This document shows positions 1 through 64,000 of a stretch of 64,000 nucleotides of DNA, one piece after another (within the stretch, counting starts at the first letter, position 1; every line of letters starts with the position of its first letter). The position numbers were made by a program, and so were the translations under genes. The notes under the pieces were generated by a model, which saw only the letters and a program-made list of their open reading frames with translations, was not told where the DNA came from and did no database searches. The stretch comes from Haladaptatus sp. R4 (GTDB taxonomy: Archaea; Halobacteriota; Halobacteria; Halobacteriales; Haladaptataceae), in the NCBI RefSeq assembly GCF_001625445.1, contig NZ_LWHG01000021.1, positions 682,001 through 746,000 on the forward strand, in the 5' to 3' direction.

Positions 1-1823
1 CGCTTGTTCATCTTCGAAATCGGCAGGAACGTCGCCCGTCCGGCGTTTCGCTGTTTCAGGTACTCGATACAGCGCTGCCCGACGCTGTCGTCGTCGACGA
101 CGACCTGCGCCAGTCGACCACCGGCGGCCGTCTCACACGCCGTCGCGTACTGCTGGTCCACGCTGCCGAGTTGGGCGACCGCCCCGTGAACGCCGTCCTG
201 CCCGCTGTTCAGAATCGTGGAGACGGCGCGGCCGAACGAGGAATCACCGCTCTCGTTCGCCCGTGCGTCGAGTTTCGCGTACTCCTGCTGTTTCGACTGA
301 ATTTTCCCCTCGACCGAATCCAAATCCGACTGGAGTTCGGACTTTTCGTCCTTGAGGTCCGACACCACGTCCTCTATCTGCCCGGCGTTCCGTTCGGCCT
401 TCGTCAGTTCGTCGGCCAAATCGCCGAGTTCGGTTTCGAGTTGGGGGATTCGGTCGCGCGCTTCGGCGAGTTCGTTCTGTTTCTCGTTGACCGCGTCGGA
501 ACGTCGTCGCGCCTCGTCCAGCAGTCGGTCCTTCTCGCGCTGACGCTCGTTCTTCTCTCCCTTCTCGGCTTCGAGCGCGTCCTTCTTCTCGGCGAGGTTG
601 GCTTTCACCTCGTCGTACTCGGTGTCGACGTTCTCGATCTCCTCCTCGATCTCGGCGAGTTTCGACTCCTTCGTGCCGATCTCACCCTTGACCGAGGCCT
701 TCTCGATTTTGATGTCGCGGATGTCGCCGTTCAGTTCGTCGACCGTCTCCTGCTTGCGGTCGATCTCCACGAACGCCTGTCGTCTTCGGCTTTCCGCATC
801 CGAAATCTTCTCCTCGGCCGTCTCGGTTTTGTCTTCGAGACGGGAGATATCGCCTTTGACCTCCTCGATCTCGCTCTTGATGGCGAGTTGTTCGTCCTCG
901 CCCTTGCGCTCGATCTCGGCGTTGAGTTCCTCCAACTTGTCTTCCAGTCGGACGACTTTGCCCTGCTTTTCGTCCAAATCGCGCTGGAGGGTAACGAGTT
1001 CCTCCTTTCGGGAGTCGATGTCCGCGCGGGTGGCGTCCAAATCGGAGCGCTTCTCCTCCAACTCGGCGGCCTTCAGATAGCCCTCGTACTCCTCTTTTTC
1101 CTCCCGAAGCCCCTGATATTCGAGCGCCGTCTCGCGCTCGTCGCGCAGTTGGTCGAGGCGGTCCTCCTTCTCCTCGATCCGGAGTTCGGCCTCCTCGACG
1201 CGGTCCTTGACCACTTCGAGTTCCTCCAAGGCGGCGTCCCGTTTCGCGTCGAACTCCGCCACTCCGGCGATTTCGTCGATGATTTCGCGCCGCTCGAACG
1301 GCGTCATGTTGATGATGCCGGTCACGTCGCCTTGCATGACGACGTTGTACCCCTCCGGCGTCACGCCCGCTTGCGCGAGCAAATCCTGAATGTCCGAGAG
1401 GTTGACCGAGCGACCGTTCAGATAGTAGTACGAATAGTAGTTGTCCTCGGTCTGCTTGACCCGCCGTTTGATGGTGATTTCGTCCACGTCACCGACGTTG
1501 TCGGTTCCGGCGGCGTTGACGACCTGTGCCCGGTCGAGGGTTCCGTCGGAGTTGTCGAGAATCACTTCGACCGAGGCTTCGAGCGGTCCGTTGCTCGTCC
1601 CCTCGTCTCCATCGTGGCCGGGATTGTAGATGAGGTCGGTCAGTTTCTCGGCGCGGATACCCCGCGTTCGGGCCAACCCGAGCGCGAAGAGCACGCTGTC
1701 GATGATGTTACTCTTGCCGGAGCCGTTCGGGCCGGTAACCACGGTGAAATCCTCGTAAAACGGGATTTCGGTCTTCCGGCCGAAGCTCTTGAACTTGTCG
1801 AGGACGAGCGTCTTGATGTGCAT
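1..1823 (-). CDS. smc: Chromosome segregation ATPase SMC, N-terminal half (runs off the window)
   Basis: SMC is a condensin-type ABC ATPase that compacts and helps segregate the chromosome. The protein opens MHIKTLVLDKFKSFGRKTEI at the ATG at 1821-1823 and has a Walker A (GPNGSGKS) near residues 33-40. From about residue 165 it becomes a long, charged heptad-rich coiled coil. Near residues 530-600 lies the start of the hinge (FGRAVSTIL, DGVHGAVAQLG, CETAAGGRLAQVVVDDD). About 607 residues are visible; full-length SMC is near 1190, so the second coiled coil, the signature motif and Walker B lie left of base 1. The frame is open across the window. The small coiled-coil gene just upstream on the same strand is probably co-transcribed. 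Confidence 0.96.
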   Translation of the reverse strand, partial: MHIKTLVLDKFKSFGRKTEIPFYEDFTVVTGPNGSGKSNIIDSVLFALGLARTRGIRAEKLTDLIYNPGHDGDEGTSNGPLEASVEVILDNSDGTLDRAQVVNAAGTDNVGDVDEITIKRRVKQTEDNYYSYYYLNGRSVNLSDIQDLLAQAGVTPEGYNVVMQGDVTGIINMTPFERREIIDEIAGVAEFDAKRDAALEELEVVKDRVEEAELRIEEKEDRLDQLRDERETALEYQGLREEKEEYEGYLKAAELEEKRSDLDATRADIDSRKEELVTLQRDLDEKQGKVVRLEDKLEELNAEIERKGEDEQLAIKSEIEEVKGDISRLEDKTETAEEKISDAESRRRQAFVEIDRKQETVDELNGDIRDIKIEKASVKGEIGTKESKLAEIEEEIENVDTEYDEVKANLAEKKDALEAEKGEKNERQREKDRLLDEARRRSDAVNEKQNELAEARDRIPQLETELGDLADELTKAERNAGQIEDVVSDLKDEKSELQSDLDSVEGKIQSKQQEYAKLDARANESGDSSFGRAVSTILNSGQDGVHGAVAQLGSVDQQYATACETAAGGRLAQVVVDDDSVGQRCIEYLKQRNAGRATFLPISKMNK

Positions 1824-1844
1824 GGATTGCTCGTGGGGGAGCCC

Positions 1845-2102
1845 CTACGCGACGATGATATCGTCGCCGGATCCGGATCCGGATTCGGAGGACTCCTCGT
1901 TGTCTGTTTCGTCCTTAGACTCGTCTGATTTAGCCTCTTCGGCCTGCGACGATTCCTCCTCCTCCTCCGCTTCCCGTGCCTGCTCCAGTTCGCGGATACG
2001 CTGGTTTGCGTCCACGAGTTCCTCCGTCAGGCCACGAATCGTCGCTTCCAGTTCCTCCATCCGCGATTCGAGCGAACCGATCCGGTCGCGCTGGCTAGTC
2101 AT
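1845..2102 (-). CDS. Small acidic coiled-coil protein upstream of smc
   Basis: This 85-residue protein has heptad-spaced leucines in residues 1-45 (RIGSLESRMEELEATIRGL, LVDANQRIRELEQ), predicting a coiled coil. The tail is very acidic and Ser-rich (EEEEESSQAEEAKSDES) and ends GSGSGDDIIVA. It lies 21 bases upstream of smc on the same strand, so it is probably the first gene of an smc operon. The function is unknown; the coiled coil and position suggest a partner or regulator of SMC, which is inference. No enzyme motif is visible. Confidence 0.75.
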   Translation of the reverse strand: MTSQRDRIGSLESRMEELEATIRGLTEELVDANQRIRELEQAREAEEEEESSQAEEAKSDESKDETDNEESSESGSGSGDDIIVA

Positions 2103-2343
2103 AATAACGTATGCGTGATGGTTTCACTATAAAGGTGCGTCAGACAAATGTAAGAAATTCTAGATATGTCCGTCGCGTTTCACTATCATTTACCGTCCCG
2201 TTCACTGCCGAATATGTGGGTTAACTATCAGATAAAAGAGAGTTCGGGGCATATTCTCATCCGTGTCCAAGCGCGCGATTTACAACGGGTATTGTTAGGT
2301 CACCTGACAAGTCTTATAGCCACGGATCCTCAACTCCCGTTCG

Positions 2344-3528
2344 ATGAGCCTTCCAAGCGACATCTCGGAGACGCCTCGCCGCGCCCGCATCGCCGATTCC
2401 ATCGTGTTCGGTGTGCTGGGTATCGTCTTTGCGACGTGGGCGGTTCGGATTCCAGCGGTTCGGTCCAAGATCGGCGCATCGTCAGGTGACATCGGACTCG
2501 CACTCCTCGGACTGGCGTGTGGAAGCATCGTCGGATTGGTCGCGGGCGGATGGCTCGTCTCTCACCACGGCGGCAGACGGATAATCCGGATCGGACTCCC
2601 CGTGTACTGCCTCTCGCTCCTCTCGATTACGCTCGCCAACAGACTCGACGTCCTCGTCACCACGCTCGTCGTTTTCGGGGTCGGAAAGGGGTTGACCGAC
2701 GTCGCCGCGAACGCCCAAGGAATGCGTATCGAACACGGTTACTCGGGACAGATAATGGGCAGTTTTCACGCGCTGTTCAGCGGCGGCGGGTTGATCGGTG
2801 CGGGTATCGGCGCAGTCGCAACGACGCTCGGACTCTCGGTTCGAACGCACTTCCTGATCGTCGGTCTCGCCTTGCTCGCCGGTGGACTCGCCGCGAGTGC
2901 GTGGCTCCTCCCGAAGAACGGCGACTCTGGCGCCGAACCCGCTTTCTCCCTCCCATCCCGAAAGCTCGCCGGGTTTTGCGCCATCGGATTCTGTGCGCTC
3001 TTTATCGAGGGCGTCGGAAACGATTGGAGCGCCGTGTTCCTCAAGAGCAGCGTCGGTACCTCTGCAACCGTTGCCGCACTGGGATTCGGCGCGTTCTCCC
3101 TCACGATGATGCTCGGTCGATTCCTCTCCGACTACATCGTCGTTCGACTCGGTTCTCAGCGGTTCATTCGAACCACTGCCATCGTCGCCGCCCTCGGTCT
3201 CGCGTTGACGCTCGTCGCCCAAACGATCGTTTCGCTGGTCGGCTTGGCGTTGCTCGGTTTCGGCCTCGCCGGTCTCATGCCCGTCGCGATGAGCATGGCG
3301 GGGAATTACGACCCCGAGTCACCGGCCGAACCAGCAATCGCCGCCGTTTCGACGACCGGTTACGGCGGGTTCGCCATCGGACCGGTCATCATCGGCGTCA
3401 TCGCCGACGCGACGACGTTACGGGCGGCGTTGGTTCCGGCCTTGGTCCTCGCCCTCCTCGTGGCGGTCTTCACCGGTATCCTTCCGACGGTTTCCCACCT
3501 CTCCCACGAACGGGAAGCATCGACGTGA
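2344..3528 (+). CDS. MFS transporter (YbjJ/fucose-permease-like)
   Basis: This 394-residue protein has about 12 hydrophobic segments, the usual length for a major facilitator superfamily carrier. A motif-A-like loop sits between the second and third segments (GGWLVSHHGGRRIIRIG, near residues 67-83), and the opening FATWAVRIPAVRSKIGASSG resembles the YbjJ group of putative exporters. The substrate cannot be told from sequence. The ATG at 2344 is followed closely by a basic stretch and the first membrane helix. It is transcribed away from smc and converges with the BCCT gene, with no operon partner. Alternative: any drug or sugar efflux MFS. Confidence 0.88.
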   Translation: MSLPSDISETPRRARIADSIVFGVLGIVFATWAVRIPAVRSKIGASSGDIGLALLGLACGSIVGLVAGGWLVSHHGGRRIIRIGLPVYCLSLLSITLANRLDVLVTTLVVFGVGKGLTDVAANAQGMRIEHGYSGQIMGSFHALFSGGGLIGAGIGAVATTLGLSVRTHFLIVGLALLAGGLAASAWLLPKNGDSGAEPAFSLPSRKLAGFCAIGFCALFIEGVGNDWSAVFLKSSVGTSATVAALGFGAFSLTMMLGRFLSDYIVVRLGSQRFIRTTAIVAALGLALTLVAQTIVSLVGLALLGFGLAGLMPVAMSMAGNYDPESPAEPAIAAVSTTGYGGFAIGPVIIGVIADATTLRAALVPALVLALLVAVFTGILPTVSHLSHEREAST

Positions 3529-3744
3529 CATCCCCGTCCGCTGATGACGGAGGAATCCCGAGCGTCGAGAGATAGGTATGGTGACTTCCCGTCCCTCCAA
3601 CCCCCCTTATTTTCAATTTTCTGTCTTTTCGAGTTCCTGTCCCTCCAACACGATTCGGCCGCTCTCGCGCGAATTGGAAAACCCCGAAACCCCGGGTGAC
3701 CCAACTAGACGATCACGAGGTGCCAGCGACGGAACGATACCGAT

Positions 3745-5364
3745 TCAGTCGTCGGAGTCTGGGGTTTGCCTTGCGCGTTGCTGAACCGTCGACTGCATCG
3801 GTGCGGTTTCGATGTCATCGGTATCGTCGATATCGTCCTCGGTAAGGATGGGGAATTCTCGTTCAAATTCGAGAAGCATGCCGACCATAGTGACGGCACA
3901 GAGGATAGCAGTCGGCAACCCGACGAGGATGGTAAACGACTGGAGAACGGGCATACCGCCAGCGAGGCTCAGTGAGACGGTGAGAAGCACCATCATCAGC
4001 CCCCAGATGACGCGGTTGAGTGAGGACGGCGATTCGTCGCCTTTCACGATGACCATGGCGATGCTGAGCGTCGAGGAGTCCAACGTGGTGATAAGGAAGC
4101 TGATGACGAGCGCCAGTAGGATGGCCGAGAACACGCCGGGGTACGGGAAGAGTCGTTCAAACAGTGCGAATCCGACGGCTTCGAGGCCCGATTTCGAGTA
4201 GATGCCGAGTAGGTCTGCGGCACCCGAGGTCTGTAGGAGGAGCGCGGAGCCGCCGGTAGCGACGTACCAGGGGACGGTAAGCCCAAACGAACCGAAGAGC
4301 CCCGCGAAGACGAGTTGGCGGAGCGTCCGCCCTTGGGAGATACGCGCCATGAAGATGCCGACCATCGGTGCGAACGTGAGCCACCACGGCCAGAAAAACA
4401 GCGTCCAAGAGCCGAGCCAGTCGGTGGCCTTCGGGCTATAGTAGAGGCTCATGCCGACGAAGTCGGTCACGTACCCGGAGAGCGCTTCCGTACCGAGGTT
4501 GACCAGCGATGCGGGCTGGCTAAACACGAACGTGACGGCCATCAGTCCGAGTAGCAACACGATGTTGAGGTCGGCGAACCGACGGATGCCCTTCTTGATT
4601 CCGGTAACGACGGAGAGTAAGAACAAGGCACCGACCAGCAGGATAAGCCCGATACGGCCAGTGTCGCCGAGATGGATGCCCCACTTATATCCGAGACCAG
4701 CGGTGAACTGGCTGATGCCGAGGCCGAAGGAGACGGTGATGCCGCTGATGGTGATGATGACGACCATCGCGTCAACCAGTTTAGCGACCCAGCCGCCTAC
4801 GTTATCGGCACCGACGAACGGGGCGAGAATGATAGCGGGTCGGAACGACGTATCCTTCCGATAGACGAAGTAGGAAATGGAGACGGCGAATACGAGGTAG
4901 GTGGCCCACGCGGACATGCCATAGTGGAAGATGGCATACTGGAGTGCGTCGACCATCCGCGCCCACGTACCGACATTGGAACTGAAGTACGGCGGCCGAG
5001 TGTTGTAGTGGACGAGCGGTTCGACCGGCCCCCAAAATTCCAGGCCACCCGACGAGAGACCAGCGGTAAACGTCAGTACGAGGTACTGCCAGAACGAGAA
5101 ATCGGGTTCGGTGTCCGGGCCGCCGAGTTTGATACGTCCCCACGGGCTGAACAGAATGTACAGTACGAAGACGAACGAGAGGAACACCACCAAGAGGTAG
5201 AACCATCCGAGATTGGAGATGATAAACGTATTCGCAGTCGCCAGTTTTGACGCGGCGGCATCCGGCCACGCGACGATGCTAACGATGATTCCGATCAGGG
5301 GAACGAGCGAGAGCGCGAATATGAACGGATCGGATTCGCGCCGGAACTCCTCGATTGCAGTCAT
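3745..5364 (-). CDS. BCCT family osmolyte (betaine/choline/carnitine) transporter
   Basis: This 539-residue carrier has about 12 membrane segments. It carries the BCCT family signature WTLFFWPWWLTFAPMVGIFM followed by ARISQGRTLRQ (near residues 320-350), and the upstream glycine-rich helix ISGITVSFGLGISQ. BCCT proteins import quaternary-ammonium osmolytes such as glycine betaine using Na+ or H+ gradients, which suits a halophile; the exact substrate is inferred. The C-terminus is an acidic tail (ILTEDDIDDTDDIET), where osmosensing BCCTs usually carry a regulatory segment. It converges with the MFS gene, and the TrmB-type regulator upstream on the same strand could control it. Confidence 0.95.
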   Translation of the reverse strand: MTAIEEFRRESDPFIFALSLVPLIGIIVSIVAWPDAAASKLATANTFIISNLGWFYLLVVFLSFVFVLYILFSPWGRIKLGGPDTEPDFSFWQYLVLTFTAGLSSGGLEFWGPVEPLVHYNTRPPYFSSNVGTWARMVDALQYAIFHYGMSAWATYLVFAVSISYFVYRKDTSFRPAIILAPFVGADNVGGWVAKLVDAMVVIITISGITVSFGLGISQFTAGLGYKWGIHLGDTGRIGLILLVGALFLLSVVTGIKKGIRRFADLNIVLLLGLMAVTFVFSQPASLVNLGTEALSGYVTDFVGMSLYYSPKATDWLGSWTLFFWPWWLTFAPMVGIFMARISQGRTLRQLVFAGLFGSFGLTVPWYVATGGSALLLQTSGAADLLGIYSKSGLEAVGFALFERLFPYPGVFSAILLALVISFLITTLDSSTLSIAMVIVKGDESPSSLNRVIWGLMMVLLTVSLSLAGGMPVLQSFTILVGLPTAILCAVTMVGMLLEFEREFPILTEDDIDDTDDIETAPMQSTVQQRARQTPDSDD

Positions 5365-5774
5365 GAATGACGCAGTATACGGTCGTTCACAACGGATTCC
5401 AGTTTTGCGCCGTTCTCGGGTACGTTCCTGTCGAAGTGAGATCGAACTTCGCTGATTGCGTGCATCTGGACGCTGTTCAATGTTTAGGCAAGGAAGTATC
5501 TGTTGACTCTAAATAATTCCACCCGGCTATTGGTTCGAATCTGGAACGGGTTTATCATTTCTTCGAAAGATACTGTCCGAAAGTCGGCGACCCCCGACCG
5601 TCCGACAGAAACTCGAAGTGCGTGGCCTTGGCCTCCGTTTTTGATCCGGGATGCTACGCTCGGAGTGCGGAGATTCGCTCACGCTGGATTGTCGCACACA
5701 GTAGCAACTGCATCACCCACCGAAAAGCGGGAATTCGCCTTGGCGTCTCCGTCCTTCCGGTCGAAGGACGACGA
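5365..5774. other. Intergenic region between BCCT and TrmB-like genes
   Basis: This 410-base gap lies upstream of the BCCT gene and downstream of the regulator gene. It is more AT-rich around 5480-5570 than its surroundings, as expected for promoter DNA. I see no convincing ORF, tRNA or extended repeat in it. Confidence 0.5.
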
Positions 5775-6845
5775 TCAGGGGCCGTCGATTCGTTCGACGG
5801 TAAACCGTTTCGCGGCGATGTCCTCCCTTTCTGCTCCCCGTCCGCCGATCGTGTATCGCTTCTCCTCCGTTTGGAAGTAGATCGTCGCTTCCGCGGCCAG
5901 TTCTATGAGCGAGGCCGGTGTCCCTTCCGTTCTGGTACCGGTATACTCCACGTCAACGAACTGCCCCGTGAGCGTGCGATCCCGTCCCGTTCTCACCAAC
6001 TCCCCTTCGACGCGTCCGAATATCTCGGCACCATCGTCCAGAAGGGGTTCTATCCCGCGAATACAGTCCGTTATCTCCACGAACGAGTACGGAGGTCGCT
6101 CGTTGCGTCCGTCGTATATCGTCTCGTACACCTCCCAGAGTCGCGTCAGGTAGTACCAGTGGAACACGTACGTCGTCGTGTAGTCGTCCACGAGCACGCC
6201 GTACTCCCGTGAACTGTTCGTCGCGTAACAGGCGCGCTGGCGGTCGACCAACAGGAGGAACGGCCCGGCGAGGTCACGTCGGCGGACTTCGGTACACACT
6301 CCCTCGAACTCCGAACGGTCGAACGGGAGTTCGTCGTCGGGCGGGAGGTGGAGCGAGAGTTGAACGTACACGCCGCGTTCGTGGGCATCCCGCAACAGCG
6401 GTTGGAGCGTGGTGAACTGATCGGCGGGAACCGCCAGTTGGATGTGCTCGTTCGCCATCCCGATCGATTCGCGAGCGTGGTCCAACACCGTTCGAAAACG
6501 TTGGACGAGACTCACGTCACCTTCCCGCACCTCGGGTGCTTGGTATCGCGTCTCGATTTCGTCGATGGCGAATTCGTACCGCTCGATTGCCGTCTTGAGC
6601 CCAGACAGGGCTTCTGACGGGTGGGTTGCTTGGGCGTATAGTCGGTCGCGCTCGTAGACGGTAACGTAGCCCTCGTCGTCCAGCGTCCGAAGCACGTCGT
6701 AGATTCGTGGTTGCGGCACCCCGCTCATCGACGCGATTTCGCTCGCCGACGCCGATCCGAGTTCGAGCAGCGTGACGTACGCATCCGCCTGATATGGGGA
6801 GAGACCTGCCTCTTCGAGCACGGCATTCAGTTCGGTCGGTTCCAT
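5775..6845 (-). CDS. TrmB-family transcriptional regulator
   Basis: This 356-residue protein has an N-terminal winged helix (residues 1-70, SASEIASMSGVPQPRIYDVL and a wing DEGYVTVYERDRLY), a short coiled coil (about 80-105) and a large C-terminal effector domain like that of TrmB regulators (LVQRFRTVLDHARESIGMAN, near 112-131). TrmB proteins bind sugars or related ligands and switch transport and central metabolism genes. Here the neighbouring BCCT transporter is a plausible target, which is inference. The ATG at 6845 is the only good start before the winged helix. It is divergent from gatB across about 180 bases. Confidence 0.9.
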   Translation of the reverse strand: MEPTELNAVLEEAGLSPYQADAYVTLLELGSASASEIASMSGVPQPRIYDVLRTLDDEGYVTVYERDRLYAQATHPSEALSGLKTAIERYEFAIDEIETRYQAPEVREGDVSLVQRFRTVLDHARESIGMANEHIQLAVPADQFTTLQPLLRDAHERGVYVQLSLHLPPDDELPFDRSEFEGVCTEVRRRDLAGPFLLLVDRQRACYATNSSREYGVLVDDYTTTYVFHWYYLTRLWEVYETIYDGRNERPPYSFVEITDCIRGIEPLLDDGAEIFGRVEGELVRTGRDRTLTGQFVDVEYTGTRTEGTPASLIELAAEATIYFQTEEKRYTIGGRGAEREDIAAKRFTVERIDGP

Positions 6846-6992
6846 CTTACCGACGGATTCGACCTCGACCCACTTAGAGAGGAGATTATCACCGGTACCT
6901 TGCCTGCAAGCGTGCCGATCACTCGCTCGACACCGGAACTCCCGAACCGCGTCAAAGACGGGAAACCGTCGTGGCTCGGCACGTCCCGCAGG

Positions 6993-7000
6993 ATTTTAAC
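6993..7000 (+). promoter_or_regulatory. TATA-like box of gatB
   Basis: The sequence ATTTTAAC is centred about 28 bases before the gatB ATG at 7025. With the usual archaeal spacing the transcript would start within a few bases of the ATG, giving a leaderless or nearly leaderless mRNA. Inferred from spacing and composition only. Confidence 0.5.
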
Positions 7001-7024
7001 ACTCACCCGACCAACCAGTGAGCA

Positions 7025-8541
7025 ATGACTGCTCAGGCTGTCCAAGAGGGCGAACTCGTGGCCGTCATCGGCCTCGAAATCCACGTCCAACTGGAGACGG
7101 ACACGAAGATCTTCTGCGGGTGTTCGACCGACCAAGACGACGCCGAACCGAACACCTACACGTGCCCGGTCTGTCTCGGACTGCCGGGAGCGCTCCCGGT
7201 ATTGAACGAGGCGGCCGTCGAATACGCCGTCAAGGTCGGCAAGGCCATCGACGCCGATATCCCCGAAGAGACGACCTTCCACCGGAAGAACTACTTCTAC
7301 CCCGACCTCCCGAAGGGATTCCAGATAACCCAGTACGACGCGCCGATCTGTCAGGACGGCACGCTGGAGTTCAGCTTCGAGGGCGACACGCGAGCCGTCG
7401 GCATTCACCGCGCCCACCTCGAAGAGACCCCGGGAGCCTCCGTCACGTTCGTGATGGAACCGGGGACATCGAAACCCGTACCGTCGGCATCGACCGCGCG
7501 GACTACACGCTCGTCAACTACAACCGCGCCGGGACGCCGTTGATGGAAATCGTCACGGAACCGGACTTCCGAGAACCCGGCGAAGTCGTCTCGTTCCTCG
7601 AAAAGCTGGAGGAAGTGCTCGAATACCTCGGCGCGTTCGACTCCACCCGAGACGGCAGCCTGCGTATCGACGCGAACCTCTCCATCATCCCGGCCGAGGA
7701 CGTGAACGACGACGGATCGATCTCCGACGAGGTGCTCGCGGACGCCAATCGAACCGAGGTCAAGAACATCTCCAGCCACAAGGGCGCGGAAAGCGCACTC
7801 GCGTACGAGGAGAGCCGTCAGAGGAACCTCATCCGGCGCGGGAAGGCGATCGAACAGGAGACTCGCCACTTCAACGAGACGCACGGCTCGACCGTCTCGA
7901 TGCGTTCCAAGGAAGCCGAGAAGGATTACCGCTACTTCCGCGAGGAGGACTTGCCGCCGTTGCAGGTCAGCGACTGGAAGCAGAAGCTCGAAATCCCGGA
8001 ACTCCCCGACGCTCGCCGCGAACGGTTCCGCGAGGAGTACGGCCTGAACAAGGAGGCCGCCAGCAAGCTAACGTCGAGCAAGCAGGTCGCGGACTTCTAC
8101 GAGGACGTGGCGGAGGAGTTCGACCCCGACCTCGCGGCGGCGTGGGTCGCCGACAGTCTCCTCGGCGAACTCAACTACCGCGACATGGAAATCACGGACG
8201 TCGAGGAACGACTCGGCGAGTTCAAGGCCCTCATCCGTCTCGTCGCCGAGGACGAGATTACGGCCAAGAACGCGGAAGAGACGGTTCTCCGCGAAATGCT
8301 GGACGAGGGTGACGACCCGGAGACCGTCATCGACCGCGAGGGTCTCGGCAAGGCCGACTCGGGCGAAGTCGAGCAAGCCGTCGAAGAAGCAATCGAGGAG
8401 AACCCGGACACCGTGGAGGACTACCACGCCGGTGAAGGCGGCGCGATCAACTTCCTCGTCGGGCAGGTCATGCAGAAGACCGGCGGCAGTGCCGACCCCG
8501 GAAGCGTGAACGGCATGCTCCGCGAGCGACTGGACGAATAG
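7025..8541 (+). CDS. gatB: Asp/Glu-tRNA amidotransferase subunit B (GatB), with one apparent frameshift
   Basis: GatB is the tRNA-binding and kinase subunit of GatCAB, which converts misacylated Asp-tRNA(Asn), and Glu-tRNA(Gln) in some lineages, to the amide forms. Visible family motifs are [20 protein letters not shown] (residues 14-33), [52 protein letters not shown] and [20 protein letters not shown], with a C-terminal YqeY/GatB tail ([18 protein letters not shown]). The frame breaks once: up to HLEE at 7421-7426 it is read from 7025, after which the homology (DPGSLRHV) continues one frame back. Restoring one G after 7426 gives a normal 505-residue protein. Because GatB is needed to make Asn-tRNA in most archaea, a sequence error is more likely than a pseudogene. 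Confidence 0.95.
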
Positions 8542-8721
8542 GTGCAAACAGGCGGCAGAATCGACCGCGAGGGGTATGCCACACACCAGCCTCGACCCCA
8601 TCGCGCAGTCGGTTAGGGCATACCGCCGTTTGGTCGCGGTTTTCGATTTAAAGCTACGGATGGTTTTGGCGTGGGGTGTGACGGCCACGGACACTAATCC
8701 CGTTCCAGTCGTGGGTGTGCT

Positions 8722-9660
8722 ATGGCCGATCCCGTAGGAACCACGAACTCGTTCATCCAGCAGTACGGCCTGCTCGCGGTGTTCGTCTACATGTTCCTCG
8801 AATCGGGGCTGCTGTTGCATTTCGTGCCGAGCGAGGTCGTCCTGCCGTTTGCGGCCGCGCTGTTGGTTCATGGACCGGTCAGCTTCGTCGTGTTCGTCGC
8901 CGTGGCGACGGCCGGTGGAACCGCGGGAAGCGTCTTCGTCTACTACGTGTTCGGGCGTGGCGGCGAGTACGTGCTGGAGCGATACGGGACGTATCTCCAT
9001 CTGACTCCGGCGGATCTCGAACGCGGGCGGCGTGTCTTTCATCGGTGGGGCGAGGGAACCGTCTTTTTCTGTCGATTTCTTCCCGTTCTCCGGGCGCTCA
9101 TCAGTATTCCGGCGGGAATCGCGGAGATGGACGTTCGCCGATTTGTGCTCTACACGGCCTCCGGAACCGCCGTGTTCGTCTCCGCGCTGACGTACTTGGC
9201 GTACGCCGGAACGCAAGCCGGGACTCCAGTTCACCGAGCGCTCGCGGCACTCGTTGCAGTTCTGACGCTGGATGTGCAGTACGTGCGGAGTCACTTTCCC
9301 GTGGTTCTGATGGGGGTCGTGGCGTCGGTTGTCGTACTCGTCGTCGTCTGGACCCACCGCGAGTGGATTCGCGCGAATCCACTCGCCGCGAAGGCGGCGT
9401 TGCTCCGTGTGGTCGGTATCGTCGGAACCGTCCTCGGGTTGCTGTTCATCACGAGCGCGATGAGCGTCCCCGTGGCCGCCTACTCGCTCGTCACGTGGAT
9501 TTGGAACGACCCTCGGTTTTTCGTGACCGACCTCGGGCTCTCCCCCCAGGGAGCGCTGGTCGTGACCGGCGTGGGGGTGCTGTTCGTGACCCTCGTCGTC
9601 TACGAGGGCGGAAAACGGATTCCGGTGGACGTGGCGTCTCGGATTGGTTCACGGGACTGA
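8722..9660 (+). CDS. DedA/VTT-domain membrane protein with extended C-terminus
   Basis: This 312-residue integral membrane protein carries the DedA (SNARE-associated/VTT) core in residues 1-200: re-entrant segment FVPSEVVLPFAAALLVHG near 36-53 and the hallmark FCRFLPVLRALISIPAGIAE near 119-138. The usual glycine of the F-G-R-F motif is a cysteine here. About 100 extra residues with two or three more helices follow. DedA proteins act in proton-dependent membrane homeostasis, and some flip polyprenyl-phosphate carriers back across the membrane. It lies 110 bases before a UPF0104-type gene, with a second DedA gene after that. Substrate unknown. Confidence 0.88.
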   Translation: MADPVGTTNSFIQQYGLLAVFVYMFLESGLLLHFVPSEVVLPFAAALLVHGPVSFVVFVAVATAGGTAGSVFVYYVFGRGGEYVLERYGTYLHLTPADLERGRRVFHRWGEGTVFFCRFLPVLRALISIPAGIAEMDVRRFVLYTASGTAVFVSALTYLAYAGTQAGTPVHRALAALVAVLTLDVQYVRSHFPVVLMGVVASVVVLVVVWTHREWIRANPLAAKAALLRVVGIVGTVLGLLFITSAMSVPVAAYSLVTWIWNDPRFFVTDLGLSPQGALVVTGVGVLFVTLVVYEGGKRIPVDVASRIGSRD

Positions 9661-9769
9661 ACATGTTCCCCAAATCGTGATACCATTCTTACCGGTACGG
9701 GTCGTTCACCGGTGTGTGGATGAATCGGGTCGGGTTCGGAACGAACGGGTGGAACAGGGGGATGGGGAG

Positions 9770-10800
9770 ATGGATGCAAGGGGCGCGCAGTTGAACGTCC
9801 GGTCGGTCGTGCTCGGCCTTCTCGCGTCGCTCGTCGTGCTAATCATCATCGTCTCGCTCGTGGGTGTCTCGTCGGTCGTCGCCGCCTTCAAAGCCGCGAG
9901 GCCGAGCGCTATCTTCGCCATCGTGGTTGCCGTGACCTGCTGGCAGGTCGCGTGGAGTTCGGCGTTGCACGTCGTCCTGTCGCTGCTGGAGTATCCACAG
10001 TCACGTCCTCGGACGATGCTGATCTATCTGAGCATCGTTTTCGCCAACAGCATCACCCCGTTCGCACAGGCCGGTGCGGAACCCCTCGCCGCGTTGTTCG
10101 TCTCGCGTGCCACGGATGCCGAGTACGAAACGGGACTGTCGGCCGTCGTGAGCGTCGATACGATCAATTTCCTCCCCTCCGTTGGGTTCGCACTGGTCGG
10201 ATTAGCGTACTTCACCGTCCGAGCGACGCTCAATCCGCGACTCAAACTCGCACTGGTGTTGTTTCTGGTCGTCGCCCTCCTGGTCGCCGTGGTCGCGGTG
10301 TTCGCGTGGCGGTCGAGGGAGACGCTCGCGGCATCGCTCGTGAGTTGGTTGTCCCGGTTGGGGGCGTCCTCAGCCGGAAAACCCCGCTGAACGTCGACGT
10401 TCCGGAGCAAGAACTCGAACGACGGGTGACGCTGTTTCTCTCGAATTTGGAACAGATCGCACGGACACCGCATCGACTCGCCGTCGGACTGTTCTTCTCG
10501 GCGGTTGGCTGGCTCTTTCTGGCGGTTTGCCTTTGGCTCTCGCTCTACTCGCTCGGCTACGCGATTCCGGTCGAAGCACCGCTGTTCATCGTCCCGCTGG
10601 CGATGACGGCGAGCGTGACGCCGCTCCCCGGCGGCTTTGGCGGTATCGATGCCGCGTACATCCTGTTACTCGTGAGCCTGACGAACGTTCCGCTTCCGGT
10701 GATAACGGCGGCGCTTCTCGTCTTCCGAGCGGGAACCTATCTGCTTCCGGTCATCGCCGGTGGGGCCGCCGTGACGATGCTGGAGGCGAATCGACGGTGA
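9770..10800 (+). CDS. UPF0104/lysylphosphatidylglycerol-synthase-TM family membrane protein, with one apparent frameshift
   Basis: The protein has about eight membrane helices typical of the YbhN/UPF0104 and MprF-flippase fold, including SIVFANSITPFAQAGAEPLA (near residues 88-107) and MTASVTPLPGGFGGIDAAYI near the end. MprF-like domains move lipids between membrane leaflets; some archaeal relatives lie in glycosylation loci. I chose the ATG at 9770 (MDARGAQLNVRS) because the longer upstream reading has no family-like sequence. The N-terminal half ends in its frame at 10390, while the homology resumes one frame back (VLSRKTPLNVDVPEQELERR). A missing G in the G run at about 10360-10365 would join them into a 343-residue protein. 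It sits between two DedA genes. Confidence 0.82.
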
Positions 10801-10916
10801 ACGGATGTCTATGGAGAACACATCAGTTCTCCAGAAGGGTATGTTTAGCTATCAATTATACTGATGGTCTTCTGCATGAAAAAATTGATGGTGGAGAACA
10901 GTGAACGCTATTTTGA

Positions 10917-11594
10917 ATGTTCGACTGGTTAGCCAGTACCACACTTTCGTTCGTCACCAAATACGGCTACCTGGCTGTCTTCCTCTATCTGGCACTCGAA
11001 ACGGCGTTCATTCTCCATTTCGCGCCGAGCGAAATCGTCGTCCCGTTTGCGGCGGTACAACTCGTCCACGACCCGCTATCGTTCGCGTTTTTCGTCGTCG
11101 TCACGACCGCTGGAGCGACGGTAGGGAGCCTCCTCGGCTATTACGTGTTCGGTAAAAACGGGAAGGCGGCGCTTCATCGGTACGGACACATCCTCCACGT
11201 CTCCGAGTCGGATTTGGAACGAAGTCAGGGCTGGTTTCAGCAATGGGGTCGGAGTTCGGTCTTCTGGGGCCGAATGCTTCCGTTCGTACGCGCGGCCATC
11301 TCGATTCCCGCCGGACTCGCCGAAATGGACCTGCGGAGGTTCGTCGTCTACTCCGCGGGCGGATCGCTCGTTTTCAACGTGTTTTTGACGTACCTCGTTT
11401 ACGAAGGATCAGGCGAAACGTCCCCGCTCGGGTGGATGATCGAAACGATTTCCACGACACTGCTGCCCTACACCACGTCGATGGAGGGGAGCCTGCTCCT
11501 CCTCGCGAGCCTCGTCGTCGTTCTCTGTCTCGGTCTCGGCGTCATCTGGGTCGCCCGTGAACAGTTGAACCGAAAAACCGCCCCACGTCGGTAA
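10917..11594 (+). CDS. DedA/VTT-domain membrane protein
   Basis: This 225-residue protein is a compact paralogue of the gene at 8722. Shared landmarks are FAPSEIVVPFAAVQLVHDP, the glycine-rich TTAGATVGSLLGYYVFG, and the signature FWGRMLPFVRAAISIPAGLA (near residues 116-135), which keeps the canonical F-x-G-R. Five or six membrane segments are visible. The ATG at 10917 begins directly before an amphipathic helix (MFDWLASTTLSFVTKYGYL), as in the other copy. The upstream 116 bases are AT-rich and may hold its own promoter. The likely role is membrane lipid or lipid-carrier handling with its neighbours, which is inference. Confidence 0.9.
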   Translation: MFDWLASTTLSFVTKYGYLAVFLYLALETAFILHFAPSEIVVPFAAVQLVHDPLSFAFFVVVTTAGATVGSLLGYYVFGKNGKAALHRYGHILHVSESDLERSQGWFQQWGRSSVFWGRMLPFVRAAISIPAGLAEMDLRRFVVYSAGGSLVFNVFLTYLVYEGSGETSPLGWMIETISTTLLPYTTSMEGSLLLLASLVVVLCLGLGVIWVAREQLNRKTAPRR

Positions 11595-11647
11595 GGGAAC
11601 AGTGTTGAGACTGCGGGCTGTTTTGCACGCTGTATTCCGACTCGCGG

Positions 11648-13076
11648 TCAGTCCGCGGCCGAGGGCGCTTTCTCCTCGTCCAGCACGCCCTGTCGCCAGT
11701 GGCCGAGGCTGAACCAGAGCACGCCGACGACGAACGCCCCGACCGCCGACAGCGACCACGACCACCAGAGACCGTTGACGCCCCACGCCATGCCCGAGAG
11801 CGTGAGCGGCCCGAGTTGGTACGTCCACCCGTAGGCCAGCAGGACGGCCATCGGAATGCGGAGTATCCACCGCGAGAGGAACGACAGGGCCATCGCAACC
11901 CCGGTGCTGCCCGCACCGCGGAACCCTCCTTGAATCACCATCAGGCCGCCGAAGAAGGAGAGGAACGGTCCGATGACTCGGAGGAAGTGGGCACCGACGC
12001 GAACGACGGCGGGGTCGTCCGTGAACACCCGCATGGCGACGCCCGGGAAGGCCATCATCAACCCGCCCGCACCGAACAGCACCACCATCGTTCCGACGGT
12101 CGCTTTCCACGTCACCTCCGCGGCGCGGTCGGGCGTCTCCGCGCCGAGGTTCTGCCCGACGCCGGTCGCGGCGGCCTGTCCGACCGCGCCCGACACCGTC
12201 CACGAGACGGACATCATCCTGATGCCGACGCCGTACGCCGCCGTCGGGACCGCGCCGAACCGGGCGACCAACGCGACCATCGCCACCGAGGCGAAACTCC
12301 GCGCCGCACCGTCGATGGTCGCGGGATAGCCGAGCGTGGCGAGTCGTTTCAACACCGGCCAGTCGGGACGGAGGTCCTCCAGTCGAAGCTGAATCCCCCA
12401 GTCGCCGCGCAGGAGGACGTAGACGCCGACTGGCGGCCGCGAACACGCGAGAGATGAGCGTGGCGACCGCCGCGCCCTGCGTTCCCATCGGACCAAGCGG
12501 GCCGTATCCGAGGATGAGTATCGGGTCGAGGACGACGTTCATCCCGGCCGAGAGCACCATCAGCCACATCGCGGTGCGGGTGTCACCCGCGCCGCGAAGC
12601 ACCGCCCGGAAGACGAAAAAGAGGAACGTGAACGGAATGGAGAAGAACAGCACTTCGATGTACCCGAGTGCTTGCACGTAGACGGATCCTTTCGCCCCGA
12701 TGAGCGTGAGGAGTTGATGACGGAACGCGAAGCCGAACGCGGCGAGGACGACACCGATAACGACGGTCATGAGGGTCGTCTGTGCGACGACGTTGTCGGC
12801 CGCGCGGTCATCGCCCGCGCCGACGTGCTGTGAGACGAGCGCGACCGACGACGCCGTGAGTCCCATCGCCAACGAGACGAACAACCACGAGGTCGGGAAC
12901 ATGAGCGAAACGGCAGCGACGGCGTTGGTGCCGACGCGTCCGACCCAAAACATGTCCGCGAGGTTGTAGAATGTCTGCAGGAGGTTGCCGACGACCAGCG
13001 GCCACGCCAGCGTCACCAACTTCGGCGAGATGGCTCCCGTCGTCATATCGACACGATCCGATCTTCGTCCAGCCAT
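11648..13076 (-). CDS. MATE-family multidrug/toxin exporter, with one apparent frameshift
   Basis: MATE proteins are 12-helix antiporters that expel cationic compounds using Na+ or H+. The first half shows LAWPLVVGNLLQTFYNLADM and VGRVGTNAVAAVSLMFPTSW; the second shows LATLGYPATIDGAARSFASV, GQAAATGVGQNLGAETPDRA and FGGLMVIQGGFRGAGSTGVA. The frame breaks near 12430-12440, after ATLISRVFAA, and resumes with VGVYVLLRGDWG. Here the length fits one extra base or two missing bases, unlike the other breaks in the window. Repaired, it would be about 475 residues, a normal length. Start ATG at 13076; MTTGAISPK at 13046 is an alternative. It converges with the DedA gene. Confidence 0.9.
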
Positions 13077-13154
13077 TTCCGTCCGAGTACAACGAGCGAA
13101 CTGCGCTTAAACGGACGTGTTCCGCCCCCTCCCTGCCGGTTCTCTCCTCACTCG

Positions 13155-13727
13155 TCACTGAATCTCGCGGAGTGCGTGCTGGAACTCCCGGTGGTCGTTG
13201 ACTTCGAGCGAAGAATCGAGCGTGCGGCGAACGTCGTCGATTTCGGCTTCGAGGGAGACGAACTCGTCGTTTTCCTGTAGTTCGTCGGGGGGATATTCGG
13301 CCAATAGGTTCGCGTGGGTCGAAACCAACGAGTAGTAGTGTGTCAGCGTCTCCGCGTACTCCGCACGGTTGTAGAGCGACTCGACCGTCCCCTGGAGTGA
13401 ACCCCTATCGACAGGTTTCGTGACGTACTCGTCGAATTTCATGTCGATGATGTCGTAACTCGGTGCCACCGCGGTGATCATGGCGACACGGCAGTCGTAC
13501 CCATCGGTTCGAATTCGTTCGAGAACCTCGGGGCCGCTCAACGCGGGCATCTTTCGGTCGAGGAGCACGACGTCTATCTCCGCCGCCCGTTCGTCGAGTA
13601 TCGAGAGTGCTTCCGTTCCGTCGTGTGCGACGTACGTTCGGTGGTCCGAGAGCCACTTCTCGTAGAGAACCGTCACCTCCGGTTCGTCGTCCACTATTAG
13701 CACGCCGATAGTACCTGCTGTCGTCAT
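13155..13727 (-). CDS. HalX-domain response regulator
   Basis: The 190-residue protein has a receiver domain (residues 1-120) with the acidic pair in LIVDDEPE, the phospho-acceptor Asp in VVLLDRKMPALSG (near residue 55), the conserved Thr/Ala region AMITAVAP and the Lys of YVTKPV. A HalX domain follows (about 125-190), a helical output module found in haloarchaea, here ETLTHYYSLVSTHANLLAEY. No DNA-binding domain is present, so output is probably by protein contact. It lies beside a histidine kinase gene on the same strand and could be its partner, although the kinase gene is upstream and 97 bases separate them. Confidence 0.93.
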   Translation of the reverse strand: MTTAGTIGVLIVDDEPEVTVLYEKWLSDHRTYVAHDGTEALSILDERAAEIDVVLLDRKMPALSGPEVLERIRTDGYDCRVAMITAVAPSYDIIDMKFDEYVTKPVDRGSLQGTVESLYNRAEYAETLTHYYSLVSTHANLLAEYPPDELQENDEFVSLEAEIDDVRRTLDSSLEVNDHREFQHALREIQ

Positions 13728-13824
13728 GTTCGGGGACGGTATTGATAGAGATAATCAATCAACTACTCATATATCTTTGGTTTTTAGGTAGCATTTATTC
13801 ACTGTTGGGCTTTTTGACAGACGG

Positions 13825-16025
13825 CTATTCCGGTCGGTCGTCCTGCGGGAACGTAAGGACGGCAACCGTCCCACGCGGGTCCGCGTCTTCGAACCACACC
13901 GCACCACCGTACTGATCCATCATGACGGAAACGAAGTAGAGACCGAACCCGATGGAGCCAGTCGTCTCGGACGTGACGTTGCGGTCGAACACCTGTGTTT
14001 TCATCCCGTCCGAAATTCCCGGTCCGTCGTCCTCGATTTCGACTCGAACCGAACCTTCGGAACGTCGTGCTCGAACCACGAGGGAGGGTGATCGGTCGTC
14101 GTGATGCTCGATGGCGTTCAACAGCACGTTCTCCACGACCTCGCCGAGCAGTTCGTTGCCCGCCACGGTCAGTCCCTCCTCGATATCGGTCTCGACGCTC
14201 GCGTTCGGATACGTGTCCCTGACTTTCGTGACCCGTCTCGTCACGGCCGCCGAGAGGGAAACGGATTCCAGCGACACCGATTCGGAATCGGTGACGGTCT
14301 GGCTGACCGACCGCACCTTTTCGGTCAACGCGCCGATGTCCTCGCTCCACTTCCGAACCGTGTCGAAATACGACGTTCCGGACGCTTTGACGTGGGGTTC
14401 GAGGAGTTCGAGGTTGCCGTTCACGACCGTGATTCCGTTCAGGATGTCGTGGCGCAGAACGCCGTTGAAGAACTCGATCTGTTCGGTTCGTTCCTCGACC
14501 ATCGCCTGGCTCTCCCGTAGTTCCCGCTCGCGCCGTGCGCGGTCGAGCGCCGTTTCCGTCGTGCTCGCCAAAACCCGTGCGAAGCGGCGCTCGTTCTCCG
14601 TGAACGTCCGTTTTCTCGTGTCGCTGCCGACACCCAGAACGCCGTGTTCGCCGAGCGGGAGCAACAACAGACAACCGACCGGGAGATACCCGTATTTGGA
14701 CCTCGGTAGAAGGTCGAGGGACTCGTAAACGACGGGCGTTCCCGATTCGAACACCGACCACATCGATTCGACGTCACGCGAAAACGCCAACTCCTCGTCG
14801 AGACCGCGTTCGAGGAGGGACGTCATCGCAACCGACCGAAGGATCGTTTCGTCATCGTCCGGAAAGAGGATGGCCGAGTAGGGGTGGTCCAACACCTCGT
14901 CGGCGGTTTGCACGGCGACATCGGCGATCGCTTCCGGCCGTTCCACGTCCATGAATCGACGCGTCGCGGACTGAAGCGCACGAAGCGTCTCCTCTCGCCG
15001 TTTCTGTTCGGTTATCTCTCGAAGGACGAAGATGTCCCCACGATGGGCGTCGTGGTGGTCACGGATCGGTGTCGAACGGGGGTCGTAGACGGGCGTCTCC
15101 CCCATACTGTCGTCTGTTCGGACGGCGGGGGTGAAAGAATGTCCGCATGATACGGCGTCGAGCAGGCCGGGAACGGCTGTTTCGAGTTGGCTCCCGACGA
15201 CGCTGTCGACCTGAAACAGCGGTTCCGCCGCCGAGTTGTACTCGACGATTCGTCCGTCGGTGACGACGATCACCGGGTCGTCCATCTCGGAGAGGACGAC
15301 TTCCGAAGCGAGCGGCGCGACGTCGAGGAAGTTGTAGCGGAACAGCGCGAGGCTGTCCAGAATGCCGCTGGCGGCGAAGAAAACGGGCGTCAACCCGAAA
15401 GCGACGTTCAAATCGACGACGGAGAAGACCGAGATGCTGAAAAAGGGAACCAATCCCGCGAGGATGATCGCGACCGTCTGTTTCCGGTAGAGTCGGTCGG
15501 CCTGCACCACGAAGGATGTGAGAAAACCGAACCCGGTGACGAGGACGACGAACAGGTAGACGAGATGGAAGTAAAACGATCCGGTGTGCACGACCGACAA
15601 GGCGGTGAGGCCGTCGCTCGTCGTCAGCCGCGCGGTTTCGTTTGCGAACCCCCGGGCGGGACTCACGAGTGCGAAGACGATGTAGCAAACTGGCTCCGCC
15701 CAGATGAGCGGGAGCGTCGTTCTCGTGACCCAATCCTCGCGGCCGGTGTATTCGAGCGCGAAGGTCAACCAGAGGATGGGAATTGCGGTGACACAGATGC
15801 CGATGAGCGTCGTCCAGCGGCGAGCGGAAACGAGCGAGGAACTCGTGAGGACGAGCAGCGAAAAGACGCACCATCGGCGACGGCGAGCATGAGCGAGGCG
15901 AACGACACCGCGCCGGGCACGTCACGGTTCGACCACGCGTGACGTGCGAGTACGAACCCGACACCGCCGCCGAGAGCGGTGCCGGTGAGAACGACGCCGC
16001 CCGAGAAAGATACAGAACCGAACAT
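13825..16025 (-). CDS. 7TM-PAS-GAF sensor histidine kinase, with one apparent frameshift
   Basis: The domain order is an N-terminal 7TM sensor region (about 1-220), a PAS domain (DPVIVVTDGRIVEYNSAAEP), a GAF domain (RRFMDVERPEAIADVAVQTA), HisKA with the phospho-accepting His in FNGVLRHDILNG, and HATPase_c with the N box NAIEHHD, G1 box DDGPGIS and G2 box GIGFGLYF. The long open frame starts inside the membrane region at MTFALEYTGREDW. The missing first helices (MFGSVSFSGGVVLTG, start ATG at 16025) are in another frame, and one lost base near 15868 joins them into about 733 residues. It probably signals to the HalX regulator downstream. The stimulus is unknown. Confidence 0.9.
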
Positions 16026-16188
16026 ATCAGAATGTGTTTCTGTACTGAGAGGGCGCACATAGCCGTTTCTTCCATTATCACTGCGGATAATCGGAGCCCC
16101 GAATCCGTTCTTTTCGCTGGCGAAACGTTTACCAGCGCCATACCCGTAGCGACGGGCGATGACTGACGCGAACAGGGGTGGTGCGTGA

Positions 16189-18672
16189 GTGGAACTCATC
16201 ATTACCGAGAAAGACAACGCCGCACGTCGAATCGCCGACATCCTCTCCGGCGAGAGTGCGGAGACCGACCGACAAAACGGCGTCAACGTGTACAAGTGGG
16301 GCGGCAAGCGATGCATCGGGCTGTCAGGCCACGTCGTCGGGGTGGATTTCCCTCCGGAGTACAACGATTGGCGCGACGTGGAACCCGTCGAACTCATCGA
16401 CGCGAGCGTCGAGAAACAGCCGACGAAGGAGAACATCGTCCGCACGCTCCGCTTGCTGGCGCGTGATGCGACCCAAGTGACGATTGCGACCGACTACGAC
16501 CGCGAGGGAGAACTCATCGGGAAGGAGGCGTGGGAACTCGTCCGCGACGTGAACGAGGATGCGCCCATCAACCGTGTCCGATTCTCCTCGATTACGCAGA
16601 ACGAAGTCACCTCAGCCTTCGAGAATCCGGACGAACTTGACTTCGACCTCGCGGCGGCGGGCGAAGCGCGCCAGATAATCGACCTCATCTGGGGTGCCGC
16701 GCTGACGCGCTTCCTCTCGCTTTCGGCCCGGCAGCTCGGCAACGACTTCATCAGCGTCGGCCGCGTGCAGAGCCCGACGCTGAAACTCATCGTGGACCGC
16801 GAACGCGAGATTCAGGCGTTCGACCCCGAGGAGTACTGGGAGATGTTCGCCGACCTCCGGAAGGACGACGAGGAGTTCGAGTCCCAGTACTTCTACCGCG
16901 ACGAGGACGGCAACGAAGCCGAGCGTGTCTGGGACGAGGAAACGGCCGAGAAAGCCTACGAGACGCTTCGAAAGGCCACGGGAGCCACCGTCGATAGCGT
17001 GTCGCGGCGCACCCGCACCGACACCCCACCCACGCCGTTCAACACGACCCAGTTCATCCGGGCAGCGGGGAGCCTCGGCTACTCCGCTCAGCGGGCGATG
17101 AGCATCGCCGAGGACCTCTACACCGCTGGGTACATGACCTACCCCCGGACGGACAATACGGTCTACCCGGACGATTTGGACCCCGAGGAACTGCTCGACA
17201 CCTTTGCCGGTGATTACACCTTCGGAGAGGACGCCGAGAGCCTCCTCGAACAGGACGAGATCGAACCGACGGAAGGTGACGAGGAGACGACCGACCACCC
17301 GCCGATTCACCCGACCGAGGACATCCCGACCAAGGGCGAGTTGAGCGACGACGAGTGGGACGTGTACGAACTCGTCGTCCGCCGCTTCTTCGCCACCGTC
17401 GCGGAGTCGGCGAAGTGGGAACACCTCAAGGTGGTCTCCACGGTGGACGACCTGACCCTCAAGGCCAACGGCAAGCGCCTGCTCAAAGAAGGTTATCACG
17501 CCGTCTACCCGTACTTCAACACCAGCGAGAACTACGTACCCAACGTCGAGGAGGGCGAGGAGTTGGCCGTCACCGACACGCGCATCGAGGACAAGGAGAC
17601 CCAACCACCGCGGCGGTACGGCCAGTCCAGACTCATCGAGAAGATGGAGAAGATGGGTATCGGGACGAAATCGACCCGCCACAACACCATCCAGAAACTG
17701 TACGACCGCGGCTATCTGGAGAGCGACCCGCCCCGCCCGACTCGCCTCGCGCAGGCGGTCGTGACGGCCGCCGAGGACTACGCCGACCTCGTCGTCAGCG
17801 AGACGATGACCCGCGAACTGGAGGAGGACATGACCGCCATCGCCGAGGGCGAGGCCGACTTGGACGACGTGGCCGACTCCTCGCGGGAACTCCTCGCCAC
17901 GGTGTTCGACGAGTTGGAGGAGTCACGGGAGGAGATCGGCGAACAGCTTCAGCAGTCGCTGAAGGAGGACAAGACGCTCGGACCGTGTCCCGACTGCGGC
18001 GAGGACCTCCTCGTGCGCCAGAGCAGGCGCGGCTCGTACTTCGTCGGCTGTGACGGCTATCCGGACTGCACGTACACGCTGCCGCTCCCGAACAAGGGTA
18101 AACCGCTCATCCTGGAGGACCGATGCGAGGAACACGGCCTGCGGGAAGTGAAGATCCTCGCCGGACGTGGCACCTTCGTCCACGGCTGTCCGCTCTGCAA
18201 GGCCGAGGAGGCCGAGGAGGCCGAGGATCGAATCATCGGCGATTGTCCCGACTGTGGTGAAGAGCACGGCGGCGAGCTCGCCATCAAGAAGCTTCAGACC
18301 GGCTCCCGACTCGTCGGCTGTACGCGTTACCCCGACTGTGATTACTCGCTGCCGCTCCCGCGCCGAGGTGACATCGAAGTGACCGACGAGCGATGTGACG
18401 AACACGACCTGCCGGAGCTCGTCGTGCACAACGGGGACGAACCGTGGGAACTCGGTTGTCCCATCTGCAACTACGAGGAGTTCAAACAGCGCGAACAGAA
18501 GAGTGGACTGGAAATCATCGACGGCATCGGCGCGAAGACCGCCGAAAAGCTCGCCGAGGCCGGTATCGACACCATCGACGACCTGAAGGACGCCGAAGTC
18601 GAGACGGTCGCCGACCAGGTCAACGGCGTCAGCGAAGATAGATTGCGAAGCTGGCAGGCGAAGGCGGACTAG
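16189..18672 (+). CDS. topA: DNA topoisomerase I (type IA)
   Basis: TopA relaxes negative supercoils through a single-strand break. The 827-residue protein has a Toprim domain at the N-terminus (MELIITEKDNAARRIADIL; metal-binding DYDREGE near 102-108) and the catalytic tyrosine in YMTYPRTDNT (Tyr318). At the C-terminus are Cys4 zinc ribbons (CPDCGEDLLVRQ...GCDGYPDC and CPDCGEEHGGEL...GCTRYPDC, with partner pairs CPLC and CPIC). It ends with a helix-hairpin-helix repeat (IDGIGAKTAEKLAEAGIDTI). The GTG at 16189 is the start, because the upstream in-frame sequence lacks homology and the family begins at this point. Its TAG stop overlaps the convergent toxin gene in a shared CTAG. Confidence 0.97.
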   Translation: MELIITEKDNAARRIADILSGESAETDRQNGVNVYKWGGKRCIGLSGHVVGVDFPPEYNDWRDVEPVELIDASVEKQPTKENIVRTLRLLARDATQVTIATDYDREGELIGKEAWELVRDVNEDAPINRVRFSSITQNEVTSAFENPDELDFDLAAAGEARQIIDLIWGAALTRFLSLSARQLGNDFISVGRVQSPTLKLIVDREREIQAFDPEEYWEMFADLRKDDEEFESQYFYRDEDGNEAERVWDEETAEKAYETLRKATGATVDSVSRRTRTDTPPTPFNTTQFIRAAGSLGYSAQRAMSIAEDLYTAGYMTYPRTDNTVYPDDLDPEELLDTFAGDYTFGEDAESLLEQDEIEPTEGDEETTDHPPIHPTEDIPTKGELSDDEWDVYELVVRRFFATVAESAKWEHLKVVSTVDDLTLKANGKRLLKEGYHAVYPYFNTSENYVPNVEEGEELAVTDTRIEDKETQPPRRYGQSRLIEKMEKMGIGTKSTRHNTIQKLYDRGYLESDPPRPTRLAQAVVTAAEDYADLVVSETMTRELEEDMTAIAEGEADLDDVADSSRELLATVFDELEESREEIGEQLQQSLKEDKTLGPCPDCGEDLLVRQSRRGSYFVGCDGYPDCTYTLPLPNKGKPLILEDRCEEHGLREVKILAGRGTFVHGCPLCKAEEAEEAEDRIIGDCPDCGEEHGGELAIKKLQTGSRLVGCTRYPDCDYSLPLPRRGDIEVTDERCDEHDLPELVVHNGDEPWELGCPICNYEEFKQREQKSGLEIIDGIGAKTAEKLAEAGIDTIDDLKDAEVETVADQVNGVSEDRLRSWQAKAD

Positions 18673-19217
18673 TCGGTCGCCGCGTCGTCTATCAGGTCGA
18701 ACGCTTTTTCCCGAAGTTCGCCGGTCATGTGGAGCCCGTGACCGTCTACGTCTCGAACGATTTCTTTGCCCACCTCTGCGGAAAGTTCCGCATCCACTGC
18801 TCGGACGATGACGCCGATGGTTCCGGTGACGGTTGCGCCGAGACCGCGAGAGACGGTTCTGACTCGTTGGTCGTCGGAAACGACCCCTATCGGGAGGTCA
18901 ACGTCCGTTCGCGCCAACACGCTGGCAACGATGGCGACATCGCCGTTCCGCTCCTGTTCGCCGAGAATCTCTCGTGCCGGTGAGTCGAACTCGTCAGTTG
19001 ATGGATCGGTCGTCATCGGAAGCCAAACATCGGTTTCGACGCCCTCATTCGAGACGAGTCGGTCGACGTTCGTCCGTTCGGGTTCGGTCGTGATTTCGCC
19101 TCGAACCGTCGGGAGCACGACGGGAATCCCGTCGAAGTGCGTCACCAAATCGAGTTCGCCGACGGTCCCGAGCGCGATAAGCGTCGTCGCATCGAAAAGG
19201 AGTGGCGTCGAGGTCAT
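18669..19217 (-). CDS. PIN-like nuclease, putative toxin (DUF3368-like)
   Basis: This 182-residue protein begins LLFDATTLIALGTVGELDLV, the first-strand aspartate motif of PIN-like domains in the DUF3368 group. A later GDVAIVASVLARTDVDLPIG and VVSDDQRVRTVSRGLG carry the remaining acidic positions typical of the RNase fold. Such proteins are usually the toxin of a pair, cleaving RNA, with a UPF0175 antitoxin encoded just upstream. Here the upstream gene is exactly that, with a 4-base ATGA overlap. Toxic activity is inferred from family and context. The C-terminus (GELREKAFDLIDDAA) looks helical. Confidence 0.8.
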   Translation of the reverse strand: MTSTPLLFDATTLIALGTVGELDLVTHFDGIPVVLPTVRGEITTEPERTNVDRLVSNEGVETDVWLPMTTDPSTDEFDSPAREILGEQERNGDVAIVASVLARTDVDLPIGVVSDDQRVRTVSRGLGATVTGTIGVIVRAVDAELSAEVGKEIVRDVDGHGLHMTGELREKAFDLIDDAATD

Positions 19218-19516
19218 AGCTTGCGGGCCGAATCCGCATCCCGTTCGAGGTCATCGGGCGACAATTGTGAGGTGAGGTTTCGTTCGCGGGCGATTTCGAA
19301 CCATTCACCGAGACTGACGCCTGCGATTCTGGCGGCTTCGTTGACCGAGATATCGCCGGACTGGTATCGTTCGACCGCCGTTCTGATCCGAAGCTCCGAG
19401 AGTCCCTCACCGAGTGCTTTTCGGATGGTCGTACTACGGTCTTCTCCGAGCAACTCGGCCACTTCGTCCAACTGGTCGGCTTCGTCGTCCGGGAGTCGTA
19501 CACTGACGGACGTCAT
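19214..19516 (-). CDS. UPF0175-family antitoxin-like protein
   Basis: The 100-residue protein starts like a ribbon-helix-helix DNA binder (TSVSVRLPDDEADQLDEVAE, residues 2-21). It continues with the UPF0175 signature (AVERYQSGDISVNEAARIAG then VSLGEWFEIARERNL, residues 47-81), a helix-turn-helix-like segment. It overlaps the PIN-like gene by four bases, so the two are translationally coupled, antitoxin first. The expected role is to neutralise the toxin and repress the pair's promoter, which would lie in the AT-rich stretch just upstream. Confidence 0.82.
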   Translation of the reverse strand: MTSVSVRLPDDEADQLDEVAELLGEDRSTTIRKALGEGLSELRIRTAVERYQSGDISVNEAARIAGVSLGEWFEIARERNLTSQLSPDDLERDADSARKL

Positions 19517-19756
19517 GTATACAAAGTATTACAGCGTATTCAGCGATAAAAGTGCGGGCAAAAACAGCGGTTCGCCACGAACGGGTTACGAAGTTGTCAG
19601 CGACGGTAGTCGTCTTGTATGAACAAAACGAGCACATGAAGGAGCCTCCTCCACACCGACTACCGTTTTCGGCACTAATCTTCATTGACCTGAATATTCA
19701 GTTTCAGAAACATTCATCGCCATACATGCAGTAGCTAGCCAGCGGGGAGGGATGAG

Positions 19757-20182
19757 ATGGCACAAACCACTGCAAACACGGAAATCGTTCGGGAGTTCGT
19801 GGAGCAAGCGTTCAACAATGGGAACCTCGAAGTGGCCGATGAGTATCTCGCTGAGGACTTCGTCCGGCACGACCCGGACATGGGGGACGTTCGAGGACGG
19901 GAGAAGTACAAGGAGTTCATCGAGATGAACCGGACTGCGTTCCCGGACTACCACGAAACCATCGAGAACATCATTACGCAAGGCGATACCGTGATGTATC
20001 GATGGACGTTGCGGGGAACACAGGAGGGCGAGTTCATGGGAGTCGCCCCGACCGGTAACGAGATAGAGGTGACTGGAATGATCGATATGCACCTCGAAGA
20101 CGGGCGAATCACCGAGCTGTGGGGGAATTTCGACGCCCTCGGACTGCTCAAACAACTCGACGCTGTTCCCGAGGGAGTTTGA
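19757..20182 (+). CDS. SnoaL-like (NTF2-fold) ester-cyclase family protein
   Basis: This 141-residue protein matches the SnoaL-like polyketide-cyclase family in size and layout: an N-terminal helix (IVREFVEQAFNNGNLEVADE), YLAEDFVRHDP, GREKYKEFIEMNRTAFPDYH, then strands GDTVMYRWTLRGTQEGEFMG and IEVTGMIDMHLEDGRITELW. The NTF2-like fold forms a hydrophobic pocket; the substrate is unknown. A closely similar paralogue lies at 20973, and an HTH_10 regulator is encoded between them on the opposite strand. ATG at 19757 is 11 bases after a GGGAGGG-like stretch that may serve as a ribosome-binding site. Confidence 0.87.
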   Translation: MAQTTANTEIVREFVEQAFNNGNLEVADEYLAEDFVRHDPDMGDVRGREKYKEFIEMNRTAFPDYHETIENIITQGDTVMYRWTLRGTQEGEFMGVAPTGNEIEVTGMIDMHLEDGRITELWGNFDALGLLKQLDAVPEGV

Positions 20183-20206
20183 ACGGCCAACGAACTCGAC
20201 TCGCCG

Positions 20207-20845
20207 CTACTTTTTGGTTGCCGATTCGACGAACTCCCTCATGATCCGCCCTTCGGCCCGGTGAAGTAGCCTGCTCGCCGCCGATTTGTGAACCTCGAAC
20301 TCCTCGGCCAGTTCCGTGAGCGTACACCCCCGCGGCGTGTCGTAGTATCCCCGCTGGACTGCCGCGGTGACGAACTCCCGCTGGCGCTCGGTGAGCAGTT
20401 CACCGGAGTCGTAGGACTGAGCCAGCGACGAGACCTGATACGGAATTCCCGCTTTTCGTAACTCGTCGGCGTAGTTCGACAGCCGTTCGTGCGATGCGGT
20501 CAGGGTAACCGAAAACCGGCCGTTTCGGAGGACGGTCGGATAGAGCGAGACGTTGTCCGACCCGCGAAGCGCGTCGTACAGTTCGGTTACGACGGTCGTG
20601 AACTGGACCAATACCAGACGGTCGTCGTGATAGACGACGTCGGACGAGAGCACCTCCGGTGCGGCTTCGAACCGCCTGACGAACCGGTCGCCCTCTTTCG
20701 TCCGTGCTTCGAGGAGCGCGAGCGGGTGCTCCTCCCTCGACTGCGTCGCCAGCAGTCGGAACTCGTCGTCCGGAAACTCGGTCGAGAGGTCGGCCAGCCA
20801 GTCGTCCACGGCCGCGCCGTCTATCCGTAACTCCACCTTCGGCAT
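20207..20845 (-). CDS. HTH_10 (bacterioopsin-activator-like) transcriptional regulator
   Basis: The 212-residue protein ends in the HTH_10 DNA-binding domain (LLTERQREFVTAAVQRGYYD then CTLTELAEEFEVHKSAASRL), which is typical of the Bat family in haloarchaea. The N-terminal 150 residues form an effector region without recognisable cofactor motifs. The reading frame extends to 20878, but MPKVELRIDG at 20845 is the likelier start, because relatives open this way and the extension is short and atypical. It sits between two SnoaL-like genes and is divergent from the second, so it may regulate them. Confidence 0.88.
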   Translation of the reverse strand: MPKVELRIDGAAVDDWLADLSTEFPDDEFRLLATQSREEHPLALLEARTKEGDRFVRRFEAAPEVLSSDVVYHDDRLVLVQFTTVVTELYDALRGSDNVSLYPTVLRNGRFSVTLTASHERLSNYADELRKAGIPYQVSSLAQSYDSGELLTERQREFVTAAVQRGYYDTPRGCTLTELAEEFEVHKSAASRLLHRAEGRIMREFVESATKK

Positions 20846-20972
20846 ACCTTGACGTCGGTTAGCGAAGCTAATAAACACAGGAACATGTTGACCCGCGAAC
20901 GCAGGCCGTTTCGTGAACTACTGACGGTGTGGTTGCGATGTACCCGACCCACGAAACGACGGAGGGATCGAA

Positions 20973-21404
20973 ATGACGAACGAAACGCCCGAAACGAACG
21001 AACGGATTGCCCGACGCATTCCGGAAGAGGTGTTCGCCGAGGGAAACTTCGATTTGTTGGACGAACTGTACGCCGAGGACGCAATCGAGCACAATCCGTT
21101 CGGGGACCTGCGAGGGAGGACGGCGATTCGTGAATCCTACGAGGGGTTCGTGGCCGCGTTCCCGGATATCACCCAGAAAGTCGAAGACATCGTCGCGGAG
21201 GGTGACACGGTCGCCATGCGGCTCACGGCCCGTGGAACCCACGAGGGACCGATGGGAGCACTCGAACCGACCGGACGGGAAATAGAGGTCCAGCAGACGG
21301 TCTTCACCCGCATCGAAGACGGTGAAATCGTCGAGCGATGGCTCCATCCGGACAACCTCGCGATGCTCCAACAACTCGGCGTCGTGGACGCCGAGTTAGT
21401 GTAG
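20973..21404 (+). CDS. SnoaL-like (NTF2-fold) ester-cyclase family protein, second copy
   Basis: The 143-residue protein is a paralogue of the gene at 19757. It shares the order of landmarks: ARRIPEEVFAEGNFDLLDEL, YAEDAIEHNPFGDLRGR, VAAFPDITQKVEDIVAEGDT, RLTARGTHEGPMGALEPTGR and the closing DNLAMLQQLGVVD. The start ATG at 20973 gives the same N-terminal length as its relative. It is divergent from the HTH_10 gene, with about 127 bases between starts. Function is unknown beyond the family; small-molecule hydrolysis or cyclisation are possibilities. Confidence 0.87.
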   Translation: MTNETPETNERIARRIPEEVFAEGNFDLLDELYAEDAIEHNPFGDLRGRTAIRESYEGFVAAFPDITQKVEDIVAEGDTVAMRLTARGTHEGPMGALEPTGREIEVQQTVFTRIEDGEIVERWLHPDNLAMLQQLGVVDAELV

Positions 21405-21449
21405 TCGTTCGCCACCAAAAAACGCGAAATCGAAACCGCCGTCTGAACG

Positions 21450-22788
21450 TTACGACGAGTTGACGACGTACCCGCCGGAGACGTCCACGTCGAACGACTC
21501 CGGCGACGAATCGGGCACGTCGAGGGTAACGGAAACGTCCCGGACGAAGCTGTCGTCGCGTGCGTGTTCGGCGGTGAGTTCGAAGGTGGTGCGGTTGCCT
21601 TGGGCAGCGAGCCACCCGGTTCCGGTCGCGGTGCCGGACTCGTCGCGACGGCGTTCACGCGGTCGTCCGAGTCGGCCGGGCCGGTGACGGAGAAGGATTC
21701 GAGCGACAGTTCCGCCCCGTCGGTCGAGACGGAAACCGTCGTGTCGAACGTCTTGTGGTAGGTCGGTGATCCGCCGCTTCCGCCGCGACCCCCGTCTCCA
21801 CCACTGCCATCATCCCCGCCACTGCCACCGCTTCCGGGTTCTTCGGTCAGCAGTTCGACGCCGAGTTCGGATTCGACGGAGCCGATCTTACAGAAGATGG
21901 TCTGGCGTTCGGACCCGGCAAACAGCAGGCCAACGAGTTCGCCGGACGAGTCGAGGAAGACGGGTGACCCGCTGTCGCCGCCCTTCGACATCGGTCCCGC
22001 GATGCACTGGTCGCGGAGTTTGATTGCCCCCGCATCGCCGTAGTTCACCCGGACGGTCGCGCCGGTGGCCTTCACGTCGCCGCTCGTGACGCCGGTGGTT
22101 CGGCCCGATTTCGTCACGGTCTGGCCTTTGAGCGAGCGGTACTCGTCCCGCCGGATGCTCGTCGGCCACGAGTCGTCCAGTTTGTGGTACTCCGTGGATT
22201 CCTGTTCAGGGGTGACCGAGCGCGCCGCCACGTCCACCAGTGCGTCGTCCTCGACGGTGACGTAGCCACGTAGTTCGCCGGTCTTGTCGTCCGGCATGCT
22301 CCCGCCGTCCATCGGCGACGGCTGGATGACGGGTTCGCCGAAGTCGGCCTCGTTGACTCGGGCGTAGACGTGATTGTTCGAGAGGCGAACGAGGTCGCCC
22401 TCGGAGACCGAATCACCCCAGTTCGCCTTCGAGGTGTCGGTCACGCGGGCGGGGTACGGCCCGGCGGTCGCGGCCGTCGATTTCGCGTTGATTTCGCTGA
22501 TGCCGCCAACGACGGGTCGGTGACGGTCCTTGCGGTCGCCCTCCGCCTCGGGAATGGGTGGAGGAACGCGAGCGCGTCGAAACCATCGCGTTCGTCGCCG
22601 TACCCCGCGTCCTCGACGTGGAGTGTGACGCCGGAGACGCGCTTTTTCACGTTGTCCTCGTCCGCGAGTTCCGTGTCCGGGAGTTTCTGCGAGACGAAGA
22701 CGGTGAGCGTGTCGGTGTCCTCGTCGTAATCGACGCCGAGGACGTTCTTGCAATCGAGGAGATGTTCGAACTCTTGTGTATGTGTCAT
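21450..22788 (-). CDS. Trypsin-like (S1) serine peptidase with C-terminal beta-sandwich region, two apparent frameshifts
   Basis: The assembled product is about 446 residues: an N-terminal domain (MTHTQEFEHLLDCKNVLGVD), a peptidase core with His in RLSNNHVYAR, Asp in DALVDVAARS and Ser in SKGGDSGSPVFLDSS, then a Gly/Ser-rich linker (SGGDDGSGGDGGRGGSGGS). The C-terminal beta-rich region ends DVDVSGGYVVNSS. The homology crosses frames twice: near 22555-22562, next to a G run, and near 21641. Each is mended by one added base. No signal peptide is visible, so the enzyme may act in the cytoplasm or use a non-classical route. It is divergent from the phosphoribosyltransferase gene. Confidence 0.82.
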
Positions 22789-22977
22789 GGGTAGGGGTTC
22801 TTGCGGTGGTCGTCGGGAGACCATCCGTGTATTTTCACTGCTCGATTCAAGAATATTAAGTCGCGAATCGTAATATAGTTCATGGTGGTAACGAAAGTAT
22901 AATTCCCGTCTTCGGCCGTCCGATTCGGCGCGTACCTGTAAACCGTTAAGTGCCACGGCGCGCGAGTTTCGGATAGA

Positions 22978-23688
22978 ATGAGCGATATCCCGGACGATTT
23001 CAAATGTACCATCACCAACTGGGATTACATCTACAGTCTCTGCCGTGACGTGAGCGAACAGGTGAAAGAGTCCGAGTTCGAGCCAGACGTCATCGTCGCC
23101 CTCGCGCGCGGTGGCTGGTTCGCGGGGCGGTGTATCTGTGACTTCCTCGGCTTGGACGACCTGACGAGCCTGAAGATGGAACACTACGTCGGAGCGGCCC
23201 AGAAGTCCAACGAACCCGAAGTCCGCTACCCGATGCCGGAGGGAAGCGTCGAGGGCAAGGACGTGCTCATCATCGACGATATCGCCGATACCGGCGGGTC
23301 GATCAAACACGCCGCCGAGTACGTCAGCGAGCGCGACGCGGGCGAAATCCGGACCGCGACCCTCCAACTCCTCCAGACCAGCGAGTTCGACCCCGACTAC
23401 ATCGGCGAGCGCCTCGAAGAGTGGGCGTGGATCGTCTACCCGTGGAACTTCATCGAGGACATGATCGACATCACCAGCGGCGCGCTCGACCGCACCGACG
23501 AGGACGTATTCACGAAGGACGACATCCGCCACTACCTCAACGAGTACCACGACGTGGAGCGAATCCAGATGGAAATCGCCCAACCCGACCGTCTGAGCGA
23601 AGTCCTCGACGAGATGGTCCGCCGGGACGTCCTCGAACCCGAGGACGACGGCTGGCGACTCCTGAAGAACGCGACCGGCGTTCAGTAA
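22978..23688 (+). CDS. Phosphoribosyltransferase with C-terminal winged-helix-like tail
   Basis: This 236-residue protein has the type I phosphoribosyltransferase fold: an N-terminal ARGGWFAG loop (near 41-48) and the PRPP-binding motif VLIIDDIADTGGSI (residues 96-109). WIVYPWNFIEDMIDI, further on, resembles xanthine/hypoxanthine phosphoribosyltransferases of the Gpt-like group. Purine salvage is likely, but the base cannot be fixed from sequence. The last 60 residues (TKDDIRHYLNEYHDVERIQM, LDEMVRRDVLEPEDDGWRLL) look like a small winged helix, which is unusual for a plain salvage enzyme and hints at autoregulation. A single-gene unit. Confidence 0.92.
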   Translation: MSDIPDDFKCTITNWDYIYSLCRDVSEQVKESEFEPDVIVALARGGWFAGRCICDFLGLDDLTSLKMEHYVGAAQKSNEPEVRYPMPEGSVEGKDVLIIDDIADTGGSIKHAAEYVSERDAGEIRTATLQLLQTSEFDPDYIGERLEEWAWIVYPWNFIEDMIDITSGALDRTDEDVFTKDDIRHYLNEYHDVERIQMEIAQPDRLSEVLDEMVRRDVLEPEDDGWRLLKNATGVQ

Positions 23689-23785
23689 CGGAGAGAAGGG
23701 GTTCGTGCGTGTGACGAACCGACTGTTCTGATTTTGCGATTTCAGCGACGATGAAAGATCAGCAGTATTGCCCGGCCCGTCCAAC

Positions 23786-23927
23786 CGAGTGGCGCGCGCT
23801 GACGGGACGACGCGGCCGACCACTGGCCGCGTCACTCCGACATACCCGTGCGAGGGATGAGTGAGGGAGCGCTAGCGACGAGGGAATCGGTTGGGGAGGC
23901 GTGTGGGCGGCCCCGGTGCGTTGCGGT
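23786..23927. repeat. Modular intergenic repeat, copy A
   Basis: This stretch shares four blocks, in the same order, with 28337-28525: AGTGGCGCGCG (23788-23798), GCGAGGGATGA (23850-23860), GAATCGGTTGGGGAGGCGTG (from 23884), and CGGTGCGTTGCGGT (23914-23927). Between blocks 1 and 2 is a hairpin with a 9-base-pair stem (23809-23817 with 23825-23833, 7-base loop). The hairpin sequence differs between copies while the blocks are conserved. The 23689-24007 gap holds no convincing gene otherwise. Function unknown: structured RNA, regulatory element or mobile remnant. Confidence 0.65.
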
Positions 23928-24007
23928 ATTCGTGTGGCTTGGTCTTGCAATCGCAACGAAGCTAGCGTCCTCTCGTCGCAGGTGGAGTAGAACCGCCCAC
24001 TAACCCG

Positions 24008-24697
24008 CTATCCCAGCAGTTTCGCTTCGGCTTTCCGCAGGTGTTCGAGCAGCGTGGTCTTCGACACGTCCATCTCTTCGGCGAGTTCCGACGCGGTGAC
24101 CTTCCGAGGCCACTGGTAGTACCCTCGCCGTCGGGCGAGTTCGAAGGCCTCGCGCTGTCGTTCCGAGAGGTCGTCGGTTCGGAGGACGCCAGCCCCGGTT
24201 TCGGCGGTTGCGACGTGACGAACGCGGACGTCGGCGTCCATCTCCTCGCACACGTCCTCGATTCGCTCGTGGAGTTCGTCCCGTTCGGCTTCGACGATGA
24301 CGGTCCAGTACTCGCGCCCGCCGTACATCCGGACGGGTTCGTCGGGGATGAACCCGCGAGAGACGAGCGCGTCGTTGATGCTGTTTTGCAGATCGTAGTG
24401 GACGACGATGCCGCGACTCGCGCTTCCGAACGCGACCGAGTCCTCGGTCGCGTGCGGGTGGTCGGTTTCCCACACCGAATCCGTCAACTCGGAGTCCCGA
24501 ACCGCTTCGACGAGGTCGTCCACCTCCTCCAGCGTGTTGCCGTAGGCCGTGAACCGTCCGGTCGCCATGCCGTCGATGGTGTGGACGCCGTGGCCGAGCA
24601 GTCCCGCGACCCGGCCTTCGGTCACTTCGAGCGTCCAGCAGTTGGGGTGCCAGATGTCGAGCGTCACTCGGAGTCCGGCGCGCTCCGCTGTGGTCAT
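24008..24697 (-). CDS. HTH_10 (bacterioopsin-activator-like) transcriptional regulator
   Basis: The 229-residue protein has a C-terminal HTH_10 domain (LSERQREAFELARRRGYYQW then VTASELAEEMDVSKTTLLEH, near 175-222). Its N-terminal region (RVTLDIWHPNCWTLEVTEG) contains several His and Cys residues that could bind a ligand or metal. It is divergent from the DgcN-DgcA-like operon, with about 150 bases between the starts, so it is the best candidate regulator of that operon. That link is positional inference. Confidence 0.88.
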   Translation of the reverse strand: MTTAERAGLRVTLDIWHPNCWTLEVTEGRVAGLLGHGVHTIDGMATGRFTAYGNTLEEVDDLVEAVRDSELTDSVWETDHPHATEDSVAFGSASRGIVVHYDLQNSINDALVSRGFIPDEPVRMYGGREYWTVIVEAERDELHERIEDVCEEMDADVRVRHVATAETGAGVLRTDDLSERQREAFELARRRGYYQWPRKVTASELAEEMDVSKTTLLEHLRKAEAKLLG

Positions 24698-24846
24698 CTA
24701 TCGGGATAGAGGAATGAAGCTGGCAAAAGTGTATGGCAGGGAGAATGACATTTGTTAGCATAGGTGACAGAAGTGAGGGGTCTACGGATCGACACCCGTG
24801 CATGAAAGGGGGGAAGGCTTTCAATGGCTGTGAGCCAGTGTACCAT

Positions 24847-25884
24847 ATGAACCTCCGCGATTCGTTCGACGCCCCTGCCCCGGCACTCGTTCTCGCCGAG
24901 GGGGCATTCGGAACGATGGATGGAAAGACGGCCAACGGGGTCGTCATGCACAGCGAACTGTTCGACGCACGAGCGGTCATCGACTCGACGCACGCCGGTA
25001 ACCTCACGAGCGAGGTACTGGGTCGTCCCGACACGCGCGACGTGCCGATCGTCTCCTCGACCGGCGACGCACTCGACCGCGCGCCCGAGGCCGAGGCGCT
25101 CGTCATCGGCGTCGCACCCGCCGGTGGCAAACTGCCCGACGAGTGGGTCGAAGACATCGAGGAGGCCATCCGGGCCGGACTCGACATCGTCTCCGGACTG
25201 CACGTCTTCCTCTCCGAGCAGGAACACTGGCGCAGCCTCGCCGACGAACACGGCGTCACACTGTTCGACGTGCGGAAACCGCCGGAAGAGGACGACCTAC
25301 GCGTCGGCGACGGGTCGGTGGACGACGCCGATGCCGACGTCGTGCTGACCGCCGGGACCGACTGTGCGGTCGGCAAGCGCACGACGACGTTCGAACTGTA
25401 TCGCGCGGCGAAACGCGCCGGATTGAACGCGGGTTGGGTCGCGACCGGTCAGACCGGCATCATGGTCGGCGCACACCACGGTGTCGTCATCGACCGCGTT
25501 CCGGCGGATTTCACGGCTGGCGTCGTCGAAGACCTCGTCTCCGCCGTCGCGGAGGACCACGACATCGTCTTCGTGGAGGGCCAAGCGTCGCTCACCCACC
25601 GCGCCTATTCGAGCGTCACGCTGGGCGTCCTTCACGGCTCGTGGCCGGACGCTGTCGTGTTGGTGGACGACCCGGACCGCGAGAACAGGACCCACTTCGA
25701 CCAGTGGCCGCTCGCGGGCGTGGAAGCCGAGCGCCACCTCGTGGAGGAACTCTCGGACGCGACGGTCGCTGGCGTCTCGACGTGGGGCGACCCAGCGGAC
25801 GTCGAATACTCCGTCCCGGCCGCGAACGTCTACGACGAGGGCGGTCCGGAGGACCTCCTCGGCATGGTCCGAGAGGCGCTGTAA
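24847..25884 (+). CDS. DUF1611 protein, putative D-glutamate N-acetyltransferase (DgcN-like)
   Basis: The 345-residue protein is a DUF1611 member: an N-terminal Rossmann-like half (LVLAEGAFGTMDGKTANGVV) and a C-terminal P-loop half with GTDCAVGKRTTTFELYRAA (near 169-187) and VEGQASLTHRAYSSVTLGVL. In marine bacteria a DUF1611 protein, DgcN, acetylates D-glutamate and works with an enolase-superfamily racemase, DgcA; the next gene here is of that second family and starts on the base after this stop. The archaeal assignment is therefore by family and pairing, not by proof. I chose the ATG at 24847, in a frame that extends upstream to 24733, because the conserved sequence begins there. Confidence 0.82.
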   Translation: MNLRDSFDAPAPALVLAEGAFGTMDGKTANGVVMHSELFDARAVIDSTHAGNLTSEVLGRPDTRDVPIVSSTGDALDRAPEAEALVIGVAPAGGKLPDEWVEDIEEAIRAGLDIVSGLHVFLSEQEHWRSLADEHGVTLFDVRKPPEEDDLRVGDGSVDDADADVVLTAGTDCAVGKRTTTFELYRAAKRAGLNAGWVATGQTGIMVGAHHGVVIDRVPADFTAGVVEDLVSAVAEDHDIVFVEGQASLTHRAYSSVTLGVLHGSWPDAVVLVDDPDRENRTHFDQWPLAGVEAERHLVEELSDATVAGVSTWGDPADVEYSVPAANVYDEGGPEDLLGMVREAL

Positions 25885-26940
25885 ATGGAAATCGAACGGG
25901 CGTGGGTCGAACCCCTGGACCTGCCCCTGCGCGAACCGTTCGAAATCTCGCTCGGGACCCAACACAGCGCGACGAACGTCCTCGTGACGGTCGAAACCGA
26001 GACCGTGACCGGATACGGCGAAGGCTCACCGCTCACGCCCGTCACGGGGGAAACACAGGAGGCGGCGCTCGCCACCGCTCGCGCCGCGACGGAGTTGCTC
26101 GAAGGGAAGTCGCTCGCCGACTATCGAAGCCTCATCGGGGAGGTCCGAAGCACGTTCCCGGGCATGGTCTCCGCGCTCTTCGCGGTCGAAACCGCGATTC
26201 TCGACGCCTACTGCCGGGAGCGGGAGATGTCCCTCTCGGAACTGTTCGGTGGACCGACAGCCCCCGTGGACACGGATTTCACCATCGGCATCATGCCTCC
26301 CGAGGACGCGGAGCGGGGGGCAACGCGGGCAGCGGAGGAGGGCTTCGACTGCCTGAAGGTAAAGACGGGCACCTCGGTCGCGGACGACGTCGCCCGCGTC
26401 GCGGCGGTTCACGAGGGCGCGCCCGACGCGGAACTGACGGTGGACGCGAATCAGGGCTGGACGCCGAAGGAGACCGCGGAGTTCGCCCGCGAAATCGAAT
26501 CGCGGGAAATCGATCTCTCGCTCATCGAACAGCCCACCCCGGCGGCGGACGTGGTCGGACTGGCGCGGGCGCGGGACGCCGTGTCGGTTCCGGTCGCGGC
26601 CGACGAGGCCGTCTTCACGCCGGAGGACGCGATTCGGGTCGTCCGCGAGGACGCGGTGGACGTGATCAACGTGAAGTTGGGGAAGTCGGGACTGCTCGCC
26701 GCTCGGGACATCGCGTCGATAGCGGAGGCGGCGAACGTCGAACTGATGATCGGGTGCATGCTCGAAAGCGCGCTCGGGATCCACACCAGCGCACACCTCG
26801 TCGCCGGAATCGGATCGTTCTCGCACGTCGATTTGGACGGCAACCTGCTCGTTACAGAGGACGTGATCGAGGGGACCGGCGGGCCGACTATCGATATTTC
26901 GGGACCGGGCCACGGAATCGATCCGACGGTTCCCGAGTGA
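25885..26940 (+). CDS. Enolase-superfamily dipeptide epimerase / N-acetyl-D-glutamate racemase (DgcA-like)
   Basis: The 351-residue protein has the mandelate-racemase/muconate-cycloisomerase layout: an N-terminal capping domain and a barrel with the K-x-K motif in CLKVKTGT (Lys158, Lys160), metal ligands Asp187 (VDANQGW), Glu215 (IEQPTP) and Asp240 (ADEA), and the opposing base Lys264 (NVKLGKSG). This set matches L-Ala-D/L-Glu epimerases. Its gene abuts the DUF1611 gene with no gap, a pairing that favours the DgcA role (racemising N-acetyl-D-glutamate). Plain dipeptide epimerisation in peptide recycling is the alternative. Confidence 0.88.
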   Translation: MEIERAWVEPLDLPLREPFEISLGTQHSATNVLVTVETETVTGYGEGSPLTPVTGETQEAALATARAATELLEGKSLADYRSLIGEVRSTFPGMVSALFAVETAILDAYCREREMSLSELFGGPTAPVDTDFTIGIMPPEDAERGATRAAEEGFDCLKVKTGTSVADDVARVAAVHEGAPDAELTVDANQGWTPKETAEFAREIESREIDLSLIEQPTPAADVVGLARARDAVSVPVAADEAVFTPEDAIRVVREDAVDVINVKLGKSGLLAARDIASIAEAANVELMIGCMLESALGIHTSAHLVAGIGSFSHVDLDGNLLVTEDVIEGTGGPTIDISGPGHGIDPTVPE

Positions 26941-27027
26941 GCACGCGAACCGAGCCATTCGGTATCATTCGGCAGCCGTCCCGTCGTTTGAAAACGCCTT
27001 TAGCCTCGAATCACCCAATCCGGCCTA

Positions 27028-28218
27028 ATGAGTTACAAAATCGGACTGGTCGGGAAACCCTCCGTGGGTAAATCGACCTTCTTCAACGCCGCGACGATGA
27101 ACGACGTGCCGGAGGGTGCCTACCCCTTCACGACCATCGACCCGTCCATCGGCGAGGCGTACGCCCGCGTGGAGTGCGCCGCACCCGAATTCGACGAGAG
27201 TTGCACCCCCAGTGTCGGGTTTTGTGAGGAAGGGACGCGCTACGTCCCGACGAAACTCGTGGACGTGGCGGGACTCATCCCCGGTGCACACGAGGGCAAG
27301 GGGTTGGGCAACCAGTTCCTCTCCGACCTGAACGAGGCCGACGTGCTCGTCCACGTGGTGGACTTCTCGGGGAAGACCGACATCGAAGGCGAGAAGACCG
27401 AGGGTCACGACCCGCGCGACGACATCGCCTTCCTCGAAAACGAACTCGACATGTGGTACCTCGAAGTCCTCGAAAAGGGTATCGAGCGCTTCCGCTCGGG
27501 CTACGCCGGTGAGGAGAAACACATCGAGGAGGACCTCGCCGAGCAGATGTCGGCGTTCAAAACGAACAAGGACGAGATCAAACAGATCATCCTCTCGCTC
27601 GGCCTCGACTTGGACCCCGAGACGTGGGAGGACGAGGACCGCGAAGCCCTCGCCCGCGAGATTCGAAAGCGCACCAAACCGATGGTCATCGCGGCGAACA
27701 AGATGGACACGCCCGAGGCCCAAGCGAACTACGAGGACATCACCTCCGACCCCGACTACGAGCACCTGACCATCATCCCCGCCAGCGCCCACGCCGAGAA
27801 GGCGCTCAAGAACGCCGCCGAACAGGGCGTCATCGACTACGACGCCGGGGACGCGGACTTCGAAATCACGGGCGACATCAGCGAAGAGCAGGAACAGGGC
27901 CTCAACCAGATTCGGGAGTTCACGAACGAGTTCGACGGTACCGGCGTCCAGCGCGCCCTCGAAGCCGCGCTGTTCGACGAACTCGACCTCATCGCCATCT
28001 TCCCCGGTTCAGCCAACGGCAGCGCCAGCGAGAAGGGCGTCTTCCGCGACTGCTTCCTCCTCCCCGGTGGCTCGACGGCCGAGGACTTCGCGTACCACCT
28101 GCACAGCGACATCGGCGACGGGTTCCTCCACGGCATCGACTGCCGGAGCAAGCGCCAGATCGGTTCGAGTTCGGAGCTCGATCACCGGTCCGTCGTGGAA
28201 ATCGTTTCCACGAATTAG
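27028..28218 (+). CDS. ychF: YchF-type redox-regulated P-loop ATPase
   Basis: The 396-residue protein is an Obg-like P-loop NTPase with G1 GKPSVGKST (residues 8-16), G3 DVAGLIPGAHEGKGLGNQF, a non-canonical G4 NKMD, and a C-terminal TGS domain (AIFPGSANGSASEKGVFRDC, GSTAEDFAYHLHSDIGDGFL). YchF/OLA1 proteins prefer ATP over GTP and associate with ribosomes and stress responses. The ATG at 27028 gives the canonical start directly before the P-loop. It follows the racemase gene by about 87 bases, so it probably has its own promoter. A pyrimidine-rich tract downstream is likely its terminator. Confidence 0.96.
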   Translation: MSYKIGLVGKPSVGKSTFFNAATMNDVPEGAYPFTTIDPSIGEAYARVECAAPEFDESCTPSVGFCEEGTRYVPTKLVDVAGLIPGAHEGKGLGNQFLSDLNEADVLVHVVDFSGKTDIEGEKTEGHDPRDDIAFLENELDMWYLEVLEKGIERFRSGYAGEEKHIEEDLAEQMSAFKTNKDEIKQIILSLGLDLDPETWEDEDREALAREIRKRTKPMVIAANKMDTPEAQANYEDITSDPDYEHLTIIPASAHAEKALKNAAEQGVIDYDAGDADFEITGDISEEQEQGLNQIREFTNEFDGTGVQRALEAALFDELDLIAIFPGSANGSASEKGVFRDCFLLPGGSTAEDFAYHLHSDIGDGFLHGIDCRSKRQIGSSSELDHRSVVEIVSTN

Positions 28219-28241
28219 AAACGGCGAAGTCGGTGAGTGGG

Positions 28242-28267
28242 GTTTCTTCTTCTCGTTTTTCTTCTCC
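28242..28267 (+). terminator. Pyrimidine-rich terminator after ychF
   Basis: Twenty-three bases after the ychF stop is a run of T and C containing TTTCTTCTTC and a five-T tract. Archaeal transcription ends at such T-rich tracts without needing a hairpin. Supported by composition and position only. Confidence 0.5.
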
Positions 28268-28336
28268 CGGTAAGTGATGCGGTGTGTTTAGCTCGTCATT
28301 CCTCGCTCGGATGGACGGACTGTGCGAGACGAACCA

Positions 28337-28525
28337 ACCGCAGTGGCGCGCGGGCCAGCAGGACCGAGGCCATTCCGGCCGAGGGGGTGCTGGCTATCGC
28401 GCGAGGGATGAGCGGAACGACTGGTAGGAGTGGAGTTCCCGTGAGCGTGCGAACGGGAGCACGGGAGAGCGTTGCTCTCCCGGAGCGAATCGGCTGGAGA
28501 GGGGTGTGGTGCGGTACGTTGCGGT
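28337..28525. repeat. Modular intergenic repeat, copy B
   Basis: The four blocks of the repeat at 23786 recur here: AGTGGCGCGCG (28342-28352), GCGAGGGATGAG (28401-28412), GAATCGGCTGGAGAGGGGTG (from 28487) and CGGTACGTTGCGGT (28512-28525). Block 1 and block 2 again flank a hairpin of unrelated sequence (28354-28360 pairing with 28388-28394, with an inner GGCC stem). Between blocks 2 and 3 are two more hairpins: 28437-28442 with 28453-28458, and a 9-pair stem 28462-28470 with 28474-28482. No ORF explains this conservation. Confidence 0.65.
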
Positions 28526-28845
28526 GTCTGGGTGTTCCCGTAAGCGTGCGAACGGGAGCTCGTCGGAGCATGTCTCCGACGGTGGGATGAAAGGGGCCGC
28601 CCGCTCGCGTTTACGTGGGCGTCTGTGTGAGCAACTATTTTGGCCGAGCAACGCGAGGCGAAATATCTCGCACAGCGGCCGCAAGCGGGCGGGGCTTTCT
28701 AAGCCTTCATCGCGGTCGTTGCACTCATACAAAAACAAGCAATTACCTGAATCACTGCAGTACAAGCATCATCCACCCGTCTTAGCCCCAACCCCGCACA
28801 TGGGAGGGACGGGGACTAAGGCCCCGCCTAGTTGTGTGTCATCAT
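28526..28845. other. Structured spacer before the APC permease gene
   Basis: After the repeat, a second copy of the short hairpin TCCCGT/ACGGGA with the same loop core AGCGTGCGA lies at 28536-28557, followed by a 7-pair hairpin (28562-28568 with 28574-28580). The remainder (28600-28830) becomes AT-richer towards the permease start, with AAAAACAAGCAATTACCTGA near 28732, and probably holds its promoter. No credible ORF is seen. Confidence 0.55.
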
Positions 28846-30405
28846 ATGTCATCCTCACACGGCAAGGACAGTAACAGCCTTTCACGGGATATGGGGCTGT
28901 TCGGTGCGATGAGTACGGTGGTCGCGGGGACGCTCGGGGCCGGGTTGTTCGTCACGCTGGGTACGGCGAGTTCGACGACTGGACCGAGCGTCATCCTCGT
29001 GGTGATCCTCTCGGGAATACTGGCGATGGCCATCGCGGTGAACTACAGTTGGATGGCGACCATCTTCCCGGCCGCCGCCGGGTCGTACGCGTACATCTCG
29101 CGGACGTTCGACAATCGGCTCCCCGGCTTCATCGTCACGTGGTCGAAGTGGTTGGGGTACATGGCCGCAGACGCCGTGCTCGCGCTCGGCTTCGGCAACT
29201 ATTTACAGGTGTTTTATCCCGGTATCGACGCGACAATCGCGGGCTTCGTGCTCCTCACCGTCCTCTTTCTGGTCAACCTCGTCGGGACGAAGGAGTACAG
29301 CCTCTCGCAGAACGCCATCATGGCCGTGCTGATGGTGGCCATCCTCATTCTCGTGATTCCGGGGTCGTTCCACGTGAACGCCGCGAACTACCACCCGTTC
29401 TTCACCGGCGGGATGGACGGGTTCATCGGGGCCGCCGTTCCGCTGTTCTACGCCTACATCGGCATCGCCGTCGCGGGACAGATGGGCGCGGAAGTCAAGA
29501 ACCCGTCCAAAAACCTCCCGCTGGCGATGGTCGGCGGCACCGCGCTCCTCATCGTCCTCTACGTCTGGACGGCCGTCGTCATCTACGGCGTCGTCGGCGA
29601 CTACACCGTGCTGGCGAACTCGGACCGGCCGTTGGCGACGGCGGCGGAGGCGTTCCTGGGTAACAGCGCGACTGCCATCGTCGCGTTCGGCGGTCTCCTC
29701 GCCACCGCTTCCAGCGTCCACGCGGTGATGGCCGCGGGCATCAAGATGCCCTACTCGTGGTCGTGGGACGAGGTGTTTCCGAAGCAGTTCTCCGCGGTGA
29801 GTCAGCGGTTCGGCACGCCCCACTACTCGCTCGTCACGCTGTACGCCGTGGCGGCGGCGTTGACGTTCTGGAGCGACGGCCTCGACGAAGCCATCATCAT
29901 TGCGACGTTCAGCTACCTCATCGCCTATTCGACGGTCTCCCTGACCCTGCTGTACGTTCGGCTCTCCCGCCCGGACCTCGCCGAGAAGGCGGGCTTCGAC
30001 TACGGATGGCTCACGCCCATTACGGGTGTCGTCGCCGCCGTCGGGGCCGCCGGACTGCTGACGAAGGCCGCTAACTTCGGCGGTCTTCCGAGTGCAGTCG
30101 GCGATTTCGTTACGGCGCTTCCCGGCTCCGTCGCCGACTTCATCGGCGCGCCATTCGCCGGAACCATTCCGGTCCTGAGCGCGCTCCGCGCGACGGTATT
30201 GAACACGTACTGGACCGCGTTCGAGGCCACGCCGACGCTCCGCATCTACCTCCCGTGGATGGTCGTCGGACTCGGCATCTTCACCGTCTACTGGCGACTC
30301 GGCAACCGGCGCGGCACCGACGTCGGCGCGATTCTCGACACCCTTCCGGGCGTGTCGAGCGAGGAGCGCGAGACGAGCGGGCCGGAGGTCGTCTCGGATG
30401 ACTGA
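28846..30405 (+). CDS. APC-superfamily amino acid permease
   Basis: The protein (519 residues from the ATG at 28846; a GTG four codons earlier is the alternative) has about 12 membrane helices and the APC opening LFGAMSTVVAGTLGAGLFVT with the unwound G-A-G helix. Later landmarks are PAAAGSYAYISRTF, GADVEVK-like GQMGAEVKNPSKNLPLAMV and GGLLATASSVHAVMAAGIKM. It is an amino acid or amine importer, specificity unknown. Its last eight bases overlap the start of an M20 peptidase gene, so the two form an operon, suggesting that the imported compound is a substrate, such as an acylated amino acid. Confidence 0.92.
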   Translation: MSSSHGKDSNSLSRDMGLFGAMSTVVAGTLGAGLFVTLGTASSTTGPSVILVVILSGILAMAIAVNYSWMATIFPAAAGSYAYISRTFDNRLPGFIVTWSKWLGYMAADAVLALGFGNYLQVFYPGIDATIAGFVLLTVLFLVNLVGTKEYSLSQNAIMAVLMVAILILVIPGSFHVNAANYHPFFTGGMDGFIGAAVPLFYAYIGIAVAGQMGAEVKNPSKNLPLAMVGGTALLIVLYVWTAVVIYGVVGDYTVLANSDRPLATAAEAFLGNSATAIVAFGGLLATASSVHAVMAAGIKMPYSWSWDEVFPKQFSAVSQRFGTPHYSLVTLYAVAAALTFWSDGLDEAIIIATFSYLIAYSTVSLTLLYVRLSRPDLAEKAGFDYGWLTPITGVVAAVGAAGLLTKAANFGGLPSAVGDFVTALPGSVADFIGAPFAGTIPVLSALRATVLNTYWTAFEATPTLRIYLPWMVVGLGIFTVYWRLGNRRGTDVGAILDTLPGVSSEERETSGPEVVSDD

Positions 30406-31633
30406 AGCCGCTGAAGCGGCTATAACAGCGACCTCCGCGATCGACCCCGAGGAAACCATCTCCCTCCTGCAGGAGATGGTGCGTATCCCCTCGCCGTACT
30501 TCGAGGAGCACGAACTGAGCGAGTTCGTCTACGACTGGTTGGATTCCCGGGGGCTCGAACCCGAGTACCACCACGTCAGCGAGCCGAAGATCACCGAGTA
30601 CGAGGGCGACAACGTCCTTGCCCGGTTGGAAGGTCACGACCCTGACGCTCCCACGGTCCTCCTGAATGCGCACATGGACACCGTCCTGCTGGTGGAGGAC
30701 TGGGAGGAAGACCCCTGTTCCGGCCGAATCGAGGACGGAAAGCTGTACGGACAGGGAGCCTGCGACATGAAGGGCGGACTGGCCGCCGTGATGGTCGCGT
30801 TCGAAGCGCTGGCCGAATCGGAAACCGAACTCGCGGGCGACGTCGTTCTCTCCGCCGTGGTGGACGAGGAAGGCCCGTACGGCCTCGGCACCGACCGCCT
30901 CATCCGCGACGGCTACACCGACGACTACGACGCCGCCATCGTCACCGAACCCGGCCCCATCCTCGCACAGGAGGAGGACATCCAAAACCCCGCACTCCTC
31001 CTCGGCGCTCGTGGACGCTTCCTCTACGACATCGAGGTCAAGGGCCACGCCGCCCACGGTTCGCAACCGCACAAGGGAATCAACGCCGTCGTGGACGCCG
31101 GAAAGGTCGCCGACGCGCTCTCGAACCTCGATACCGGAAGTCACCCGAAACTCGGCGACGGGTCGGTCTGCCCGCTCCTGGTAGAGGGTGGCAGTCAGAC
31201 GCTGTCGGTGCCCGAGCGCGCCCACCTCATGGTGGACCGCCACGTCGTTCTGGGGGAAAATGAGGACGTGGTGCGCCAACAGGCCGAGGACGCGGTTGCC
31301 GAGTTGGACATCGAAAGCGAGGTGGAACTCGGGTTTCGCGAATCGCCGGACCCCGGCATCAAATACGGCCCGTACGTCACGCCCGAGGATCACGACCTCG
31401 TGGAATCGCTCGTCGGCGCAACCGAATCCGTCGCGGGCGTCGAACCCGAGTTCGGCTACTTCGCCAGCGTCGGGGACTTCAACTATCTCGGCGACCGTGC
31501 GGAGTTGCCGACCGTCATCGTCGGCCCCGACGGCGAGAACATCCACGGCGCGGGCGAGTTCGTCTACACCGACGAGGTGGTCGAAGTCGCGCGAATCGTC
31601 GCCGAGGGTGCGATGCGATTCGTGGGAACGTGA
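30398..31633 (+). CDS. M20-family metallopeptidase (ArgE/DapE/aminoacylase-like)
   Basis: The 411-residue protein has the M20 two-metal site: His92 and catalytic Asp94 in NAHMDTVL, bridging Asp123 in GACDMKGG, Glu157-Glu158 in VVDEEGPYG, and a late His in ENIHGAGEFVYTDEV. A dimerisation domain lies between (GARGRFLYDIEVKGHAAHGS). Such enzymes remove acyl groups from amino acids or split small peptides. The sequence does not decide between ArgE, DapE, aminoacylase or dipeptidase. Coupling to the APC permease by an 8-base overlap points to catabolism of the transported compound. Confidence 0.93.
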   Translation: MTEAAEAAITATSAIDPEETISLLQEMVRIPSPYFEEHELSEFVYDWLDSRGLEPEYHHVSEPKITEYEGDNVLARLEGHDPDAPTVLLNAHMDTVLLVEDWEEDPCSGRIEDGKLYGQGACDMKGGLAAVMVAFEALAESETELAGDVVLSAVVDEEGPYGLGTDRLIRDGYTDDYDAAIVTEPGPILAQEEDIQNPALLLGARGRFLYDIEVKGHAAHGSQPHKGINAVVDAGKVADALSNLDTGSHPKLGDGSVCPLLVEGGSQTLSVPERAHLMVDRHVVLGENEDVVRQQAEDAVAELDIESEVELGFRESPDPGIKYGPYVTPEDHDLVESLVGATESVAGVEPEFGYFASVGDFNYLGDRAELPTVIVGPDGENIHGAGEFVYTDEVVEVARIVAEGAMRFVGT

Positions 31634-31787
31634 GCACGGCGGGGTTTGAATCACCCGATTTGCGAGGGAACGACTTCTCGACGACTCGCACTCCTGAAAA
31701 ATTCGTACCCCTGCAAAAGTTTATACCCGATGTCGTGACCAAACTGACCAGTGTCCCGAATCCCTGACGAACGTCCGATTCCCTTCG

Positions 31788-32408
31788 TTACGAGAAGAAC
31801 TTGAACAGGTCGTCGCGCTTCTCCTCGTGCAGGTGGGTCTTCACGGCCTCGTTCAGCGTGTCGATACTGCCGCGTTTCGCGCTGATCGGGGCGATGGTGT
31901 CCTGCCACTGCTTCCACGGCGGATGCAATCCGAGGCGGTCACAGAGGTCGTTCAGGCGTTCGTCCTCGTCGTCCACTTTGTCCATCTTGTTCACGGCGAC
32001 GACGACCGGGATACCGACCTCCTGGAGGAAGTAGAACATCTCCACGTCGTGCGGGATTTCGTCCTCGCCCGAGTGACGGTCGATGATGTCGATGACGCTC
32101 TTCCCATCGACGACCAGCACGCCGAGCAGGATTTTCTCGGCGTTCTCCTCGATGTACTGGACGATGTCGGTCTTGATTTGTTCCCTGTACTCCTCCTCGA
32201 CGCCGGACATGAACCCGAAACCGGGCAGGTCGGTGAGCATGAAATCCTCGCTGGCCCAGTCGAAGTGGTTGGGTTGGCGCGTGACACCGGGTTTGCCACC
32301 GGTCTCGAACTTGTGGCCCGTCAACTCACGCATCAGCGTGGATTTGCCGACGTTCGAGCGCCCGACGAACACGATTTCCGCATCTCGGCCGGGTCGATTT
32401 TCGAACAT
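31788..32408 (-). CDS. engB: GTP-binding protein EngB (YihA family)
   Basis: The 206-residue GTPase shows G1 [16 protein letters not shown] (near 14-29), G2 region [16 protein letters not shown]3 [11 protein letters not shown]4 NKMDKVDD and G5 PISAKRGS. EngB proteins assist large-subunit ribosome assembly. The insert [20 protein letters not shown] is in the expected position. The ATG at 32408 is followed directly by the conserved opening [16 protein letters not shown]. It is divergent from the first DUF389 gene, with about 90 bases between the starts. Confidence 0.95.
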
Positions 32409-32499
32409 AGTGGTTCGTACGCCGCTCGACGTTTAACCGCCGTGGTTTTCCGCCGTCTCCCGCGTCGAGACTTATTGTCCTCTGGGTCGTGCTCGGCAT

Positions 32500-33840
32500 G
32501 TGCGTCTCGTGGAAATCGCCATCCCGGTGGGGCAACGGGAGCTAGTAATCGAAACGCTGGAAGCGAGGGACATCGACTACTACATCACCGAGGAGACGAG
32601 CGGACGGGGCGGTGCGGAGGACTACGCCGCGATCATCACGTTTCCGCTCCCGCAGAACGCGGTGCAACCGGTCATCGACGAACTCCGCGATGCGGGGCTG
32701 AGCGAGGTTGCTCACGTCATCGTCATCGACGCCGAGGTCGACGTCTCGAATCGCTTCGAGCGACTCGTGGAACGCTACAGGGAGGAGCGAGGGCGACGAA
32801 TTCGCATCGCCCGCGAGGAGATTCGAATCCGCGCCCGTGAACTCTCTCCAAGCCTCCGAACGTTCGTCACGATGACCGTGGTGAGCGCCGTCGTGGCGAC
32901 CGCCGGACTTCTGCTCGATTCGGCCGCCGTCGTCGTCGGGTCGATGGTCATCGCACCGCTGGTCGGCCCCGCCCTGTCAGCGAGCATCGGGACGGTTCTC
33001 GACGACCGTGACCTGTTTCGACGGGGCGTACGGTTACAGGCCCTCGGCGTCATCGTCGCGGTCGCAAGCGCCGCCCTCTTCGCCGCGTTGATTCGGTCGA
33101 TTCCGCTGTTCCCGCCCGGAGCGGACGTGACGAAAATACCCGAGGTCGCGATTCGAATCTCCCCCGATTTCCTCTCGCTCATCATCGCACTCGGCGCGGG
33201 TATCGCCGGAATCATCAGTTTGTCGGCCGGTGCTTCGACTGCCCTCGTCGGCGTCATGATCGCCGTTGCGCTCATCCCGCCCGCTGCGACGGTCGGCATC
33301 GGCCTCGCGTGGGGCGAACCGGCCGTCACCGTGAGCGCCGGTATCCTCGTACTGGTCAACCTTCTGGCCATCAATCTCTCGGCACTGATCACGCTCCGGT
33401 ACATGGGCTATCGACCGCGGGGGTGGCTGAAACGACGACATTCGAGAGGAGAGATGCTCAAGCGTGCATCGGTCCTCTTCGTCGTCATCGTCCTCCTCTC
33501 GGTTTTTCTCGGTGGGGTGACGTACTCCTCGATACAGGACGCACAGTACAAGCATACCGTCCGAGAGACGACCGATTCACTGCTCGAACGACCGCGATAC
33601 GCGGGGGGAGAGCGACTCGAAACGGTCGTTCGATACGGACCCTCCCTTTCGCTTCCCCGAAAGTATCGGGACCCGACGCTCCCGTTTCATCAGCCTCGTG
33701 AAGTGATCATCACCGTCGGAAAACCCACGGACCGAACCTATCCCGGACTGGCCGAACGCATTCGAACCAAACTCTACCGGCGGACGGGACGGAACGTCTC
33801 CGTTCAAATTCGCTACGTCGGCGTCGATAGGGCACCCTAA
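32500..33840 (+). CDS. TIGR00341/DUF389 membrane protein, copy 1
   Basis: The 446-residue protein has a soluble N-terminal domain (MRLVEIAIPVGQRELVIETL and FPLPQNAVQPVIDELRDAGL, residues 1-110). A DUF389 membrane core with six or seven helices follows (TMTVVSAVVATAGLLLDSAA, VVVGSMVIAPLVGPALSASI), then a C-terminal soluble domain (HQPREVIITVGKPTDRTYPG). The function of DUF389 is unknown. Start is GTG at 32500, chosen because a TATA-like CTTATT lies about 26 bases upstream, implying a leaderless mRNA, and the paralogue starts at the same residue. A tandem paralogue follows. Confidence 0.9.
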   Translation: MRLVEIAIPVGQRELVIETLEARDIDYYITEETSGRGGAEDYAAIITFPLPQNAVQPVIDELRDAGLSEVAHVIVIDAEVDVSNRFERLVERYREERGRRIRIAREEIRIRARELSPSLRTFVTMTVVSAVVATAGLLLDSAAVVVGSMVIAPLVGPALSASIGTVLDDRDLFRRGVRLQALGVIVAVASAALFAALIRSIPLFPPGADVTKIPEVAIRISPDFLSLIIALGAGIAGIISLSAGASTALVGVMIAVALIPPAATVGIGLAWGEPAVTVSAGILVLVNLLAINLSALITLRYMGYRPRGWLKRRHSRGEMLKRASVLFVVIVLLSVFLGGVTYSSIQDAQYKHTVRETTDSLLERPRYAGGERLETVVRYGPSLSLPRKYRDPTLPFHQPREVIITVGKPTDRTYPGLAERIRTKLYRRTGRNVSVQIRYVGVDRAP

Positions 33841-33927
33841 CGGACAGTAGCAGTTGACAGAGAAATCGGATGAACCAACGGCATATCGGCCCGCGATTAT
33901 ATCAATCTGTGAACCGCATCGGAGGAC

Positions 33928-35256
33928 GTGCGACTCGTACAGGTATCCATCCCGACGGGCGAGCGACAAACCGTCATCGACACGCTCGAATCCGAGGGAA
34001 TCGACTTCTTCGTCACCGACGAGACTGGTGGCCGTCGGTACGCCGCTATCGCGACGTTTCCGCTCCCGCAGAACGCGGTGCAACCGGTCATCGACAAGCT
34101 TCACGACGCAGGGTTGAGCGACGAAGCCCACACGGTAATCATCGACGCCGAGACGGACACGTCCCGCGAGTTCGAGCAACTCACAAAACGCTACGAAGCG
34201 GAAAACGGCGGAAACAGGATCGCTCGTGACGAAATCCTCACGCAAGCGCGGGAGCTGTCTCCCCGGTTCCAGACCTTCGTCTTCATGACCGTGGTGAGCG
34301 CCGTCGTGGCGACCGCCGGACTCCTGCTCGACTCCCCGGCCGTCGTCGTCGGATCGATGGTCATCGCGCCACTGCTCGGTCCCGCGCTGTCCGCGTCAGT
34401 AGGTACCGTATTGAACGAACCCGATATGTTTCGCCGTGGCGTCAAACTCCAACTGCTCGGCGTCGCCGTCGCCATCGGCAGCGCGACGATCTTCGCGTTC
34501 CTCATCAGGAACCTCTTTCTCTTCCCACCGAGCACGGACATCACCCAGATATCCCAGATCAGCGGGCGACTGTCGCCCGACTTCCTCTCGCTCATCGTGG
34601 CGCTCGGCGCAGGGGCGGCGGGCGTCGTCAGTCTCGCCGCTGGCGTGTCGGTCGCCCTCGTCGGCGTCATGATCGCGGCGGCACTCATCCCGCCCGCCGC
34701 GGCCGTCGGTATCGGTATCGCGTGGCAAAAGCCGATGGTCGCGCTGGGGGCGTTCGTCCTCGTCCTCGTGAACGTCCTCTCGATCAACCTCGCCGCCCTC
34801 GTGACGCTCCAGTACATGGGGTATCGGCCAAAAAACTGGTTCAGACTGGAAGCATCCCGCGAGGAGACCGTCAAACGGATCGGCGCCCTCGTCATCGGGA
34901 TCGCAGTCCTGTCGGTGTTCCTCGGCGGAGTCACGTATTTTACCTACCAGAGTTCGCAGTTCGAACAGGGGTCCAGTATCGCGACGAACCACGTCTTTCA
35001 GGAACCGCGGTATCAGCAGGCCGAAAAGCTGCGGATGCAGGTAGAGTACAGTCAAACGTTCCCGGTCGGGAAGAACGACTACACGCGAAACCTACCGTTC
35101 CGCGAACCGGATCGGGTCGTCGTCACCGTCGGTAAGCCGAAAGGGGAACAGTATCCACAACTCACGAGGCGGATCCACGACCGAATCGCACAGCGGACGG
35201 GAAGAAACGTCGCGGTTCAGATCCGATACGTGGAGACTAGCGAAGTTCCGGCCTGA
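33928..35256 (+). CDS. TIGR00341/DUF389 membrane protein, copy 2
   Basis: The 442-residue protein is a tandem paralogue of the preceding gene, with the same three-part layout: MRLVQVSIPTGERQTVIDTL, the near-identical FPLPQNAVQPVIDKLHDAGL, membrane core VVGSMVIAPLLGPALSASVG, and C-terminal REPDRVVVTVGKPKGEQYPQ. The N-terminal and core segments are strongly conserved; the loop before the C-terminal domain (FTYQSSQFEQGSSIATNHVF) is not. Start is GTG at 33928, with TATA-like GATTATAT at 33895-33902, so each copy appears to have its own leaderless promoter. Function unknown. Confidence 0.9.
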   Translation: MRLVQVSIPTGERQTVIDTLESEGIDFFVTDETGGRRYAAIATFPLPQNAVQPVIDKLHDAGLSDEAHTVIIDAETDTSREFEQLTKRYEAENGGNRIARDEILTQARELSPRFQTFVFMTVVSAVVATAGLLLDSPAVVVGSMVIAPLLGPALSASVGTVLNEPDMFRRGVKLQLLGVAVAIGSATIFAFLIRNLFLFPPSTDITQISQISGRLSPDFLSLIVALGAGAAGVVSLAAGVSVALVGVMIAAALIPPAAAVGIGIAWQKPMVALGAFVLVLVNVLSINLAALVTLQYMGYRPKNWFRLEASREETVKRIGALVIGIAVLSVFLGGVTYFTYQSSQFEQGSSIATNHVFQEPRYQQAEKLRMQVEYSQTFPVGKNDYTRNLPFREPDRVVVTVGKPKGEQYPQLTRRIHDRIAQRTGRNVAVQIRYVETSEVPA

Positions 35257-35277
35257 GGCGGCGTCCGGAAAATCGGT

Positions 35278-36237
35278 CTATCCGTCGAACGGCAGTTCGG
35301 GTTCGTAGCCGATGGCGTCCACGGCGGCGTCGAGGGTTTCCGTGACGTTGTCATCTTCTTCGATGCTCATGTACATGTCCGCCTCCACGTCGGTCGAGAG
35401 GTCGGCTTTGTTGCAGACCGTGAGGACGGGCACGTCGCCGAACTCCGCTTCGACCGAATCGCGGAGTTCCAGTTGCGCGTCGAGCGGGTAGCCACAGTAG
35501 GCGCTCGCGTCCACGAAGAACAGGATACAGTCGGCGAGGTGAGTGATCGCCGACACCGCCTGCGTTTCGATGGCGTTTCGCTCGTCCGCCGGACGGTCGA
35601 GCAGTCCGGGGGTATCAACGATCTGATAGCGGATGTGCTGGCGGTCGAAGTGACCGACGTGGATACCCTTCGTGGTGAACGGGTACTCCGCGATTTCGTT
35701 GCGGGCGTTCGTGATGGTGTTGACGAAGGACGACTTCCCGACGTTGGGGTAGCCAGCGACGACGACGGTCGGGGCCGACGGGTCGATGTCGGGAAGCGTG
35801 CGCAGGTCGTTTCGCGCCTCGCCGATTCGGTCGAGGTCGTCCTCGACTTCCTCCACGATGGACGCGAGGCGGGCGAACCCTTGTTTTCGCACCTTGCGAG
35901 CGTAGTTGATGTCGCCGCGCAGTTTACCTTGGTACTCGCGGCCGATGTCCTTCGTCTTCCGGGAGGCCCACTGAATCTCCGAAAGGCTCTTTCTGACTTC
36001 GTCGACGTCCACGACGGCGTCCGCGAGTTCGTAGTAGAACGGGTCTATTTCCTGGAAGTCCGGCCACGCGGTGACGACGTTTTGCATGTTGTCCGAGAGG
36101 ATGTTCGAAGCGGTCTGGAGCATGGACTGCTGAGCCTGAATACCGCTTTTGGCCCGGCCTGCCCGTGTCGCCCGCGAGAATGCCTTGTCGATGAGTTCCT
36201 CCGACGTGGGCGTTGTCGGAAGGGTCTCGAAAATCAT
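35278..36237 (-). CDS. NOG1-family GTP-binding protein
   Basis: The 319-residue GTPase has an N-terminal helical region (MIFETLPTTPTSEELIDKAF) and a G domain with G1 VVAGYPNVGKSSFVNTIT (near 160-177), G2 EYPFTTKGIHVGHF, G3 DTPGLLDRPADERN and G4 NKAD. NOG1 proteins act in large ribosomal subunit maturation. The reading frame runs to 36327, but MIFETLP at 36237 is where family members start, and the 30-residue extension has no support. It converges with the second DUF389 gene and is divergent from a small membrane gene. Confidence 0.94.
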   Translation of the reverse strand: MIFETLPTTPTSEELIDKAFSRATRAGRAKSGIQAQQSMLQTASNILSDNMQNVVTAWPDFQEIDPFYYELADAVVDVDEVRKSLSEIQWASRKTKDIGREYQGKLRGDINYARKVRKQGFARLASIVEEVEDDLDRIGEARNDLRTLPDIDPSAPTVVVAGYPNVGKSSFVNTITNARNEIAEYPFTTKGIHVGHFDRQHIRYQIVDTPGLLDRPADERNAIETQAVSAITHLADCILFFVDASAYCGYPLDAQLELRDSVEAEFGDVPVLTVCNKADLSTDVEADMYMSIEEDDNVTETLDAAVDAIGYEPELPFDG

Positions 36238-36338
36238 GGACGTTCGTATGCCCTCCCACCTTAAAAGGGCGTTCATACCGTTCTGCCAGCCGATTTTGGC
36301 GAGAGACTTTTGTTTTCCCCCTCCCAACCTATTTACTC

Positions 36339-36704
36339 ATGACTAACTGGTACGCGGTTTTCGTCGGCTTCGTCGTGTCGGTCCTCGCCGGAATCGTGGC
36401 GTTCGCCCTCCCCGGAATCGGCCACGTCGGTGCCGGACTGATCGGCGGCTTTGCGGCGGGTTACGTCGCCGGTGGTGGTCTCGGGAGTGGTTTCTGGCAC
36501 GGCCTCCTCTCCGGAGCGCTCGGCGGAATCGTCGTCGCCCTGTTCGTCGGACTGGCCGGAACCGTCTTCGGCGGACTCGTCGGCGGTCCGGCCGGGTCGC
36601 TGTTCGGCGGCATGGGCCTGTTCCTCATCGCCATCTTGGTCGCGTTCCTGCTGGCGCTCAACAACGCCATCGGTGGCGCAATCGGCGGCGTGCTGAAAGG
36701 CTGA
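36339..36704 (+). CDS. Small glycine-rich membrane protein (DUF5518-like)
   Basis: The 121-residue protein is almost wholly hydrophobic, with four membrane helices and many glycines (GFAAGYVAGGGLGSGFWHGL, FGGLVGGPAGSLFGGMGLFL). It resembles haloarchaeal DUF5518 proteins by size and the G-F-x-A-G-Y motif. Function unknown. The ATG at 36339 begins just before the first helix, and the frame upstream overlaps the NOG1 promoter without homology. A six-T tract at 36724-36729 follows and may terminate transcription. Confidence 0.78.
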   Translation: MTNWYAVFVGFVVSVLAGIVAFALPGIGHVGAGLIGGFAAGYVAGGGLGSGFWHGLLSGALGGIVVALFVGLAGTVFGGLVGGPAGSLFGGMGLFLIAILVAFLLALNNAIGGAIGGVLKG

Positions 36705-36750
36705 ACGGTCGAAGGGCAGTCGTTTTTTCGATGGAGGACGAAGGACGGAT

Positions 36751-37065
36751 ATGTCGAAAATCGACGCCGACACGCTACTCCCGTCGGAGCACGTTCAGCG
36801 AGCGGTCACGGCCGGTCAGGTGTCACAGCTTCACCGCGGCAACCCGTACGCCGAGGAGGGTGACACCTTCGACATCGATGGCGAAACGTTCGAGGTCGTG
36901 GCGGTAACCGAACGGACGTTGGGCGATTTGACCGACGAGGACGCACGGGCGGAAGGCTCGGAGGATTTGGACGCCTACCGCGAGCGACTGGACCGCGCCC
37001 ACGATGGCTTCGAGTGGGACGACGACGCGACGGTGTTCCGACATCGGTTCGAGCGCGTCGAATGA
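36751..37065 (+). CDS. ASCH-domain-like protein
   Basis: This 104-residue protein has a compact beta-barrel pattern like the ASCH domain: TLLPSEHVQRAVTAGQVSQL, DTFDIDGETFEVVAVTERTL, then acidic linker and DDATVFRHRFERVE. ASCH domains are PUA-related and thought to bind RNA or act on modified nucleosides. The assignment is moderate, since the domain is short and divergent. Transcription is from just after a T tract, and a ligase gene follows closely on the same strand. Confidence 0.75.
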   Translation: MSKIDADTLLPSEHVQRAVTAGQVSQLHRGNPYAEEGDTFDIDGETFEVVAVTERTLGDLTDEDARAEGSEDLDAYRERLDRAHDGFEWDDDATVFRHRFERVE

Positions 37066-37111
37066 TCCGAGACGGGCGAACTTTTTAGCGACGGCTACGA
37101 ACGCACGACCG

Positions 37112-37978
37112 ATGCTGGATTTGGCGGTTGCGTACCGACAGGAGACGTTCGAGCGAATCCGCGAACCGCTCGCGGAGCGGGGGATTCGAGTTCGACACGT
37201 TCGGAGCGAGCAACGGACGTTCGACCTCGAATCCCCGCCGTGGACGCCCGACGAGTTCGACGTGGGATTCGTCTATCCGTCACGGATGATGGAGGGCGGC
37301 GTGGTCGATGGGTTGCTCTCGGTCCCGTGGGTGAACGGCCGCGAGGCGGTCCTCACCTCCCGAAACAAGGGCGGCGTCATCGCGCGACTCGGAAGGGCGG
37401 GAATTCCCGTCCCGAAGACGGTCGTGGTCTCGAATCCCGTCGATGAGGGAGACCTCCGCGACGTCTTCGGGCGGTTCGATTCGCCGGTCGTGGTGAAACC
37501 CAACTCGACGACGCGCGGGACGGGCATCGCAAAAGTGGACGACTTGGACTCGTTCCTCGGAGTGATCGATTACCTGAATCTCGTTCACGACTACCGGGCG
37601 ACGGGAGACAAATCGTTTCTCGTGCAGGAGTATCTCCCGAACGCCGTCGATTATCGGGCGATGATCGTCGATGGGGAGTACGTCGGCGCCGTCGAGCGCC
37701 GACTCCCGGAGGAGGCGCTGGATGCCGGACGCTGGAAACACAACGTCCACCGAGGGGCACAAGCACGTGGCGTCTCCCTACCGGACGAGTATCGTGAGAT
37801 CGCTGAACAGGCGGCGGAGACGCTCGGAATTCGGTTCTGTGGTGTCGATTTGCTCGCCCTCGACGACCGTGTCGTCGTCAACGAGACGAACGCACGACCG
37901 ACGATAGACGAAGAAACGAAGTACGAAAATGGGTTGTACGACCGCCTCGCCGAACTCGTCCGAACTACTCGACGCTGA
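37112..37978 (+). CDS. RimK-family ATP-grasp ligase
   Basis: The 288-residue protein has an N-terminal pre-ATP-grasp domain (MLDLAVAYRQETFERIREPL), the ATP-grasp middle (SRNKGGVIARLGRAGIPVPK, PVVVKPNSTTRGTGIAKVDD, FLVQEYLPNAVDYRAMIVDG) and the metal-binding end (VDLLALDDRVVVNETNARPT). This is the RimK/LysX/MptN layout, joining an amino acid, often glutamate, to a carboxyl group. The substrate is unknown; ribosomal protein S6, cofactors or amino-group carriers are options. I start at 37112, since an upstream extension in the same frame overlaps the ASCH gene. Its end overlaps the convergent Hsp20 gene by 14 bases. Confidence 0.88.
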   Translation: MLDLAVAYRQETFERIREPLAERGIRVRHVRSEQRTFDLESPPWTPDEFDVGFVYPSRMMEGGVVDGLLSVPWVNGREAVLTSRNKGGVIARLGRAGIPVPKTVVVSNPVDEGDLRDVFGRFDSPVVVKPNSTTRGTGIAKVDDLDSFLGVIDYLNLVHDYRATGDKSFLVQEYLPNAVDYRAMIVDGEYVGAVERRLPEEALDAGRWKHNVHRGAQARGVSLPDEYREIAEQAAETLGIRFCGVDLLALDDRVVVNETNARPTIDEETKYENGLYDRLAELVRTTRR

Positions 37979-38354
37979 TGTTCGCGGATTCGTCGGTTTT
38001 CTCGAACGTGACTTCGAGGACGCCGTTGTTGTAGGTTGCTTTTGCGGAGCTCTCGTCTACGCGCGCCGGGAGCGAGATTCGCTCGTCGTACTCGCGGTGG
38101 TCGCTGACGGCGCTGATGGTCATCGCTTCGCCGTCGCATTTGAGGTTGATGTCGTCTTTCTCGACGCCGGGCAGGTCCGCGATGACGCGGACCAACTCTT
38201 CGTCCTCGTGGATATCGACGTGCGTGTCGGCACCGAACCCGGTCGTCCCGGTGTCGACTTGCATATCGACGTTGCCGCCCATCATATCGTTCATCATGCG
38301 CTCGATTTCGCGGAAGAGGTCGTCGAAGGGGTCGTCGCGATCGTCTCGTCGCAT
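37965..38354 (-). CDS. Hsp20/alpha-crystallin small heat shock protein
   Basis: The 129-residue protein has an N-terminal arm rich in Met, Asp and Arg (FDDLFREIERMMNDMMGG), an alpha-crystallin domain (VRVIADLPGVEKDDINLKCD, ISLPARVDESSAKATYNNGV, LEVTFEK) and a closing I-S-V tail that fits the I-x-I/V assembly motif. It is a cytoplasmic holdase forming oligomers. The ATG at 38354 is the natural start. No operon partner; it converges with the RimK-like gene. Confidence 0.94.
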   Translation of the reverse strand: MRRDDRDDPFDDLFREIERMMNDMMGGNVDMQVDTGTTGFGADTHVDIHEDEELVRVIADLPGVEKDDINLKCDGEAMTISAVSDHREYDERISLPARVDESSAKATYNNGVLEVTFEKTDESANISVE

Positions 38355-38500
38355 ACCTGAGGGTAAGTCCCTCCCGGGGAAAAGGTTTTGGACAGCCGTC
38401 AGACGTGCCGTTTTCCGGACGACAGAATCACGGCGAGGAGTCCCCGGTTTGCGGGTACGAGTGCAGTATTCCGAAAAAATCAGCGTCCGTCGAATCTCGA

Positions 38501-38839
38501 TTAGTCGTCCTGGTTCTGCCAGTTGAAGTTCTGAGCGTTCGAGTACGCGGACTGCGAGTTGTCGTTGCTCTGGTAGCTGGCTTGGATCGCGTACGCGTTA
38601 CCGGATTCAGCCTCACCGCTTCCGAGGTTACCGGCGGCCGAGACCGCGTAGTTGTCCTCCTGCGAGTTGGCGTTACCCTGTGCGACATACTGCGTCTGAT
38701 CGACGTTCGAATTCGCATACTGACCGCTGACCTGTACTTGGTTGTCGTCGGCGAGTGCGGCCGCGTTACCCGCGAAGCCGATTGCGAACACACTGGCGAC
38801 CATGCTCATGACGAGCAGGATTTTGAGTGACTTTCTCAT
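38501..38839 (-). CDS. Secreted Asn/Gln-rich small protein (curlin-like composition)
   Basis: The 112-residue protein starts MRKSLKILLVMSMVASVFAI at 38839, a Sec signal peptide ending near AGNAAALA. The frame continues upstream to 38917, but that would bury the signal. The mature part is rich in Asn, Gln, Ser, Ala and Tyr, with N and Q recurring every few residues (DDNQVQVSGQYANSNVDQTQ, NSQSAYSNAQNFNWQNQDD), resembling amyloid curli subunits without an exact repeat. No cysteine, no basic residues after the signal. It may form extracellular fibres; family unknown. Confidence 0.75.
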   Translation of the reverse strand: MRKSLKILLVMSMVASVFAIGFAGNAAALADDNQVQVSGQYANSNVDQTQYVAQGNANSQEDNYAVSAAGNLGSGEAESGNAYAIQASYQSNDNSQSAYSNAQNFNWQNQDD

Positions 38840-39263
38840 TGTTTTCTCTCCGGGCGGGAGAGACCGTTTCTGGACAGCGTCTGACCGCTCTGCCGTCCAA
38901 CCCACCCGTTTCACCACATCGGGGAGATGGTAAATGAACGCCGGGTATCGTTGAGTCCGTTCGCATCTTTTTCGAAGCGCTGAATTCGGGACTAATCGCC
39001 GGTAACGAAGAAAATCAGTGACGGGAGCGCCGAGCGTAACTCCATTCGCATCGGAATCATTCGTTCGACTCCGTTCGTAAACGGTCGAACCGGCCGATAC
39101 CGAACGGCAATTTCGAATTCGATTGAGTCATGATATCGAGGCACACGATGGTAGCCACTACGTACTGGCGACGCACAGCGGCGGTATCCGCGTTACTCGG
39201 TTCGCCGGATGGGAGAGCGTACTACTCGTGTCTTCGAAAAAAGTCGAAGTCGAAAGAGTCGGT
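38840..39263. other. Gap between the Asn/Gln-rich gene and GAPDH
   Basis: This 424-base gap lies upstream of the secreted-protein gene and downstream of GAPDH, both on the minus strand, so it should hold the promoter of the former. ORFs across it are not supported by homology or start context. I see no tRNA or long repeat. Confidence 0.5.
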
Positions 39264-40277
39264 TTAGAAGCCGATTCCGAGCGCGTCGTTGGTGGTCTCG
39301 ATGCTCTCTTCGGCGTCCGCCGTATTCGTCACCGCCCGAATCGCGTCCACGTTCTCCGGCACGACGTCGCTCTCCTGGTGGATGGCTTGGAAGAGATAGA
39401 GATCGTTGCCTTCCATGGAGACGGACTCGCCCCAGACGCAGTTCTCCCAGAAGTCGCCGCGCGGGCGGCCCCTGTCCATGGCGTACTCCTTGAGCTTTCC
39501 AGCGCCGTCGATGTCCATGTGTTCGGGGACGACGAACAGCCGCGACTGGCTTTCGAGCAGTTCGCGCACGTCCCGGGCGTCGGGTTCGGATTCGAGCGAG
39601 ACGTTGATGCTGTGCATGTGCATCAGCGTCGCCGGAACCTTCAGTCCGAGCGTATCGATGGCGAGGTCCGGGAAGATCGTTTTCACGTCCGGACCGTGGT
39701 GGGACGGCAGCGACACCGGATTCGGGACGATGTCGTTGATGGGACCGCGACCGGTCTGGGCCGGGTCGCCACCGCGACGGACGAGGGTCGCCCGAACCTT
39801 CTCGACGCCGTACTCCTCGCGGAGCGGGGCGACGAGCCGGGAGAGACCGGTCGTGTTGCACGACACGACGCGGACGTGCTGTGCGCCGATCGATTCGTCG
39901 TAGTTGGCGCGGGCGTTGAAGCTCGTCTCGCCGACGCTCGCGTCCTCGCCGCCCTGATACAGCGCGGGCGTGTCGTACTCGTCGTACAGCGATTTGTTCT
40001 CCGCGCCGATACCAGATGGGCAAGCGTCCACGACGACGTCGGCCGCTTCGACCATCTCGTCCACCATTCCCGCGAGTTCGATACCCGCGTCGTCGAACTG
40101 GTCCGCCCGCTCTTCGATCGCGGCGTAGAGCGGATAACCCTTCTCGACGGCACTTTCGGCCTCGAAATTGGGCCGGGTCTTCGCGACACCGACGATTTCC
40201 ATGTCCGGTTGTGCGCGGACGGCGTCAGCGACTCGCTTCCCGATAGTCCCGTACCCGTTAATGCCGACCTGTAGCAT
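39264..40277 (-). CDS. gap: Type II glyceraldehyde-3-phosphate dehydrogenase
   Basis: The 337-residue enzyme begins [20 protein letters not shown] (the NAD(P)-binding Rossmann motif), has the active-site cysteine in SCNTTGL (Cys140), and the archaeal segment [20 protein letters not shown]. Type II GAPDH oxidises glyceraldehyde-3-phosphate or runs in reverse for gluconeogenesis; in haloarchaea the latter is usual. The ATG at 40277 is followed immediately by the cofactor motif, and longer readings are not family-like. Confidence 0.96.
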
Positions 40278-40448
40278 GTACGTGGGCCTGCTACCCCCGC
40301 CATTAAAACCGTTTCGAGCGAATCCGGGCAGAACACAACTCGAAAGTGAGTAATTCGGCGGTTTCGAGGTCGTCGATATCGGGACGAAATCCCGACCCAA
40401 ACGCCACGAAAGGGAACACCTAACCGCTCCCGAACGCAACCGCCATTT

Positions 40449-41393
40449 ATGAGTCTGGACGACGCCGCGAAGACCGCCGTCGAGCAGTGTATGGCACTCG
40501 AAGCCGACGAGTCGTGTGCGATAATCACCGACGACAAGCGCTGGGACATCGGCAAGGCGCTGTACGACACCGCCAGCGAGATCAGCGACGACGTGACGAT
40601 CACCCGCTATCCCGTCGGAAACCAGCACGGCGAGGAGCCACCGGCCGCCGTCGCCGCCGCGATGGCCGCCGCCGACGTCGTCCTCGCGCCGACGACGAAG
40701 AGTTTGAGCCACACCCGCGCACGCGGAAACGCGAACGACGAGGGGGCACGCATCGCCACCCTCCCCGGCATCACACAAAAAGTGATGGTGACGGGTCTCG
40801 CCGCCGACTACGAGAACATCGACGAGCACTGCAAGGACGTGCTCGCGCAGGTCGAGGACGCGGAGGAGATTCGCGTCACGACCGAGAAGGGGACGGACAT
40901 CACCTTCGAACCCGGCGACCGCGAGTGGTACGACGACACCGGCCTCTGTCACGAACCCGGCGACTTCACCAACCTTCCCGCGGGCGAGGTGTTCGTCAGC
41001 CCCGAGAACGTGAACGGCAAGTACGTCGTGGACGGCACCATGCGCCCGCACGGCCTCCTCGAAGACGGCCAGACACTCGAATTCGAAGTCGAAGACGGCT
41101 ACGTCACGAGTATCAGCGACGACGAAATCCGCGAGCAGGTCGAGACGGGAGCGGAGGAAGTCGGACAGGACGCCTACAACCTCGCCGAACTCGGCATCGG
41201 CACCAACGTCGCGGTCACCGAACTCGTCGGCTCCGTCCTCCTCGACGAGAAGGCGGGCGGCACGGTCCACATCGCCATCGGCGACGACGCGGGCATCGGC
41301 GGCGACACGGACGCTCCGCTCCACCTCGACGGCATCATTCGTGAGCCGACGGTCTACGCGGACGGCGAGGAAGTCGAACTGCCACAGCCATAA
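40449..41393 (+). CDS. M29-like aminopeptidase
   Basis: The 314-residue protein resembles thermophilic M29 aminopeptidases: N-terminal half with [20 protein letters not shown] and [21 protein letters not shown]-terminal half with [33 protein letters not shown] (the ligand region) and [20 protein letters not shown] with His and acidic ligands. Members bind metal ions and remove N-terminal residues. Some relatives (NicX-like) are dioxygenases, so exact chemistry is unproven. Divergent from GAPDH; the CHY gene follows 13 bases later, probably co-transcribed. Confidence 0.85.
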
Positions 41394-41406
41394 AATCGAC
41401 CAGCAG

Positions 41407-41739
41407 ATGCGAACCATCCACGGAATCGACGTCCACGGCGTCGATGTAGACGCCGAAACGCGCTGTGCCCACTACGACACGGAGCGTGACGTGATCGCAA
41501 TTCGGTTCCCGTGCTGTGACGAGTATTATCCCTGTTTTCGGTGTCACGACGCGGTCGCCGAGCATCCGCGCGAAACGTGGCCGGAAGACGAACGGGACAC
41601 CGAGGCGGTGCTGTGCGGCGTCTGCGGTGCGGAACTGACGATTGCGGAGTATCTCGATTCTGGCTCGCAGTGTCCCGACTGTGACGCCGAATTCAATCCG
41701 GCCTGTGCGAACCACTACGAGTTATACTTCGACGGGTGA
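41407..41739 (+). CDS. CHY-type zinc finger protein
   Basis: This 110-residue protein has the CHY motif ([20 protein letters not shown]) and further Cys/His pairs ([51 protein letters not shown]), giving sites for about three zinc ions. Free-standing CHY proteins in microbes have unknown roles; relatives occur in plant and animal ubiquitin ligases such as Pirh2. It starts at MRTIHGIDV (41407); a longer frame has no support. Thirteen bases separate it from the aminopeptidase gene. Confidence 0.92.
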
Positions 41740-41742
41740 GGT

Positions 41743-42117
41743 TCACCCGGATTTCGACGGGAGAATTTGGATACCGTCGTTCACGGTGAGGTATATTTCC
41801 GCCGAGGTCGCATCCCAGAACGGACCACCACCCTTCGAAAATCCGGTCGGGAGTTCGACGGTTACGCCGTTGTCCGCACCGATATCGGCGATTCGAATCC
41901 GGTTTCCGGCGGGAACGGTACCCGTTTCCCGACCTCGTTCTCCATCGTCGGCGCGCCAAATCGCGGTGAGCGTCCGGTCCATCCCGTCGTAGTTCGTGAC
42001 GAACAGCGGAATCGTGACTTCGTTTTCCCCGCCGACGAACTCGCTACAACCGGAGACGCCGAGCGACAGCGTCACGGCACCGACACCGATTTTCCCGACG
42101 AACCTCCGCCGTCTCAT
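41743..42117 (-). CDS. Tat-exported lipoprotein of unknown function
   Basis: From 42117 the protein reads MRRRRFVGKIGVGAVTLSLG then VSGCSE: a twin-arginine-like start, a hydrophobic core and a lipobox cysteine (near residue 23), typical of haloarchaeal Tat lipoproteins. The roughly 100-residue mature part is beta-rich (EVTIPLFVTNYDGMDRTLTA, GNRIRIADIGADNGVTVELP). A longer start at 42183 would put a long polar stretch ahead of the signal. It converges with the CHY gene. Function unknown. Confidence 0.8.
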   Translation of the reverse strand: MRRRRFVGKIGVGAVTLSLGVSGCSEFVGGENEVTIPLFVTNYDGMDRTLTAIWRADDGERGRETGTVPAGNRIRIADIGADNGVTVELPTGFSKGGGPFWDATSAEIYLTVNDGIQILPSKSG

Positions 42118-42216
42118 TTCGACTCTACGAGTACGGCCGGATTCCATGAGTGTTCCGTTTGCCGTCCTCTCCCACAACTCCACGCACTTTTACGGCCTGA
42201 CTTCCTACACCGCTCC

Positions 42217-42867
42217 ATGAGCGATACAGCGGAACGTGTGGCAGTCGTCTGCCCATCCTGTTCCCCCGATTTGGAGACGGTTCACGAAGTCCTCAAGCCG
42301 GGTGGACAGGCGACGGTGCGATGTACCGAGTGCGACCACGTCCACAAGACGAAAATCGAGGAGGAGAAGACCAAGGAAATCGACGTCGTCGTCTCGCAGG
42401 AAGGCGAGTCGTTCACCGCGAAGGCGGACGTTCCCGTCGAGGAGACGCTGGCGGTCGGCGAGGAGTTCGTCCTCGAAACCGACGAGGCCATCTTCGTCGT
42501 CCGAATCACCAGCCTCGAACAGGAGGACGACCGCCGCGTCGAGGAGTCGGTGGCCCCCGACGTCGAAACCATCTGGACGCGCGCCGTGGACAACGTGAGC
42601 GTCAACGTCACGATTCACCCCAACGACGGCCGACGGGACAACTCCCGAAGTGTCAAGGTGAACATTCCGGGAGATTACGAGTTCGTCGTCGGCGAACGGG
42701 AAGAACTCGCGAAGGAGGAGTTCACCATCGACGGCATCCTCGTCACGGACGACGCGTCGGGCTACGACCACGACCGACTGGACTTCGACGGCGACGCCGT
42801 CCTTGCCAAGGACGTGAAACGAATCTACGCCGAGGACGAGGGTTCGACGGCGTGGTCCGCGTGGTAA
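42217..42867 (+). CDS. HVO_0476-family zinc finger protein
   Basis: The 216-residue protein has an N-terminal Cys4 ribbon (CPSC at 12-15 and CTEC near 36-39) and a beta-rich, acidic remainder (SQEGESFTAKADVPVEETLA, AVDNVSVNVTIHPNDGRRDN, FVVGEREELAKEEFTIDGIL). This matches a protein family named for Haloferax HVO_0476. Its role is unknown; the ribbon suggests nucleic acid or protein binding. The ATG at 42217 is placed just before the ribbon. A T tract follows the stop. Confidence 0.87.
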   Translation: MSDTAERVAVVCPSCSPDLETVHEVLKPGGQATVRCTECDHVHKTKIEEEKTKEIDVVVSQEGESFTAKADVPVEETLAVGEEFVLETDEAIFVVRITSLEQEDDRRVEESVAPDVETIWTRAVDNVSVNVTIHPNDGRRDNSRSVKVNIPGDYEFVVGEREELAKEEFTIDGILVTDDASGYDHDRLDFDGDAVLAKDVKRIYAEDEGSTAWSAW

Positions 42868-42897
42868 GTGGACGGGCAGAAACTTCCGACACGTAGC

Positions 42898-42903
42898 TTT
42901 TTT
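42898..42903 (+). terminator. T-tract terminator after the HVO_0476-like gene
   Basis: Six T residues lie 31 bases after the TAA stop and 24 bases before the next ATG, the usual form of a haloarchaeal terminator. Position and composition only. Confidence 0.4.
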
Positions 42904-42926
42904 CGACTCGCCATCGTCGGTTCTGC

Positions 42927-43838
42927 ATGGACTATCGCGAGTTGTGTTTGCTGTGGGCCGCCCGCGAGACGGGCATCATCGAGGCCGTCATGTTCCACGC
43001 TGGAACGCCGGTCGAAGTCGCCGCGGAAACGGGCGTCACCGAGCGCGCCGCACGAATCACGCTCGCCGCGATGGCCGAACTGGGCTACCTCGAAACGGTC
43101 GATGGCGAATACGAGGCGACCAATCGAGCACTCGGACTGTTCGCCAAGACGGACGTGCGTTCCATCGGTCGTATGCCCCACTACATGGACTGTCTGGAGG
43201 GGTGGCTCGCGCTCCCGGAGACAATGCTGACTGGAGACTCGCCCGACCCGTCCGAGGAATGGACGGCCAACTTCATGGGCGCGATGGCGACCATCGACGA
43301 GACGACGGTCCGCACCTGCGTCACGGAAGCCGTTCACGAGAACCCCCACGCGGAGCGCGTCCTCGACATCGGCGGCGGGCCGGGTGAGTTCTCGAAGGAG
43401 TTCGCCCGTCGTGGCTTCGACGTGACGCTGTTGGACCGACCAGACGTCATCGAGGCCGACCGCAAGTTCCTCGAACACGAACCCGTCGAACTCGTCCCCG
43501 GCGATGCGACCGACGACCTTCCGACCGGATTCGACCTCGCGTTCTGCTCGCGGGTCGCCCACGCGTTCGGCCCGGACGAGAACCGGACGCTTCTCGAAAA
43601 CGCGTTCGATGCGCTTTCCCCCGGCGGCGTGGCGGTCTTCACCGACAAGGTCCGAGGGTGGGCCGACGACGCGGCGCTGTTCGGGGCGCACATGCTCGCG
43701 GTGACCGAGAACGGCGATACCTACGACGAGACTCAGTTCCGGGAGTGGTTCGAGGGCGCTGGCTTCGAATCCGTCGACGTGCGCGACATCCCGGGCACGC
43801 AACAGCAAGCAATTATCGGACACAGGCCGCGCCATTGA
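42927..43838 (+). CDS. SAM-dependent methyltransferase with N-terminal winged helix
   Basis: The 303-residue protein has an N-terminal dimerisation/winged-helix domain (LCLLWAARETGIIEAVMFHA, VAAETGVTERAARITLAAMA) and a class I methyltransferase domain with motif I VLDIGGGPGEFSKEFARRG (near 143-161) and the acidic strand-2 end LLDRPDV. This is the layout of small-molecule O-methyltransferases. The substrate is unknown. The next gene, PCMT, begins 25 bases after this stop, suggesting an operon of two methyltransferases. Confidence 0.9.
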   Translation: MDYRELCLLWAARETGIIEAVMFHAGTPVEVAAETGVTERAARITLAAMAELGYLETVDGEYEATNRALGLFAKTDVRSIGRMPHYMDCLEGWLALPETMLTGDSPDPSEEWTANFMGAMATIDETTVRTCVTEAVHENPHAERVLDIGGGPGEFSKEFARRGFDVTLLDRPDVIEADRKFLEHEPVELVPGDATDDLPTGFDLAFCSRVAHAFGPDENRTLLENAFDALSPGGVAVFTDKVRGWADDAALFGAHMLAVTENGDTYDETQFREWFEGAGFESVDVRDIPGTQQQAIIGHRPRH

Positions 43839-43863
43839 AGAACGTCGGAACCCAAGCCGAACC

Positions 43864-44628
43864 ATGGAACCGTCGGCGCTGCGCGACGATATGGTCGCCA
43901 GCCTCGAACACGAGATGAAAGGACTCGTTCGGAGCGAGTACATCGGTCTCGCACTTCGGACAGTCCCCCGCCACGAGTTCGTCCCCCTCGAAGCACACGA
44001 AGGTGCCTACACCGACCAGTCGTTCGACCACCGAGGGACGAAAATACTGTCGCCGAGCACCGTCGCCCAACTGCTGGAAGCCCTCGACGTTCGGGAGACC
44101 GATTCCGTTCTCGTCGTCGGCGCTGGCGTCGGCTACACGTCCGCCGTGCTCGCTGAAATCGTGGGCGAGGAGAACGTCCACGCGGTCGATATCACGCGAA
44201 CCATCGTCTACGAGGCTCGGCAGAACCTCGCGTCCGCGGGCTACGACGGTGTCTTCGTGGACTGCCGCGACGGTGCGGACGGACTCCCCGAGTACGCACC
44301 GTTCGACCGAATCGTCGTGGAAGCGGCGTCCATCCGACCGCCGCACGCCCTCGTCGAACAACTGACGCCCGACGGCCGGTTGGTCGTCCCGTTGGGCGGC
44401 GGCACACAGCGGTTGGCCGCCGTCGAGCGCACCCGTGATGGAACCTCCGAAGTCGCGGATGAGTTCGGCACCGTCGCGTTTTCGCCGCTCCTCGTGGACG
44501 GCGAACAGGCCGATACCGTCGAACGGAACCGAACCGACCGCGAGGACCGCGAGTTCGCGGAACGCCACTTTCAGACCCGTCGCGGCTGGGAACACGAGTG
44601 GATCGACTGGGACGGCGACGGATTGTAG
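43864..44628 (+). CDS. pcm: Protein-L-isoaspartate O-methyltransferase
   Basis: The 254-residue enzyme repairs isoaspartyl residues in aged proteins using SAM. Family landmarks: VPRHEFVPLEAHEGAYTDQS, the substrate loop RGTKILSPSTVAQLLEAL (near 58-75), motif I VLVVGAGVGYTSAVLAEIVG and the later DGRLVVPLGGG (near 174-184). The C-terminus (HFQTRRGWEHEWIDWDGDGL) is an extension seen in haloarchaeal forms. ATG at 43864 closely follows the upstream methyltransferase gene. Confidence 0.93.
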   Translation: MEPSALRDDMVASLEHEMKGLVRSEYIGLALRTVPRHEFVPLEAHEGAYTDQSFDHRGTKILSPSTVAQLLEALDVRETDSVLVVGAGVGYTSAVLAEIVGEENVHAVDITRTIVYEARQNLASAGYDGVFVDCRDGADGLPEYAPFDRIVVEAASIRPPHALVEQLTPDGRLVVPLGGGTQRLAAVERTRDGTSEVADEFGTVAFSPLLVDGEQADTVERNRTDREDREFAERHFQTRRGWEHEWIDWDGDGL

Positions 44629-44652
44629 CTCCCGAGAAGCGGCGAATATTCG

Positions 44653-45285
44653 TTATTTCACGGCGCGTCGAACCACCGTGAGCCACGCTTCGACGCTCTC
44701 GTCGTTGGACGGTGAGACGTCCTCTCCCTGCGCGTTGACTTCGAACCGTGCAGGGTCGATTTTCACGATTTCCCAACCGTCCTCGAACGCCGTCCGGAGT
44801 TCCTCCTCGCTGATTCGTCGCGGTCCCCACTCTCCGGGTTCCCGGTCGCTGAAACAGAGGATGACGACGTGCCCGTCCGGCCCGACGGCGCTCGCCAGCG
44901 ACGAGACGTACGTTCGTCGGGTTTCGTCGTCGAAGACGTGAAACAGGCCGCAGTCGACGACGACGCCGAACTCGTCCTCGACGCCGTCCAGCGAAAGCGC
45001 GTCCTCGATCCGGAAGTCGATGTCCCCGGCGACGTCACGGGTTTCCGCCTTCGCTTTCGCCTGCTCGATGGCACGGGGGGACGCATCGACTCCGAGAACG
45101 GTGTATCCGCGGTCGGCGAGGAAGAGCGAGTTCTCTCCGGTTCCACAACCGAGGTCGAGAATCGGGCCCTCGAACGGTATTTCGTCCCGCTCGAACAACG
45201 AGCGGATGGCCGACTGCGGGCGACCGATGTCCCACGGTGGTGTTCCGGCGTACGCATCGTCGAATCCGTCTTCGGGGGAACTCAT
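44653..45285 (-). CDS. Class I SAM-dependent methyltransferase (TehB-like)
   Basis: The 210-residue protein reads MSSPEDGFDDAYAGTPPWDI then motif I GPILDLGCGTGENSLFLADR (near 40-59), and contains VLGVDASPRAIEQAKAKAET and VVVDCGLFHVFDDETRRTYV, resembling tellurite-resistance TehB or thiopurine-type methyltransferases. Substrate unknown. The start at 45285 is preferred to an in-frame ATG at 45372, whose extension is Arg/Pro-rich and unlike the family. It converges with pcm. Confidence 0.9.
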   Translation of the reverse strand: MSSPEDGFDDAYAGTPPWDIGRPQSAIRSLFERDEIPFEGPILDLGCGTGENSLFLADRGYTVLGVDASPRAIEQAKAKAETRDVAGDIDFRIEDALSLDGVEDEFGVVVDCGLFHVFDDETRRTYVSSLASAVGPDGHVVILCFSDREPGEWGPRRISEEELRTAFEDGWEIVKIDPARFEVNAQGEDVSPSNDESVEAWLTVVRRAVK

Positions 45286-45334
45286 GACTAGAATCGAGGG
45301 ACGGGAGTTCCATAGGTTTCTAGGCCGTCGCCCG

Positions 45335-46576
45335 TCACTCCGCCCCGGCATCCAACCGCGCGGCGACCGCATCGGAGACGTTCGACAGGTGTGTCGCCCC
45401 CCAGACGGCCACGATGACTCCCCCGACGGTGTCGAACATCAAGTCGAGCATCGTGTTTTCGAGCGAGTACTGCGACAGGACGCTCCCCGTTCCCGTCATC
45501 GTCGCCAACCCGCCGAGTCCGAACTCCAGCAGTTCCCAGAGGACGCCGAACGCGAGCGTGAAGAGGAGGATGAACAGCAGCATGAACTTCCGGGGAAGGT
45601 AGATGGAATCGGCGTGGACGTCGAGCGCCCGCACCGTCGTGTAGCCCGCCGCCGCGACGAGCGAGGAGGAGAGGGTGTGGGTCAACTGGTCCCACAAGCC
45701 GACGGACTCGTACAGACCGACGGTCCCGACCGCGTGCAGAAAGACCGGGACGACGATCCAGAGCGTTAGGCCGGTATCGACTGGCAAGTGGTAATCCCGT
45801 TCGAGCACCGCCGGTAACTCCATCAGCGCGAGCGCGACTGCCGTGTTGACGACGATGCCAACGTTCGCCCGGTACAGGCCGTACGCCAGTACGCCGACGA
45901 GGACCACCTGAAGCGACCGCACCAGCAACCGTTGTTGGTCATCCGAGAGCCATCCGTCCGACGACTGGACGGCCGTCGTCTCCTCCGAGTCGCGTCGCTT
46001 GCCACCATCCCGAAAGCCGAATCGGCGCGAATCGATGTGCCGGAAGTACGTCGCGAACACGATTCCGGCCGCGAGACCGGCGAGGGTCGCGGCGAGCAGC
46101 GACCACATCAGGCTTTGGAGTCCGTGCAAGTCGTGCATACCGAGCGTCCGGTCGGCGACCCACTGGACGACCGCCCACAGACCGGCAATCGCCATGGTCG
46201 TGATGACGACGAACAGGACCGCGAACCACGGGGAGAGTTCGACTTCGGTGAACGCGTCCAATACCACCGCCAGCACCAGCGCAAGTCCCGCGACGGTCAG
46301 AAACGTCGCGACGGAGCGGGGAAGAACCGAACCGAACGGGACACTCGCGAGGGGAATTGCGACGAAACAGAGCGCTTCCCACGGCACCATCGTCGTCGGG
46401 CGGTGGTGCGCTCCGACGGGAATCAGCGCGAATGCGAGGGCGACGAGACCGAGACCAGCCCAGAGGAAATCCCCGCCGAGAACGCTCGCGAGTACGGTGA
46501 TACCGATCATGGCGACGAGAAGCCATGCGGCGAGCGCGTTTCGGGTTCCCCGCTCGATTCCCTCGTTCCGGGACAT
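45335..46576 (-). CDS. YjdF/DUF2238-like polytopic membrane protein
   Basis: The 413-residue protein has ten or more membrane helices. The C-terminal half shows YjdF/DUF2238 features: GLWDQLTHTLSSSLVAAAGY, LAFGVLWELLEFGLGG, and NTMLDLMFDTVGGVIVAVWG. The N-terminal half has several helices (NALAAWLLVAMIGITVLASV) and a central polar loop (GGKRRDSEETTAVQSSDGWL), suggesting an extra module. Start at 46576 (MSRNEGIERG) is preferred to an upstream ATG at 46681 because that extension is polar and unsupported. Function unknown. Confidence 0.82.
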   Translation of the reverse strand: MSRNEGIERGTRNALAAWLLVAMIGITVLASVLGGDFLWAGLGLVALAFALIPVGAHHRPTTMVPWEALCFVAIPLASVPFGSVLPRSVATFLTVAGLALVLAVVLDAFTEVELSPWFAVLFVVITTMAIAGLWAVVQWVADRTLGMHDLHGLQSLMWSLLAATLAGLAAGIVFATYFRHIDSRRFGFRDGGKRRDSEETTAVQSSDGWLSDDQQRLLVRSLQVVLVGVLAYGLYRANVGIVVNTAVALALMELPAVLERDYHLPVDTGLTLWIVVPVFLHAVGTVGLYESVGLWDQLTHTLSSSLVAAAGYTTVRALDVHADSIYLPRKFMLLFILLFTLAFGVLWELLEFGLGGLATMTGTGSVLSQYSLENTMLDLMFDTVGGVIVAVWGATHLSNVSDAVAARLDAGAE

Positions 46577-46641
46577 ACGTCTACTACGACCATCACCAGT
46601 TAAAAACGAAAAGGCCGATAGGGTCGAAACGAGGGACGGAT

Positions 46642-47175
46642 TTACCGCGCTAACTCGTGTACCCTCGTGACCACGTTCCACGTGCGTCGCGTCGCAGGCA
46701 TATCCAGAACATCCCCGACATCGGTGAACTGGCCGCTTTTCCGCTCGTCCGTTCGAATACGGCTGTACACTTCGCGGTTCAAAGTTTCGAACTCCTCGGC
46801 GTCGTTCCCGGCGGCTGAAAGCGTTCGAATCCGCTCGTCATCGGGGCAGTCGTTCAAAAACGAGACGTACAGCTTCGTCGTCCCGTCCTCCGATTGCGCG
46901 AACGGACATCGGTCGATAATTTCGTGGAGTTCGTCGCGTGTCCTGACCATGACCGAGATATCGTACCCGAACGACGCTTCGACGGCATCCACGAGTTCGT
47001 CTTCGAGTTCGTTCGCGGTCGAATCGTCCGTCTCGAACACGACGTTCCCGCTCTGGATGTAGGTTCGAACGTGTTCGAATCCGAGTGATCGGCAGAGGTC
47101 GCGGAGGGCATCCATCTTCATTCGATTGTGCGCACCGACGTTGATGCCGCGTAGAAAAGCGATGTACGTCGTCAT
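46642..47175 (-). CDS. DUF1697 domain protein
   Basis: The 177-residue protein has the DUF1697 opening MTTYIAFLRGINVGAHNRMK, the core LRDLCRSLGFEHVRTYIQSG and NVVFETDD, followed by SVMVRTRDELHEIIDRCPF and the closing RTWNVVTRVHEL. The family is widespread and of unknown function. ATG at 47175 fits the conserved start exactly. It is a stand-alone gene. Confidence 0.93.
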   Translation of the reverse strand: MTTYIAFLRGINVGAHNRMKMDALRDLCRSLGFEHVRTYIQSGNVVFETDDSTANELEDELVDAVEASFGYDISVMVRTRDELHEIIDRCPFAQSEDGTTKLYVSFLNDCPDDERIRTLSAAGNDAEEFETLNREVYSRIRTDERKSGQFTDVGDVLDMPATRRTWNVVTRVHELAR

Positions 47176-47360
47176 GGGGTATCACTCGATGATGGTGTGG
47201 AATCGTCATAAAGAACGTACTTTTCGCCGGTAGACGGGGGACTCGACCGGGAACCGTTCGAGTGTCCGGCGGACAACACGATAGAATGGTCTCCTTAATC
47301 GAGATGTCTCCCCACGAACGGGGGAAGAACAGCGATTCAGATCGCAGTCATCGAGTCAAA

Positions 47361-47477
47361 CTACGCGTGCAGCCACGCCTTCGGATGTTCGTCGCGGAGA
47401 TGATCGTGATACCACTTCGTCGCTACAGGGTAAGACGTGCCGATCATCTGCAGACCGCAGTGTCGACAACGAGCCAT
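47361..47477 (-). CDS. Tiny C2H2-like zinc finger protein
   Basis: A short frame encodes about 38 residues: MARCRHCGLQMIGTSYPVAT followed by KWYHDHLRDEHPKAWLHA. The C-x2-C pair (residues 4 and 7) and the H-x-H...H cluster (HDHLRDEH) form a plausible C2H2 site. Haloarchaea encode many such micro-proteins. An ATG two codons upstream (47483) is an alternative start. Support is motif only. Confidence 0.6.
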   Translation of the reverse strand: MARCRHCGLQMIGTSYPVATKWYHDHLRDEHPKAWLHA

Positions 47478-47616
47478 TGCCATATGGAACACGGTAGAAG
47501 GAGGGGGATGATAGCTGTTACTATTTGAATTGAGCTGTTTCTTTGAACCTACTGCGCGGGAAACAGCCCCGTAACGACCCGGAGCCCGAGCGGGTTCACG
47601 GTCCATCACCCGTTTC

Positions 47617-48102
47617 CTATCCGGATACGACCAGTATTTTCGTGTTCCCTTGCTTGTCCTCGAACTTGCTTCCCGCGGGTGGTTTAATGTCGATTTCGAG
47701 CGTGCCATCGTCCTGATTTGGTCCCAATCCGGGACGTATCGACAGTGTCGCTTTCCCATCGTCATCCGTCGTCGCGGTCTGGATGTGTTTCAACGTGGCC
47801 GAATCGCCCTTGACGACGACTGTCGCCCCTGCGACGGGGTTGCCGTCCGAATCGATGACCGAGATATCGACCGAGTGATAACCCGGATGGACTACCTCGG
47901 GCGACGGTTTCGCGTCGAGTTCGCTCACCGTCAACCCGTGAAGCCCCGACAACATGTTCATCATCACCCCGAGACTGGCGACGCCGACGACGAGCGCGAT
48001 GACAAGTCGAATCGGAAGCCCTTCGATAGCCCGCTCGTCCGACCGAAACGCCCGAGTCCCACGACGATGCTTCACCTGCCGTAGCCGCTGACGCACTGAC
48101 AT
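47617..48102 (-). CDS. Membrane-anchored protein with carboxypeptidase-regulatory-like beta domain
   Basis: The 161-residue protein starts MSVRQRLRQVKHRRGTRAFR, has one membrane helix (LPIRLVIALVVGVASLGVMM, near 28-47) and an outer beta-sandwich region (VHPGYHSVDISVIDSDGNPV, AGATVVVKGDSATLKHIQTA, DDDGKATLSIRPG), typical of carboxypeptidase-regulatory-like domains. The start at 48102 lies 26 bases from a TATA box (48128-48133, minus strand), giving a leaderless mRNA. It is divergent from the HerA-like ATPase and shares its palindromic promoter. Function unknown. Confidence 0.82.
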   Translation of the reverse strand: MSVRQRLRQVKHRRGTRAFRSDERAIEGLPIRLVIALVVGVASLGVMMNMLSGLHGLTVSELDAKPSPEVVHPGYHSVDISVIDSDGNPVAGATVVVKGDSATLKHIQTATTDDDGKATLSIRPGLGPNQDDGTLEIDIKPPAGSKFEDKQGNTKILVVSG

Positions 48103-48126
48103 GGCCCGGAGTGGTTCCGGTTTGGA

Positions 48127-48154
48127 GTATAAACCCTCGGACGAAGGTTTATAC
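48127..48154. promoter_or_regulatory. Symmetric divergent promoter of the HerA-like and anchored-protein genes
   Basis: The arms GTATAAACC (48127-48135) and GGTTTATAC (48146-48154) are a perfect inverted repeat around a 10-base centre. Each arm contains a TATA box facing outward, and each box lies about 26-30 bases from a start codon (ATG 48179 on the plus strand, 48102 on the minus strand). The two leaderless transcripts would thus be driven by mirror-image promoters from one site, which may also serve as an operator. Confidence 0.75.
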
Positions 48155-48178
48155 CGGAGAGCGAAGCCAACACCCCAC

Positions 48179-49225
48179 ATGACCGACGTTTTGGGGCGAG
48201 CGGGCGACATGGATGTTTCGGGTGTTTCGGGTGTTTCGGGAAGGCTCGGCACCTATCGAGCCCGCGACGGCAGTGCAGGTGCGCCGGTTCGGATCGATTT
48301 GGACGGACCACACGCCACGCTGGTCGTCGGCAAGCGCGGGTACGGGAAGTCCTACACGCTCGGCGTGCTGATCGAGGAACTCGCGAAGACGGCGGGCGTC
48401 ACCCCTGTCGTCGCCGACCCGATGGGGGCGTTCCGGACGTTTGCAGACGTCTCCGGATTCGACGTGGTCGAGAACCCTCGCGTGTCGGCGGACGCACTTT
48501 CCCCGCGTGCGTGGTGTGAGTTGCTCGGACTCGATCACGAGGATTCGGCCGGGTCGCTGGTGTGGCAGGCCGCCGCGAAGACGGGGTCGCTGGCCGGGAT
48601 GCACGAATACGTCTCGGGCGCGGACGTCGCGCGGGCTACCCGCCGCACGGCCCGGAATCATCTCGCGCTCGCCGACTCGTGGGGCGTGTTTTCGCCCGAT
48701 GGACTCGCCGCGACGGACTGCGTGGCGTCGGCGACGATACTGGACTGTTCGGTCTACGACGACGCGCCGATGAACGCCGTCGTTCGGGCGATTGCCGACG
48801 ACCTGTATCGTTCCCAGGTCAGGGAATCGGTAGCGACGCTTCCGTGGCTGGTCGTCGACGAGGCGCACGCGTTCTTCGACGGAATCGCCGGGACGGCGCT
48901 CGAAACCATCCTGACTCGGGGTCGACGACCGGGCGTCAGTTTCGTCGCCGCGACCCAGCGTCCCGCTGCGCTTCCGGACGTGGCGGTTTCCCAGTCGGAT
49001 CTGCTCGTGGCCCACCGACTGACTTCGCGGGGCGACCGGGAGGCGTTGGCTCGTGCTCGCCCGACGTACATGCACGGGTCGTTCGCCGACCGAATGTCCG
49101 AAACACCGGGAGAAGCCCTCGTCGTGGACGACGCGACGGAGAACGTCCACGAGATACGGATTCGGGAGCGAGACGTCGAACACGGCGGCGGGAGTCCAAG
49201 CGCGAGCGAATTCGCGAACCGGTAA
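48179..49225 (+). CDS. HerA-like P-loop ATPase
   Basis: The 348-residue protein has Walker A VVGKRGYGKSYTLGVL (near 49-64), Walker B LPWLVVDEAHAFFD (near 221-234) and the sensor region SFVAATQRPAALPDVAVSQS with VAHRLTSRGDREAL, as in the HerA/FtsK branch. Such ATPases pump DNA or act in secretion. HAS-barrel and NurA-type partner are absent, so it is not the standard DNA-end-resection HerA. Near residues 12-20 are three VSG units from a 9-base tandem repeat. Start at 48179; an upstream in-frame ATG at 48101 lies beyond the TATA box. Confidence 0.85.
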   Translation: MTDVLGRAGDMDVSGVSGVSGRLGTYRARDGSAGAPVRIDLDGPHATLVVGKRGYGKSYTLGVLIEELAKTAGVTPVVADPMGAFRTFADVSGFDVVENPRVSADALSPRAWCELLGLDHEDSAGSLVWQAAAKTGSLAGMHEYVSGADVARATRRTARNHLALADSWGVFSPDGLAATDCVASATILDCSVYDDAPMNAVVRAIADDLYRSQVRESVATLPWLVVDEAHAFFDGIAGTALETILTRGRRPGVSFVAATQRPAALPDVAVSQSDLLVAHRLTSRGDREALARARPTYMHGSFADRMSETPGEALVVDDATENVHEIRIRERDVEHGGGSPSASEFANR

Positions 49226-49280
49226 TATCCGGCTCCTTTCGAGTTCGTTAAGTGGATTCGGGAGGGAACAGTGACTAACC

Positions 49281-49333
49281 GGGCGATGGAGTCCGCCTCC
49301 CCCAACCGCCGAACACGTCGGCTGATGACTCCT
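49281..49333 (+). ncRNA. Fluoride riboswitch (crcB motif)
   Basis: The 53-base element starts GGGCGATGGAGTCCGCC and ends GGCTGATGACTCC. Three helices match the crcB motif: GGAGTC (49288-49293) with GACTCC (49327-49332); GGCG (49282-49285) with CGCC (49294-49297); and GCCGA (49308-49312) with TCGGC (49318-49322). The conserved GCTGATG and GGCGATG are both present. It lies 17 bases before the first of two fluoride-channel genes, and a TATA-like TTAAGT (about 49248) would start the transcript just ahead of it. The expression platform is not clear. Confidence 0.93.
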
Positions 49334-49350
49334 TTTCGAGAGCGACAGAT

Positions 49351-49791
49351 ATGGGACGTACACATCCACTCCACACGTTAGAAGTTCTGCTATTGGTTGG
49401 CGTCGGCGGGTTTGCGGGGTCGAACCTCCGCTACTTCGTCAGCCTCGTCCAACCCGGCTTGACGGGGACGCTCATCGCGAACGTCGCCGGCAGTTTCGCA
49501 CTGGGATTCATCCTGTACGAGGCCATCTACATGGGGTATCTGGCCGACCAAACCCACGTCGTGGTCGGCACCGGGTTCCTCTCATCGTTTACGACCTACA
49601 GCACGTTCGCGGTGCAGACGACGCAAGCGGCGTCGCCGCTCTGGATGATCGGCAACGTCGCGGCGAACTACGGGTTAGGACTGATGGGCGTCCTGCTCGG
49701 CCGGATGCTCGCCCGTAACGTCAACGGGAGGAGCAAGGAAGCGGAGAAGATGGCAGAGCAGGAAACGACGGAAACGGAGGTGCCGGAATGA
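49351..49791 (+). CDS. crcB1: Fluoride channel CrcB/FluC, first subunit
   Basis: The 146-residue protein has four membrane helices and FluC landmarks: GVGGFAGSNLRYFVSLVQPG, TLIANVAGSFALGFILYE, and GTGFLSSFTTYSTFAVQTTQ. FluC channels expel fluoride as dimers. The C-terminal polar tail (NGRSKEAEKMAEQETTETEV) is extra. The gene follows the fluoride riboswitch and overlaps the second crcB gene by four bases (ATGA), so the two probably form a heterodimer under fluoride control. Confidence 0.95.
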   Translation: MGRTHPLHTLEVLLLVGVGGFAGSNLRYFVSLVQPGLTGTLIANVAGSFALGFILYEAIYMGYLADQTHVVVGTGFLSSFTTYSTFAVQTTQAASPLWMIGNVAANYGLGLMGVLLGRMLARNVNGRSKEAEKMAEQETTETEVPE

Positions 49792-50150
49792 GTTCGCTCG
49801 ACCCCGCCCACATCGTCGGAACGGGCGGTGCGATAGGCGCGCTGTGCCGCCATTTCGTCGGCGAACGGATCGATGCCGACGAGTTCCCGATCGGAACGCT
49901 CACCGTGAACGTCGTGGGGAGCTTCGTCCTGGGTCTCGTGACGTTCCTCTCCCTCGGGAATCAACTCGCGCTCCTGCTCGGCACCGGTGCGTGTGGCTCG
50001 TTTACGACGTTCTCGTCGTTCTCCTTCGAGACGTTTCGGTTGTGGGAGACCGGCGAGCGATTCCGCGCGGCCACCAACGCCCTCGGCAACCTCGTCGGTG
50101 CCATCCTCGCTATCGCCCTCGCGTGGGGCGTCGCCCAACTGCTCGGCTAA
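49788..50150 (+). CDS. crcB2: Fluoride channel CrcB/FluC, second subunit
   Basis: The 120-residue paralogue has the same four-helix layout with GTGGAIGALCRHFVGERIDA, GTLTVNVVGSFVLGLVTFLS and GTGACGSFTTFSSFSFETFR. Paired CrcB genes usually make an antiparallel heterodimer in which the two chains have opposite topologies. It is translationally coupled to the first gene by the 4-base overlap and converges with the UspA gene, two bases from its stop. Confidence 0.95.
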   Translation: MSSLDPAHIVGTGGAIGALCRHFVGERIDADEFPIGTLTVNVVGSFVLGLVTFLSLGNQLALLLGTGACGSFTTFSSFSFETFRLWETGERFRAATNALGNLVGAILAIALAWGVAQLLG

Positions 50151-50151
50151 G

Positions 50152-50583
50152 CTACGCCGTCACTCGGATCACGAGTACCGGCAGGTCGGTATTGCGGATG
50201 ACTTTCTCGGTGACGCTCCCGTTCAGGAAGTGTTCGAGACCGGTTCGGGCGTGGGTCCCCATCACGATGACGTCGATTCCGTGTTCGTCCGCGTAGGAGA
50301 GGATTTCCTCGTGGGGAATCCCGCGCAGGAGTTCCGTTTCTAGCGGTACGTCCCGTTCGTCCGCCACCCGTGTTACGTCCGAAATCGCCGTTTCTCCCAG
50401 TTCCGTTCGGTCACGCTCGATGGTGAGCCATTTCGTGTCCGAAAGCGTGTTGTAATCCCGCGTATCGACGACGTACACCGAATGTACCCTCCCACCCGTA
50501 AACGACGCGAGGTCGAGTGCTTCCGTGATGGCGTCGGTAACCTCTGAACTACCATCGGTCGGGACGAGTATCTCGTCGTACAT
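50152..50583 (-). CDS. Universal stress protein (UspA family)
   Basis: The 143-residue protein has the UspA fold: MYDEILVPTDGSSEVTDAIT, and the ATP-binding motif VMGTHARTGLEHFLNGSVTE (G-x2-G-x9-G-S/T form) with the ending LPVLVIRV. It is a single-domain cytoplasmic protein, likely nucleotide-binding. It lies upstream-opposite to the crcB genes, and the RND gene ends 37 bases upstream on the same strand order. Confidence 0.94.
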   Translation of the reverse strand: MYDEILVPTDGSSEVTDAITEALDLASFTGGRVHSVYVVDTRDYNTLSDTKWLTIERDRTELGETAISDVTRVADERDVPLETELLRGIPHEEILSYADEHGIDVIVMGTHARTGLEHFLNGSVTEKVIRNTDLPVLVIRVTA

Positions 50584-50619
50584 CCCGTTCTACCTTCGAC
50601 GGGCAGGGAAATAACTGTT

Positions 50620-53096
50620 CTACAGGAAGTAGCGATACCAGACGACGATGACGGATGGCGTCAACAGGATCGCCGTGAGATACGAGTAGAAGATACTCAA
50701 AGCCGTCACGAGACCGAACTGACCGAGAACTGGCGTGATGGCGAGAACGAGAATACCCGTCCCGGCGACCGTCGTGAGCATACTGCCGGTCAGCGCACCG
50801 CCAGTGCCGCGGACGGTTCGGGTGAGGGCGTCGAACACGTCGGCGTCCGTCGGGCGTTCGGACGCGTCCGTTCCCTGTTCGAACTCGTCGGTAAACCGAT
50901 GCACGACGTGGGCCGAGTAGTCGGTTCCCAACCCGAGCGCGATCGCGAGAACGGTCGCGGTGAGCGCGTTGAACGGGATGCCGAACAACCGCATCGTTCC
51001 GGCGAGGAGCGCGACGGCGACGACGCGGGAAGCAGGTTGATCACGCCGAAGGCCGCCCGCCCGACGAGCACGCGATAGACGAACGCGAGAAAGACGGCAG
51101 TCGCGATGAGCGCGGTGATGAGGCTCCTGAGAGCCGAGGCGAAGATGATCGACGCGACGGACTGGAATACGACGGTTTCGCCCGTCGCCGTCGCTTGGAG
51201 ACGATATCGCCCCGCGAGGGTTCGGGCATCACGAGCGACCGCATCCTGTGACGCACCGCTTTTCGTCGAGTAGACGACCTGTGCGTGCCGCTGGTCGGCC
51301 GTGATGTACTGGAGTGCCTCGTCCCGTGCGGGCGACGACAGCAACCGATCGTAAATCGTGCCGAGGTTATCGTCCGGAACGCCGTCACCGTCGATGTCGT
51401 TCCGTTGGACGAGTCGGCGGAATTCGGATGATTGAGCGCTGTAGTTCCGGATAACGGTGATGATGCTCTCGGAACTCGCCTGTCGATCCCTCTGGACGAA
51501 CGCCTTCGGCGGGTTGTGGTTCGCGTGCTGAATCGATTCCAGCGCGTAATCCTCGCGTAACGGCCCCCGAACGTACACCGTCACGGTGTCGCCCTGAACG
51601 GCGGCGAACTTCTCGTCCAGGAAGTTCGTCGTTTGGGTGACGGTGTACGTCCCCGGCGCGAACGGTTCCGGCAGCGATTGCAGATAGCTCGGCGTCTGTT
51701 CCGGCGGGAGGAAATCCTCGTTCGAGAAGGACGTACTGATGCCGGTGGCGTAGTACCCCGAAACGACCGTCACGAGCAGCGCGAACGCGAGAACGAACGG
51801 TGCACCGCGCCGAGCGAGCGTGACGCTGACTTGCAGGAGTCGCCCGAGTGCGGACCCTTCCTCGCCGAGCGGTCGTAAGCCGAACACGGGGAGGTCGTAC
51901 CGGTACCGAAGTCGGTCGGTTTCGACCTTGGCCGCCGGGAGGAAGATTCCGAAGATGAGCGCCGTGACGACGATGCCTATCGCGGCGACCAGTCCGAACT
52001 CACGGATCGGTTGCAGGCGACTCGTGAGGTTCGACCCGAACCCCATCACGGTCGTTCCCGTGACGATGAAGAAGGCGACGAGCAGTTGGTCGGTCGTTCG
52101 TCGCATCGACCTCCCGATTCCCAGTCCGGTGACGCGCTCCTCCCGGTAGCGGTTGATGGCGTGAATGCCGTAGTCGATACCGACCGCAAGGAGCAAAGGT
52201 GGCACCGCAACGAGCAGTTGTGTGAACGGAATCCCGATCCAACCCATGAACCCCAGCGTCCAAACCACGGTCATCACCAGCGAGACGACTCCGAGCAGGA
52301 GGTCCAAGGGGTCACGATAGGCGAAGATCAGGAAGACGAGTATCAGGATCGCGGCCGCGGGCGTGACGATGATGAGCGAGTCGAACGTGACGCTCGACAG
52401 TTCCGAGGAGATGATACCGCTACCGAACACGCGGATGTCGCTATCGACGCTCCCGACGACGGATTCCGAGCGGAGTTGGATCCGCGTGAGCGGGTCGTTC
52501 GCGCTCGATTCGGCACCCGCTTGCTGTGAGAGTCCACGCGGAATTCGATGATCGACGACGGCGATCGTCGCCGAGGCCGAGGCCGCCCGTGGATTGAAGT
52601 CCTTGCTCAGAAGGGTTCGAAAACCGGGCGTTCCCGAGGCCCGTCGAACGGCGATTTCGATCTCCGTCGGCGTCGCCTGCCGAACGGTTCGCACCTGTGC
52701 TTCGAGCGTCGTCGCGTTCGGATCGATGGTTCGTGCCACGATGCTCGCGGCGCTCGTCGTCGAGGAAACCCGGAGGTCGGTCCGCTGTTCGAGGCGGTAC
52801 TGAACCTCCAGCATCGCCAGCAGTTCGGGTTTCGAGAGCACGTTCCGGCCGGTTTGGATGAGCTGTGTGCTTCCGTTTTCCGCCGCGAACGGTGGCGTGA
52901 ACTCGCGGTTGACGGCGTCGAACGCCTCCTGTGCGGGGCTGTTTTCGGTGAACTGGCTCGTCCCGGATTCGGTCGAGATGCGAACGAGGCCGACACCCAA
53001 GACGGCGGTCAGGACGAGAAAGACGAGCAGAACGGTTTTCGACCGCTCGGCGATCCACACGTCGAGCCAGTCGATAACGCGTTGATAGTCCACCAT
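50620..53096 (-). CDS. RND/MMPL-family transporter, with one apparent frameshift
   Basis: The repaired protein is about 825 residues with two six-helix halves and two large outer loops: helix 1 VLLVFLVLTAVLGVGLVRIS, first core DSLIIVTPAAAILILVFLIF and VAVPPLLLAVGIDYGIHAIN, second core ATVLAIALGLGTDYSAHVVH. The G-x-D-Y sites lie on the fourth helix of each half. The frame breaks near 51028, at a GGG run on the plus strand; one missing base joins FGVINLLP to VVAVALLAGTMRLFGI. The COG1361 gene sits 6 bases upstream, so they form an operon, a pairing also seen in other archaea. Substrate may be lipid, drug or solute. Confidence 0.9.
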
Positions 53097-53102
53097 CGGA
53101 GG

Positions 53103-54698
53103 TCACCGCCTGCGGAGGACGAACACGGCCACGAGGACGAGCAGGACGGCGATGCCGAGGAGGACGAGGATTCCGTTCGAACCGCTCACGAACGACAGGA
53201 CGCCACCGCGTTCCGGTGACGTCACTCGAACGGGAACCGAGTACGTGTCGGTGAGTTTCGTCTCGCCGTCCGGTGTATCGTACTGGAAATCGACCGACGC
53301 CGGGTACGTGTTCGGAAGCGTCCCACCGTCGGCACCGATGTCGAACCGGATCGTCGCCGACTGATTCGGTTCCAGTTTCGGGATGAACGCCTCGTTGTCG
53401 TTGACGGTCAAGGGACTGTCCACGAACGCCTGTGCGTCGATGTTCCGCAGGGTTTCGTTCCGATTGTTCGTGACGACGAGCGACACCGTCCCCGTCGAAC
53501 CGGCCTCGACCGACGCCCGGTTCGCATCGATCCGGAACTCGTCCTTCCGGGGATGGACGTCGATTTGTGCGTCGAGCGATTTGCTCTGTCTCGGGTCGCC
53601 GTCCTGATTCTGATAGCGCACGACGAACGAGAGCTGTCGCGGGCCGCGGTCGGCGGTGTCGCTCACGTCGATACGGAAGTCGAACGGTTTCGACTCGCCG
53701 CTATCGAGCGTCCCGAGCGCGTACTCCGTCTCGGTCGGTGAGAACGTGGTGTTCCCGCGCTGGGGTGCGAGAACGAGGACGGCGTTCGGGGCGCGCTGTG
53801 GTCCTTCGTTGGTCACCGTACCGGAGACGAACCCTTGTTGTCCCACCCGCAAGGTGCTGTGCAAGTTTCCTACCGAAAACGATTGTTCGGGGTCGGGAAT
53901 GATGCCGACGAGATGGGGATTCGTTCGGTTCCGGGTTCCGTTCTCCCGATAGGAGATCGAGAGGCTGAACGGGTAGTTACCGCCGACCGTGTCGTTGCTC
54001 GCCGTGACGCGATACTGGAACGTTCGCCGCTCGTTGGACGACCACCGACTGACGAACTGGCTGGCGTTCGGCGACCGTCCCAAACTGAGTTGCTCGTTCG
54101 CCGACTGGAGCGAGACGACGGCGTCGTGAACATCTCGTCCCGTGTTCTCGACGGTCAGCGAGACCGTCCCCGTGTCGCCTGCCTGTACGTTCGAGGATAT
54201 CGCTGTCACCTCGAACCGCTCCAAACGAACCCGCTCGGTCGGCCGCACGTCGAACGTGTACGGTTCCGTTCGCTCCCGAGAGCCGTTCGCGGTCGTGTAC
54301 GACACCCTCGCCTGAAACGGGTAGTTCTCGGATCGCGCGAACTCCTCCGCGAGAAGACCGAATTTCACCGTTATCCGCTCGCCCTTCGACCAGTTGCCGA
54401 CGAACTTGCTGGCGGTCTGTGACGGGCCGAACCGAACGCTCTCGTTCGGCGAGCGCACTCGAATACTCGCGTTGGAAACGTCGCGTCCGGTGTTGACGAA
54501 CGTGATCGAGAGGTTTCCCGATCCGTTTATCGGCACGTTCGACGCGGTCGAGACGATACTGAACGATCCCGTCGGGTTCGGCGTCCCCTGTTGGCTGGCC
54601 GCCGTACCTGCCGTGCGCCCCATAGCCGTCCAGCCGCCGTGAGCGACCAGTAATACCAGAATGAGCGAGACAACTACCCGACGATTCATCCTCCCCAT
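53103..54698 (-). CDS. COG1361/CARDB-like S-layer-type protein, partner of RND
   Basis: The 531-residue protein has an N-terminal signal (MNRRVVVSLILVLLVAHGGW) and repeated Ig-like domains with the motif N-T-G-R-D-V (FVNTGRDVSNASIRVRS, VENTGRDVHDAVVSLQS), then further beta domains with many N-x-S/T sites. It ends in a membrane helix and basic tail (GILVLLGIAVLLVLVAVFVL RRR). It should be anchored outside the cell. The start at 54698 is the longest; MNRRVVV at 54689 is an alternative. The RND transporter follows after 6 bases. Confidence 0.9.
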   Translation of the reverse strand: MGRMNRRVVVSLILVLLVAHGGWTAMGRTAGTAASQQGTPNPTGSFSIVSTASNVPINGSGNLSITFVNTGRDVSNASIRVRSPNESVRFGPSQTASKFVGNWSKGERITVKFGLLAEEFARSENYPFQARVSYTTANGSRERTEPYTFDVRPTERVRLERFEVTAISSNVQAGDTGTVSLTVENTGRDVHDAVVSLQSANEQLSLGRSPNASQFVSRWSSNERRTFQYRVTASNDTVGGNYPFSLSISYRENGTRNRTNPHLVGIIPDPEQSFSVGNLHSTLRVGQQGFVSGTVTNEGPQRAPNAVLVLAPQRGNTTFSPTETEYALGTLDSGESKPFDFRIDVSDTADRGPRQLSFVVRYQNQDGDPRQSKSLDAQIDVHPRKDEFRIDANRASVEAGSTGTVSLVVTNNRNETLRNIDAQAFVDSPLTVNDNEAFIPKLEPNQSATIRFDIGADGGTLPNTYPASVDFQYDTPDGETKLTDTYSVPVRVTSPERGGVLSFVSGSNGILVLLGIAVLLVLVAVFVLRRR

Positions 54699-54827
54699 CC
54701 CATGAGAACCGTCTCCCCCGTTCGTGCCATTCGTTCGTCCCCCACACCTGTCACGACGCCACCATTTGTATAGGTTTGCCTCGTGTCGGAGTGAGGTTTC
54801 GTCCCGAAATCACGTCACAGGATACAG

Positions 54828-54882
54828 ATGACTCTATTCGAGAGTTGAAAGTTTGAAAAGCGCCCGAGGCGGGATTTGAACC
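54828..54882. repeat. Left flank plus tRNA-Asp 3' fragment (direct repeat, copy 1)
   Basis: This 55-base stretch repeats 55793-55847 with about four mismatches. It contains the 3' flank of the tRNA gene (GACTCTATTCGAGAGTTGAA) and the last 22 bases of tRNA-Asp in minus orientation (54861-54882). There the match stops, leaving a truncated tRNA: a typical attachment-site remnant. Confidence 0.8.
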
Positions 54883-55003
54883 ACGCCCGAGAACCTGCGC
54901 ACGGCGCAGAACCTCGGTCTGATTCAAATCCGTTGGCGATTTCGTCCTCACTGGGAGACGAGCAACGCATCTGCGTTGCTCGTCGGTGAGTTCGGAAGAA
55001 ATA
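54883..55003. other. Hairpin-rich spacer between tRNA fragment and first tRNA-Asp
   Basis: Two structured segments are seen. At 54890-54920 an imperfect palindrome (CTGCGC/GCGCAG core with flanking CCGA/TCGG pairs). At 54957-54984 a perfect 13-pair hairpin with a 2-base loop, arms GACGAGCAACGCA and TGCGTTGCTCGTC. No ORF of note. It could be the residue of an integrated element. Confidence 0.6.
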
Positions 55004-55076
55004 CGCCCGAGGCGGGATTTGAACCCGCGTCACAACCGTGACAGGGTTGTATGATGGGCCACTACACCACCCGGGC
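55004..55076 (-). tRNA. tRNA-Asp (GTC anticodon), copy 1
   Basis: The 73-base sequence begins GCCCGGGTGGTGTAGTGGCC and ends with the T-arm and acceptor complement CCCGCCTCGGGCG. The anticodon stem is CAACC/GGTTG with loop CTGTCAC, anticodon GTC. The 5' flank has a TATA-like CCTTAATAAG about 30 bases upstream (minus strand), so it should be expressed. Its 5' flank CTTCGCATTCACTTCTTTCT (plus orientation) is repeated beside copy 2, but its 3' flank differs from copy 2. Confidence 0.97.
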
Positions 55077-55096
55077 CTTCGCATTCACTTCTTTCT
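55077..55096. repeat. Right flank of tRNA-Asp copy 1 (20-base direct repeat)
   Basis: These 20 bases recur exactly at 55899-55918, next to tRNA-Asp copy 2. With the left flank and the tRNA itself they show that a whole tRNA locus has been duplicated. Confidence 0.85.
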
Positions 55097-55143
55097 CGCG
55101 CCCTTATTAAGGGGTGTCGATTTCGTCGCTCTATGGTACTACG

Positions 55144-55602
55144 TTACGTGGGTGAATAGTAAGCACACTTTCTAGGTGGGATTTCACCCGTGAACTCGTA
55201 CTCTTTCGCCCAATTGATCGAAGGATGGTCGATTTTGGCATCGAATCTAAGTTCCATTTTCTGTACTGTTGCTTCATTCACATATATCCAGTACGTTTTT
55301 CCGTTTCTTGGATAACGAACGACGAATGCATCGATCTTTCCGTGATATTGATTTTCGTGATAGTTCCCTTTTTTAGTTGTTTGTGAATGAGTATTGAATC
55401 GTATCGTTTCCTCCTTGTTCTGCCATGCCGTTTTGCACTGAATCCGATATAACTGTCCATCATCATCAACTATCAAGTCGTATTTGTCATTGTCGCCAAA
55501 TGGGATTGAAACGCTGTATCCATGCGAAATCATTTCGTGAATGACTTTCGCCTCGGTTTCATCTCCTCTATCCTTCGTATTTGTCTCACCCGAGCATCTC
55601 AT
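55144..55602 (-). CDS. PD-(D/E)XK endonuclease-like protein (group I intron-associated type)
   Basis: The 152-residue protein reads MRCSGETNTKDRGDETEAKV, then YDLIVDDDGQLYRIQCKTAW with the catalytic Asp (near 42) and Q-x-K (K56), matching the PD-(D/E)XK family related to group I intron-associated nucleases. The C-terminal half has GKTYWIYVNEATVQKMELRF. The gene and flanks (about 55100-55800) are clearly AT-richer than the rest of the window, a sign of transfer. It lies between the two tRNA-Asp copies, so it may be part of a small integrative unit. Confidence 0.8.
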   Translation of the reverse strand: MRCSGETNTKDRGDETEAKVIHEMISHGYSVSIPFGDNDKYDLIVDDDGQLYRIQCKTAWQNKEETIRFNTHSQTTKKGNYHENQYHGKIDAFVVRYPRNGKTYWIYVNEATVQKMELRFDAKIDHPSINWAKEYEFTGEIPPRKCAYYSPT

Positions 55603-55792
55603 CTGTCGTATTAACGATCTATATCAATTATATTGACTATTTCGGTGAGAGAGACAATTTTCCGAAATCGATTTTCACGAGGTATCGAAATTACCGAAGG
55701 GGTAGAAGGGGTAGTAAACTACGGGCGAGAGCCAACAGAACATGTAATGCTTCAGTCTACACAAGAATCGAGAATCACAGAAATCAGTAGAA

Positions 55793-55847
55793 ATGACTCT
55801 GTTCGAGAGTTGAAAGTTCAGAAAGCGCCCGAGGCGGGATTTGAACC
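55793..55847. repeat. Left flank plus tRNA-Asp 3' end (direct repeat, copy 2)
   Basis: This matches 54828-54882 with about four mismatches. Here it continues into a full tRNA gene instead of a fragment. The repeat is about 965 bases from copy 1. Confidence 0.8.
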
Positions 55848-55898
55848 CGCGTCACAACCGTGACAGGGTTGTATGATGGGCCACTACACCACCCGGGC
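55826..55898 (-). tRNA. tRNA-Asp (GTC anticodon), copy 2
   Basis: The 73-base sequence is identical to copy 1, including the GTC anticodon. The 5' flank keeps the shared 20 bases followed by a TATA-like CCTTAAGAG on the minus strand, so this copy should also be transcribed. The spacing between copies is 822 bases. Confidence 0.97.
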
Positions 55899-56003
55899 CT
55901 TCGCATTCACTTCTTTCTGGCTTGTACTCTTAAGGCTTTCCAATGACGTTCCGTATGTGGATTCGTGCCGAGCTATGTTAACGCATCCCGCTTGCCCAAA
56001 CCA

Positions 56004-56009
56004 TTTATA
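56004..56009 (+). promoter_or_regulatory. Candidate TATA box of the RNA polymerase operon
   Basis: TTTATA in the context AACCATTTATACC lies about 175 bases before the rpoH ATG. The implied leader contains a hairpin with a 6-pair stem (56045-56050 with 56058-56063). A second TATA-like TTAAAT near 56108 is closer to the gene. Position and composition only. Confidence 0.45.
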
Positions 56010-56184
56010 CCAGAACGGAGTAGATAGCAGTGTTCAGTTGGCTGCCTCCGTCCGGTGCGGAGGTATTCGGGATAGCCGAGCGTGTGCGAACCTTGTTTAG
56101 CAAGCCTTAAATGAGTGCTACGTGTAATACCCTGTAGTATCTCGTGATAGCCATTTCTCCCGCTAGCCGGAAACTCGTGCACAC

Positions 56185-56412
56185 ATGGTAGACGTAAGCC
56201 AACACAAAATGGTTCCGGAGCACACCATCGTCGATTCGGACGAACTCGACGAAGTGCTCGCGGAATACGACATCAAGAGTACAGACCTGCCGAAGATCAA
56301 ACGGACCGACCCAGCACTGCCCGACGACGCAGAGCCGGGTGACGTTATCAAAATCGTCCGCGACTCACGAACGACCGAACGAGCAGTCGTGTATCGACTC
56401 GTGGTGGAATAA
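56185..56412 (+). CDS. rpoH: DNA-directed RNA polymerase subunit H (Rpo5)
   Basis: The 75-residue subunit has the archaeal RpoH opening [20 protein letters not shown] and the conserved [20 protein letters not shown] with [20 protein letters not shown]. It forms part of the jaw of RNA polymerase. It is first in the polymerase operon; its TAA stop shares one base with the ATG of rpoB''. Confidence 0.97.
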
Positions 56413-57968
56413 TGCAACAGCAAGATCGACGCGAACTATCGAGGGAGTATTTCTCGAAAGAACGACTCGCGGAGCATCACTACCGCTCGTTTAACGCCTT
56501 CCTGAACCGAGGCATGCAGGAAGTCGTTACCGAGAAGGGAATCATCGACACCGACATCGGTGACAAGGAAGGAGAGGAACCGGTGTTCGTCGAACTGGGC
56601 GACATTCGTGTGGTCACTCCGCGCGTGCGCGAGGCGGACGGGAGTGAAGAACTCCTCTACCCGCAGGAGGCACGCCTCCGTAACATCACGTACTCCGCGC
56701 CGGTGTTCATGGAGATGACCATCGTCAAAGGCGAAGGCGACGACAAACGCGTCGTCGATTCGACCGAGACGAAGGTCGGACGGATGCCGATCATGGTCGG
56801 CTCCGAGAAGTGTAACATCGCCAACTTCGAGGAGGACGACTTGGTCGAAATCGGTGAGGACCCCGCCGATCCCGGCGGCTACTTCATCGTCAACGGTTCC
56901 GAGCGGGTGTTGATGACCTCCGAGGACCTGGCACCGAACAAGATTCTCGCCGAGTACGACACGAAGTACGGCGACGAGATTCAGGTCGCAAAGACGTTCA
57001 GCCAGCGCCGAGGATACCGTGCCTTGGTTCTGGTCGAGCGCTCGCGTGACGGCCTGCTCGAAGTGTCGTTCCCGTCCGTTTCGGGGAGCGTCAACTTCGT
57101 CACGCTCGTTCGTGCGCTGGGACTCGAATCCGACGAGGAGATCGTCCACCGAGTCTCCGACGATCCGGAAATCGTGAAGTTCATGCTCGAAAATCTGGAG
57201 GCCGCCGAAGTCCAGACGCAGGAGGAGGCAATCGAAACCCTCGGGAAGCGGGTCGCCTCCGGGCAGGGCAAGAACTACCAGTTGAAACGAGCGAACTACG
57301 TCATCGACCGCTATCTCCTGCCGCACCTCCACGAGGACGGTGTCGAGGAGGAGGAAGTTCGCATCAACAAGGCGTACTACCTCGCCCGGATGGCCGAGGC
57401 GTGTTTCGAACTCGCACTGGGTCGGCGCGACTCGGACGACAAGGACCACTACGCCAACAAGCGACTGAAGGTGTCCGGCGACCTGATGAAGGACCTGTTC
57501 CGGACGGCGCTGAACAAGCTGGCACGCGACGTGAAGTACCAGCTCGAACGCGCGAACATGCGTAACCGACAACTGTCCGTGAACACGGTGGTTCGGTCGG
57601 ACGTTCTCACCGAGCGTCTCGAACACCCGATCGCGACGGGGAACTGGGTCGGTGGCCGCTCCGGCGTGTCGCAGTTGGTCGACCGGACGGACTTCATGGG
57701 TGTGCTGTCACACCTTCGCCGTCTCCGCAGTCCGCTCAGTCGTTCGCAGCCTCACTTCGAGGCACGTGACCTACACGCGACCCAGTGGGGTCGCATTTGC
57801 CCGTCCGAGACGCCGGAAGGGCCGAACTGTGGACTGGTGAAGAACTTCGCGCAGGCGATGGAACTCAGCCAGAACATCGAGGACGAACAGGAACTGAAAC
57901 AGGAACTCTCGTCGATGGGCGTCGAGGGGATTCCCGGAATCGAGAGCATCGAAGGGAGCGCAGACTGA
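56412..57968 (+). CDS. rpoB2: DNA-directed RNA polymerase subunit B'' (Rpo2 N-terminal part)
   Basis: The 518-residue protein is the N-terminal half of the split beta-like subunit, with [40 protein letters not shown] (near 155-174), and [20 protein letters not shown] (near 453-472). The archaeal split between B'' and B' is typical of haloarchaea. Its stop and the next ATG overlap (TGATG). Confidence 0.97.
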
Positions 57969-59794
57969 TGAGTCAGGGACGAGAAGCCAAAGTATACGTC
58001 AACGGTAGTTTGGTCGGAACACACCCCGACCCCGAACAGCTTGCAGATCAGGTCCGCGAGGCGCGCCGACGGGGCGACGTCAGCGAGATGGTCAACGTCT
58101 CGGTCAAGGGACGCACCAGCGAGGTCATCATCAACGCCGACGCGGGGCGCGCACGCCGCCCGCTCCTCGTGGTCGAGGACGGCGAAACGCGCATCACGGA
58201 CGAGGAAACCGAGGCGCTCAAGCAGGGCGACCTCTCGTTCGAAGACCTCGTCGAGCGTGGGAAGATCGAGTTCATCGACGCCGAGGAGGAAGAGGACATC
58301 TACGTCGCCGTCGATGACACCGAGTTGAACGAGGACCACACACACCTCGAAATCGACCCGCAACTCATCTTCGGTATCGGTGCCGGGATGATTCCGTACC
58401 CGGAGCACAACGCCAGCCCGCGGATTACGATGGGTGCAGGGATGATGAAGCAGTCGCTCGGTCTGCCGTCGGCGAACTACCGCATTCGCCCGGACACGCG
58501 ACAGCACCTCTTCCACTACCCACAGCTCTCGATGGTGAAGACGCAGACGACGGAACAGATCGGGTTCGACGACCGACCCGCCGCACAGAACTTCACCGTC
58601 GCGGTCATGAGCTACGAAGGGTTCAACATCGAGGACGCGCTCGTCATGAACAAGGGGTCCGTCGAACGCGCGCTCGCGCGTTCGCACTTCTTCCGTACCT
58701 ACGAGGGTGAGGAACGCCGCTACCCTGGTGGACAGGAAGACCGCTTCGAGATTCCGGGCGACGACGTGCGCGGTGCCCGCGGTGAGGACGCGTACACGCA
58801 TCTGGACGAGGACGGACTGGTCAACCCCGAGACGCGCGTGGACGAGAACAGCGTTCTGTTGGGGAAGACGAGTCCGCCGCGATTCCTCGAAGAGCCGGAC
58901 GACATGGGTGGCCTGTCACCACAGAAGCGCCGCGAAACCAGTGTCACGATGCGCTCGGGCGAATCCGGCGTCGTGGACACGGTCACGCTGATGGAGGGCG
59001 AGGACGGTTCGAAGCTCTCCAAGGTGTCCGTTCGTGACGAGCGAATCCCGGAACTCGGGGACAAGTTCGCGTCGCGACACGGACAGAAAGGTGTCGTCGG
59101 TCACATCGCACCGCAGGAGGACATGCCCTTCACGCAGGAAGGGGTCGTCCCGGACCTCATCGTCAACCCGCACGCGCTGCCGTCGCGGATGACGGTCGGT
59201 CACGTGCTGGAGATGATTGGCGGGAAAGTCGGCGCGATGGAAGGCCGTCGCGTGGACGGAACCGCGTTCACCGGCGAGGATAAAGAGGACCTCCGCGCCG
59301 CGCTGCAGGAACGCGGGTACAAATCGTCGGGGAAGGAAATCATGTACTCCGGCGTGACGGGCGAGAAGATTGAAGCTGAAATCTTCGTCGGCACCATTCT
59401 CTACCACAAGCTCTACCACATGGTGTCGAACAAACTCCACGCTCGTTCGCGTGGACCGGTGCAGGTGCTCACGCGCCAGCCGACGGAAGGACGTGCCCGC
59501 GAGGGTGGTCTCCGCGTCGGTGAGATGGAGCGTGAGGTGCTCATCGGACACGGTGCCGCGCTGGCGCTCAAGGAGCGACTGCTCGACTCCTCCGACCGCG
59601 AATGGATCTACGTCTGCGGTCAGTGTGGAATGAGCGCGGTCGAGAACATCGACCAGAACCGTGTGTACTGCCCGAACTGTGAGGAAGAAACGGACATTCA
59701 CGAAATCGAGATGAGCTACGCGTTCAAGCTCCTGCTCGACGAGATGAAGGCGCTTGGCATCGCGCCGCGACTCGAACTGGAGGACGCAGTCTAA
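57968..59794 (+). CDS. rpoB1: DNA-directed RNA polymerase subunit B' (Rpo2 C-terminal part)
   Basis: The 608-residue protein starts [20 protein letters not shown] and carries [20 protein letters not shown] (near 217-236), the [11 protein letters not shown]-like [20 protein letters not shown], and the zinc ribbon [14 protein letters not shown]...CPNCEEE near the end. It forms, with B'', the catalytic core. Start at 57968 follows rpoB'' with a one-base overlap. Confidence 0.97.
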
Positions 59795-62723
59795 TGGCAA
59801 CAAGTCAAACTCCCAAGGAAATCGGATCCATCAGCTTCGGGCTGATGGACCCGGAGGAGTACCGAGAGATGTCGGCGACGAAGATCATCACCGCCGACAC
59901 GTACGACGACGACGGATTCCCCATCGACATGGGGCTGATGGACCCGCGATTGGGCGTCATCGACCCCGGTCTGGAATGCAAGACCTGCGGACAACACTCC
60001 GGGTCGTGCAACGGCCACTTCGGTCACATCGAACTGGCCGCGCCGGTCATCCACGTCGGCTTCACGAAACTCATCCGCCGACTGCTTCGCGGGACGTGCC
60101 GCGACTGTTCCCGACTCCTGCTCACCGAGGAAGAACAGGAGAAGTACCACGGCATGCTCACGCGGACGAAGGAACTCGGCAACGACATCACCGACGTGAC
60201 GAAGGCGGCCATCCGCGAGGCGCGGAAGAAGGACCGCTGTCCGCACTGTGGTGAAGTCCAGTACGACATCAACCACGAGAAGCCGACGACCTACTACGAG
60301 GTCCAACAGGTGCTCACGAGCGAGTACTCCGAGCGAATCGCCTCCCGGATGCAGGGCCGTGACGAGAACGGCGAGGAGGACGAGGACCTCGAACCCATGG
60401 CGCCACAGGAGTTGGCGGACAAGACGGGTATCGAGATATCGCGCATCAACCAGATCATTTCCGGGGAGTTCCGCCCGCGCGAGGCCGACCGGAAATCCAT
60501 CGAGAAGGCGCTCGGTATCGACCTGACGACCGAGGACATGAACAAGCTGATGCCCTCGGACATCCGCGACTGGTTCGAGGACATCCCGGACTCGGACATC
60601 GAGGCACTCGGTATCGATTCCGACCGCTCGCGTCCCGAGTGGATGATCCTGACCGTCCTGCCGGTCCCGCCGGTGACTGCTCGCCCGTCGATCACTCTGG
60701 ACAACGGGCAGCGGTCCGAGGACGACCTGACCCACAAGCTGGTGGACATCATCCGCATCAACCAGCGGTTCATGGAGAACCGCGAGGCCGGTGCGCCACA
60801 ACTCATCATCGAGGACCTGTGGGAACTGCTGCAGTACCACGTCACGACGTTCATGGACAACGAGATTTCGGGCACGCCGCCCGCTCGTCACCGTTCCGGG
60901 CGTCCGCTGAAGACGCTGAGCCAGCGCCTGAAGGGCAAGGAAGGTCGCTTCCGTGGCTCGCTGTCCGGAAAGCGTGTGAACTTCTCGGCACGGACCGTCA
61001 TCTCGCCGGACCCGACGCTCTCGCTGAACGAAGTCGGTGTCCGCGACGGGTCGCCCGCGAGATGACCCAGACGATGAACGTCACGCCGCGAACCATCGAG
61101 GACGCGCGACGCTACGTTCGAAACGGACCGGAAGGTCACCCCGGCGCGAACTACGTCAAGCGACCCGACGGCCGACGCCTGAAGGTCACCGAGAAGAACT
61201 GCGAGGAACTGGCCGAGAAGGTCGAGCCGGGATGGGAGGTCAACCGACACCTCATCGACGGTGACATCGTCATCTTCAACCGCCAGCCGTCCCTGCACCG
61301 GATGTCCATCATGGCCCACGAAGTGGTCGTGATGCCGTACAAGACGTTCCGACTGAACACCGTCGTCTGTCCCCCGTACAACGCCGACTTCGACGGGGAC
61401 GAGATGAACATGCACGCACTCCAGAACGAGGAGGCACGCGCGGAAGCGCGCGTGCTCATGCGTGTGCAGGAACAAATCCTCTCCCCGCGCTTCGGTGAGA
61501 ACATCATCGGCGCGATTCAGGACCACATTTCCGGAACGTACCTGCTCACCCACCACAACCCGCACTTCAACGAGACGCAGGCGCTCGACCTGCTCCGTGC
61601 GACACGGATCGACGAATTGCCGGAGGAGGACGGCACGGAGGAGAACGGAACCCCGTACTGGACGGGCCAGACGCTGTTCTCGGAACTCCTGCCCGACGAG
61701 CTCGAACTGGAGTTCATGAGTTCGACCGGCGACACGGTGATCATCGAGGAGGGTCAACTCATCGAAGGGACGATCGACGAGGACGCGGTCGGCGCGTTCG
61801 GCGGGGAGATCGTCGACACCATCTGTAAGGTGTACGGCGAGACCCGCGCCCGTCACTTCATCAACGAAGTCGCGACGTTGGCGATGCGCGCCATCATGCA
61901 CTTCGGTTTCTCCATCGGTATCGACGACGAGACGATTCCGCTGGACGCACAGGACCAGATCGACGAAGCCATCGAGAACGCATACGACCGCGTGCAGGAT
62001 CTCATCGAGACGTACGAGAACGGCGAGCTGGAATCGCTTCCGGGTCGAACCGTGGACGAGACGTTGGAGATGAAGATCATGCAGACGCTCGGCAAGGCGC
62101 GTGACTCGGCCGGTGACATCGCGGAGGATCACTTCGCGAGCGACAACCCGGCAGTCATCATGGCCGACTCCGGTGCTCGTGGGTCGCTGCTCAACCTGAC
62201 CCAGATGGCCGGCTGTGTCGGACAGCAGGCAGTTCGGGGCGAGCGCATCAACCGCGGGTACGAGGACCGTACGCTCTCGCACTACCAAGCCGACGACCTG
62301 TCCGCGGACGCCCACGGGTTCGTGGAGCACTCCTACACCGGCGGTCTGACCCCGCTGGAGTTCTTCTTCCACGCGATGGGTGGCCGGGAAGGGCTGGTGG
62401 ACACGGCAGTCCGGACCTCCAAGTCCGGGTACCTTCAGCGTCGTCTCATCAACGCCCTGTCCGAACTCGAAACGCAGTACGACGGAACGGTGCGCGACAC
62501 CAGCGACACCATCGTCCAGTTCGAGTTCGGTGAGGACGGCACCTCGCCGGTTCAGGTCTCCTCGTCCGAGGAGAACCCGATAGACGTGGATAGCATCGCA
62601 GACCAGATTCTCGACGAGGAGTTCGACAGCGAGACCCGCAAGCTCGAATTCCTCGGCGACCGACAGCCGCCGACGAATCTGTCCGAACACGCAGACGCAC
62701 GGCAGGTGGAGTCAGATGACTAA
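59794..62723 (+). CDS. rpoA1: DNA-directed RNA polymerase subunit A' (Rpo1 N-terminal part), with one apparent frameshift
   Basis: The largest-subunit N-terminal part shows the zinc site [20 protein letters not shown], the lid/rudder region [20 protein letters not shown], and the catalytic [10 protein letters not shown] (near 61380-61408) that binds magnesium. The frame breaks near 61047: the upstream part reads [14 protein letters not shown] and stops, while the homologous V-A-R-E-M-T-Q-T continues in another frame. Adding one base before GGG restores about 976 residues. As this gene is essential, a sequence error is likely. Confidence 0.97.
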
Positions 62724-63897
62724 CGTAACAGACGATATGGAAGCCATCGTCGAGGATACGGACCTTCCCCGACGACTCAAGGACGAAGTGTACGAGACCA
62801 TCGAATCCCGCGATGGCGTCTCGCTCGAACAGGTAACGGACATCGCCAAAGCGGTCGAACACCGCTACCTCGACACCCGTGTCGACCCGCTCGACCCCGT
62901 GGGGACGGTGAGTGCCCAATCCATCGGGGAACCGGGAACGCAGATGACGATGAACACGTTCCACTACGCTGGTGTGGCGGAGATGGACGTGACACAGGGG
63001 CTTCCGCGCCTCATCGAACTGGTGGACGCACGGAAGACGCCCGACACGCCCATCATGACGGTGTACCTCGAAGACGAGTACGCCGAAAACCGAGAGAAGG
63101 CTCACGAAGTCGTCTGGAACATCGAGGCGACGAAAATCCTCGCGCTCGGTGACATCTCGACGAACGTCGCCGACATGATCGTGTCCATCAACCTGAACGA
63201 GGACACGCTCGAAGAGCGGATGATCACCCCGGACGAGGTCGCCTCCATCATCGAGGACAGCCTGGGCGTGCAGACGACCCAGCAGGGAACTGTCATCGAG
63301 TTCGGTCCCGACCAGCCGAGTTACCGCAAGCTACTCCAGTTGGTCGAGGAACTCCGCGAAATCGTGTTCAAGGGAATCGAGGAGATCTCCCGCGTCGTCA
63401 TCCGCCGCGAATCGCTCGACGACGGCGAGGAGTTCGTCCTCTACACGGAAGGGTCGGCGTTCGCCGACGCGCTCGAAATCGAGGGCGTGGATGCCTCCCG
63501 AACGACGTGTAACAACATCCACGAGATCTATCGGACGCTCGGCGTGGAGGCGGCCCGCGAGTCCATCATCGAGGAGACGATGGACACGCTCGAAGAGCAG
63601 GGTCTCGACGACGTGAACGTTCGTCACCTGATGCTCGTGTCCGACATCATGACCAACCGCGGGACGATCGAGTCCATCGGTCGTCACGGTATCTCCGGCA
63701 GCAAGGAGTCCGTCCTCGCGCGTGCAGCGTTCGAGGTGACGGTGAACCACCTGCTCGACGCCGCCATCCACGGCGAAATCGACGACTTGAACGGCGTCAT
63801 CGAGAACGTCATCGTCGGCAAGCCGATCAAACTCGGAACCGGTGACGTGAACCTCCGGATGGGCTCGGTTAGTCGCGGCGCGGAACCCTCCGACTGA
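62716..63897 (+). CDS. rpoA2: DNA-directed RNA polymerase subunit A'' (Rpo1 C-terminal part)
   Basis: The 393-residue protein contains the bridge/trigger region [20 protein letters not shown] with [20 protein letters not shown] (near 72-111), and the closing [20 protein letters not shown]. Start ATG at 62716 overlaps rpoA' by eight bases. It is followed by nusA with a TGATG-type overlap. Confidence 0.97.
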
Positions 63898-64000
63898 TGA
63901 CGGTCACACTCACCGATACGGCACGGCAGTACATCGCCCTCTTCGAGGACGAGACGGGTGCGACCGCCCGCGACTGTGTCGTACTCGGTGACGATGGAGA
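63897..64000 (+). CDS. nusA: NusA-like transcription factor, N-terminal fragment (runs off the window)
   Basis: The frame starting at 63897 reads [20 protein letters not shown] then GATARDCVVLGDDG, similar to the start of archaeal NusA-like RNA-binding proteins. The position after rpoA'' is where nusA lies in haloarchaea. Only about 34 residues are in the window, so the KH domains are not seen. Confidence 0.85.
   Translation, partial: MTVTLTDTARQYIALFEDETGATARDCVVLGDDG

Follow-up and report, generated by a model that had tools for sequence, protein, structure and literature searches.

The homing endonuclease I-Ssp6803I (PDB 2OST) is encoded by a group I intron of the Synechocystis tRNA-fMet gene, and this intron both houses the gene and shields its target. 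Bonocora and Shub (2001; cited in PMC1995217) name the anticodon region as that target in the title of their paper. The Seg/Mob endonucleases of phage T4 (SegF, and SegB in the tRNA region) are GIY-YIG/HNH enzymes encoded by free-standing genes near their targets, and they home without introns, with co-conversion from a distant cut (PMC2988022, PMC13096335). In the synthetic Cleave-and-Rescue design, an engineered CRISPR nuclease sits in tight linkage with an essential gene copy that has been recoded to resist cleavage, and the element spreads by loss of function (PMC7951863). In archaea, tRNA genes, tRNA-Asp included, serve viruses as attB (PMC4090602). As presented in PMC4090602 and PMC3293823, the hypothesis of Randau and Soll holds that tRNA introns shield against mobile elements, with viral integration as the threat.

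We analyzed a 64,000-nt stretch of Haladaptatus sp. R4 DNA (hereafter, the window) in which a nuclease gene lies beside tRNA-Asp genes. The nuclease shares its Pfam family and predicted fold (TM 0.74) with I-Ssp6803I and, as we propose, also a target in the anticodon region of a tRNA gene. In contrast to I-Ssp6803I, its ORF is free-standing and located 3′ of an uninterrupted tRNA gene, and the proposed protection would lie in the recoding of one stem pair or, for tRNA-Lys, in an archaeal tRNA intron from which the ORF is absent. Judged by analogy, T4 SegF and SegB would be the nearest mechanistic precedents (PMC2988022, PMC13096335), although here a PD-(D/E)XK enzyme is found in archaeal chromosomes, an essential host tRNA would be the target and an allele is linked to the nuclease. 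The likeness to Cleave-and-Rescue would lie in the linkage between a nuclease and a resistant copy of an essential gene; the present system, a natural one, would more probably spread by gene conversion. As in the hypothesis of Randau and Soll, in the form cited above, an interruption of the anticodon region may block an attacker at the DNA level, but the introns considered here stand beside a tRNA-associated nuclease gene. From comparisons of sequences, we consider it probable that these nucleases are homing endonucleases without an intron of their own. Each would cleave a tRNA gene in its anticodon region and move together with a tRNA allele that is immune, either through recoding or through an interrupting intron.

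Structure of the tRNA-Asp locus

All features of the locus are on the minus strand. As reported in an earlier note on this DNA, the window contains two tRNA-Asp(GTC) genes, which ARAGORN placed at 55825-55898 (copy A, upstream of the nuclease) and 55004-55076 (copy B, downstream of it). Between them, a free-standing ORF of 152 amino acids (55144-55602) encodes a putative homing endonuclease of the PDDEXK_5 family, similar to I-Ssp6803I. The nuclease region has a GC content of ~40%, compared with 61-63% in its surroundings. According to the sequence and the allele analysis, the anticodon arm occupies 55855-55871 in copy A (A28 at 55870, U42 at 55856) and 55033-55049 in copy B (A28 at 55048, U42 at 55034).

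The two copies, which had been described as identical with a shared 20-base right flank, have 99% identity over 96 nt (55004-55099 and 55826-55921), comprising the 73 nt of the tRNA and ~22 nt of 5′ flank. The repeated left flank described with them is also real. It forms part of a 60-nt repeat with 90% identity (54823-54882 and 55788-55847, direct repeat D2). One instance of this repeat includes the 3′ flank of copy A; the other includes a 22-nt fragment from the 3′ terminus of tRNA-Asp (54861-54882), directly followed by a second version of that flank (54823-54860). The flank repeat at 54823 thus adjoins not a full tRNA gene but the fragment, which is 121 nt from copy B. There are therefore three tRNA-Asp-derived pieces at the locus, two full genes and the 22-nt 3′ fragment. 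An imperfect palindrome of ~60 bp (54871-54932, folding z-score -5.5) ends in the tRNA T arm.

RNA polymerase genes, recognized from their translations, adjoin the locus from 56185. Because the arrangement recurs at the same site beside these genes throughout the genus, it is far beyond chance. Both tRNA-Asp genes are uninterrupted and the nuclease ORF lies outside them, so the nuclease is not encoded in an intron or intein. We found no integrase-like ORF in the interval, nor the integrase with attL and attR around a cargo that would mark an integrative element of the SSV or pNOB8 type. Elsewhere in the window, an MMPL/HAE3-type transporter ORF (50790-53096, minus strand) seems to be continued in another frame at 50620-50994, which suggests a frameshift or a sequencing error in that region (50620-53096).

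Duplication of tRNA-Asp

All nine of the nine Haladaptatus genomes have two tRNA-Asp genes at this site. In the family, the nuclease is present in 24 of 28 genomes, mostly between the two copies. Across the genus, the copies and their proximal 5′ flanks are closer to each other within one genome than between genomes. The promoters of the two copies differ, being of type A for copy A (TTTGGAAAGCCTTAAG in the Haladaptatus genus) and of type B for copy B (CGACACCCCTTAATAAG), and each is conserved genus-wide. These patterns indicate that the duplication is old and has been homogenized by gene conversion.

In the earlier note, the locus was read as a small integrative element whose insertion would duplicate the tRNA-Asp gene. 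The duplicated flanks and the third tRNA fragment fit this idea, as does the contrast between the carriers in the family, which in most cases have two copies, and genome G009 of the same family, which lacks the nuclease and has one 5′ flank, one tRNA-Asp and one 3′ flank. This single-copy locus is what that note had expected in relatives. However, tandem tRNA-Asp genes without the nuclease are common across the class, and about 30 nuclease loci have only a single tRNA-Asp. Among 106 Asp-type loci, the nuclease is located 3′ of all copies in 71 and between copies in 35. No consistent repeat was found at the nuclease boundaries; tRNA 3′ fragments often lie between the tRNA and the nuclease or beyond copy B. 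Comparison with empty sites in genus g7 gave no exact insertion borders, because the spacer past the tRNA varies in length and content there. Together with the distinct, conserved promoters and the lack of an integrase in the interval, these observations make a tRNA-duplicating element very improbable. We rejected the nuclease as the cause of the duplication because of the single-tRNA carriers and the nuclease-free tandems. The tRNA-Asp duplication is a separate and older event. What survives of the earlier interpretation is a probable selfish, nuclease-bearing unit tied to a tRNA gene that keeps working, but not one that duplicates its tRNA. At one locus (L271 1595-4574, genome G078), the tRNA-Asp genes are ~2.9 kb apart, compared with the usual 0.1-1 kb.

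Tandem units of ~107-175 bp often lie behind haloarchaeal tRNA genes (Asp, Lys, Ser, Phe and Arg). Each unit ends in the last 22-25 nt of its tRNA and holds a strong palindrome, the outer arms of which match the T arm of that tRNA. Such units were seen in the window (54861-54935) and at L218, L212, L221, L209, L115, L223 and L018-L030, and they resemble the tyrT/RtT repeats of E. coli. The palindrome at 54871-54932 is similar to the repeat at other tRNA 3′ ends, and 3′ fragments like that at 54861-54882 are found in tandem arrays of other haloarchaea. Both the 22-nt fragment and the palindrome probably lie outside the nuclease unit. We also considered tRNA 3′ fragments as the ends of an element. 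This was rejected, as they seldom bound the nuclease and are part of the separate tandem-repeat phenomenon.

Family, fold and conservation of the nuclease

The window nuclease belongs to PDDEXK_5 (PF11645; E = 9.3e-40, 136 bits against a cut-off of 26), in agreement with the AT-rich PD-(D/E)XK nuclease recognized between the copies before. Its sole sequence match in the PDB is 2OST (E = 1.7e-8). A single-sequence structure model was unusable (pLDDT 35), but an AlphaFold2 model built on 37 relatives reached a pLDDT of 86. When this predicted structure was searched with Foldseek, the top four matches were chains of 2OST (best E = 3.4e-10, TM 0.74). The best match in PADLOC was the 'homing endonuclease' model HEase (E = 2.7e-9). 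By sequence and predicted fold, the window nuclease is a free-standing relative of I-Ssp6803I. The predicted catalytic residues of the PD-(D/E/Q)xK active site (E17, D42 and Q55-x-K57) are intact, and E17, D42, Q55 and K57 are kept in ~99% of ~140 relatives. The dN/dS values between close nuclease pairs were 0.02-0.20, which shows purifying selection on intact copies, whereas stops, frameshifts or deletions have disrupted others. The nucleases adjacent to tRNA-Pro (L089, L090, L098, L138, L192 and L194) often have two or three PDDEXK_5 domains in tandem and are perhaps single-chain multimers.

Association with tRNA genes

We surveyed 391 genomes of the class, one per species, and found PF11645 in 192 of them. 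A tRNA on the same strand was located within 700 bp of the nuclease at 135 of 138 sampled haloarchaeal loci, a result that answers the earlier proposal to look for the nuclease beside other tRNA genes. At none of the 138 was the tRNA on the opposite strand only, and two of the three remaining loci have an intron-bearing tRNA-Lys nearby. ARAGORN run without its intron option misses intron-bearing tRNA-Lys and tRNA-Asn genes, and such loci then mimic tRNA-less nucleases. The partners are mostly tRNA-Asp, tRNA-Pro(TGG) and tRNA-Lys(TTT), with tRNA-Asn, tRNA-Met and tRNA-Ser also represented; one further partner is an intron-bearing tRNA that we read as Arg(TCT). The relatives in bacterial MAGs are 19-213 bp from a same-strand tRNA-Gly or tRNA-Ala. 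On viral contigs, 15 of 17 relatives are near same-strand tRNAs, among tRNA genes; in HSTV-4 and a Salmonella kuttervirus, tRNA-Asn or tRNA-Met is directly upstream of the nuclease relative. Plasmids yielded matches of 48 residues only. A literature search, mostly outside subscription journals, found no paper describing haloarchaeal PDDEXK_5 genes beside tRNAs.

The family is patchily distributed, with lateral transfer and a course of gain, decay and loss, as for homing endonucleases; its tree requires 50 changes of genus, compared with a minimum of 31. These observations bear on an explanation in which the nuclease is useful to its host. Like a restriction system without a methylase, it would destroy incoming DNA (viruses, plasmids and integrating elements) that carries ordinary tRNA-Asp or a derived attP, while the host recodes its own tRNA. 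Such restriction predicts a signature in the tRNA like that described below, and it agrees with the purifying selection on the nuclease, with the status of tRNA-Asp as a hot spot of insertion where tRNA 3′ fragments occur, and with the use of tRNA genes, including tRNA-Asp, as attB by archaeal viruses (PMC4090602). However, the patchiness, the decay and the way in which one nuclease type has repeatedly displaced another at a single slot fit a homing cycle, and the viral relatives lie in viral tRNA clusters like free-standing homing genes. We consider host-useful restriction unlikely.

Nuclease type and tRNA-Asp pair 28-42

The nuclease tree contains three Asp-adjacent clades, C1 (which includes the window nuclease), C2 and C3, and the type of nuclease is coupled to pair 28-42 of the neighboring tRNA-Asp across genera. 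Among 62 intact C1 nucleases, 60 are accompanied by A28-U42, one by C28-G42 and one by G28-C42. In comparison, G28-C42 was found with all 39 intact nucleases of C2 (14) and C3 (25). The allele changes only 4 times on the nuclease tree, against a mean of 33 with shuffled labels. Both nuclease types occur in 14 genera, in which they segregate perfectly with the allele among intact cases; a conservative sign test with one pair per genus, which does not fully correct for host phylogeny, gave 6e-5. Named GTDB genomes, in part of the same species as the main sample, gave 36 A-U and one C-G for C1, and 16 G-C and a decayed C3 with A-U for C2/C3. Five of the 391 genomes (G122, G304, G313, G329 and G341) have both alleles, and no intact nuclease was found in them.

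It might be argued that tRNA-Asp and the nuclease simply move as a haplotype in which pair 28-42 is a passive marker. With only 40-700 bp between the nuclease and the tRNA, the two should be transferred together, and the A-U allele also occurs without the nuclease. Yet in the same tRNA genes the acceptor pair 7-66 tracks the genus while pair 28-42 tracks the nuclease, a contrast that speaks against mere hitchhiking. In one carrier this very pair has changed independently (C28-G42), and in G349 a tRNA-Asp copy on another contig is likewise A-U. The mismatched genomes mostly have dead nucleases: G269 has a stop at codon 5, G385 a change of the catalytic D to G, and G011 a fragment. Parallel signatures at tRNA-Pro and tRNA-Lys, given below, also tell against linkage as the whole explanation, which we regard as quite unlikely. 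It could nevertheless account for part of the association between nuclease and allele.

Several observations count against homing with an immune allele. G317 (L195) has the sole intact C1-type nuclease beside a G28-C42 tRNA-Asp; it has at most 62% identity to its nearest relative and may have changed its specificity. The A-U allele is present without the nuclease at about 40 loci, whole lineages included. No convincing C1 relics were found at these loci, so A-U is not simply a scar of past nuclease carriage. The allele is thus not unique to carriers and may be partly ancestral. G-C is the majority allele of the class, yet it is carried by the hosts of C2 and C3.

Parallel cases at other tRNA genes

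A similar logic is seen at tRNA-Pro, with other stems, and at tRNA-Lys, with introns. Of 35 non-carriers, 23 have the commonest tRNA-Pro stem, CGGGC/GCCCG, but none of 20 carriers of a Pro-adjacent nuclease does (Fisher, 5e-7, not corrected for phylogeny). All 11 carriers at tRNA-Lys have an intron in the anticodon loop. Of the 38 genomes with an intronless tRNA-Lys, none is a known carrier at this gene, and in 12 others the intron is present but no intact nuclease was confirmed (Fisher, 3e-6, not corrected for phylogeny). For tRNA-Asn, 11 carriers with confirmed adjacency have an intron, but G035 and G374 have intact nucleases beside an intronless tRNA-Asn and count against our reading. Anticodon-loop introns were recorded for tRNA-Lys(TTT) at L058, L061, L064, L178, L186, L200 and L312, for tRNA-Asn(GTT) at L188, L190 and L203, and for a probable tRNA-Arg(TCT) at L201. 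The signatures at Pro, Lys and Asn are all within the anticodon region. Coupling consistent with protection by the resident allele was observed at Asp, Pro and Lys, with G317, G035 and G374 as the exceptions.

Anticodon nucleases are known from other families, and the location of the association in the anticodon arm raises the question of whether the protein is a toxin that acts on the tRNA itself, the altered stem making a resistant tRNA. However, the protein closest to it, in sequence as in fold, is a homing endonuclease that acts on DNA. The tRNA-Lys introns could shield the DNA but not the mature RNA, from which they are absent, so such a toxin fits the intron cases poorly. It seems most improbable that the nuclease works at the RNA level.

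Proposed mechanism and implications

Returning to homing into the tRNA gene, we infer that the nuclease cuts, where it cuts, that the altered pair gives immunity and that spread occurs by gene conversion. The window nuclease, whose gene closely follows tRNA-Asp on its 3′ side and in the same orientation, would recognize the tRNA-Asp anticodon arm as DNA. When its DNA meets a genome with ordinary G28-C42 tRNA-Asp, that gene would be cut. Repair from the donor would then co-convert the nuclease together with the donor A28-U42 tRNA-Asp. In DNA the anticodon stem reads as an inverted repeat, so a compensated change of one pair should alter both half-sites of the palindrome without harm to the tRNA; the A28-U42 carrier would keep its tRNA fold and be immune.

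A wider claim is that PDDEXK_5 nucleases form natural recode-and-keep homing drives throughout the class. They would cut the ordinary anticodon arms of tRNA-Asp, tRNA-Pro, tRNA-Lys or tRNA-Asn and spread with an immune allele, which is either a compensated stem pair or a tRNA intron. The opposite allele preferences of C1 and C2/C3 would lead to repeated allele swaps, and some sporadic archaeal tRNA introns would persist as immunity. In our judgment this claim could equally well hold or fail. Its key element is the prediction that the window protein cuts the G28-C42 tRNA-Asp gene and spares the A28-U42 gene. If true, engineered cleave-and-rescue would have a natural equivalent in cells, with an essential non-coding gene as the target. 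These nucleases would also provide a testable cause for two old puzzles, the compensatory switches of anticodon-stem pairs between close relatives and the scattered introns of archaeal tRNA genes.
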